DNA from: Acidobacteriota bacterium
GTDB lineage: Bacteria; Acidobacteriota; Terriglobia; Terriglobales; Acidobacteriaceae
DNA: 39,657 nt
Direction of reading: 5' to 3'
Assembly: GCA_021828835.1 (NCBI GenBank)
Contig: JAJZCY010000007.1
Coordinates: 1 to 39,657 of the forward strand
A program made the position numbers and the translations under genes. Shown one piece after another: positions 1-39,657 of the stretch; within the stretch, counting starts at the first letter, position 1, and each line of letters starts with the position of its first letter. The notes beneath the pieces are model-generated. The model made no database searches, had not been told where the DNA came from, and saw only the letters and a program-made list of their open reading frames with translations.

Positions 1-1623
1 TCCGGCATGCTCTACAGCCTGCCCTCCCGCGACCTGATCGCCGATTCGGTCGAGTACATGGTGAATGCCCATTGTGCCGATGCGCTGATCTGTATCTCCA
101 ACTGCGACAAGATCACCCCCGGCATGTTGATGGCGGCGTTGCGCCTGAATATCCCCACCATCTTCGTCTCCGGCGGGCCCATGGAAGCCGGCAAGGTGCA
201 GCACGGCGGGCAAACAAAATCTGTTGATTTGATCGATGCCATGATCATCGCCGCCGATCCCAAGTGCAGTGATGAGGAAGTGGCGGCCTACGAGCGCTCC
301 GCCTGCCCCACCTGCGGCTCCTGCTCCGGCATGTTTACGGCCAACTCCATGAACTGCCTGATGGAAGCGCTGGGGCTCGCGCTCCCCGGCAACGGCACGG
401 TGGTGGCGACACACGCCGACCGCAAGCAGCTCTTCCTGCGCGCCGGCCGGACCATTGTCGAGCTCGCCCGCCGCTTCTACGAGCAGAGCGATGCCTCTGT
501 CCTGCCGCGGAATATCGCCACCTTCGATGCCTTCGAGAACGCCATGACCCTCGACATCGCCATGGGCGGCTCCACCAACACAGTCTTGCACCTGCTGGCT
601 GCCGCGCAGGAAGGCGAGGTGCCGTTCACCATGTCCGACATCGATCGCCTCTCGCGGCGCGTGCCCAACCTTTGCAAGGTGGCTCCTTCTTCGCCCACCG
701 TGCACGTCGAGGATGTGCATCGGGCCGGCGGCATCTTCGCCATCCTGGCGGAGCTCGACCGCGGCGGACTCATCCATCGCAACGTCCACACCGTCCATAC
801 CCCCACCCTCGGCGATGCCATCGACACCCTCGACGTGATGGGCGCAGCCTCCGCAGAGGTCAAGGAGTTCTATCGCGCCGCCCCCGGCGGCATCCGCACC
901 GTGGTGCCCTTCAGCCAGAGCAGCCGCTATCCCAGCCTGGATCTGAATCGCGAGAGCGGCGCGGTGCGCGATATGGCTCACGCCTTCAGCGCCGACGGTG
1001 GTCTGGCCGTGCTCTACGGCAACATCGCCGAAGAAGGCTGCATTGTGAAGACCGCCGGTGTAGAGAAGGGCCACCAGGTCTTCACTGGCCGCGCCCGTAT
1101 CTTCGAATCGCAGGATGCAGCCGTCGACGCCATTCTGGGGGATCAGGTGGTGCCCGGAGACGTGGTGCTGATTCGCTATGAGGGGCCCAAGGGCGGACCC
1201 GGAATGCAGGAGATGCTCTACCCGACCAGCTACCTGAAATCCAAGGGGCTCGGCAAGGTCTGCGCGCTCATCACCGACGGGCGCTTCTCCGGCGGCAGCT
1301 CCGGCCTGTGCCTCGGGCACATCTCCCCCGAGGCTGCCGAGGGTGGCGCGCTCGCCCTGGTGGAAGAAGGCGATACCATCGAGATCGACATTCCGCAGCG
1401 TCTGCTGCGCGTCGATCTGCCCGACCGGGAGCTCGCCCGCCGGCGCGAAAAGATGGAGGCCAGGAGCGAATCGGCATGGAAGCCCACCACCCGCCAGCGG
1501 ACGGTCTCGAGAGCGCTCCAGGCCTACGCCGCCATGACCACCAGCGCCTCGCGCGGCGCGGTACGCGACTTGAATCAGATTCGCCGCCAGGCTTCGCCGG
1601 AGACCGCAAACGCCGGCGATTAA
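1..1623 (+). CDS. ilvD: Dihydroxy-acid dehydratase, 5' end truncated by the window edge
   Basis: Frame open from base 1; [40 protein letters not shown] and [33 protein letters not shown] are IlvD/Edd family signatures. Confidence 0.95.
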
Positions 1624-1633
1624 GCCGGCGTTT
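1608..1633. terminator. Perfect 10-bp inverted repeat (AAACGCCGGC-GATTAA-GCCGGCGTTT) between convergent ilvD and pyrE
   Basis: Arms are exact reverse complements; loop holds the ilvD TAA stop codon. Confidence 0.6.
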
Positions 1634-1643
1634 GTGATCCTTC

Positions 1644-2243
1644 CTAGAGCTGTTTCAGGTGTTCGGCGCGAACATCGTTCGCGCTGAACAGGCGCAGGAA
1701 GGGCGCGCCCTTGGCCGCAGCCTCCACGGCGGGCCGGCCGCCCGCCTCCTCCCGCTCCACAATGCAGACGACTGCGGCAACGATCATGCCGGCCTCTTGC
1801 GCCGTCTCGATGGCGTTGATCGTCGAAGCGCCGGTGGTGCACACGTCGTCCACGATCACCACGCGCGCCCCTTCGCGGCAGAATCCCTCGATGCGCCGGC
1901 CCGTGCCATGCGCCTTCTCCGCCTTGCGGACCAGGAATCCGTTCAGCAGTGGCGCGGCGGGCTTCGACTGCGCGCGCCAGGCGCTGGCAGTGGCAACGTT
2001 GGAGACGATGGGGTCGGCACCCATGGTGAGGCCGCCCACCGCGTCAGCCTGGATGCCGTTGGATTCGAGCAGCTCCAGAATGGCGTGCCCGGTGAGCCGC
2101 CCGCCCTCGGCATGCAGGGTGGTGGTGCGGCAATCGATGTAGTAATCGCTGGTGCCGCCCGACGAGAGCTTGAACTGGCCCAGCCGGAAGCTGGTGCGCG
2201 CCAGCAGCGAAAGAAGTTGTTGTGCGTGGCTTGGGGTAGACAT
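1644..2243 (-). CDS. pyrE: Orotate phosphoribosyltransferase
   Basis: PRPP-binding motif RVVIVDDVCTTGAS; SSGGTSDYYIDCR; start placed at internal ATG (MSTPSHAQQLLSLL). Confidence 0.9.
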   Translation of the reverse strand: MSTPSHAQQLLSLLARTSFRLGQFKLSSGGTSDYYIDCRTTTLHAEGGRLTGHAILELLESNGIQADAVGGLTMGADPIVSNVATASAWRAQSKPAAPLLNGFLVRKAEKAHGTGRRIEGFCREGARVVIVDDVCTTGASTINAIETAQEAGMIVAAVVCIVEREEAGGRPAVEAAAKGAPFLRLFSANDVRAEHLKQL

Positions 2244-2301
2244 CAAATCGATTTTAATCGGGCAGGTGTCCCGCCGGCCCGTCATCGGCTACAGTTGCCC
2301 T

Positions 2302-2808
2302 GTGCGTTACCGCCTCTACCAGCCCGCCGACTTCGAACCGCTCTATGCCATCGAGGAGGCGTGCTTTCAGCCGCCGCTGCGCTTTCCCCGGCGCTACATG
2401 CGCCAGTTGCTGGCCAGCCCGCGCGCCGCTACCTGGATAGCTGAAGACGGACGCGCAATGGCGGGCTTCGCGATCGTGGAGTGGCTCAAAGCTCCTGACG
2501 CCAGCGTGGCCTATATCGAGACCCTCGAAGTGGCCTTCGACCGGCGCGGCCAGGGGATTGGCGGCGAGCTGTTGCAGTGCACGGAGCGGTCCGCCCGCGC
2601 CGCCGGCGCGAGCATTATTTGGCTGCACGTCGATGCGGAGAATGCCGCTGCCATCCGCCTCTACGAAGCGCACGGCTATGAGCCGCAGGGCAGGGAAGAG
2701 AACTTCTACCCCGAGCACAGGCCCGCCCTGGTCTATGCCAAATCGCTGCCGCACGCGCAAGAGAAAGAAGATGGACCGCTGAGCGGAGGCGAGGAAGCAT
2801 CTGCATGA
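2302..2808 (+). CDS. rimI: GNAT-family N-acetyltransferase (RimI-like)
   Basis: RRGQGIGGELLQ acetyl-CoA motif and NAAAIRLYEAHGYEPQGREENFY; GTG start inferred. Confidence 0.75.
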   Translation: MRYRLYQPADFEPLYAIEEACFQPPLRFPRRYMRQLLASPRAATWIAEDGRAMAGFAIVEWLKAPDASVAYIETLEVAFDRRGQGIGGELLQCTERSARAAGASIIWLHVDAENAAAIRLYEAHGYEPQGREENFYPEHRPALVYAKSLPHAQEKEDGPLSGGEEASA

Positions 2809-2879
2809 TTTTCTTGCGGCTGCGGCGTCTTGCGATCCGGATTTGTGCGCGTTGTCTTTGCTATACTTTGAGAGTTAGC

Positions 2880-2964
2880 GCGGAAGTGGTGAAATTGGCA
2901 GACACACCATCTTGAGGGGGTGGCGCCGAAAGGCATGCGGGTTCAAGTCCCGCCTTCCGCACCA
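2880..2964 (+). tRNA. tRNA-Leu (anticodon GAG)
   Basis: Acceptor GCGGAAG/CTTCCGC, GTTCAAGTC T-arm, long variable arm, anticodon loop TTGAGGG, encoded CCA. Confidence 0.93.
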
Positions 2965-3012
2965 AGAGTTTCCCGGGGCCTGCCGCGGCGGGTTTGGAAA
3001 GCAGTTTCAAAC

Positions 3013-3321
3013 ATGAACATTCTCTTCTATTTCGTGATTGTGGTCCACGTGATCGTGTGCCTGTTCCTGGTCGGCGTGGTTCTCATCCAGCAGGGCCGTT
3101 CGGCTGACCTGGCCGGCGCCTTCGGCGGGCAGGGCTCGCAGACCGCCTTCGGTCCCCGCGCCGCCGCCAACGTGCTCACCCGTCTTACCACCTGGTCGGC
3201 CGTGATCTTCATGTGCACGTCGCTGATCCTGGTGGTCCTCTACGCGCGCTCCACTGGGCCGCACTCGGTGCTGGACGGCACCACCGCTCCGGCCAGCGCC
3301 CCGGCCAAGTCCGGCAAGTAA
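3013..3321 (+). CDS. secG: Preprotein translocase subunit SecG
   Basis: Two TM segments, VLIQQGRSADLAGAFGGQGSQTAFGPRAAANVLTRLTTW. Confidence 0.93.
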   Translation: MNILFYFVIVVHVIVCLFLVGVVLIQQGRSADLAGAFGGQGSQTAFGPRAAANVLTRLTTWSAVIFMCTSLILVVLYARSTGPHSVLDGTTAPASAPAKSGK

Positions 3322-3343
3322 GCTCAGCCCTCTCCAGCAGCTC

Positions 3344-3372
3344 AAAAGGCAGGCCTCGCGGCCTGCCTTTTT
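3344..3372 (+). terminator. Rho-independent terminator of secG
   Basis: AAAAGGCAGGCC-TCGC-GGCCTGCCTTTTT. Confidence 0.9.
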
Positions 3373-3410
3373 GCGTCTTCTGTTCCCTCGCTGTCCTGCT
3401 GATGCTTCCG

Positions 3411-4079
3411 CTACACCGGCGGCGGGGCGTCGACGACGGGAATGCCCTTCGGCGGCGTAAAGCGGAAGACGTCGGCCGCGATGGCCGCGTTGGGTTGCTG
3501 ATCGCTAAAGATGAAGCGGGTCAGTGCGCCGTCGGTCTCCTGCATCTCGATTCCGGTAATCGCGCCTTCGGCGGTCACCGTAAGCGTGAGCCGCAGTATC
3601 CGGTTTTCCTGGCCTTTGGGCTGACCGCTCAGCGTGAACTCGCCGTTGGCCGCGGGCGCGGAAGTGAGATGGTTCATCTCCTTCTCAAGCTCGGTGTGAC
3701 CCAACAGAAAGCGCAGCGGCGAGCGGAGGTCGTCCAGTTCCTTGGCCGGGATGCGCTGCACCTGCGGATCGCCCTGGCTGTAGAACCATGCAAACTTGCC
3801 GTCCAGCACGAAGACCTTGCCGGCCGGCTGCGTGTAGGCCCACCTCATCCGCCCCGGCTTGCGCAAATAAAGCACGCCGCTCTCGGTCCGCGACATCCCC
3901 AGTCCCTGGTAGTTCTCCACAAAATCGGCCTTGAGCGAGAGCAGGGTGTTGTAGTGATGATCGACCTTTTGCGCCAGGGCCGCGGTGGAGAGCGGCTTCT
4001 GCTGCGCGTGCAGGCAGGGCAACAGCAGCGCGGCGGCGAGCACTGGCCCGCCGCCGCTGATTCCGAAGACTCTTCTCAT
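3411..4079 (-). CDS. lolA: Outer-membrane lipoprotein carrier (LolA-like)
   Basis: Signal peptide; LKADFVENYQGLG...SGVLYLRKPGRMRWAYTQPAGKVFVLDGKFAWFY; ATGA overlap with upstream pilin gene. Confidence 0.85.
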   Translation of the reverse strand: MRRVFGISGGGPVLAAALLLPCLHAQQKPLSTAALAQKVDHHYNTLLSLKADFVENYQGLGMSRTESGVLYLRKPGRMRWAYTQPAGKVFVLDGKFAWFYSQGDPQVQRIPAKELDDLRSPLRFLLGHTELEKEMNHLTSAPAANGEFTLSGQPKGQENRILRLTLTVTAEGAITGIEMQETDGALTRFIFSDQQPNAAIAADVFRFTPPKGIPVVDAPPPV

Positions 4080-4609
4080 TGCAATGGCTGGGTGCAGTTG
4101 GTGCCGCCCGCGGGATCCTGCTTGATGGTCCCAAACTGGTCGCTGCAGTAGCCGCGGTCGCCCGTCTTGCCCACCGTCTCAGGCACGGCGGTTACCGTGT
4201 AGCCGGTGAAGCGGTCCTGCCCGTTTACCGTCACCTTGGTGCAGTTGGCAATCTTGAAAATGTAACCGGATTTGTATCCCGAGGCCAGATCCTGCTGGAT
4301 GATCTGCGCGCTGGTAGCCGACGGCGCGCCGGCTGCCGGATCGCCGCCAAGCGCCTGCAGCGAGCAGGCATATCCGTTGGTCGGATAGCTCGACTCGAAC
4401 TGAATCTCGGCCTTGTTGATCACCTGGACGGAATTGATCGCCGAGGTCTCGTTGGCCTTCTTCTTCAGGCTGCCGATGGTGGGAATCGCCATCAGCATCA
4501 GGATCAGAATGATGGCGATGACGATCAGCAGTTCCATCAGCGTGAAGCCGTTGGCCGTGATCGCGCTCCCGGCAGAAGTCGAGCGGCGGCTGCGTAGGTT
4601 CATTGGCAT
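4076..4609 (-). CDS. Type IV pilin-like / pseudopilin protein
   Basis: Prepilin cleavage motif NGFTLMELLIVIAIILILMLMAIPTIG. Confidence 0.88.
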   Translation of the reverse strand: MPMNLRSRRSTSAGSAITANGFTLMELLIVIAIILILMLMAIPTIGSLKKKANETSAINSVQVINKAEIQFESSYPTNGYACSLQALGGDPAAGAPSATSAQIIQQDLASGYKSGYIFKIANCTKVTVNGQDRFTGYTVTAVPETVGKTGDRGYCSDQFGTIKQDPAGGTNCTQPLQ

Positions 4610-4835
4610 ATGAGATCCCTGTGCCTCTGTGCGGCGTTTCTCCTACTAGTGTAGACCCGCCGGGCGGCGCGGAACATCTGCGCCCGGTATTTCGGATCGC
4701 CGCCTCGCGTTTGCCACCAGAGGAAGTTCGAGCGGGGCTTTCGCCCTCTTCGAGAATGTTCAGAGACAGGACGCAGCAGGGAAAGGGGACGCTCGGCTTG
4801 CGCTACACGCAGTTGCACAACCCTGTCGAAATTGC

Positions 4836-4871
4836 GGCGCCCCAGGTCTCGATTCCGAGACCTGGGGCGCC
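4836..4871. repeat. Hairpin repeat family A: perfect 15-bp inverted repeat, 6-nt loop, downstream of the M16 gene
   Basis: GGCGCCCCAGGTCTC-GATTCC-GAGACCTGGGGCGCC. Confidence 0.85.
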
Positions 4872-4903
4872 TGTTTATGCGGACACCTTACGCGCGTGGC
4901 CTT

Positions 4904-6178
4904 TCAGCACACCAGCTCGTTCCGGCCCAGCTTCAGGCCATCGAGCCGGCCGAGCAGGGTAATGGCAATCCGTTCCGGATCGAAGAGCCGTTGCGCCATC
5001 GCCTGCACCTGCGCCGCGGTCACGTCGCCGATGCGGCTGATGATCTCATCCACGCTGAAGGACTGCTGGAAGTACATCTCCTGGCGCGCCAGGTTGGCCA
5101 TGCGCGAGCTTGAGCTTTCCAGTCCAAGCAGGATGTTGCCGCGCACCTGGTCTTTGGCGCGGGTCAGCTCCTCGTCGCTCAGCGGCTCCTCCTTCAGCTT
5201 GCGGAACTCGGTGACGACAAGATTGACAACCTCGAGGACTTTGCCCACGGAGGTTCCCGCGTAAACGCAAAGGGTTCCGGTGTCGCGGTAGGGGCTCAGG
5301 TCGGAGTAGACCGAGTAGGCCATTCCCCGCTCTTCGCGAATGGTCTGGAAGAGGCGCGAGCTCATGCCCCCGCCCAGCACCGTGTTCAGAATCAGCGTGG
5401 CGTAGCGGTTCTGGTCGGTGATGGGCGGCGCAGGGACACCCATGCAGATCTGCACCTGCTCCAGAGACTTCTTGTTGCGCAGCAGAATGCGCGCGCTGGG
5501 CTGCGGCGCAGAAAGCTCCACTGGCGTTGCCCCTCCGGACAAGCTGGAGAACTTCTCGGCTACGGCGGCGGTGAACTGGTCGTGGTCGAGGTTCCCGGCC
5601 GCGGAGAAGATGATGTTGCCGCCATGGAAGCGGTCGCTGTGGTACTGCTGCAACTGGTCCTGGTTCAACCGGCCCACCGTTTCCGTGGTGCCCAGGATGG
5701 GCTTGCCCAGCGGGTGCCCCTTCCAGAAGTTCTGCGTGAACAGCTCGTGCACCAGCACGTCGGGATTGTCTTCGTCGATCTTGATCTCTTCGAGAATGAC
5801 GCCGCGCTCACGCTCGATCTCGGGCGGCGCGAAGACCGGATTGAGCACCAGGTCGGTGAGCACGTCCAGCGCGATTGGCACGTGGTCGGCGAGCGACTTC
5901 ACGTTGAAGCATATGGTCTCTTTGCTTGTGAAGGCGTCCAGGTTGCCGCCGATCGCGTCCATCTCGCGCGCGATCGACTGCGCGGTGCGCGATTTGGTCC
6001 CTTTGAAGACCATGTGCTCCACGAAGTGGGAGATGCCGTTGGTCTCAGCCGGCTCGCAGCGCGATCCGGATTTGATCCACACGCCCATCGCCACCGACCG
6101 CAGATGTTCCATGCGCTCGGTCAGAACGATCAGGCCGTTGGGCAATACTGTGCGGCGAAGGTTGCGCTCGTTATTCAA
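4904..6178 (-). CDS. M16-family zinc metallopeptidase (processing-peptidase-like)
   Basis: HFVEHMVFKGT (HxxEH) and VLPNGLIVLTE; ORF extends to 6361 but that part overlaps rlmN; TTG start near 6178 is inferred. Confidence 0.88.
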   Translation of the reverse strand: MNNERNLRRTVLPNGLIVLTERMEHLRSVAMGVWIKSGSRCEPAETNGISHFVEHMVFKGTKSRTAQSIAREMDAIGGNLDAFTSKETICFNVKSLADHVPIALDVLTDLVLNPVFAPPEIERERGVILEEIKIDEDNPDVLVHELFTQNFWKGHPLGKPILGTTETVGRLNQDQLQQYHSDRFHGGNIIFSAAGNLDHDQFTAAVAEKFSSLSGGATPVELSAPQPSARILLRNKKSLEQVQICMGVPAPPITDQNRYATLILNTVLGGGMSSRLFQTIREERGMAYSVYSDLSPYRDTGTLCVYAGTSVGKVLEVVNLVVTEFRKLKEEPLSDEELTRAKDQVRGNILLGLESSSSRMANLARQEMYFQQSFSVDEIISRIGDVTAAQVQAMAQRLFDPERIAITLLGRLDGLKLGRNELVC

Positions 6179-6318
6179 GGCGAGTCCTGTCAATTCCTGA
6201 TTGTAGGGCAACGGCGTCGAAACGGCGCCTGCGTGGCAGTTAAAGAGCAACCGGCTGAAAAGACAACAGATAACGGCGAATGCTGGCCCTTCAGGTGGTG
6301 CAGTGAAATACTGGGACT

Positions 6319-7548
6319 GTGAAGGAAGACCGGAACCAGCTTGTTGGATTAGACGCAGCAACCCCCTCGGATGGAGGTCTGAATCTCTTCGGAGAAGATA
6401 CCAACGCTTTGGTCCGGCAGATGGACGCCCTGGGAGAACCCGCCTTTCGCGGCCGGCAGATCGCTGAAGCTCTTTATTGTCAGCGCGTTGAAGAGCTTTC
6501 TTCGGTTACTACCTTACCAAAATCCCTGCGCGACCGCCTCACTGCCGCCGGGTGGCGGATCGGCCGTCCCACGATCGCCCAGGTCTTTCAATCCACCGAC
6601 GGCACGGAGCGCTACCTGATCCAGTGTCCCGGTCCCCAAGCCGAGACGGTGGAGACCGTCTGGATGCCGGAGGGCGACGGCAGCGAGCTTGCCGACGAGG
6701 AGGAATCTGCTCCCGGCGCCAAGAACAGTGCCCCATCCTCCCCGCGGTCGTTTGCGGATAAGGCGGGAGAGCGCGATCCTCAATCCATCAAGCCCTGGTC
6801 CCGCGCCACCATCTGCGTCTCCAGCCAGATCGGCTGCGCGGTGAACTGCCAGTTCTGCCTGACCGCCAAGCTCGGCTTGCAGCGCAACCTCTCAGCCGGC
6901 GAAATCGCCGGACAGGTACTTGCGGTCTTCGACCGCCAGCAGGTCGAAGTGGGCCGCGACCGCGTGAACCTGGTCTTCATGGGCATGGGCGAGCCCTTCC
7001 TCAACTACGACAACTTCATGGCGGCGGTGCGCCTGCTGGTCAATGAGGTCGGCCTGAGCCCGCAGCGGATGACGGTTTCGACTTCCGGGATCGTGCCCGG
7101 GATCGAACGCTTGGCCGCGGAGCCGCCGGAGATTCGGCCGCGGCTGGCCATCAGCCTGAATGCGCCCAACAACGAAGTGCGCGCCGAGGTGATGCCCATC
7201 AACCGCAAGTGGCCCATCGAGGCCGTAATCGATGCCGTGCGCCAGGTGCGCTTGCGCCCCCGCGAGCGGGTCACCTTCGAGTACGTGCTGCTGGCCGGGG
7301 TCACCGATCAGCCCGAGCATGCGCGCGAAGTGGCGCGGCTGGTGCGACGCACGAACCTGCCGGCCAAGGTGAACCTGATCGCCTGGAATCCGGGCCCCGG
7401 CATTCCCTATGCGATGCCGGATCCAGCCACCATCGAGTCCTTCAAACAGGAGCTGATCGCCAACAGGATCCCCGCGTATCTGCGCAAACCCCGCGGACGG
7501 GACATCTATGCGGCCTGCGGGCAGTTGAAGCGAACGGTGGAAGGGTAG
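6319..7548 (+). CDS. rlmN: 23S rRNA (A2503-C2)/tRNA methyltransferase RlmN, with an internal insertion
   Basis: Radical SAM CAVNCQFC motif, NLVFMGMGEPFLNYDN, RMTVSTSGIVPGI. Confidence 0.92.
   Translation: MKEDRNQLVGLDAATPSDGGLNLFGEDTNALVRQMDALGEPAFRGRQIAEALYCQRVEELSSVTTLPKSLRDRLTAAGWRIGRPTIAQVFQSTDGTERYLIQCPGPQAETVETVWMPEGDGSELADEEESAPGAKNSAPSSPRSFADKAGERDPQSIKPWSRATICVSSQIGCAVNCQFCLTAKLGLQRNLSAGEIAGQVLAVFDRQQVEVGRDRVNLVFMGMGEPFLNYDNFMAAVRLLVNEVGLSPQRMTVSTSGIVPGIERLAAEPPEIRPRLAISLNAPNNEVRAEVMPINRKWPIEAVIDAVRQVRLRPRERVTFEYVLLAGVTDQPEHAREVARLVRRTNLPAKVNLIAWNPGPGIPYAMPDPATIESFKQELIANRIPAYLRKPRGRDIYAACGQLKRTVEG
6728..6770 (+). repeat. Degenerate family A hairpin repeat inside rlmN, in frame
   Basis: GTGCCCCATCCTCCCCGCGGTCGTTTGCGGATAAGGCGGGA aligns with the reverse complement of the repeat at 8520-8563 (GTGCCCCATCCAAGCCGCGCCTTTTGCGGCTTGGGTGGGA). 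Confidence 0.6.
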
Positions 7549-7570
7549 TCGCGATACCTTCTCAGACGCC

Positions 7571-7606
7571 TGTCATCCTGAAGGAGCGCAGCGAGGAACG
7601 TGGAGC
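7571..7606 (+). repeat. Repeat family B (GTCATCCTGA...), copy 1
   Basis: GTCATCCTGAAGGAGCGCAGCGAGGAACGTGG; matches the reverse complement of the copies at 8584 and 14699. Confidence 0.65.
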
Positions 7607-7649
7607 GGTGCGCCAGTGGGACTCCTCAACACTGTGATACCTTTCCGCC

Positions 7650-8399
7650 ATGCGTAAAGCGTTTGGGATGGTAGTTTTGATGCTGGCGCTGACTGCTCTC
7701 TCAGCTGTTCGTCAGCGGAATCCTAGCCAGCCAAGGATAGAGGCGCTCTATTCTCTCCTGCAGTGGCCGGATGGAATCACCGCTCTAGCAATCATTCTCA
7801 CTCTGGGTGCTATTGTTTGGCAGAGTGACGAGACGCGCCGTTCTGCGAGATCCGCTGAGGAGGGAATGCGTTATCTTGTCGCGAAGGAGCAGCCTCGCTT
7901 AGCTGTCAACTTTGTGTGGGATGGCTTTATCCCGCCGAGTGGATGGGAAGCTGAGGAATATCCAGAGCTCGCGATAAATTTCACGCTGAGCGTGGTGAAT
8001 CAAGGCTTAGGGAATGCTTATGACGTGCGAGCCTATGCATCTGCCGTCGTTCTGAAAAGGGCTGACCACCCTCGGCTGGAGACTGCAGCGCGGATTGAGT
8101 CCTTTCCAACTTTCTTGAAAGCCGAGGGTGAACCCGTTGAGACTGAGATACCACGCAATCAGCAGTTTCCGCGAGCCGAGGATGCGCAGGCGATATCGAA
8201 AAGAGCTTTATTCATGCACCTTTTTGGCTATATCCGGTATGTCGATCCTTTGGGATATCCGAGGAGCCATCCATTCCGTTGGCACTGGAAACCTTTCGAA
8301 TGGTATGAGGGTGGCCAACTCGTGGACGAGTCGGGATGGATCGAAGTGTATCTGGAGGAGGATCAAAAATACTGTGCCCCCCGCGTAAGGGCTGATTAG
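7650..8399 (+). CDS. Hypothetical membrane-anchored protein
   Basis: 249-aa ORF with N-terminal hydrophobic segments; no family recognised; looks less GC-rich than its neighbours. Confidence 0.6.
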   Translation: MRKAFGMVVLMLALTALSAVRQRNPSQPRIEALYSLLQWPDGITALAIILTLGAIVWQSDETRRSARSAEEGMRYLVAKEQPRLAVNFVWDGFIPPSGWEAEEYPELAINFTLSVVNQGLGNAYDVRAYASAVVLKRADHPRLETAARIESFPTFLKAEGEPVETEIPRNQQFPRAEDAQAISKRALFMHLFGYIRYVDPLGYPRSHPFRWHWKPFEWYEGGQLVDESGWIEVYLEEDQKYCAPRVRAD

Positions 8400-8519
8400 T
8401 CGGCACGTGCTCCGAGTCTCCCGGGCACCTGGCCCGGTCAAAGCTAGGAAGGAAGCGGACGAATCCAGGAGAAGCTGTGCCGCGTCCATCGCCCTTTTTG
8501 CGATGAGCGGGTGACTTGC

Positions 8520-8563
8520 TTTCCCACCCAAGCCGCAAAAGGCGCGGCTTGGATGGGGCACCC
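8520..8563 (-). repeat. Repeat family A hairpin (CCAAGCCGC/GCGGCTTGG stem) downstream of queA
   Basis: TTTCCCACCCAAGCCGCAAAAGGCGCGGCTTGGATGGGGCACCC; near-identical copy at 16857. Confidence 0.85.
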
Positions 8564-8583
8564 AGTGCGGCCGCCCCAAGAAA

Positions 8584-8618
8584 CAACCGCAGATCCTTCC
8601 GCTTCGCGTCAGGATGAC
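8584..8618 (-). repeat. Repeat family B, copy 2 (inverted relative to copy 1)
   Basis: CAACCGCAGATCCTTCCGCTTCGCGTCAGGATGAC. Confidence 0.7.
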
Positions 8619-8645
8619 AGCGCATGGGAGAGGATGGCGGGCATA

Positions 8646-8693
8646 GGTGGTGGTCTCCCAGGTCCGCAAAAAAGCGCGGGACCTGGGCACCCA
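8646..8693 (-). repeat. Repeat family A hairpin just downstream of the queA stop
   Basis: GGTGGTCTCCCAGGTCCGCAAAAAAGCGCGGGACCTGGGCACCC. Confidence 0.85.
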
Positions 8694-8719
8694 TCTTCTG
8701 GGATGGAACCAGCACTTCC

Positions 8720-9796
8720 TCACCGACTGAACATGCAATCCCCGTAGCTGAAGAATCGGTAGCGGGCTTCGACGGCGTGGCGGTAGGCGGCGAGGATGTT
8801 TTCGCGGCCGGCGAAGGCGCTGACCAGCATCATCAGGCTCGATTGCGGCAGGTGGAAGTTGGTGAGCAGGGCGCGCACCAGGCGGAACTCGTAGCCCGGG
8901 GAGATAAAGATCTCCGTGGCGCCTGAGTGGGGTTGCAGGTGGCCGGGCTTGAACTTCTGCGCCACCGACTCCAATGTGCGCACGCTGGTGGTGCCCACGG
9001 CGACGATGCGTCTGTTTTCGTTGGCCGCACGGTTGAGGGTATCGGCGGTGGCGGCGCTGAGCGAATAGCGCTCGCGATGCAGCTTGACCTCGTCCACGCG
9101 CTCGACACGCAGCGGCGCGAAGGTGCCGAGGCCCACGTGGAGCGTTACGGTGGCGATCTCGACGCCGCGCGCTTGGATTGCCTCCAGAACCTGTGGAGTG
9201 AAGTGCAGGCCGGCCGTGGGCGCGGCCACCGAGCCGCGTTCGTGCGCGTAGACGGTCTGGTAGCGCTCGCGGTCGGCGGTCTCATCGGGCCGGTGAATGT
9301 AGCGCGGCAAGGGAATGTGCCCAATGCGGTCGAGAACGGCAAAGAAGTCGTCCACGGGGTGAAACTCGATCAGCCGTTCGCCGTAGAGGCCGCGCTCGAG
9401 CACGTCGGCTTCCAGCAGAATCTCGCCGCTGGGTGCGGGGAAGACCAGCCGCTCGCCGATGGCGACCTTGCGGCCGGGACGGACGAGGGCGCGCCACTGG
9501 TTTTCGCCGGCAGGCTCGGTGAGCATGACTTCGATGCGGCCGGTGGGCTTCTCCTTCTCGCGGCGCAGCGTGCGGCGGGCGAAGAGGCGCGCGGGAATCA
9601 CGCGGCTGTCGTTGAGCACCAGCAGGTCGCCGGGATTGAGCAGGGCGGGGAACTCAGCGAAGGAGCTGTCGCGGAATGCGCCGGTAGCGCGGTCGAGGAC
9701 GAGCATGCGGCTCTGCCCGCGCTGGGCGGGGGGCTGCTGGGCGATCAGCTCTTCGGGGAGATCGAAGTCGAAGTCGGAGACGCGGAGGCCGGTCAT
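8720..9796 (-). CDS. queA: tRNA preQ1(34) S-adenosylmethionine ribosyltransferase-isomerase
   Basis: [69 protein letters not shown]. Confidence 0.97.
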
Positions 9797-9811
9797 GCGC
9801 GGGTCTCCGAG

Positions 9812-9883
9812 ATTCCCTCAGGGGCTAAAGCCCAGCCCATTCTTTGCGGCTTTTGCGACACGACTAAAGTCGTGCCCTGACAC
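9812..9883 (-). repeat. Repeat family C, copy 1: outer stem plus two inner hairpins, just upstream of queA
   Basis: TCAGGG-GCTAAAGCCC...CACGACTAAAGTCGTG-CCCTGA; second copy at 20962-21032. Confidence 0.8.
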
Positions 9884-9905
9884 AAGGCCGGAACTCTGGA
9901 GGATT

Positions 9906-10634
9906 TCATTGCGCCGCCTTTCCGAAGTGGGCGCAGGCGCGGAGGCGGGCGCGCTCGATGGCGGTGTTCAGCTCCTGGCGCTTGGGCTCGAACTCCTCGG
10001 GCTGGAGATCGGCGCGAACGTGCGTGTACCGCGCCCAGCTCACCACGATGCGCGTGAACGGCTTGGGGATGAGAAAGCGATCCCAGGAGTGCAGCACCCA
10101 GGCGCGCTCGGGCTCCAGGTGAAATGCGCCGATGGGCGCGCCGGTGAGCTGCGCCAGCTTCACCGGGCCCATCTTGGTCTGGTAGATGGGGCCGCGCGGG
10201 CCATCGGCGGTGAAGATGGCCGGGCCGCCGCTCTCGATGACCTGCTTCAAGCCGAGCAGCCCCTCGCGTGAGCCGCGCGAACTGGAGCCGCGCACTGCCT
10301 GAAATCCGAAGAGGTTGAGGACGCGTGTGACCAGCTCGCCGTCAAAGCTCTGGCTGATGAGGATGGTGGCGCGGGTGCGGCGAAAGTAGACGGTGCAGGG
10401 CAGCACGCACTGATGCCAGAAGCAGAAGATCCTTGCGCCGGCTCCTTCGCCCCAGGGCAGCGGCTCCGCGCCTTCTTCGGCGATGACCTCGAAACGCCAG
10501 GTGCGGCTGACGATACCCAGCAAGGCCCGGACAAGGGGAGGGACGATGAAGAGCGCGAGGCGCTGCGCCAGCGAAAACCGGGGCGTCGCCGAGGTTTCCT
10601 GGCGCGCAGTTTCTGTGACGGGCTCGGCGGTCAT
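9906..10634 (-). CDS. Lysophospholipid acyltransferase family protein (DUF374-like)
   Basis: FCFWHQCVLP, ILISQSFDGELVTRVLNLFGFQAVRGSSSRG, TADGPRGPIYQTKMGPVKLAQLTGAPI. Confidence 0.85.
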   Translation of the reverse strand: MTAEPVTETARQETSATPRFSLAQRLALFIVPPLVRALLGIVSRTWRFEVIAEEGAEPLPWGEGAGARIFCFWHQCVLPCTVYFRRTRATILISQSFDGELVTRVLNLFGFQAVRGSSSRGSREGLLGLKQVIESGGPAIFTADGPRGPIYQTKMGPVKLAQLTGAPIGAFHLEPERAWVLHSWDRFLIPKPFTRIVVSWARYTHVRADLQPEEFEPKRQELNTAIERARLRACAHFGKAAQ

Positions 10635-10677
10635 TCAGGGTTGATTGTAGCGGAGGGGTTGGCAGGACGCGGAGGGA

Positions 10678-10717
10678 GGTGGTCTCCCCGGTCTCAGAAG
10701 CGAGACCGGGGGCACGC
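10678..10717 (-). repeat. Repeat family A hairpin just downstream of the ABC permease
   Basis: GGTGGTCTCCCCGGTCTCAGAAGCGAGACCGGGGGCACG; shares GGTGGTCTCCC edge with the 8646 copy. Confidence 0.85.
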
Positions 10718-10724
10718 CGGCGGT

Positions 10725-11975
10725 TCAGCTATAGCGGAGCCAGCGGAAGATCTCGGGGAGGGTGGCGCGCTTGCCGTACATCAGGATGCCGATGCGATAG
10801 AGCTTGGAGGAGAACCACAGGGTGGCGAAGATGCTGATGACGAGCAGGGCGATGGAGACGCCGAACTGCCACAGCGGCGGAATCTCGGAGGCCATGCGCA
10901 GGAACATGACGATGGGCGCGGTGGGGGGAAAGAGCGAGGCGGCGACGGCCCAGAACGAGTTGGAGTCGTTCATGATGAGCACGATGAGTGCGAAGCTGAG
11001 CCAGGTGGGCGCGGCGGCCAGCGGCATGTACATCTGCAGCTCCTGCTCGGTTTCGCAGGTGGCGGCCAGGCCGGCAAAGAGCGAGCTGTAGAGCAGATAG
11101 CCGAGCACGAAGTAGAGCGGGAAGAGCACGCCCTCGAACCAGGAGAAGTGAACGGAGAACTGCCCGCTGAGGATGACGCTGGCGAAGGGCGTGGCCATGA
11201 TGGCTCCGGCGGCAACCAGCCAGATGGCTATCTGGGTGAGTCCTACGGCGCCCACGCCGATGAGCTTGCCGGCCAGCATGTCGCTGGGCTTGACGGTGGC
11301 CAGCATCACCTCGAAGATGCGCGAGGTCTTTTCCTGGATCACGGAGCGGGCCACGTTCATGCCATAGATCATGGTGGTGAGCGAGAGCAGGAAGGCCATG
11401 ACGTAGCCCTTCCAGAAGGAGGCCTGGGCATCGCTCCTCACGACGCGGCCGGCGGAGTTCACCTGGTAGGTGACGATGGGAACGCCCTTGGCCAGCGCGT
11501 CAGCCTGGGCTTTGGTGACGCCGCCGCGGGCGAGCTGTTCGTCGATGAGGCCGTTGTCCAGCGCATCGTGCAGGCGTGAGCCGGTCATGAAATCGCCTGC
11601 CGATTTGGAGATGTAGGTGGCCTCCGGCAGCGAACCGCGGGGCGCCTCGATCCACAGCATGCCATCGATGGCGCGGGTCTGAATCTGCTGAATGATCTGC
11701 GCGCGCATGTCGGGCGAAGCCGGCGCGATGACCTGGACGTCCATGCCGCTGTCGCCCTTTTCGTGCGCGAGCTGGTCGCGCACGTCATTGGCCAGAGCGG
11801 GATTCGTGGAGGCGACCACGATGTGCTTGTGTGCGCCGATGCCCAGGCTGGAACCGTAGCCGATGGCAACGATGACGGCGAAGAGGATGGGCAGGCCGAC
11901 GGTGGAGAGGCGGAAGGCGCGGCCGCGGATCTGCTCCAGGTATTCGCGTTTGGCGACGAGCAGAATGTTACGCAT
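10725..11975 (-). CDS. ABC-2 type transporter permease (NatB/YhaP-like)
   Basis: MRNILLVAKREYLEQIRGRAFRLSTVGLPILFAV; multiple TMs; adjacent ATPase gene. Confidence 0.85.
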   Translation of the reverse strand: MRNILLVAKREYLEQIRGRAFRLSTVGLPILFAVIVAIGYGSSLGIGAHKHIVVASTNPALANDVRDQLAHEKGDSGMDVQVIAPASPDMRAQIIQQIQTRAIDGMLWIEAPRGSLPEATYISKSAGDFMTGSRLHDALDNGLIDEQLARGGVTKAQADALAKGVPIVTYQVNSAGRVVRSDAQASFWKGYVMAFLLSLTTMIYGMNVARSVIQEKTSRIFEVMLATVKPSDMLAGKLIGVGAVGLTQIAIWLVAAGAIMATPFASVILSGQFSVHFSWFEGVLFPLYFVLGYLLYSSLFAGLAATCETEQELQMYMPLAAAPTWLSFALIVLIMNDSNSFWAVAASLFPPTAPIVMFLRMASEIPPLWQFGVSIALLVISIFATLWFSSKLYRIGILMYGKRATLPEIFRWLRYS

Positions 11976-12870
11976 CGACTTTGCCTCCCACGGTGCGGAT
12001 GAAGATCTCTTCGAGCGAGGGCTCAACCAGCTCGAAGCGGTAGATGGTGGCGACGGCGGCGGCCTCGTGCAGCAGCTTTTGTGCGTTGGCGTGCGGCTTG
12101 AGACGGATCTCGGCGTGGCCGGAGTAGTTGCGGGCTTCGGCGATCTGGCTGCTGTTCAGGAAGGACGGATCGCCCTCAAACTCGACGATGACATGATTGC
12201 GTTCGTAGCGGCTCTTGATCTCGCGCACCCGGCCGCTGAGCACCGCCTGGCCGTTGTTGATCAGGCAGATGGAGTCGCAGAGCTTCTCCACCTGGTCCAT
12301 GCGGTGGGTGGAGAAGAGGATGGCCCGGCCCTGGTCCTTGAGCTCGAGCAGGGTTCGCTCCAGCAGGGAAGCGTTGACGGGGTCGAGGCCACTGAAGGGC
12401 TCGTCCATGACGATGAGGCCGGGGTCGTGCAGAATGGTGCCGATGAACTGGATCTTCTGCTGCATGCCCTTGGAGAGCTCTTCGGTCTTCTTCTCGAGCG
12501 CTTGGTCGATTTCCAGGCGCTTTGCCCAGTCGATGGCGCGCCGGCGGGCGTCATGCGCGGAGACGCCGTGCAACTGGCCGAAGAAGACGAGCTGGTCCAG
12601 GACCTTCATCTTCTTATAGAGGCCGCGCTCTTCGGGCAGATAACCGACGCGATCGAGACTAGCGCGCTCGAAGGGCTTGCCGAAGAGGCTGACGCGGCCG
12701 GAGTCGGGCATGGTGATGCCCATCATCATGCGGATGGAGCTGGTTTTTCCGGCGCCGTTGGGGCCGAGCAGGCCGAACATCTGGCCGGCATCGATGGAGA
12801 GACTCAACTGCTGGACGGCAACCTTCTTTTCGTAGGCCTTGCGAACGTCCACAAGTTCGACAACTGGCAT
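11968..12870 (-). CDS. ABC transporter ATP-binding protein (NatA-like)
   Basis: Walker A GPNGAGKTS, signature LSKGMQQK, Walker B LIVMDEPFSGLDP; internal ATG (MPVVELVDVRKAYEKK) chosen. Confidence 0.92.
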   Translation of the reverse strand: MPVVELVDVRKAYEKKVAVQQLSLSIDAGQMFGLLGPNGAGKTSSIRMMMGITMPDSGRVSLFGKPFERASLDRVGYLPEERGLYKKMKVLDQLVFFGQLHGVSAHDARRRAIDWAKRLEIDQALEKKTEELSKGMQQKIQFIGTILHDPGLIVMDEPFSGLDPVNASLLERTLLELKDQGRAILFSTHRMDQVEKLCDSICLINNGQAVLSGRVREIKSRYERNHVIVEFEGDPSFLNSSQIAEARNYSGHAEIRLKPHANAQKLLHEAAAVATIYRFELVEPSLEEIFIRTVGGKVDA

Positions 12871-13024
12871 GAAGGCTCCGTGGCAGGATTTTCCAGCGGG
12901 TCGGGAATAGGGACCTGTCTGCCCTGAGTTTAACAAGCCGGGCGCGGGTGGGTGGCGGAAGCACAAACAGCAAGGCCGGCTGAATCGGAGACTCAGCCGG
13001 CCGGAAGGACTGGAGGGGCGGCGC

Positions 13025-13456
13025 TTATGCGGTTGGAGCCTTGGCGCAAAACTCGTCGAAGGCGCGGATCAGCTCGCCGGCGATCTGTTGGGCGGTGGAC
13101 TGCTCGATGATGAAGCGCTGCATCAGGTAGACCAGCTTGCCGTCGCGCAGGATGGCCACGGCGGGGGAGCTGGGCGGATTGCCCTCGAAGTAGCTGCGCG
13201 CGCGCTCGGTGGCCTCGCGATCCTGGCCGGCGAAGACCGTGATCTTGCGGTCCGGCTGGTGGGCGGAGTTGGCCAGCGCCAGGCGGACGCCGGGGCGGGC
13301 TTTGCCGGCGGCGCAGCCGCAGATGGAGTTGACCATCACGAGGGTCGTTCCGGGTTTGCCCAGAGCGGCGTCCACCTCTTCGGCGGTGCGGGTTTCCTCA
13401 AAGCCAGCGCGCACCAGCTCTTCGCGCATGGGAATGACCATCAGTTCTGGGTACAT
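13025..13456 (-). CDS. BrxA/BrxB-family bacilliredoxin (YphP/YqiW-like)
   Basis: MVNSICGCAAGKARPGV (CGC motif), KITVFAGQDREATERARSYFEGNPPSSPAVAI; internal start MYPELMVIPM. Confidence 0.85.
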   Translation of the reverse strand: MYPELMVIPMREELVRAGFEETRTAEEVDAALGKPGTTLVMVNSICGCAAGKARPGVRLALANSAHQPDRKITVFAGQDREATERARSYFEGNPPSSPAVAILRDGKLVYLMQRFIIEQSTAQQIAGELIRAFDEFCAKAPTA

Positions 13457-13620
13457 CGGGACCTCGTGGGGAAACAAAGGATTGCGGCCACGCGGCCGCA
13501 TAGGTCCATTTTAGCGGCTGGGGAGGATGGAAGCCAGCCGCGGAGGCGGTTGCCAATCGCACAGAGCGGGACGTGAGGGTTGGACTGTCGCTCCGGCGTT
13601 GAATCCGTTAGTCTTGCTCT

Positions 13621-14667
13621 TTGGAAGTCCGCGAGAACATTTCGCTTGCGCCGTTCACGACCTTCGGGATCGGGGGGCCGGCGCGCTGGTTTGCCGAGGC
13701 GAGGACTGAGGAGGACGTCGCCGAGGTGGCGGCGTGGGCCCGCCCGCGCGGTGTGCCGCTCTTCGTGCTGGGCGGCGGCAGCAATCTGCTGGTTGCCGAC
13801 CGCGGCTTTGATGGCCTGGTGCTGCACGTGGGGCTGCGCGGCATCGAAGCGAACGATGCAGGAGTCTTGCGCGCCGCGGCGGGCGAGCCGTGGGAGTTCT
13901 GCGTGCAGAAGAGCCTGGAGCTGGGATGGGCGGCCATCGAGTGCCTGTCGGGCATCCCGGGAACGGTGGGCGGAACGCCGGTGCAGAACGTGGGCGCTTA
14001 CGGGCAGGAGGTGGCGCCGGTCATCGAGCGGGTGCGCGCCTTCGACCTTGCCGAGGCTGCGTGGGTGGAGCTGAGCGCGGAGGAGTGCGGCTTTGCTTAT
14101 CGGCGCAGCCGCTTCAATACACGCGATCGCGGGCGGTTTGTGGTGACGCGCGTGGATTATCGGCTGACGCCGGGCGGCGCGCCGACGCTGCGCTACGCGG
14201 AGTTGCAGAAGGCGGTGGAGACAGCGCAGGCGGGCGGCGCGGAGCCGACGCTGGCGGAGGCAGCGGCGATTGTGCGCGAGATTCGGCGCGGCAAGGGAAT
14301 GCTGATTGTTCAGGACGATCCCGACTGCCGCAGCGCGGGGAGCTTTTTCAAGAATCCGGTCGTCAGCGAAGACCTCTTTCAGGAGATTGCCGCGCGCAGT
14401 TCGCCGCCGAAGTTTGCGGCCGAGCCGGGGCCGAACGGCGAGCCGCGGGTGAAGGTTCCGGCGGCGTGGCTGATCGAGCAGGCGGGATTTGCGAAGGGGT
14501 TTGCACTGGGCAACGCCGGCATCTCCACGCGGCACACGCTGGCGCTGGTGAATCGCGGCGGGGCGCGGGCGGAGGAGATTCTGGCGCTGGCTGGAAAGAT
14601 CGCGATTGCCGTCGAGGAGCGCTTCGGGGTTCGGCTGGAGATGGAGCCGGTGACGCTGGGGTTCTGA
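13621..14667 (+). CDS. murB: UDP-N-acetylenolpyruvoylglucosamine reductase
   Basis: NISLAPFTTFGIGGPARWF, VLGGGSNLLVADRGFDGLVLH, GIPGTVGGTPVQNVGAYGQE; TTG start inferred. Confidence 0.95.
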   Translation: MEVRENISLAPFTTFGIGGPARWFAEARTEEDVAEVAAWARPRGVPLFVLGGGSNLLVADRGFDGLVLHVGLRGIEANDAGVLRAAAGEPWEFCVQKSLELGWAAIECLSGIPGTVGGTPVQNVGAYGQEVAPVIERVRAFDLAEAAWVELSAEECGFAYRRSRFNTRDRGRFVVTRVDYRLTPGGAPTLRYAELQKAVETAQAGGAEPTLAEAAAIVREIRRGKGMLIVQDDPDCRSAGSFFKNPVVSEDLFQEIAARSSPPKFAAEPGPNGEPRVKVPAAWLIEQAGFAKGFALGNAGISTRHTLALVNRGGARAEEILALAGKIAIAVEERFGVRLEMEPVTLGF

Positions 14668-14698
14668 GGGCGTATTCACACGGTGCGATGAGAGAGAA

Positions 14699-14732
14699 GC
14701 AGCCGCAGATCCTTCGCTCTGCTCAGGATGAC
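14699..14732 (-). repeat. Repeat family B, copy 3
   Basis: GCAGCCGCAGATCCTTCGCTCTGCTCAGGATGAC. Confidence 0.7.
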
Positions 14733-14741
14733 AACTCCAAA

Positions 14742-15464
14742 TCATTCACTACTCTCCAGGCGCGCCAGCATGCGGCTGCGCTCGGCGGCGAGGACATCCT
14801 TTGCCGGGCCGAGCGCGATCTGGCGGCCTTCCTGCAACAACAGCACCTCGGACTCGGTGGCCAGCGCATCCGTGACGTCGTGGGTTGCCAGCACGGCTTG
14901 CACGCGGTGGGCGCGCAGCCATTGTTGCAGCCGCGCCAGCATTGCGTCGCTGGCGACGCCGTCGAGGGCGGAGAAGGGCTCATCGAGCAGCAGCAACTCG
15001 GGGGTGCGCGCCAGCGCCCGGGCGAGCGCGATGCGTTGCGCCTGTCCGCCGGATAAATGCTGGGGGCGGCGATCGGCGAGATCTTCCGCGTCGACAAGGG
15101 CCAACATTTGGCGGACGCGCTCGGCGCGTGCGGCGCGGTCGAGATGGCGCAGGCCGAAGGCGACGTTCTCGGTCACGCTGAGGTGAGGGAAGAGCGCGGG
15201 ATGCTGGGTGACGAAGGCGCTGGCACGCTGGCCGGGCACGATCCATAGTTTTTGCCCCGTGTCGGTCAGCAGGCGATCGCGGAACTGGACGCGGGCCTGC
15301 ACCTGCTCGCCGGGTCGGCTGCGGTCGAGGCCGGCGAGGATGCGCAGCAGCGTGCTTTTGCCGGCGCCGGAGGGACCGAAGATCACTGTCCACGGGGACG
15401 CCAGGCGGCACTCCACCTTCAGGTGGAAGCTGCCGCGGCGGGCATCGATGGCAAGCTCAAGCAC
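14742..15464 (-). CDS. modC: Molybdate ABC transporter ATP-binding protein (ModC-like)
   Basis: GPSGAGKSTLLRILAGL, LSGGQAQRIALARALA, LLLDEPFSALD; overlaps modB. Confidence 0.85.
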   Translation of the reverse strand: MLELAIDARRGSFHLKVECRLASPWTVIFGPSGAGKSTLLRILAGLDRSRPGEQVQARVQFRDRLLTDTGQKLWIVPGQRASAFVTQHPALFPHLSVTENVAFGLRHLDRAARAERVRQMLALVDAEDLADRRPQHLSGGQAQRIALARALARTPELLLLDEPFSALDGVASDAMLARLQQWLRAHRVQAVLATHDVTDALATESEVLLLQEGRQIALGPAKDVLAAERSRMLARLESSE

Positions 15465-16125
15465 GGCCGGCTCCGCGGGTTTGGGAGCGCGAGTAGAGGA
15501 AGGCGAGTGCCACCACGCTCATGCCCATCAGCACGAGAGCGGTGCGGTCGGCGGCGGCGTAGTCGAAGTTCTCCACCTGGTTGTAGAGCACGATGGAGAG
15601 GGTGCGGGTGGCGCCGGGAATGTCGCCGCCCAGCATGAGGACGACGCCGAATTCGCCCATGGTGTGCAGAAAGCTGAGTACCGCGGCGGTGATGAGCGAG
15701 CGTCTGGCTAGCGGCACGAGCAGATGCAGCACGACACGCAGATGGCCGGCGCCGAGCAGGCGGGCTGCGTCCACGAGGGACGAGTCCACCGAGGCGAAGC
15801 CGGCGACCAGCGGCTGCACGGCGAAGGGCAGACTGTAAATCACCGAGCCGACGACCAGGCCGCTGAAGGAGAAGGCCAGCGGATGGCCGAAGACGGCAAC
15901 GATGGCGCGGCCGAAGACAGTGCGCGGACCGAGCAGCACAAGCAGAAAAAATCCAAGCACCGTAGGCGGCAGGACCAGGGGCAGGGTAGCGACGGCCTCG
16001 ACGGCGGAGCGCCAGCGCGCCCGGCCCAGCACCACCCAGGCGGCCAGCGGCACCGAGAGGGCGAGCAGAATCGCCGTGGTCAGCGCCGAGAGCCGAAGCG
16101 AGAGAAGGAACGCCTGCCAGTCCAT
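15457..16125 (-). CDS. modB: Molybdate ABC transporter permease
   Basis: LPLVLPPTVLGFFLLVLLG, LHTMGEFGVVLMLGGDIPGATRTLSIVLYNQVE. Confidence 0.92.
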   Translation of the reverse strand: MDWQAFLLSLRLSALTTAILLALSVPLAAWVVLGRARWRSAVEAVATLPLVLPPTVLGFFLLVLLGPRTVFGRAIVAVFGHPLAFSFSGLVVGSVIYSLPFAVQPLVAGFASVDSSLVDAARLLGAGHLRVVLHLLVPLARRSLITAAVLSFLHTMGEFGVVLMLGGDIPGATRTLSIVLYNQVENFDYAAADRTALVLMGMSVVALAFLYSRSQTRGAGRA

Positions 16126-16234
16126 GAGGTCGCTTTCAGGGTATCGCGGCGGGGCGTGCTCGGGTGTTGTACGCAGGCGTCGGCGGGGTCCCCGCGAGCC
16201 TGGTTCACGATGTCTGCGATGTGCCCGGTCTGTA

Positions 16235-16268
16235 CCCCCCTCCCCCCCCACCCCCTCCCCCCGGGGGG
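16235..16268 (-). other. Extreme C/G homopolymer tract; predicted G-quadruplex on the modB-sense strand
   Basis: Plus strand CCCCCCTCCCCCCCCACCCCCTCCCCCCGGGGGG. Confidence 0.75.
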
Positions 16269-16330
16269 CTGCCCCACGTCCCGAGGTCTCTTGTTTTCAT
16301 CAGGATAGGCGGTCGATTTCCGGGCTAAAT

Positions 16331-16376
16331 TCTTTGTTTTGAGATGGTTCAGATCTACCGATCTTGAAAACAAAGA
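16331..16376. repeat. Inverted repeat TCTTTGTTTT...AAAACAAAGA
   Basis: 10-bp exact arms with extra nested near-complementarity. Confidence 0.55.
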
Positions 16377-16633
16377 GGTTAGCGTATGCTGCGGGGCAGC
16401 TTCTGGGTGCTCCTGTTCTGAGTATGCACAGAACGGGGAAATTGCTTGCAAATCCGGGGGCGGTAGCTCACAGCGGGCGGACTCGTGTTCGGGAATGGAG
16501 GTGGGATGGACGTTTGTAGGGACTGGTCTGATCGGCCCGAAGTGTTTGGGAGCGCGGTCTCCCGGTTGGACGGATGCCAGATACAGAGGCATTCTCAACG
16601 GGATGAGCTCTCGCATGGGGATACCCGACCCCG

Positions 16634-16739
16634 CTCATCGCGATCAAGCCGCGATGAACAGGGCACAGCCCCAATACTGCGATGAGTGGGCCACCTGCCT
16701 CATCGCGATGAAACTGCGATGACACGGGGCACAGCCCTG
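16634..16739 (-). repeat. Two adjacent family A-like units with CATCGCG-type stems
   Basis: CTCATCGCG-ATCAAGC-CGCGATGAACAGGGCACAGCCC and GTGGGCCACCTGCCTCATCGCGATGAAACTGCGATGACACGGGGCACAGCCC. Confidence 0.65.
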
Positions 16740-16856
16740 AGTGGATGGGTGCCGGCTTTCGGACCGATGAGTGGGCCACCTGCCGCGGTCATCGGCGGTT
16801 TTATCGTGGATGGGTGGGAGAGCACGATTTTTTTTAAGCCTGGCTGGGATTAGCGG

Positions 16857-16899
16857 TTTCCCACCCAAGCCGCAAACGGCGCGGCTTGGATGGGGCACA
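16857..16899 (-). repeat. Repeat family A hairpin, near-identical to the 8520 copy
   Basis: TTTCCCACCCAAGCCGCAAACGGCGCGGCTTGGATGGGGCAC. Confidence 0.85.
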
Positions 16900-16980
16900 A
16901 ATTCATCGTGCGGAACGCTTGGGCGGGCCACCTGCCAGGTTTTGAAGTGCGCCGCGTGGCCGATTGAGTGCAGTGGCCTC

Positions 16981-17220
16981 CCGGGTCTCAAAATCGAGAC
17001 CCGGGGCACCCCGAAGGTAGTGGTTGGGCACGCATCCTCAGATCTGGGCCACCCGCCCTCCCGGATCTCAAAATCGAGACCCGGGGCACCCCAAAGGTAG
17101 TGGTTGGGCACGCATCCTCAGATCCGGGCCACCCGCCCTCCCGGGTCTCAAAATCGAGACCCGGGGCACCCCAAAGGTAGTGGTTGGGCACGCATCCTCA
17201 GATCCGGGCCACCCGCCCCC
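16981..17220 (-). repeat. Three tandem 80-bp units, each with one family A hairpin
   Basis: CCGGGTCTCAAAATCGAGACCCGG recurs at 16981, 17061 and 17141 with exact 80-bp spacing and a handful of substitutions. Confidence 0.97.
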
Positions 17221-17244
17221 GGTGGCGAGGAGCGGAGGCCGCGC

Positions 17245-18489
17245 CTAAATGGAGTAGCTGACCTGGCCGTGGCCCTCGTGGGAGGGCGATCCCTTTTGAG
17301 GAGCCGGCCAGAGGATGGAAACGGCGGTTCCTCGATGACCATCCCGGACAGAGCTTCGTATTCTGATGCTGCCATCGTGCTTGGCGACGATCCCTCGCAC
17401 CACCCACAGCCCGAGGCCGTTGCCTTTTTCGGCCTTGGTCGTGAAGAACGGCTCAAACAGCCGCGAGAGCTGCTCCCGGGGAATGCCCGAGCCGGTGTCG
17501 GCGATGGTGAGGCGTGCGACTCCCGGCTGACGCCTGTCCCTGCGATCCCTGGACCAGTGCAAGGAGACCGCCAGCCGTCCCCCTTTGGGCGTGGCTTCAA
17601 TTGCGTTGAGCAGGAGATTGTCGATGGCCTGCCGAATTTCATCGCCGAAGCCCAGGATGACCATCTGCGGGCGGATGCGGGTGCTGACTTCCAGCCCCGC
17701 CTTGCGAAACTTCTCCTCGAAGATGTGCAGCGACTCCTCGAGAATCTCGGCGAGATCGATTTCTTTCGGAACTCTATCCACCCGGTAATAGGAGAGGCTC
17801 TGCTTTACGATCCTGGAGACGCGGGCCAGCTCGGCGGCGGCGGTATTCACCAGGTTGGTGGTCTCCGCGGGCAGGGCCGAAAAGTTCTGGAGGATGTAGA
17901 GCGCGTTGGTGACGGCTGCGAGAGGATTGTTGATTTCGTGTGCCAGGGAAGCGGCGAGCTGCCCCGCGGCAGCGAGCTTTTCCACCCTGCGAAGGCGCTC
18001 TTCCTGCATGCGGATGGTGCGTTCGTTCTCGCGCAGGGTTGCAATCTGGCTGGCGCTTTCCTGGATCAGGTCGCGCACCCGGTATTGGCGGCGGCGGCTG
18101 CGGATGGCTACTTCCACAGCGCGCACCAGCGTTGCTGTGCCCAGGGGGCGCTCCAGCAGCGTGATTCCGCCGGCCGCGGAGGCGATGGTGTCGAGCAGGC
18201 GCGCGAGCCGCGACTCGCCGCCATGAGTCAGCACGATGAGCGGCAGTTCGGACCAGGAAGGCTGTTTTTGCAGGCGGCCCAGCAACTCTGGAAGTTGCGC
18301 CAGCTCCAGCGCCTCTTCGGTAAGCAGCAGCGCCCCGGCGCCTTCGCCGATGCGGGCGCGCAGATCGCCGGAGCTTTCGCACAGGGTGACGGTAAAGCCG
18401 TGCTCGGCCAGCAAGCCGGCCATTGCGGGGCCGTCGCGGCCCACCGGCGCGAGGATAAGGATCCGTTCGTCGAGTTGGCTATTTCCCAT
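17245..18489 (-). CDS. Sensor histidine kinase with N-terminal pseudo-receiver-like domain
   Basis: LAHEINNPLAAVTNALYIL (H-box), NLLLNAIEATP (N-box), IADTGSGIP, GNGLGLWVVRGI. Confidence 0.9.
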   Translation of the reverse strand: MGNSQLDERILILAPVGRDGPAMAGLLAEHGFTVTLCESSGDLRARIGEGAGALLLTEEALELAQLPELLGRLQKQPSWSELPLIVLTHGGESRLARLLDTIASAAGGITLLERPLGTATLVRAVEVAIRSRRRQYRVRDLIQESASQIATLRENERTIRMQEERLRRVEKLAAAGQLAASLAHEINNPLAAVTNALYILQNFSALPAETTNLVNTAAAELARVSRIVKQSLSYYRVDRVPKEIDLAEILEESLHIFEEKFRKAGLEVSTRIRPQMVILGFGDEIRQAIDNLLLNAIEATPKGGRLAVSLHWSRDRRDRRQPGVARLTIADTGSGIPREQLSRLFEPFFTTKAEKGNGLGLWVVRGIVAKHDGSIRIRSSVRDGHRGTAVSILWPAPQKGSPSHEGHGQVSYSI

Positions 18490-20011
18490 CGTGACGCCGC
18501 ATGATCTGATCTTCTTTACCGCGGAAGCTCGGCGAGCCCGAGAGCACTCCCTGGAAATCCGTCAGCGGCTCGCCGATGCGCAGGCCGTAGCCCGTCTCCA
18601 GCGCAAACTCCCGAATTGTTTGTTCATGCCGGCCGCTGCGCTTCTTGACGACCGAGATTGCCTTTTTCACGGCGCCGCCCGCTTCGAAGAAGCGTATGCT
18701 GACGACCGTGTCGGCGAGATAGCTAATATCCACCGGAGCATCCAGAGCCGCTACCAGGCCGTGTTGGGTGAGGGTGAAGATGGTCACGACTCCCTGCTGG
18801 TTCAGGTAGGCGGAAAGCTCATGGAGCTGATTGGCCAGGTACTGTTCGCCGGGCATGGCGTTCAGGTACCCGTTCAGGGTGTCGATCACCACCAGCCTGG
18901 CGCCTTGATGCACTCCCTCCTGGATGCGTCCGGCAAACTCTCCGGGCGAAATTTCTGCGGGGTCTACCTGCTGAACCTCCACCAGGCCCGTCCGGATGTG
19001 CTTGCCTATATCCAATCCCAGCGCATCGGCACGCCTGAGCATGGTTTCGCGGGTCTCATCGAAGGTGAAGAGCAGGCATTTTTCGCCGCGCTCGGCAACA
19101 CTGCAAGCGTATTGCAGGGTCAGGGTGGATTTGCCGGTCCCGGCGGGCCCCATGATCAATGTGGTCGTGCCCCGATCCAAGCCCCCGCCCAGCAGCTCGT
19201 CGAGCTGGGCCGAACCGCTGCCCACGGATTCATGCCGGAAAGCGGCACGATGCTCGGCAGCTATCAGGCGCGGGAAAACGCGGATTCCGCCGGTCTCAAT
19301 GATGTAATCGTGATATCCCTCGCTGAAGCGCACGCCGCGCATCTTCAGGACGCGCAGCCGCCGGCGTGATTTACCGTAGTCGGGAGACAACTGCTCCATC
19401 TCCACCACCCCGTGGGTGAGGCTGAGCACGTGCGGATCGCTGCCGATGCGGTTGCTGTCCATCTTGTCGTCCAGCAACAGCACGGTAGCGCCCTGCCTTG
19501 CCATCTCCTGCTTGAGATTCAGCAACTGCCGCCGGTAGCGCAGAGGGGTTTCGGCGAGTAGGCGAAATTCGGAGAGCGAGTCGAAGACCACCCGCTGGGG
19601 CCGATGCTTGCGGACTTCGTCGCGCAGCAACTGCGAGACCTTGCCGAGTTCCATCTCCGAGGCGTGAAAGACGGTGGTCTGCGATTCGGGCTGGAGGAGC
19701 GACTCGATGGCTGAAAACTCGAGCAGCGGGATACCTTCCAGAGACCAGCCATGAGAGGCTGCGACCCTCTCCAGCTCTTCCCTGGTTTCCGAGAGCGTAA
19801 TGTAGAGAACCGATTCCCCGCGACGCCGCCCTTCGAAGAGGAATTGAAGGGCCAGGGTGGTCTTTCCAGAGCCGGGATCGCCCTGCACGAGGTAAAAGCA
19901 ATTGCTCGGCAACCCGCCGCAGATGATGCTGTCGAGCCCGGCGAGACCTGTAGGAGAAATTTCTTTCGGAACCGAGTCGTTCCTGCTATTCGGCATGACT
20001 TTCCTTGGCAT
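18479..20011 (-). CDS. KaiC-like protein with two RecA/KaiC domains
   Basis: Two Walker A motifs (GDPGSGKTT, GPAGTGKST), GLDSIICGGLP, TLSETREE, TFDETRET, VVKKRSGRHEQTIREF. Confidence 0.92.
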   Translation of the reverse strand: MPRKVMPNSRNDSVPKEISPTGLAGLDSIICGGLPSNCFYLVQGDPGSGKTTLALQFLFEGRRRGESVLYITLSETREELERVAASHGWSLEGIPLLEFSAIESLLQPESQTTVFHASEMELGKVSQLLRDEVRKHRPQRVVFDSLSEFRLLAETPLRYRRQLLNLKQEMARQGATVLLLDDKMDSNRIGSDPHVLSLTHGVVEMEQLSPDYGKSRRRLRVLKMRGVRFSEGYHDYIIETGGIRVFPRLIAAEHRAAFRHESVGSGSAQLDELLGGGLDRGTTTLIMGPAGTGKSTLTLQYACSVAERGEKCLLFTFDETRETMLRRADALGLDIGKHIRTGLVEVQQVDPAEISPGEFAGRIQEGVHQGARLVVIDTLNGYLNAMPGEQYLANQLHELSAYLNQQGVVTIFTLTQHGLVAALDAPVDISYLADTVVSIRFFEAGGAVKKAISVVKKRSGRHEQTIREFALETGYGLRIGEPLTDFQGVLSGSPSFRGKEDQIMRRHDGK

Positions 20012-20146
20012 CGGATGCGCTCGGCACCGAGGTTTCTTTGGCGTGAATGGAATGTCCCGCCCATGCGGGCATCGGAAGAAACACTATCATTTTTTATCGA
20101 CAGATGCGCCGAAGGACGGTTTGGCTGCCTGGAAGGTCGTATTTCT

Positions 20147-20162
20147 TCATGCATATGCATGA
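20147..20162. promoter_or_regulatory. 16-bp perfect palindrome, possible operator
   Basis: TCATGCATATGCATGA between the modA stop and kaiC-like start. Confidence 0.4.
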
Positions 20163-20172
20163 GCGCTGCGCG

Positions 20173-20943
20173 TTAGGGGCGCGGAGCCAAGCCGGCTGCG
20201 GCCAGCTCCGACTGTACGTGCGGCGAGAGCAGGAAGTCCACGAACCTGCGGGCAGCGGCCTGCTGCGTTGAACGGCGGACGATCACTGCGCCCTGGTTGA
20301 GCGGCGGATAGAGGTCGCGGGGAATGACAAAGAAGCGGCCGTCGGCCTGGAGGCGCGGGGTGAGCGCCGAGGTCATGGAGATGAGTCCGGCCTGAGCGTT
20401 GCCGGAGTCGACAAACTGGGCGGTCTGGGCGATGTCTTCGGCGATGACCAGACGCGGCTTGAGAGATTCGTAGAGGCCCGCCTTCTGGAGCGCGGCCACG
20501 GCGGCTTTGCCGTAGGGCGCGCGGTCGGGGTTGGCGATGGCGAGGCGCTGGAGCCGCGGATCGCGCAGCAGGGCGAGCGAGGGCGGAGGCAGGCCGCTGT
20601 CGTTGCGGGTCCACAGGACCAGCGCGCCCTTGGCGTAGATGACCGGAGCGACGCCGCTGGGGCTGGTTGAGTCGGCCGCGCCGGCGTCGAGCAGACGCTG
20701 GGGATAGCCGGTGTCGGCGGCCAGGAAGACGTCGAAGGGCGCGCCGTTGAGGATCTGGGTGGTGAGCATCGCGGAGGCTTTGTAGGTGGCCTCGGCGTGG
20801 ATGCCGGTTTTTTTCTGAAATTGGACGAGGAGGGGTGGCAGGACTGGGAGGAGATCGGCGGCGGCGGCGATGCGGAGGGGCGTCTGCGCGCGGGCGGGGA
20901 GGAGGCAGGCAAGAGCCAGGAGGATAGGCAGAATCCGTTTCAT
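20173..20943 (-). CDS. modA: Molybdate ABC transporter substrate-binding protein
   Basis: Signal peptide, LRIAAAADLLPVLPPLLVQFQKKTGI, ILNGAPFDVFLAADTGYPQRLLDAG. Confidence 0.88.
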   Translation of the reverse strand: MKRILPILLALACLLPARAQTPLRIAAAADLLPVLPPLLVQFQKKTGIHAEATYKASAMLTTQILNGAPFDVFLAADTGYPQRLLDAGAADSTSPSGVAPVIYAKGALVLWTRNDSGLPPPSLALLRDPRLQRLAIANPDRAPYGKAAVAALQKAGLYESLKPRLVIAEDIAQTAQFVDSGNAQAGLISMTSALTPRLQADGRFFVIPRDLYPPLNQGAVIVRRSTQQAAARRFVDFLLSPHVQSELAAAGLAPRP

Positions 20944-20961
20944 GTACGGGCTCCGGAAAGA

Positions 20962-21032
20962 ATTCCTCAGGGGCTAAAGCCCCATCTCTCATTTGTGGCG
21001 TTTACCGCACGACCGAAGTCGTGCCCTGACAC
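20962..21032 (-). repeat. Repeat family C, copy 2, just upstream of modA
   Basis: TCAGGGGCTAAAGCCCC...GCACGACCGAAGTCGTGCCCTGACAC. Confidence 0.8.
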
Positions 21033-21150
21033 TGAACGCAGTTCAGCATCGATTTTTCGGCACCGCGTGAATTCAAGTCCTTTTCAAGGGCTTCCGAGAG
21101 CTATCCGCTACGCGGAATCGCATCGACACTGGTAGGCTAACACCAAGGGT

Positions 21151-22518
21151 ATGAACGAAAATTTGCATCAATTGCGCTGTTTTGGGTGTGGCGCGCGGAT
21201 CGCGGGCGCGGAGGCGCAGGCGGACTTTCGCTGCGCGGGTTGTGGAGAGCTTTTCGAGGTCGAGTATCCGGGCTGGAAGGAGCGCCGGGGGCCGGACCGG
21301 CCCAATCCGGGCGCGCTGAAGTGGCTTTGGCGGGAGCGCCGCTGCTCGCAGGAACTGCTGGACCAGTCGGGCGTGTGGCGCTTCCGCGAACTGCTGCCGA
21401 TTCTGGAGAGCTTTGGCAATGCCGTCACGCTGCGCGAGGGCAACACGCCGCTCTACCACCTGCCGCGCATCTCGAAGGCGCTGGGCGTGGACCAGGTCTT
21501 TGCGAAGCATCAGGGCATGAATCCGACCGGCTCGTTCAAAGACACGGGCATGACGGCGGCGCTGAGCGTGGCCAAGGAGCGCGGGTTTGAGTGGGTGGCC
21601 TGCGCTTCGACGGGGAATACGTCGGCGGCGATGGCTGCTTACGCGGCGCGCGCCGGGCTGAAGAGCCTGGTGCTGATTCCCGAGGGCAAGATCGCCTGGG
21701 GCAAGCTGTCGCAGGCGATGGACTACGGCGCGGTGACCTGCCAGTTGCCGGTGGATTTCGACCGCTGTCTGAACGTGCTGACGGAGATCGTGCGCCAGGC
21801 GCCGATTTACCTGTTGAATTCGGTGAATCCGTACCGGCTGGAGGGGCAGAAGACGCCGGCCTTCGAGATCGCCGAGGCCTTCGATTGGAATGTGCCGGAT
21901 CATCTGATTGTGCCGGGCGGCAATTTGGGCAACAGCTCGGCGCTGGGCAAGGGCTTCCGCGAGATGAAGGAACTGGGGATGATTGCGCGCATGCCGCGGA
22001 TCTCGGTGATTCAGGCCGCAGGCGCGAATCCGCTGGCGCAGAGCTTTGCGCGGGACAACGGCGCCACGCTGGAGCCGGTGCAGGCCAACACGCGAGCGAC
22101 GGCCATCCGCATCGGCAATCCGGCGTCGTGGCGCAAGGCGGCGCGGGTGATCCAGGAGACGGGCGGCTGGTGCCTGGATGTAAGTGAAGCCGAGATTGCG
22201 GTTGCAAAGGCGGAGATTGGGGCCGAAGGTCTGGGCTGCGAGCCGGCCTCCGCGGTGACGTTGGCGGGCTTGAAGAAGCTGTGCGCGGACGGCAAGATCG
22301 GGGCGAGCGAGACGGTGGTGCTGCTGCTGACCGGGCACACGCTCAAGGATGCCGACTACACCATCGACTTCCATCGTGGCACGCTGCTGAGCGAGGCGGA
22401 GACGGGCGGAGCGGATGCGGCGATCTCGGGCGAGATTGCACGGCTGCGCCGCAATGCCATCGCCGTGGAGGCGACTCCGAAGGCGATTCTGGAAGCCATG
22501 AAAGGTGTGACGGCATGA
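21151..22518 (+). CDS. thrC: Threonine synthase
   Basis: EGNTPLYHLPRISKALGVDQVFAKHQGMNPTGSFKDTGMTAALS (PLP lysine), GNTSAAMAAYAARAGL. Confidence 0.95.
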   Translation: MNENLHQLRCFGCGARIAGAEAQADFRCAGCGELFEVEYPGWKERRGPDRPNPGALKWLWRERRCSQELLDQSGVWRFRELLPILESFGNAVTLREGNTPLYHLPRISKALGVDQVFAKHQGMNPTGSFKDTGMTAALSVAKERGFEWVACASTGNTSAAMAAYAARAGLKSLVLIPEGKIAWGKLSQAMDYGAVTCQLPVDFDRCLNVLTEIVRQAPIYLLNSVNPYRLEGQKTPAFEIAEAFDWNVPDHLIVPGGNLGNSSALGKGFREMKELGMIARMPRISVIQAAGANPLAQSFARDNGATLEPVQANTRATAIRIGNPASWRKAARVIQETGGWCLDVSEAEIAVAKAEIGAEGLGCEPASAVTLAGLKKLCADGKIGASETVVLLLTGHTLKDADYTIDFHRGTLLSEAETGGADAAISGEIARLRRNAIAVEATPKAILEAMKGVTA

Positions 22519-23480
22519 GCGAAGCCGGCATGAGGGAGAGGGGCGCGATCCGTCTGCGCCTGCCGGCAACTTCGGCCAATCTCGGGCCGGGCTTCGATGC
22601 GGCCGCTGTGGCGCTGGATTTCTATCTGGAGATCGAGGCGGAGCCGGCGGCGGCGTTCTCGATTGCGGCTTCCGGCCGCGATGCCGACCGCTGCGCGGGG
22701 CTTGAGGACAACCTGGTTCTCGAGGTCTACAAGCGCGTTTTGCAGGCGGAAGGTCGGCCTGTTGTTCCGCTTGCCATCCGCATGAACAACGGCATTCCGC
22801 TGGGGATGGGCTGCGGCTCGTCGGCGGCCGGGCGGCTGGCGGCGATCGCGCTGGCGGCGCACTTCGGGCGGCTGGGGTGGTCGAGCGAGCGCATCGTGGA
22901 AGAGGCGTACCTGCTGGAAGGGCATCCCGATAACGTGGCGGCCTGCTGGCTGGGCGGATTTGTGGCAGCGGCTTGCGAGGGCAGGGCAGTGAAGGTGGCG
23001 CAGGTGACGCCTCCGGCGGAGTGGCGCGCGATAGTGGCGCTGCCTGCCGAACCGCTGGCCACCACCAAGGCGCGGGCGGTGCTGCCGGCGAGCTATGCGA
23101 TGGACGACGCGGTGGCGAACATCCAGTCGGTGGCGCTGCTGGGTCTGGCCTTCGCACAGGGACGCGGCGATCTGCTGCACATGGCCATGCGCGACCGGAT
23201 CCATCAACCCTATCGCGCGCCGATCTGCCCGTATCTGCCGGCGCTGCTGCCACTGGCGGGCAGGGAGGGAATTCTGGGGGCGGCGCTGAGCGGAGCCGGG
23301 CCGGCGGTGCTGGTGATCGTGGATCATGAGCGCAACCTGGAGCGCGCCGCGGCGGCGGTGCAGGCGGCCATCGGAGAGGGCGAGCTGTTGCTGTGCCGGT
23401 TCGAGGGGGAGGGCGCGGCGGTTTCGATCCGCGAGCAGGAGTGGGAGCGGGCAGGGGCGGGCGGATCCTCTGCCGCTTAA
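22515..23480 (+). CDS. thrB: Homoserine kinase
   Basis: RLPATSANLGPGFDAAAVAL, IPLGMGCGSSAAG, EGHPDNVAACWLGG; ATGA overlap with thrC. Confidence 0.94.
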   Translation: MSEAGMRERGAIRLRLPATSANLGPGFDAAAVALDFYLEIEAEPAAAFSIAASGRDADRCAGLEDNLVLEVYKRVLQAEGRPVVPLAIRMNNGIPLGMGCGSSAAGRLAAIALAAHFGRLGWSSERIVEEAYLLEGHPDNVAACWLGGFVAAACEGRAVKVAQVTPPAEWRAIVALPAEPLATTKARAVLPASYAMDDAVANIQSVALLGLAFAQGRGDLLHMAMRDRIHQPYRAPICPYLPALLPLAGREGILGAALSGAGPAVLVIVDHERNLERAAAAVQAAIGEGELLLCRFEGEGAAVSIREQEWERAGAGGSSAA

Positions 23481-23586
23481 GTAATCGCGGGCTGTAGATT
23501 ACTGATTTATTACCTAAGTTTGCTTGCTCTTATCGTTTTGACAACTTACATTGACATCGTGAGCAGTTCTGGGGGAGGGCTGCTCT

Positions 23587-23622
23587 AGCGCCCGCGGTCC
23601 GCAAGGATCCGGGCGCTTTTAA
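23587..23622 (+). terminator. Rho-independent terminator downstream of thrB
   Basis: AGCGCCCG...GCAA...CGGGCGCTTTT. Confidence 0.8.
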
Positions 23623-23762
23623 TTTTCGGCATTTCAGCAGCTTGGAGTTCGCGGAGCTTCCTGAGCCCGGCGCTGCCGTGCGACCATCCGGCGGGTCGCG
23701 CATCTTAAGAGAGGACCCCAGTCTTGTACACTGGTGGCATTAGCGGGGGCGCAAGGAGGAGC

Positions 23763-24095
23763 ATGGCAGGAGCAGGAGTTTTTGAAGTAACGGACGCGAA
23801 CTTCGACCAGGAAGTGTTGCAGAGCGAGCAGCCAGTTCTGGTTGATTTCTGGGCGGCATGGTGCGGCCCGTGCAAGGCAATCGCGCCCATTGTGGACAGC
23901 GTAGCCTCGACCTATGCGGGCAAGCTGAAGGTGGCCAAGGTGAACGTGGACCAGAACGGCGCCACTCCCTCGCGCTACGGCATTCGCGGCATTCCGGCGC
24001 TCTTGTTTTTCAAGGGCGGCAAGGTGGCCGACCAGATTGTGGGTTATGTCCCGCAGACGGTCATCGAGGAGAAGATCCAGCGCGTGCTGGCCTAA
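23763..24095 (+). CDS. trxA: Thioredoxin
   Basis: FWAAWCGPCKAIAPI; GIRGIPALLFFKGGK; AAGGAGG upstream of ATG. Confidence 0.96.
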   Translation: MAGAGVFEVTDANFDQEVLQSEQPVLVDFWAAWCGPCKAIAPIVDSVASTYAGKLKVAKVNVDQNGATPSRYGIRGIPALLFFKGGKVADQIVGYVPQTVIEEKIQRVLA

Positions 24096-24119
24096 TCTCG
24101 CTGCATCGCGATCAACCGA

Positions 24120-24155
24120 ACTCCCTTCCGGCACCTGCTGGAAGGGAGTCGTATT
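24120..24155 (+). terminator. Terminator of trxA
   Basis: ACTCCCTTCC-GGCACCTGCT-GGAAGGGAGT followed by CGTATTTT. Confidence 0.8.
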
Positions 24156-24164
24156 TTGGGGCAC

Positions 24165-24566
24165 CTAATCCTGGGTTCGGAAGCGGATGATGCGGCGGCG
24201 GTCGCGCTTGCTGGGGCGGCCCTGGGGAATGGGCAGAAACTGCTGCATGGCGCGGCGCTCTTCCGCGGCTTTGGCGCGCGCCGCGCGGCTCTCTTCGGTC
24301 TCGCGGTAGAGGGTCTGGGCTACGGCCGCGGGGCCGCGCGCCTCACTGAGTTCCAGCACTTCCACATCGAAGAGGCCGCCTTCGGTTTCAATTTGCAGGC
24401 GGTCGCCCGGGCGGACGTCGCGGGCGGGTTTGGCGCGGACGCCGGCGGTCTGGACGCGGCCCAGTTCGCAGGCGCGCGCGGCCAAGGCGCGCGTCTTGAA
24501 GAAACGCGCGGCCCACAGCCATTTATCGATGCGGACGGGGTTCACGGGCGCACGATTGCCGGTCAC
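24165..24566 (-). CDS. S4-domain RNA-binding protein (Hsp15/HslR-like)
   Basis: VRIDKWLWAARFFKTRALAARACELGRVQTAG; basic C-terminus. Confidence 0.85.
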   Translation of the reverse strand: MTGNRAPVNPVRIDKWLWAARFFKTRALAARACELGRVQTAGVRAKPARDVRPGDRLQIETEGGLFDVEVLELSEARGPAAVAQTLYRETEESRAARAKAAEERRAMQQFLPIPQGRPSKRDRRRIIRFRTQD

Positions 24567-24850
24567 TTGGCTTCGATCTTCCAGATATAGAGGTATTCGG
24601 CATCGCTGGAGGTGGAGACTTCCATACCGCGTTGGCGGGTGGCGCGGTTGAGCGCAGAGCGAATATTCTCCTTGGTGTCGGGGAGTGCTTTGAGTGGCAC
24701 CTTCAGGGCCATACCCGGTTTCAGACGCTCAAGATCGGCGAGCAGGCGGGTTACAATGCGCTTGTGTTTGCCGTCGCGTCCCTTGGGCACCTCTCCCTGG
24801 AGTATGGATTGAAAGCCTGCTACATCGAGATCGGATTCGTTCTGGCCCAT
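24563..24850 (-). CDS. Small hypothetical protein, coupled to the S4-domain gene
   Basis: Start-stop overlap with the S4 gene; MGQNESDLDVAGFQSIL start. Confidence 0.6.
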   Translation of the reverse strand: MGQNESDLDVAGFQSILQGEVPKGRDGKHKRIVTRLLADLERLKPGMALKVPLKALPDTKENIRSALNRATRQRGMEVSTSSDAEYLYIWKIEAK

Positions 24851-24899
24851 AGCCTTCCTGGCATACGTAATCTGTGGAAAGGACCGTACGCTTAAACTC

Positions 24900-25074
24900 A
24901 CGTAACAGTGTCGCTAAAGTAAGATGGCAGCGCAAAGCAGAAAGTTGGTCTTACGCTAAAATTTTGTACGATTATCCTTCACTTATCCACAGACTGAGGG
25001 TGCTTTTTCCACAGCGGGATGTAATCTCCAGCGCATCCAACGATTTTACCCGTATCGGGTAAACACTGTTACGT
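24900..25074. promoter_or_regulatory. Divergent intergenic region bounded by 12-bp inverted repeats ACGTAACAGTGT / ACACTGTTACGT, with internal operator-like palindrome and DnaA-box-like sites
   Basis: Exact reverse complements at 24900-24911 and 25063-25074; TTTACCCG-TAT-CGGGTAAA; TTATCCACA at 24983, TTTTCCACA at 25005. Confidence 0.5.
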
Positions 25075-25094
25075 TCGTCTTAGAGGTGTTCCCA

Positions 25095-25553
25095 ATGAGT
25101 GGAAGACGCACTTCCCCCGTCGCCCCGCTTCATGAGGTTCCTGCGGCTGATACCAGTGCGTACCGGCCGGTCGTTCTTGTGGTGGATGACGAATCTGCAA
25201 TAGCTGACACGTTGACCGAGATTCTGTCGCGGAGCGGCTATGCCGCGACGGCGGCGTACGACGGCACCGATGCCTTGGAGACCGCCCTGCTGACTCCGCC
25301 GGAGTTGCTGATCACCGACGTCGTGCTGCCGGGGATGAGCGGGATCGAGCTGGCGATCACCATCAAGCGGATCTTTCCGGATTGCAAGATTCTGCTGTTT
25401 TCCGGGCAGGCGGCCACCACCGATCTTCTGGCCAACGCGAAGAATGCCGGGCATCACTTCACGCTGCTGAATAAGCCGGTTCATCCCAAGGATCTGCTGG
25501 CGCGGGTTTCATCCACCCTCACGCCACGCGAAGAGCGCGCGCTGGCCGGCTAA
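25095..25553 (+). CDS. Single-domain response regulator (receiver)
   Basis: VLVVDDES, LLITDVVLPGMSG, LLFSGQA, LLNKPVHP. Confidence 0.88.
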   Translation: MSGRRTSPVAPLHEVPAADTSAYRPVVLVVDDESAIADTLTEILSRSGYAATAAYDGTDALETALLTPPELLITDVVLPGMSGIELAITIKRIFPDCKILLFSGQAATTDLLANAKNAGHHFTLLNKPVHPKDLLARVSSTLTPREERALAG

Positions 25554-25557
25554 TGGC

Positions 25558-25579
25558 GCGCCCCGCGGACGCGGGGCGC
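25558..25579 (+). terminator. Hairpin after the response regulator (termination unproven)
   Basis: GCGCCCCGC-GGAC-GCGGGGCGC; no clear T-tract. Confidence 0.45.
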
Positions 25580-25843
25580 AGGGCATGACTTCCGCAAAAG
25601 AGTCGGCGCGCTTCCGCGCGAGGCATGCGGCGGCGCGGATTCGCTCCGCAGAGAGTGCGGGGCTGGGCCCTCGTGCCTCACAAGAGTCGGCAGTCCCGCG
25701 AGCAAAGGATGCAAATCGAGCGCCTCGAGTGCGAGCACAATCCGGGCTTCACCGCGCGCCATGTGGCGCATGTAACAAGACGCGCTGCGAGGTCTGTATG
25801 TTTTCCGCACCTTCAAGAGGCTTCATCTGAGAAGATCGAGGGG

Positions 25844-26998
25844 ATGGCCTCAGTGATTGCCGACTTTAAACGTGGGGGGCGGAAGAAAGAACCGCAGACA
25901 GGCGCGGATGCGGTATTGCCCGCCAAAGCGCGCTACAGTCCTGCATCGCTGCTGGCTTCGATCGTGGAGTCCTCGGCGGATGCGATCTTCAGCACCGATC
26001 TGAGTGGAAAAATCACGAGCTGGAACGAAGCGGCCCAGCAGATGTTCGGGTTCTCCGCCGACAGGATGGTGGGGCAGTCGCTGCTGCGGATCGTGCCTGC
26101 GGAGCAGCATACGCTAGCACTCCACGATCTTCGCCGGCTGGAATCCGGAGAAAAGCTGGAGCGCTTTGAGACGGTGCGGCAGACCCGGGACGGCCAGCAT
26201 GTAGAGGTCTCGATGACGATTTCGCCGATCAAGGATGCAGTCGGGCGGATCGTGGGCGCGGCGCATCTGGCGCACGACATTTCGGGGCGCAAGCGGATGG
26301 AGCGGCTGCTGATCCGGTCGGAAAAACTGGCGGCGACGGGGCGCATGGCGGCGACCGTGGCGCACGAGATCAACAACCCGCTGGAGTCGGTTCTGAACTT
26401 AGTGTACCTGGCGCGGCGCAATAGCCCGCCGCAGGAGAAGGCCCACAGCTATCTTCTTTCGGCTGAAGGCGAACTGGACCGTGTGTCGCAGATTATCCGG
26501 CGAGTTTTGGGGTATTATAGTGAAACAGGCCGTCAAGACGACGTGTTTCTTCACGAGGTGCTGGCCGAAGCTTTGGCCGTGTATCAGGCCCAGCTTCACG
26601 CCAATGGAATCCTGGTTGATTGCCGGTATGAAGATCATCGCCGGATATCGATCCACTGGAACGAATTTGCGCAAGTCTTCTCCACGATCCTTGCCGATTC
26701 CATCCAGGTTCTGCCGCGCGGCGCCGCACTCCGGTTTGACGTTGTCGATTCCCGGTCTGCCGAGCAAGAAGGAATAGAGCTAGCGATTCGCCTGCGCGCG
26801 CCAGGGCTCGAGCGCGAAGTACTGGATCGTGCATTTGCGCCCCTCGCGGCGGTCCAGGGAGGAATTACCTCCAGCATTGGCTTATCGGTAGCCAGAGAAT
26901 TGCTGGAAAAACGCGGGGCACAGATACAGGTTTCATCGAGCAGCAGCTCTTCCGAGGTCACCGATGCGCAAATCTGCATCTTCGTACCCTTTGCCTGA
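25844..26998 (+). CDS. PAS-domain histidine-kinase-like protein with eroded ATPase domain
   Basis: PAS: ADAIFSTDLSGKITSWNEAAQQMFGFSADRMVGQSL; H-box VAHEINNPLESVLNLVYL; canonical N and G1 boxes missing. Confidence 0.85.
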   Translation: MASVIADFKRGGRKKEPQTGADAVLPAKARYSPASLLASIVESSADAIFSTDLSGKITSWNEAAQQMFGFSADRMVGQSLLRIVPAEQHTLALHDLRRLESGEKLERFETVRQTRDGQHVEVSMTISPIKDAVGRIVGAAHLAHDISGRKRMERLLIRSEKLAATGRMAATVAHEINNPLESVLNLVYLARRNSPPQEKAHSYLLSAEGELDRVSQIIRRVLGYYSETGRQDDVFLHEVLAEALAVYQAQLHANGILVDCRYEDHRRISIHWNEFAQVFSTILADSIQVLPRGAALRFDVVDSRSAEQEGIELAIRLRAPGLEREVLDRAFAPLAAVQGGITSSIGLSVARELLEKRGAQIQVSSSSSSSEVTDAQICIFVPFA

Positions 26999-27056
26999 CT
27001 TTCGTTGCCTGAATCCCAAACTGCTCCATTGGAACAGGATTGAAGGAGATCAAACG

Positions 27057-27530
27057 ATGCTGGACTGTGGAGCGGCCTTGATTATTCAGGCTTCTGAAAA
27101 GTCTTCTGAGCGGTTCATCGCCTCACAGGTGCGCAAGTCGCGCGCCAAGGCCTCGGGCGAAGACTGCCCCAGCATCCTGGTGGTCGACGACGAAGTGAAG
27201 CTGGCCGACACCATGACCGAAATTTTGAACCTCTCCGGCTTTTGCGCATTCACCGCCTATGACGGGCGGATGGCGCTGGAGATCGCCGAGGAGCTTCAGC
27301 CCGACTACCTGCTCACCGATGTGGTGATGCCGGAGATGAACGGCGTGGATCTGGCCATAGCGGTGCGGAGGCAGCGGCCAGAAACGATGATTCTTCTGTT
27401 CTCGGGCCAGGCCGGCACTATCGATCTTCTGGAAGATGCGCGCGCGGCGGGACACTCCTTCGATGTGCTGGAGAAGCCGATGCACCCGCTACGGCTGATC
27501 GAACACCTGAAGCGCATGCGGCTCCGTTAA
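27057..27530 (+). CDS. Single-domain response regulator, paralogous to 25095-25553
   Basis: ILVVDDEVKLADTMTEIL, LLTDVVMPEMNG, LLFSGQAGTIDLL, EKPMHPLRLIEHL; AAGGAG Shine-Dalgarno. Confidence 0.9.
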   Translation: MLDCGAALIIQASEKSSERFIASQVRKSRAKASGEDCPSILVVDDEVKLADTMTEILNLSGFCAFTAYDGRMALEIAEELQPDYLLTDVVMPEMNGVDLAIAVRRQRPETMILLFSGQAGTIDLLEDARAAGHSFDVLEKPMHPLRLIEHLKRMRLR

Positions 27531-27599
27531 AGCCTGAGACCGCAGGCCCGCTGGCAAAGCTGCGCCACGGGCCCGCTTTGCTCCTGCATTTGGCCTACC

Positions 27600-28253
27600 T
27601 TACACTCCTCCCTTGCTCGGCTTTGAGCTGTGCGCTGAAGGCCGTTCGGCGATCGCCACTATCATCTGGCTGAGAGAGTCCAGTCTCACATCCTTGTTAT
27701 CTTCAGCAACAAAGGTTGCCGAATTTCTGCTGGCGATGTTGCTGTGCATGTCGACGTCGGGCAAGACGGCGATTTGGTCGACGCGCAGCGTATGGTCGTG
27801 CCACATGTCGGTTTCATCCGCCAGCCGGATGCCGGAGTCGAAGGCCGGGGGAGCCACTTCCATGACGGTGGCTTTGATCGGAATGGTGGTGCCGTTCTTC
27901 AGACGGGCTGCGGTGAAGCGGAGCGAGAGGCGATCGGTGCCGCTCTTAGCCTTGTCGGCCGTGACCTTGCCGAGCAGGAGCGTGCCGCTTTTGAGCTCGG
28001 GTCCGTTTTTGAGGTGCAGGGTGTTGTCCAGCCGCGCCTGGAAGGTTTGGCCGGCGTGGATTTTGCGCGAGTCGAGTCCCTGGCGCAGCTCAATGGCTCC
28101 GGGGACCATCTCGGCAGCCTGCTTTAGAGCGGCTGCGGAGGCCTGGGGATGTTTTTGCGTGCTATCAACAGTGTGTGCCCAAGAGGTATGCGGTAACACA
28201 AGGGCCCCAAGAGCGATGACAACGGACAGGGATATCCTGACATCACCTTTCAT
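27600..28253 (-). CDS. Secreted hypothetical protein
   Basis: Signal peptide MKGDVRISLSVVIALGALVLPHTSWAH. Confidence 0.65.
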   Translation of the reverse strand: MKGDVRISLSVVIALGALVLPHTSWAHTVDSTQKHPQASAAALKQAAEMVPGAIELRQGLDSRKIHAGQTFQARLDNTLHLKNGPELKSGTLLLGKVTADKAKSGTDRLSLRFTAARLKNGTTIPIKATVMEVAPPAFDSGIRLADETDMWHDHTLRVDQIAVLPDVDMHSNIASRNSATFVAEDNKDVRLDSLSQMIVAIAERPSAHSSKPSKGGV

Positions 28254-28575
28254 GTGATTGATCTCCTTGAAAAATTCTGGCTTGCTTGGACCTCTGCGAG
28301 CCTCGGTCCGGAGGCCTTGCTTCCAATGGTATAGACGCCGGCGCGGAAAAGAAGTCGCGGGGCGCAGGGTAAGATGTCGAAATAGTTTTGCTATATGAAA
28401 AACATAGATGAAATTGCGGACTTCACTTTCGAGGGAGTCGAAGCGGATTACGATGCCGGCAAGCTCAGCGGGGTGGCGCTTGTGATGCAGCTCACGGTTT
28501 GCCGCAAGAGAACCGGCCTACACTTCCTTCCAGCCGACGAACAGCTCGAGCGTTCGCCCGCAGAAGGAGGCCCTT

Positions 28576-29025
28576 ATGACTGCAACCTGCTCCAAATGCG
28601 GAACACACCTCGAAGCCCCCTGGAAATTCTGCCCGGAATGCGGAGCCGGCTCCGTAAAGCATGCGGAGGCGGAGCTGCACGTCCATGAGAGAGCTCCGGC
28701 GCGGTACTTCGTAGTGGGCCTGTTCTTCGGCGCGATCGCGGCGCCGGTGTTCATCATTTACGGCACCATGATCTGCCTGCTGGGGCCGTGGATGGTGGTG
28801 GGGATTCCGATGATCCTTCTGGGGATCGCTTCGCCGATCCTGGGGCCGTACCTGGCCATGAACGCGGTGCGGGGGAAATGTCCGCACTGTGGTGTGGCCA
28901 TCAGCAGCGTGGGCCCGCGGGGCGCGTTCTATTGCCATGCGTGCAGCCAGAAGATCGTGGTGAAGAACCGGCAGCTCCTTAAGGCCGAGGCCGAGCGTCC
29001 GGCCGGCGTTCAGCCGGCGGTCTGA
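28576..29025 (+). CDS. Zinc-ribbon / membrane / zinc-ribbon protein
   Basis: CSKCGTHLEAPWKFCPECG, two hydrophobic segments, CPHCGVAISSVGPRGAFYCHAC. Confidence 0.75.
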   Translation: MTATCSKCGTHLEAPWKFCPECGAGSVKHAEAELHVHERAPARYFVVGLFFGAIAAPVFIIYGTMICLLGPWMVVGIPMILLGIASPILGPYLAMNAVRGKCPHCGVAISSVGPRGAFYCHACSQKIVVKNRQLLKAEAERPAGVQPAV

Positions 29026-31055
29026 TTGGAGTGGAAGTGACGCCAGATGGTCTCCGCGGTTTTGCGTGAGACCACGGCGGCCAGCGACTCCGCGGTGGCC
29101 TGCTGCACGTCGCGCAGGCTGCCGAAGTGGGTGAGCAGCCGTTGCCGGGTCTGCGCTCCCACGCCGGGGATGTTGAGCAGCTCGGAGTCGCGGTCGCGCA
29201 TGGCGCGGCGCTGGCGGTGATAGCCCACCGCGAAGCGATGGCTCTCGTCGCGGATCCTCTGCACCAGGTGCAACACGGGCGAGCGGCGGTCGAGCACCAC
29301 CGGCTCTTCCTCGTTTCCGTAGAGGTAGATGATCTCTTCTTTTTTGGCGATGGAGGCCAGAGGCTGGGAGGCGAGGCCCAGCGACTCCAGCGCTTCGGCG
29401 GCGGCGTGCAACTGTCCGAGGCCGCCGTCGATGAGGACCAGGGAAGGCATGGTGGAAGGTTCTTTGCCGCTTTCCGCGTTCGCTCCCCGGCTGTTTTCGA
29501 GGATGCGGCGATAGCGGCGTTCCACGACCTCGCGCATGGATGCGAAATCGTCAACGCCCAGCACGGTCATCACCTTGAACTTGCGATAGGCAGACTTGTT
29601 CATCTTGCCGTCTTCCCACACGACCAGTGAGGCCACGGTCTCCGCGCCCTGAATGTGCGAGATGTCGAAGCACTCGATGCGGCGGGGAAGTTCGGGAAGC
29701 ATGAGGAGATCGGCGAGAGTCTCCTGGATGGCCTTGCGCGAGGGCTCGAGCACGCGGAAGCGCTGGGTATGCGACTGGCGGGCATTCTGGCCGGCGAGGT
29801 CCACGAGCGAGCGCTTCTCGCCGCGCTGGGGAACGGCCAGCTCGACACGATGCCCGGTGCGCTCGGCGAGCAGGTCGGCCAGTGATTCGCGGTCCGCGAA
29901 GTCCACCGGCACCAGGATGGAACGCGGAACGTAGTGCTGGTCGATGTAGAGTTGCTTGAGCAGGGCAGAGAAGACGGCTCCGGGGTTGAAGAGGGGACGA
30001 CGGGGCTCGGCGGCACCCGTGTTCGTGCTTTCCCAGGTCTCAGAATCGAGACCTGGGGTACCCGTGTTTGTGGTTGTGCCTTCCCCGGTCCCCAAAGGCG
30101 AGGGACCGGGGGCACCCGGGGTTCGTTGCTGCGTACTGTCTTCTGATTCCCTCGTGCCCTGGTTCCCCTGATCCCTGTCTTCCATGAACTCGGGGAGATC
30201 TTCCCAGAAGAACTCGCGCCGGTCGACGATTTTGCCGGCGCGCATGTGGAAGAGATTGACGGCCAGGCTGCCGTCCTCGAAGTGATAGCCGAAGACGTCG
30301 GTATCGTCGCTCTGCTCGGCGGTGGCGATGCGCTGTTTTTCCTGAAGCTGGCGGACGGTGGAGAGCTGGTCGCGCAGGCGCGCGGCGGTTTCGAAGCGCT
30401 CGGCCTCGGCGGCGGCCATCATGCGGGTTTCGAGGGTGCGCTCGAGCTCGGCGGCTTTGCCTTCGAGGAGAAGCTGCGCGTCGCGCACCGCCTCGCGGTA
30501 GGCCTCGGGCGTGGTCAGCTCCTCAACGCAGGGGCCCAGGCAGCGATGGATGTAGTACTGCAGGCAGGCGCGGGGATGATAGCGGCTGAGATCCACCTTA
30601 CAGCTCGGGATGAGAAAGCTGCGGTGGATGAGGTCCACGACGCGATAGGCGAGATTGCCGGGAAAGTAAGGGCCGTAGTAGGCGGCGCCGTCCTTGCGCA
30701 GACGGCGGGTGACGAAGACCTTGGGGAAGCGGTCGGTGAGCGTGAGCTTCACGTAGGGGTAGGTCTTGTCGTCGCGCAGCAGGATGTTGAAGCGCGGCTT
30801 GCGCTGCTTGATGAGGTTGTTCTCAAGGGCCAGCGCCTCGTGCTCGTTGGCCACGAGGATGTAGTCGATGTCCACGGCTTCGCGCATCAGCGAGCCGGTT
30901 TTGGCGTTGGCCTGGGAGGCTGCCAGGAGGTAGGAGCGGACGCGGGAGCGCAGGTTCTTGGCCTTGCCGACGTAGATGATCTCGCCCTCAGCGTTCTTGT
31001 AGAGATAGACCCCCGGCTGGGTGGGCAAGTTCCGGATTTTCTCTTGGAGATCCAT
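29010..31055 (-). CDS. uvrC: Excinuclease ABC subunit C with a low-complexity insertion
   Basis: GIY-YIG: LPTQPGVYLYKNAEGEIIYVGKAKNLRSRVRSYL; UvrC domain CFDISHIQGAETVASLVVWEDGKMNKSAYRKFKV; HhH C-terminus. Confidence 0.95.
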   Translation of the reverse strand: MDLQEKIRNLPTQPGVYLYKNAEGEIIYVGKAKNLRSRVRSYLLAASQANAKTGSLMREAVDIDYILVANEHEALALENNLIKQRKPRFNILLRDDKTYPYVKLTLTDRFPKVFVTRRLRKDGAAYYGPYFPGNLAYRVVDLIHRSFLIPSCKVDLSRYHPRACLQYYIHRCLGPCVEELTTPEAYREAVRDAQLLLEGKAAELERTLETRMMAAAEAERFETAARLRDQLSTVRQLQEKQRIATAEQSDDTDVFGYHFEDGSLAVNLFHMRAGKIVDRREFFWEDLPEFMEDRDQGNQGTRESEDSTQQRTPGAPGPSPLGTGEGTTTNTGTPGLDSETWESTNTGAAEPRRPLFNPGAVFSALLKQLYIDQHYVPRSILVPVDFADRESLADLLAERTGHRVELAVPQRGEKRSLVDLAGQNARQSHTQRFRVLEPSRKAIQETLADLLMLPELPRRIECFDISHIQGAETVASLVVWEDGKMNKSAYRKFKVMTVLGVDDFASMREVVERRYRRILENSRGANAESGKEPSTMPSLVLIDGGLGQLHAAAEALESLGLASQPLASIAKKEEIIYLYGNEEEPVVLDRRSPVLHLVQRIRDESHRFAVGYHRQRRAMRDRDSELLNIPGVGAQTRQRLLTHFGSLRDVQQATAESLAAVVSRKTAETIWRHFHSNQTAG
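30029..30117 (-). repeat. Two family A hairpin units in tandem within uvrC, in frame
   Basis: CCCAGGTCTC-AGAATC-GAGACCTGGG (30032-30057) and CCCCGGTCCC-CAAAGGCGA-GGGACCGGGG (30083-30111), each followed by G(G)TACCC/GCACCC. Confidence 0.9.
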
Positions 31056-31331
31056 CGGCAGGGAAATGATCCGCTTTCCATAGGATAGCGGCGGAAGGAT
31101 TCGCCAAGGGGGGCAGTCGGGTAAAAACCGGGCAATCTTGCCGGGTGATGTAAAAACTACACGGCAGCGGCGGTGGAAAGCTGCCGCAAGTTCCCATCTA
31201 AGCAACTAAAAATGAGGAACTTACTTCCAATCTTTCGATTGGCACCCGATGTGCAATCTTCCAGAGCGATTGGATATGCCTCCCCGACGCAAGCAGGTCA
31301 GGCGGTGGAGGTACAGGGAGGAGCAGGAAAG

Positions 31332-32081
31332 ATGGTCATGCAACGTTTCGGATTCGTAGTTACGGCTGCGGCTCTCACAGTCTTCGGGGTATCAGGCTGC
31401 GCGACCAAGAACTACGTGAAAAACCAGACGGCTCCATTGGTGAATCACGCCGGGCAACTGGACCAGAAGACAGCGCAGAACAGCCGTGAGATTCAGGACG
31501 TAAACCAGCGCGCGCAATCGGGCATTCAGAAGGCGCAAGGCTCCGCCGACCAAGCCGCGCAGAGCGCGCAGAATGCAGCCAACCAGGCTAACCAGGCTCA
31601 GACCGCAGCCAACGATGTGGCCCATCGCGCCGACTCGCTTGAGTCGGTGGTGAAGGGGCTCGACAACTACAAGCAGATGGCGGACGTGACGGTCACCTTC
31701 GGGTTTGACAAGTCGAATCTGACCGCCGATGCCAAGCAGCAGCTCGACAGCTTTGCCAGCCAGATCAGCAACGCGCACAGCTACATTCTCGAAGTCACCG
31801 GCGGGACGGATACCACCGGCCCCGCGCAGTACAACTACATGCTCAGCCAGCGCCGCGCCGATTCGGTGGTGCAGTACCTGGCGGCCAAGTACAACATTCC
31901 GCCGCACCGCTTCTATCTGATCGGCATCGGCAAGGACCAGCAGGTAGCGCCCGACAACACCGCCGCGGGCCGCAAGAAGAATCGCCGGGTTGAGGTGCAG
32001 TTGCTCACGAATATGAGCCAGGGCGGAAGTGGCGCGCAGCCGCAGAGCTCGGCGCCGAGCAATCCTGGCGCCGCCCAGTAG
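31332..32081 (+). CDS. OmpA/Pal-family lipoprotein with coiled-coil-like linker
   Basis: Lipobox VSGC; Ala/Gln-rich region; OmpA-like VTFGFDKSNLTADAKQQLD...YLIGIGKDQQVAPDNTAAGRKKNRRVEV. Confidence 0.88.
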   Translation: MVMQRFGFVVTAAALTVFGVSGCATKNYVKNQTAPLVNHAGQLDQKTAQNSREIQDVNQRAQSGIQKAQGSADQAAQSAQNAANQANQAQTAANDVAHRADSLESVVKGLDNYKQMADVTVTFGFDKSNLTADAKQQLDSFASQISNAHSYILEVTGGTDTTGPAQYNYMLSQRRADSVVQYLAAKYNIPPHRFYLIGIGKDQQVAPDNTAAGRKKNRRVEVQLLTNMSQGGSGAQPQSSAPSNPGAAQ

Positions 32082-32151
32082 CCGGTGAGCACCGGGCAGT
32101 CGGGAACCACCGGGCAGCCGGTAATCTCCGGGTAGCCGGTAACCGCCGGGT
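32080..32151 (+). repeat. Four 18-bp tandem repeats beginning at the stop codon of the OmpA-like gene
   Basis: AGCCGGTGAGCACCGGGC/AGTCGGGAACCACCGGGC/AGCCGGTAATCTCCGGGT/AGCCGGTAACCGCCGGGT. Confidence 0.85.
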
Positions 32152-32167
32152 ATTGTTTACCCAAACC

Positions 32168-32198
32168 AAGGCAGATCCTTACCGGGTCTGCCTTTTTC
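32168..32198 (+). terminator. Terminator of the OmpA-like gene
   Basis: AAGGCAGATCCTTACCGGGTCTGCCTTTTTC. Confidence 0.8.
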
Positions 32199-32217
32199 TT
32201 GGTGGGGGATGGGCGTG

Positions 32218-32277
32218 GGTCTGGAGACCCACGCGACAGCCGGTCTGGAGACCCACGCGACAGCCGGTCTGGAGACC
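32218..32277. repeat. Three GGTCTGGAGACC palindromes at 24-bp spacing
   Basis: GGTCTGGAGACC at 32218, 32242 and 32266 with CACGCGACAGCC linkers. Confidence 0.85.
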
Positions 32278-32370
32278 GGCGCTACAACTGGTTGGCGCTC
32301 CGACGGATTGGGGCTTCGACGGCCTGGCGCGCGTGGCGACGGAGAATGCGAAGCAGACTGAGCGGCTTTG

Positions 32371-33285
32371 TCAGTGAGAGAGGCTGCTCAGCCAGGCGGT
32401 GAAGGTCTGGCCGAACGCGGGGCCGGATGTGGCGGAGCGGAGCAGGGTCTTGTGGCCGGATGCTTTGTCGTAAGCAGCCATGGATTGAGCGTCGTTGGCA
32501 GGAACAAACCACAGCGAGGGAATGCGGACCGCGGAGGCGGCGGCGTTGAGATGCCAGCGATCGCCGACCAGCAAGTGCGCCGGCACGAGCTCCGCGCGCG
32601 GGTCGTCGAAGATCACGTTCGCTGCATGAGGGAGCGGAGCGTCGAGCACCACGCCGGCGAGCTCTGGATGGGCTGCGGCGATCTCGGCCGCCAGATTTGC
32701 GCCGAGGCCTGTGCCGTCGAGCACGATGCTGCGCGGGGCGAGTTGGCGCGTGCCGGTCAGGTACTCGATGGCCCAGTTGGCGTCCTGACGCCAGCGGGTT
32801 TCATTGGGATGGGCGAACTGGCTCTGGCCGTAGCCGCGGTAATCGAAGGTGAAGACTGTGACACCGGCGGCATGGAGCGCTGCCAGCGCATCGACGCTCT
32901 CGCTGATATTTCCGGTGGCGCCGTGCAGGTAGAGGACGGTGACATTGGCAAAGCGCGCGCCGGGGGCGGCGGGGATCCACCAGCCTTGCAGGCGAAGCTG
33001 ACCGGTTTGGGTGGCAGCGAAGCCGATGGGTTCGAAAGCGATGCCGGCGGCTGCGGGGGTGCGGGTAATGGCGGTCTTGGGGTGGTAGAGGAGCTGCCAA
33101 CTGCCCTGCCAGAAGAGCAGGCACATGCTGCCCCAGGCGCAGAGGGCCGCGGCCACAAAGGTGGTGGCGACGGCGATCAGCAGCCAGCGCGCGGAGACAG
33201 TTGGCCGCTGCGCGGCGGCCTGCGCGGATGCCTTGCCCCGAGGCGAGCGGGCCACGATCTTCAAACCTTTATTGCGGGAAGCCAT
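32371..33285 (-). CDS. Membrane-anchored alpha/beta-hydrolase-fold protein (BEM46-like), nucleophile elbow altered
   Basis: N-terminal TM; LYLHGATGNISESVDAL, FDYRGYGQSQ; elbow reads DGTGLGA. Confidence 0.75.
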   Translation of the reverse strand: MASRNKGLKIVARSPRGKASAQAAAQRPTVSARWLLIAVATTFVAAALCAWGSMCLLFWQGSWQLLYHPKTAITRTPAAAGIAFEPIGFAATQTGQLRLQGWWIPAAPGARFANVTVLYLHGATGNISESVDALAALHAAGVTVFTFDYRGYGQSQFAHPNETRWRQDANWAIEYLTGTRQLAPRSIVLDGTGLGANLAAEIAAAHPELAGVVLDAPLPHAANVIFDDPRAELVPAHLLVGDRWHLNAAASAVRIPSLWFVPANDAQSMAAYDKASGHKTLLRSATSGPAFGQTFTAWLSSLSH

Positions 33286-33327
33286 GATGTGTCTACGCTT
33301 CCATGGTAATTGCTGGGGGCAAGCGGT

Positions 33328-34734
33328 TCAGGACTGGACCTGTTCGGCAGCCATCTCCTCGGTGGAGGCGATAATGCCCATCTCCTGGTAAATGGGGCGG
33401 ACGACCTTGCGCAGGGCCGGGAGCATGGAGAGAAACCAGAGCGCGGCAAGCACCACGACGACGCCGTTGATGATGACGGTCCATTGCGCTCCGGTGAGCA
33501 AGAGCGCGGCGCGGCCCAGGAGCGTACGGGTGGTGGGAATGGAGCTGGCCATGGTGCCGGCGAGCAGGCTGCCGAAGGGGGCCATGCCCACGAAGGCCAT
33601 TGTGTAGTAGCTCATGACCCGGCCGCGCTTGTCTTCCGTGACCAGGGTCTGAATGACGGTGTTGCTGGCCGCCATGCCCTGCATCATGCCCATGCCGGCG
33701 ATCGACACGGTGAGCATGGAGAGCCAGAAGACATGCGAGAGGCCGAAGCCGATGAGCCCGGCCCCAAAGACGGTCGCCGAGACCGGGATGATGCGGATCA
33801 GGCCGCGCACGCTCTTGCGCGCGGCGAGCGAAAGCGCGGAGATGAGCGCGCCCACGCCCATGGCGCCCATCAGGAAACCGAGGGTGTGCGGGCCGCCGTG
33901 CAGCACCTTGGCGGCAAAGATGGGCATAAGGACCACAAAGGGCATGCCCATCAGGCTGACCACGGCGAAGAGCAGCAGGATGGTGCGGATGGGCAGGAAA
34001 CCGGCGACGTACTGCCAGCCTTCCTTCAGTTCGTGGAAGGCGGAGGCTGCCCTGCGACGGCCGCCGGGGAGGTGGATGCGCATCATCAGCAGAGAGATGA
34101 TGACGGCGATGTAACTGACGCCATCGATAAAGAAGCACCAGCCCTCGTTGGTGGCGGCGATGACCAGGCCGGCGATGGAGGGCCCGGCAAGGCGGGCCAT
34201 GTTGACCATGGAGGAGTTGATGGCGATGGCGTTGCCGAGATCCTCGCGGCCTTCGATCATCTGCACCATGAAGGATTGGCGGCCGGGCATATCGAAGGCG
34301 TTGACGACGCCTTGCAGCACGCTGAGGCCGAGGATCCAGGGCATGTTGATGAGGCCGGAGAGGGTGAGCCCGGCGAGCGCGAATGATTGCAGCATGGAGA
34401 TGGCCTGGGTCCAGGCGAGGAGCTGGCGGCGGTCGACGCGATCGACCCAGACACCGGCAAAGGGCGCGATGAGGAAGGTGGGGATCTGTCCGCAGAAGCT
34501 GACGGTGCCCAGCAGCAGCGCGGATTTGGTGAGGCGGTAGACGAGCCAGGCGGTGGCGATGCGCGTCATCCAGGTGCCGATGAGCGAGATGCTCTGGCCG
34601 CCGAAGAAGAGGCGGAAGTTGCGATGGCGCAGCGCCCGCCACGCGTGCGAAGCGCCACCGAAGACGCTGGTTTTGGCCGCGCTGGGATCGGACGTGCTCT
34701 CCGCGCGCTGAGGGGTATTGCCGGCGTTCACCAT
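33328..34734 (-). CDS. MFS transporter (EntS/MFS_3-like)
   Basis: RHRNFRLFFGGQSISLIGTWMTRIATAWLVYRLT; about 12 hydrophobic segments. Confidence 0.9.
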   Translation of the reverse strand: MVNAGNTPQRAESTSDPSAAKTSVFGGASHAWRALRHRNFRLFFGGQSISLIGTWMTRIATAWLVYRLTKSALLLGTVSFCGQIPTFLIAPFAGVWVDRVDRRQLLAWTQAISMLQSFALAGLTLSGLINMPWILGLSVLQGVVNAFDMPGRQSFMVQMIEGREDLGNAIAINSSMVNMARLAGPSIAGLVIAATNEGWCFFIDGVSYIAVIISLLMMRIHLPGGRRRAASAFHELKEGWQYVAGFLPIRTILLLFAVVSLMGMPFVVLMPIFAAKVLHGGPHTLGFLMGAMGVGALISALSLAARKSVRGLIRIIPVSATVFGAGLIGFGLSHVFWLSMLTVSIAGMGMMQGMAASNTVIQTLVTEDKRGRVMSYYTMAFVGMAPFGSLLAGTMASSIPTTRTLLGRAALLLTGAQWTVIINGVVVVLAALWFLSMLPALRKVVRPIYQEMGIIASTEEMAAEQVQS

Positions 34735-34805
34735 TGCTCAGTCATAGGATGCGGCAGGCCGCGTGTCGGTGCGCGGCTCTTGTTCCGGCGCTTGCCGGAA
34801 CAAGG

Positions 34806-36353
34806 TTATTTTTGCATCTGATAGTCGACCTTAGTGGGTTTGGCGCCGGTCTGCTTGGGGGTGGGAAGCTGAGAGATATCCCAGCCTCCGCCCAAAGCCT
34901 GCACAAGTTGAACCGAAGAGACCATCTCCGAGACCTGGTCGGCGTTCAACGTGGCTTGCGCGGTGAGCAGCGTGTTCTGGGCGATCATCACGTCGAGGTA
35001 GGGATCGACACCGGTCTCGTAGCGATCCATTTCGATGTTGAGATAACTCTGAGCGGACTTGACTGCTTCCTGCTCGTTCACAATTTGTTGCGAGTAGACG
35101 CGGGTGGCTACCAGGGAATCCTCCACCTGTTGAAACGCGGTGAGGACGGTCTGGCGATAGTTGGCGAGGTCGCTGTTGTAGAGGGCTTCGTACTGATGAA
35201 GTTGAGCGCGATAGAGGCCGCCTTCAAAGATCAGCTGGGAGACAGAGGGGCCGAGAGCCCAGGTGCGGCTGGGCATTCCGAAGAGTTGCCTGAAGATCGC
35301 GGCTTGAACTCCGGCGGAGGCGGCAATCGTGACATTGGGGAAGAAGGCGCCATAACCGATGCCGATGGTGGCGTTGGCGGCAGCCAGCGTGCGTTCGGCG
35401 GCGGCGATATCCGGCCGGCGCTCGAGCAGTTGCGAGGGCACGCCGGTGGGGATGGCGGGCGGCGTGTAGATCAGCGGTCGGACGGGCATGGAGAAATCGG
35501 TTGGAATCTGGCCCGTCAGCACGGCAATGGCATGTTCATACTGGGCGCGAAGCAGGCTTACCGCCTGAGCTGACGCTTTTGCGGCGGAGAGCGTCGTATC
35601 GGCTTCCGCGACCGAGATATAGTCGCCTACACCCGTGGTGTACTGCGCTTCGGCGTAATCGTAGGCCTTCTGATCGGCGGCGACGGTGTCGTTCAGGATT
35701 TTCTGCAGCATGTCCTGGCCGCGGATTTCGAAGAAGAACTGAGCTAGCGAGGCCTGCTCGACGAGCCGTTCAAGAGCGAGATCGCCGGCGGTGGCCTGAG
35801 CGGAGTATTGGGCTTGCCGGACGGTGTTGCGGATTTTGTCCCAGAAATCGGGTGTCCAGGAGACGTCGAGAGGGGCATTCCAGATACCGGCGGTTCTCCC
35901 GGTTGTCGCTGCGGTGGAGAAGACCTGATTGGAGGAGCTGCGGGTGCGCCGCCATGAGGGAGCGGCGGTGATGATGGGCCAGTATTGGGCGCGCGCTTCC
36001 AGCACCAGCGCGCGCGCGGCCATGTAGTTCTGGTAGGAGATCTGGATGGTCTGGTTATGGGCGTTGAGCTGCTCTTCCAGGGCGTTAAGCTCGGGCTCAT
36101 GGTAGATCTCCCACCAATTGCCGCGAAGCATGGCCTCTTCGGGATGTGCAACCTTCCAGCCCTGCGCGTCCTGGAAGTTGACGGTGGATTCCTTGTAGTT
36201 GGTGGCCTTAATGGCGGGCGGGGCGGGAGGGTGATACTTGGGTCCTACGTTGCAGCCCGGCAACAGCGCCAGGAATGCCGATACGCTGGCGCAAACAGCC
36301 CATCCTTTGCTCATCTTCCGTTCAAGCATTCGTATGCGTCCTTGTTCGTTCAC
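34806..36353 (-). CDS. Efflux outer-membrane lipoprotein (NodT/OprM-like)
   Basis: Lipobox LPGC, VGPKYHPP, LLERRPDIAAAERTLAAANATIGIGYGAFFPNVTIAASAG. Confidence 0.92.
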   Translation of the reverse strand: MNEQGRIRMLERKMSKGWAVCASVSAFLALLPGCNVGPKYHPPAPPAIKATNYKESTVNFQDAQGWKVAHPEEAMLRGNWWEIYHEPELNALEEQLNAHNQTIQISYQNYMAARALVLEARAQYWPIITAAPSWRRTRSSSNQVFSTAATTGRTAGIWNAPLDVSWTPDFWDKIRNTVRQAQYSAQATAGDLALERLVEQASLAQFFFEIRGQDMLQKILNDTVAADQKAYDYAEAQYTTGVGDYISVAEADTTLSAAKASAQAVSLLRAQYEHAIAVLTGQIPTDFSMPVRPLIYTPPAIPTGVPSQLLERRPDIAAAERTLAAANATIGIGYGAFFPNVTIAASAGVQAAIFRQLFGMPSRTWALGPSVSQLIFEGGLYRAQLHQYEALYNSDLANYRQTVLTAFQQVEDSLVATRVYSQQIVNEQEAVKSAQSYLNIEMDRYETGVDPYLDVMIAQNTLLTAQATLNADQVSEMVSSVQLVQALGGGWDISQLPTPKQTGAKPTKVDYQMQK

Positions 36354-39300
36354 GAGGCGGCCCCTTCGACAGTGGAGGGCAGCTCGTTATGCGACTTGCC
36401 CAGCGCCCACAGGCGCACCCGGTCCAATGCGAGATAGACGACCGGGGTTGTGTAGAGAGTGAGAAGCTGGCTCAGCAGCAGGCCGCCCACGATGGTGATG
36501 CCCAGGGGGCGGCGCATCTCGGAGCCGGTACCGCGGCCAAAGGCCAGCGGCAGGGCGCCCATGATGGCCGACATGGTGGTCATCATGATGGGCCGGAAGC
36601 GCAGCAGACAGGCCTCGAAGATGGCGTCGCGGGAGTTCCTGCCCTCGACGCGCTCGGCCTGGAGCGCGAAGTCGATCATCATGATGGCGTTCTTCTTCAC
36701 GATGCCGATCAGCAGGATGATGCCGATGATCGAGATGACGTTCAGGTCCATGTGGAAGAGCATGAGCGCCAGCATGGCGCCGGCGCTGGCGGAGAACACC
36801 GTGGAGATGATGGTGATGGGGTGAACCAGGCTCTCGTAGAGAATGCCGAGCACGATGAAGACCGCGGCGAGGGCGGTGAGGATGAGGACCGGCTCGGTGG
36901 AGAGCGATTGCTTGTAAGCCTCGGCGTTGCCGGAGAATGCGCCGTGAATGGTGCCGGGCATGCCCAGGCTCTGCTCCATCTCGGTGACTTCGCGGGTGGC
37001 GTCGCTCAGGGAGAAGCCGTTGCCGAGATTGAAGGACACGGTCACCGAGGGGAAGAGCCCGGTGTGGTTGACTTCGAGCGGGGTGGTGCGGATCTCGGCT
37101 TTGGCGAGGTTGAGCAGCGGCGTCATGGCGTTCATGCCCTTGCGGCCGGCGCTGGCCCCGCTGGAGAAATAGATGTTGTTGAGGCCGGAGGGATCCTGCC
37201 AGTACTGCGGCGCGACTTCCATGACCACGTAGTACTGGTTGAGCTGGGTGTAGATGACGGAGACCAGGGACTGGCCGAAGGCGCTGTAGAGCGAGCGATC
37301 GAGGGACTGGGCGCTCTGGCCCAGGCGCGCGGCCCGGGTGCGGTTGTAGGTGAGCAGTTCTTCGAGGCCGCCGTTTTGCTGATCGGTATCGACGTCCTTC
37401 AGGGCCGGCAAGTGCTGCATGCGCGCGTAGAGGATGGGGCCCCACTTGGCGAGATCGTGGAAGTTGTCGCCCTGAATCGTGTACTGGTAGAGCGCATTGC
37501 TGCCGCGGCCGCCGATGCGGATGTCCTGGCCGGGCTGAAGGAAGATGCTGGCCACCGGCAGCTTGTTGAACTTGGGCCGCAGGCGGTTGATCACGTTCAT
37601 GGCGGAGGTCTGGCGCTCATTGCAGCCGGGGGCGCCCTCTTTGCAGTCGTAGCCGATGGGCTTCAGCGAGAAGTACATGAAGCCGCCGTTGCTGGCGCCG
37701 CCGCCGCCAGTGTAAGACTCCACGTGGGCCACCGCCGGATCCTTGCGGATGACGTTGACGAGAGCCAGCGCCGAGGCACGCATGAAGGGAAAGGAAGCGT
37801 CCTGCGGGCCGCGCAGGCCGCCGAACACCATGCCTGTGTCCTGGCTCGGGAAGAAGCCCTTGGGGATGCGGACGATGACGACGAAGTTGAGGACAATGGT
37901 CAGCACCAGGGCGATCAGCATCAGGCCGGGATTATCGAGAGCCCAGGTGAGGGAGTGGCGGTAGATGCTGAGCAGGCCGTCAAAGAAGCGTTCGCTCATG
38001 CGGAACAGAACGTTGTGCTTCTCGTTTTTCTGGTGGCTCTTGAGCAGGTGCGCGCACATGCACGGAGTGGTGGTCAGCGAGAGCACCAGCGACAAGGTGA
38101 TGGCGATAGCCAGGGTGATGGCGAACTCGCGAAACAGGCGGCCGATGATGCCGCCCATCATCAGGATGGGGATAAACACCGCCACCAGCGAGATGCTCAT
38201 GGAGAAGACTGTGAATCCGATCTCTTTGGCACCCTTGAGGGCGGCGGCGAAGGGCTCCATGCCGGCTTCGAGATGGCGGGTGATGTTTTCCATCACCACG
38301 ATGGCATCGTCGACCACGAATCCTGTGGCGATGGTTAACGCCATGAGAGACAGGTTGTCGAGGCTGAAGCCGCAGAGGTACATCACGCCGAAGGTACCGA
38401 TCAGCGAAACCGGGACCGCCACGCTGGGGATGAGGGTAGCGCGCGGACTGCGCAGGAAGAAGAACACCACCAGGATGACGAGGATGACGGAGCCGATCAT
38501 CGTCTCCTCGACACTCTGGACCGAGGCGCGGATGGTGGTGGTGCGGTCCATCACGATGGTAGTGTTGATGCCGTTGGGCAAGACGGCCTTGAGGAAGGGC
38601 AGGGCCGCCTTGATGCGGTCGACGGTTTCGATGATGTTGGCGCCCGGCTGGCGGAAGATGTGCAGGCTGACGGCGGGCTTTCCGTCTTCGTATCCGGCGG
38701 TGCGGATGTTCTGGGTGGAGTCGATGACATCGGCGACATCGGAGAGGTGCACCGCCTGGCCGTTGTGATAGCCCACGATCAGCGGCCGGTACTGCGCGGC
38801 GTGGGAGATCTGGTCGTTGGTGATGATGTCGTAGAGCTTGCCGTTGTCGGAGATCTGTCCCTGGGGCTGGTGGGAGTTCTGGAGGCTGACCACGGACTGG
38901 ACGTTGGCCAGGGTGAGCCCGAAGGCAGCCAGCTTGTTGGGATCGATCTCGATGCGGACGGCAGGCTGAGCGCCGCCACCGACTCCCACCTGGCCGACGC
39001 CGGGAATCTGCGAGAGCCTCTGCACCAGCAGCGTCGAAGCCATGTCGTACATCTGGCTGCGGCTGTACTTGTCGGAGGTGAGGCCGACGATGAGGATGGG
39101 GGCGTCGGCGGGATTGAACTCCCAGTAGTGCGGATTTGAGGGCAGGTTGATGGGCAGGTAGGTGCGTGCCGCATTGATGCCTGCCATTACGTCGCGGGCC
39201 GCGCCGTTGATGTCGCGGTTCAGATCGAACTGGAGGGTGATGCGGGTGTTGCCCAGGGTGCTGGTCGACGTCATCTCGGTGACGCCGGCGATCTGGGCAA

Positions 39301-39511
39301 ACTGGCGTTCCAGGGGCGTGGCCACGGACGAGGCCATGATCTGGGCGCTGGCGCCGGGCAGGCCGGCGCTTACGTTGATGGTGGGGAAGTCCACCTGCGG
39401 CAAGGGCGCGACCGGCAGCACGGTATAGCCGACGATGCCGGCGAGAGCGATGGCTATCGTGAGCAGGGTGGTGCCGACCGGCCTCCGGATGAAAGGCGCC
39501 GAGAGGTTCAT
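36350..39511 (-). CDS. RND efflux permease (MdtC/MdtB-like)
   Basis: [61 protein letters not shown]; overlaps flanking genes by ATGA. Confidence 0.95.
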
Positions 39512-39657
39512 ACGCCCTCCGTGATCCTCTCCGGCTCTTCGGAGGTGAACGACTGGGAGGGGCTGCGTCCGGTGATCTTGCGGCCCAATTTATCGAAGAA
39601 GACGTAGATGACCGGCGTGGTGTAGAGGGTGAGCACCTGGCTGAGCATGAGGCCGCC
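39508..39657 (-). CDS. C-terminal fragment of a second RND efflux permease (MdtB-like), cut by the window edge
   Basis: Encoded [29 protein letters not shown]... matches RND C-termini; TGA overlaps next ATG. Confidence 0.85.

Follow-up and report, generated by a model that had tools for sequence, protein, structure and literature searches.

A REP-type palindrome cluster, very probably derived from RAYT elements, between modB and a histidine kinase gene in an Acidobacteriota genome

The window analysed here comprises 39,657 nucleotides of contig JAJZCY010000007.1 from an Acidobacteriota bacterium. Within it, a repeat-rich island lies between modB and a sensor histidine kinase gene, raising the question of what these repeats are and why they are gathered here. 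The island (16126-17244) fills the gap exactly, with the ATG of modB at 16126 and the stop codon of the kinase at 17245, both genes being encoded on the minus strand (Table 1). The closest named relatives of the kinase are from Occallatibacter savannae and an Acidobacteriaceae MAG, which makes Acidobacteriaceae the most likely family for the window. The original prediction, made from the sequence alone, held that the island contains no credible CDS, and this was borne out. An annotated ncRNA, which it had named as possible counter-evidence, was likewise not found, as a search of both strands of the island against Rfam gave no covariance-model match even at E<=1. CRISPR, integron attC and coding readings of the island were dropped on inspection only.

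Table 1. Position of repeats and bordering genes in the window.
Feature	Position	Strand	Remarks
REP, single, unit-3 family	8520..8561	+	98% identical to 16857-16898
REP, CCCAGGTC family	8655..8691	+	Orthologous place in the closest relative (G091) adjoins the 3' end of a RAYT gene
Second repeat family, AGGGGCTAAAGCCC...CACGACTAAAGTCGTGCCCTGACAC	9810..9883; copy 20959-21032		Kind flanking clade IV RAYT genes
REP, CCCCGGTCTC family	10672..10716	+	Conserved in G091
modB, molybdate-type ABC permease	15457..16126	-	Left border, start codon 16126; PF00528 (E 5e-16) and ORF list
Dispersed element, about 220 bp	16236..16458	+	C-tract (G-quadruplex-capable on the minus strand), GGGGGGCTGCC, then inverted repeat 16324-16340 / 16367-16383
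REP unit 1	16632..16699	+	CATCGCG-stem hairpin 16635-16657, tag GGGCAC 16661, end motif GTGGGCCACCTGCC 16686-16699; stem also flanks clade I RAYT genes
REP unit 2	16700..16784	+	CATCGCG-stem hairpin 16700-16722, tag GGGGCAC 16726, end motif 16771-16784
Degenerate remnant, probably an inverted REP	16785..16838	-	CATCGGCGG...GGATGGGTGGGAGAGCACG; sequence inspection
REP unit 3	16857..16936	+	AAGCCGC stem, hairpin TTTCCCACCCAAGCCGC...GGATGGGGCAC, 33-nt spacing, end motif GGGCCACCTGCC 16925-16936; stem also beside the C332 RAYT gene
REP units 4-6	16977..17218	+	Three 80-bp tandems, GGGTCTC stems: hairpin CCCGGGTCTC-loop-GAGACCCGGG, GGGGCACC, spacer, AGATCCGGGCCACCCGCC
Sensor histidine kinase	17245..18489	-	Right border, stop codon 17245; PF02518 / PF00512
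REP hairpin CCCCGGTCCCC...GGGACCGGGGGCACCC	30070..30120	+	Further GGTCTC-stem hairpin at 30032-30058

Rather than a mixture of unrelated repeats, the right 590 bp or so of the island (16632-17218) hold six copies of a single REP-type unit, which comes in several versions. In brief, each unit consists of a hairpin with a variable stem, the tag GGG(G)CAC, a spacer of 29-54 nt, a partial second copy of the 3' arm of the hairpin and the end motif GGGCCACCYGCC. The separate repeats listed in the original prediction are all present, and several of them find their place in this architecture: the two CATCGCG-stem units are the hairpins of units 1 and 2, the near-identical "family A" copy 8 kb away matches the hairpin of unit 3 at 41 of 42 positions, and the three 80-bp tandems, 96-98% identical to each other, are units 4-6. 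The 80-bp array looks like a local expansion of the unit; it should be noted that its count of three comes from a short-read metagenome assembly, in which copies of this length are easily mis-counted. As single-stranded DNA the island hairpins form stable folds (z -2.9 to -4.8). Elsewhere in the window, three short tandem repeats with periods of 18, 24 and 16 neighbour each other between genes at 32078-32330.

All six copies of the recurring motif GGGCCACC[CT]GCC in the window lie within the island, and exact GTGGGCCACCYGCC is found five times in the 3.9 Mb genome versus none for a reversed-pattern control. The end motif lies downstream of 31 non-redundant hairpins at spacings typical of each family, commonly 33, 43, 48 and 53/54 nt. 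The 7 nt preceding it match the 3' arm of the same hairpin at 4.0 of 7 positions, versus 3.0 in shuffled pairs, a value reached in none of 5000 shuffles; this holds in a register moved by one base after the first register showed nothing, and is significant only in the corrected register.

The association of hairpin and tag is more than chance and is strand-polar. A hairpin precedes GGGGCAC at 19 of 55 sites in pieces of the same genome (G000), which were selected for matching the island, and at 18 of 39 sites in a second genome (G004), where the sample is mostly one nearly whole contig, C6, and the remaining pieces surround matches. Nine control 7-mers, the reverse complement of the tag among them, have a hairpin at 0-5% of their sites. 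When strong hairpins were listed without regard to the tag, GGGCAC and GGGGCA were the commonest flanking words, with GGGAGA or GGGAAA on the other side. Over 1.26 Mb, a hairpin was found at 134 of 1009 GGGCAC sites, versus about 0-3% for most other tags. Classified by head, GTGC thus dominates (134/1009), GTGG-CCC is minor (13/303), GTAG-CCC is absent (0/139) and CGTC is at background (1.3%). By a crude ORF call, approximately 71-75% of the tagged hairpins lie outside ORFs, though ORFs cover 83-84% of the sequence, and 9 of 31 and 6 of 24 lie inside ORFs of at least 450 bases.

A search with the whole island gave no matches outside the genus. The frame CCCACCC-N(10-36)-GGATGGGGCAC nonetheless shows that the family extends to further genera and families within the class; it is present in 102 of 299 class genomes, with up to 126 copies in one, and the reversed-pattern control gave no matches in any genome. 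The frame pattern imposes no pairing of the inner arms, yet 35 of the 52 distinct members have complementary arms, versus 0.8 expected and a maximum of four in 1000 shuffles. In the genome studied here, stems with an A.C mismatch outnumber fully paired ones 22 to 2, and the reverse is seen in some genomes. One could argue that unrelated short repeats came together here by chance, or that the island is an artefact of assembly, and the mis-counting to which the 80-bp copies are prone would fit such a reading. We give it almost no credence, and for the unit it is refuted, as the units recur on unlinked contigs and in dozens of genomes while the controls gave counts of zero.

We found Y1_Tnp genes in 58 of the 59 genomes of the genus searched. 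The genome studied here has two with open frames, on contigs C332 and C256, and one fragment. Both open-frame genes lie between inverted copies of tagged hairpins. At the C332 gene, the stem of unit 3 lies on one side, and a unit composed of hairpin, GGGGCAC, 33 nt and GGGCCACCTGCC on the other. The five proteins tested scored 104-122 bits against NF047646, the model of the REP-associated tyrosine transposase (RAYT; cut-off 80), and 32-46 bits against an IS200 model (cut-off 55). Their alignment contains the HVH and YIHRNP motifs, and among solved structures TnpAREP (4er8) comes closest. Two RAYT genes of one genome, L089 and L091, have an in-frame insertion of approximately 14 residues (GSPAHELCALGWK) within the catalytic YIHRNP motif.

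The RAYT clades match the repeat families. A quick tree of 22 loci gave four groups, clade I not being strictly one branch. The C332 gene, whose product has 193 aa, belongs to clade I. Clade I genes are mostly flanked by CATCGCG hairpins, inverted, about 104-137 nt upstream and 153-208 nt downstream, and in the best-preserved clade I loci GGCAGGTGGC / GCCACCTGCC is outermost at both ends. This places GGGCCACCYGCC at the outer end of the element; the original prediction was right about its recurrence, but the role of spacer motif assigned to it did not hold. Clade II has stems of the CCCACCC/CCCGCCC type, and clade III has further stems with less uniform flanks than clade I. Clade IV is without these hairpins and has instead AGGGGCTAAAGCCC...GGCACGACTGAAGTCGTGCCCTGACAC or close variants, the repeat found twice in the window (9810-9883 and 20959-21032). 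Counting only loci not picked for their repeats, a tagged hairpin lies within 400 nt at 8 of 10 clade I-III loci (expected rate 0.036, P about 1e-10) and at none of five clade IV loci. At three places in two species (L235:1-160, on contig C332; L092, downstream of a RAYT gene; the end of L003), ATTGCATGACAGCGTCGGCTCC...ATGATGATTATAGG.TGTGATTTTCATCC is found right after or beside REPs. Its reading frame MMIIGCDFHP points to a putative IS110-type element inserted into REP hairpins.

A link to RAYT transposases is the most economical cause of the island repeats, and one that did not figure in the original prediction. We consider it very probable that the repeats in the right part of the island are clustered REP-type palindromes, namely non-autonomous solo ends of RAYT elements that accumulate and turn over in a non-coding gap. 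A RAYT, a tyrosine transposase of the HUH/Y1 type encoded elsewhere in the genome, would act in trans. In single-stranded DNA, it would recognise the hairpin together with the 5' head, which reads GTGCCC from the tag side; it would then cut, and copy or move the unit to new places. Recombination or replication slippage between adjacent units may then produce tandem arrays such as the 80-bp triplet. Several points count against this explanation: the dominant head is GTGC and not the canonical GTAG/GTGG, the full composite unit is kept in only 31 non-redundant cases among 176 hairpins, some tagged hairpins lie inside ORFs, and the flanks of clade III are less uniform than those of clade I. From the arrangement of the unit we further suggest that its two arms, one headed by GTGG and one by GTGC, could compete for a single 3' partner. 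In an extended form of this idea, which we regard as doubtful, the acidobacterial RAYTs of clades I-III would use GTGC as a third guide class and a switch-like end, the competing arms letting the unit adopt either a short hairpin or a longer one that takes in the spacer; there would be two end states, with the 80-bp array as their product.

The left part of the island is of another kind. The G-quadruplex tract of the original prediction is a G-rich run on the minus strand (a C-tract on the plus strand, at about 16236-16266), and the predicted inverted repeat TCTTTGTTTT is also present, with a DNA fold of -13.3 kcal/mol (z -5.0). Both belong to a dispersed element separate from the REP units. 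A profile search of G000 and G091 sequence, G091 being the closest relative, gave nine copies with E values of 6e-26 to 2e-59 (the window copy, L203, L110, L108, L212, L115, L213, L125 and L116), sharing the motifs GGGGGGCTGCC and TTCTTTGTTTTCA; a stricter DNA pattern matched only the genome studied here. By the crude ORF call, the C-tract end faces the start of a gene pointing away in eight of the nine copies, with about half expected by chance and two of the copies orthologous to each other, so that a position upstream of genes pointing away is suggestive but weak. The genes adjoining the copies were searched for a common function and none was found. Folding and alignment of the element gave no convincing sign of a conserved RNA structure (z -1.4 and -1.8).

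The original prediction proposed comparing the modB-kinase interval between related genomes. G091 is 94% identical at the DNA level over most of the window, but its kinase-modB gap is 315 bp versus 1075 bp here, with no alignable sequence between them. It harbors two REPs of families other than those found here, and the C-tract element is absent. In addition, queA of G091 contains approximately 78 extra bases with a complete REP, inserted in frame such that the 390-aa ORF stays open (window 9496-9511 versus L197:1133-1226); this REP is absent from the window. The site orthologous to the window REP at 8655-8691 is occupied in G091 by the 3' end of a RAYT gene, and a further REP of G091, opposite contig C241 of the genome studied here, is absent from the latter. 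The replaced interval and the absence of the queA REP thus indicate that the repeats turn over, and support a fast-changing accumulation of repeats in the gap. The genomes are mostly metagenome assemblies, and what the comparison shows is presence or absence. Within the island itself, we recovered no insertion whose target-site boundaries are exact. A separate observation is that about 67 bp of the window (6728-6794) align twice to neighbouring places on contig C74 of G091, possibly a local duplication in that genome.

The comparison with G091 also bears on two other readings of the island. The hairpins are stable and sited between two genes on the same strand, as would be expected of functional RNA or transcription elements under selection, such as terminators or mRNA stabilisers. 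We find this very unlikely, since gap length and repeat family differ wholly between genomes that are 94% identical, Rfam gave no matches and the repeats flank transposase genes. The original prediction also raised preferential accumulation at one site, possibly a recombination hotspot. The part concerning a fast-changing, non-coding pile-up stands. A special site is only partly supported, because the repeats occur genome-wide and similar clusters are found elsewhere, on contig C241 of the genome studied here (about 46.6-48.5 kb) and on contig C24 of G091 (about 13.0-13.7 kb). If a local cause, e.g. a fragile G-tract, made this gap a true hotspot of recombination or integration where REPs gather, this would agree with the G-tract element adjoining the REPs and with both relatives having REPs, of different families, in this gap. 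However, REPs prefer gaps in general and the gap of G091 has REPs without the G-tract element, and together with the clusters elsewhere this makes such a hotspot improbable. The solo ends of RAYT elements remain the preferred explanation.

Soils are rich in Acidobacteriota, and the literature we found says little about the intergenic repeats of this phylum. The present analysis gives two searchable signatures, CCCACCC-stem-GGATGGGGCAC and hairpin-GGGGCAC-spacer-GGGCCACCYGCC. Within one genus it also assigns repeat families to four RAYT clades, and close relatives differ at the same sites. RAYT guide recognition and REP turnover are therefore testable outside the Proteobacteria.

Compared to known systems, the island repeats look like a new variety of an already known kind of repeat, and not like a new system. 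As in the REP/REPtron systems with RAYT of E. coli and Pseudomonas, we find short, imperfect palindromes with a polar head and many copies, mostly intergenic, as singletons and clusters, some intragenic. Inverted copies likewise flank a Y1/HUH transposase of NF047646, and the pairing of RAYT and repeat is family-specific. Canonical REPs are defined by GT[AG]G heads, and atypical flanks have been noted in other classes (PMC6006769). The island repeats differ in having the head GTGC, in stems that usually contain an A.C mismatch and vary widely inside an outer frame that is conserved, and in the second arm copy and GTGG-side end motif of the full unit. In complete units GTGG stands before the second arm copy, so we class them as a variant and not as canonical REPs. 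The ends of IS200/IS605 elements similarly have subterminal hairpins and a short guide read in single-stranded DNA, but no complete element was found here and the proteins are below the IS200 cut-off and above that of RAYT. De Nocera 2013 (PMC3733652) describes CGTC REPs as being without a dedicated transposase; these are also short, polar palindromes, whereas CGTC heads are at background in our material and the island repeats are associated with a transposase. The same paper describes TIRtrons, in which inverted repeats flank the RAYT-like TIRYT genes, including an acidobacterial group (Koribacter, Terriglobus, Acidobacterium and Granulicella), with a shared TIR motif GGGGWSAS, and for K. versatilis it reports only the ORF1552 repeats as a repeated family. 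The likeness lies in acidobacterial RAYT-like genes with non-GTAG inverted flanking repeats that also occur singly, as dimers and in clusters. Compared by the motif described there, the island tag GGGGCAC does not fit GGGGWSAS.
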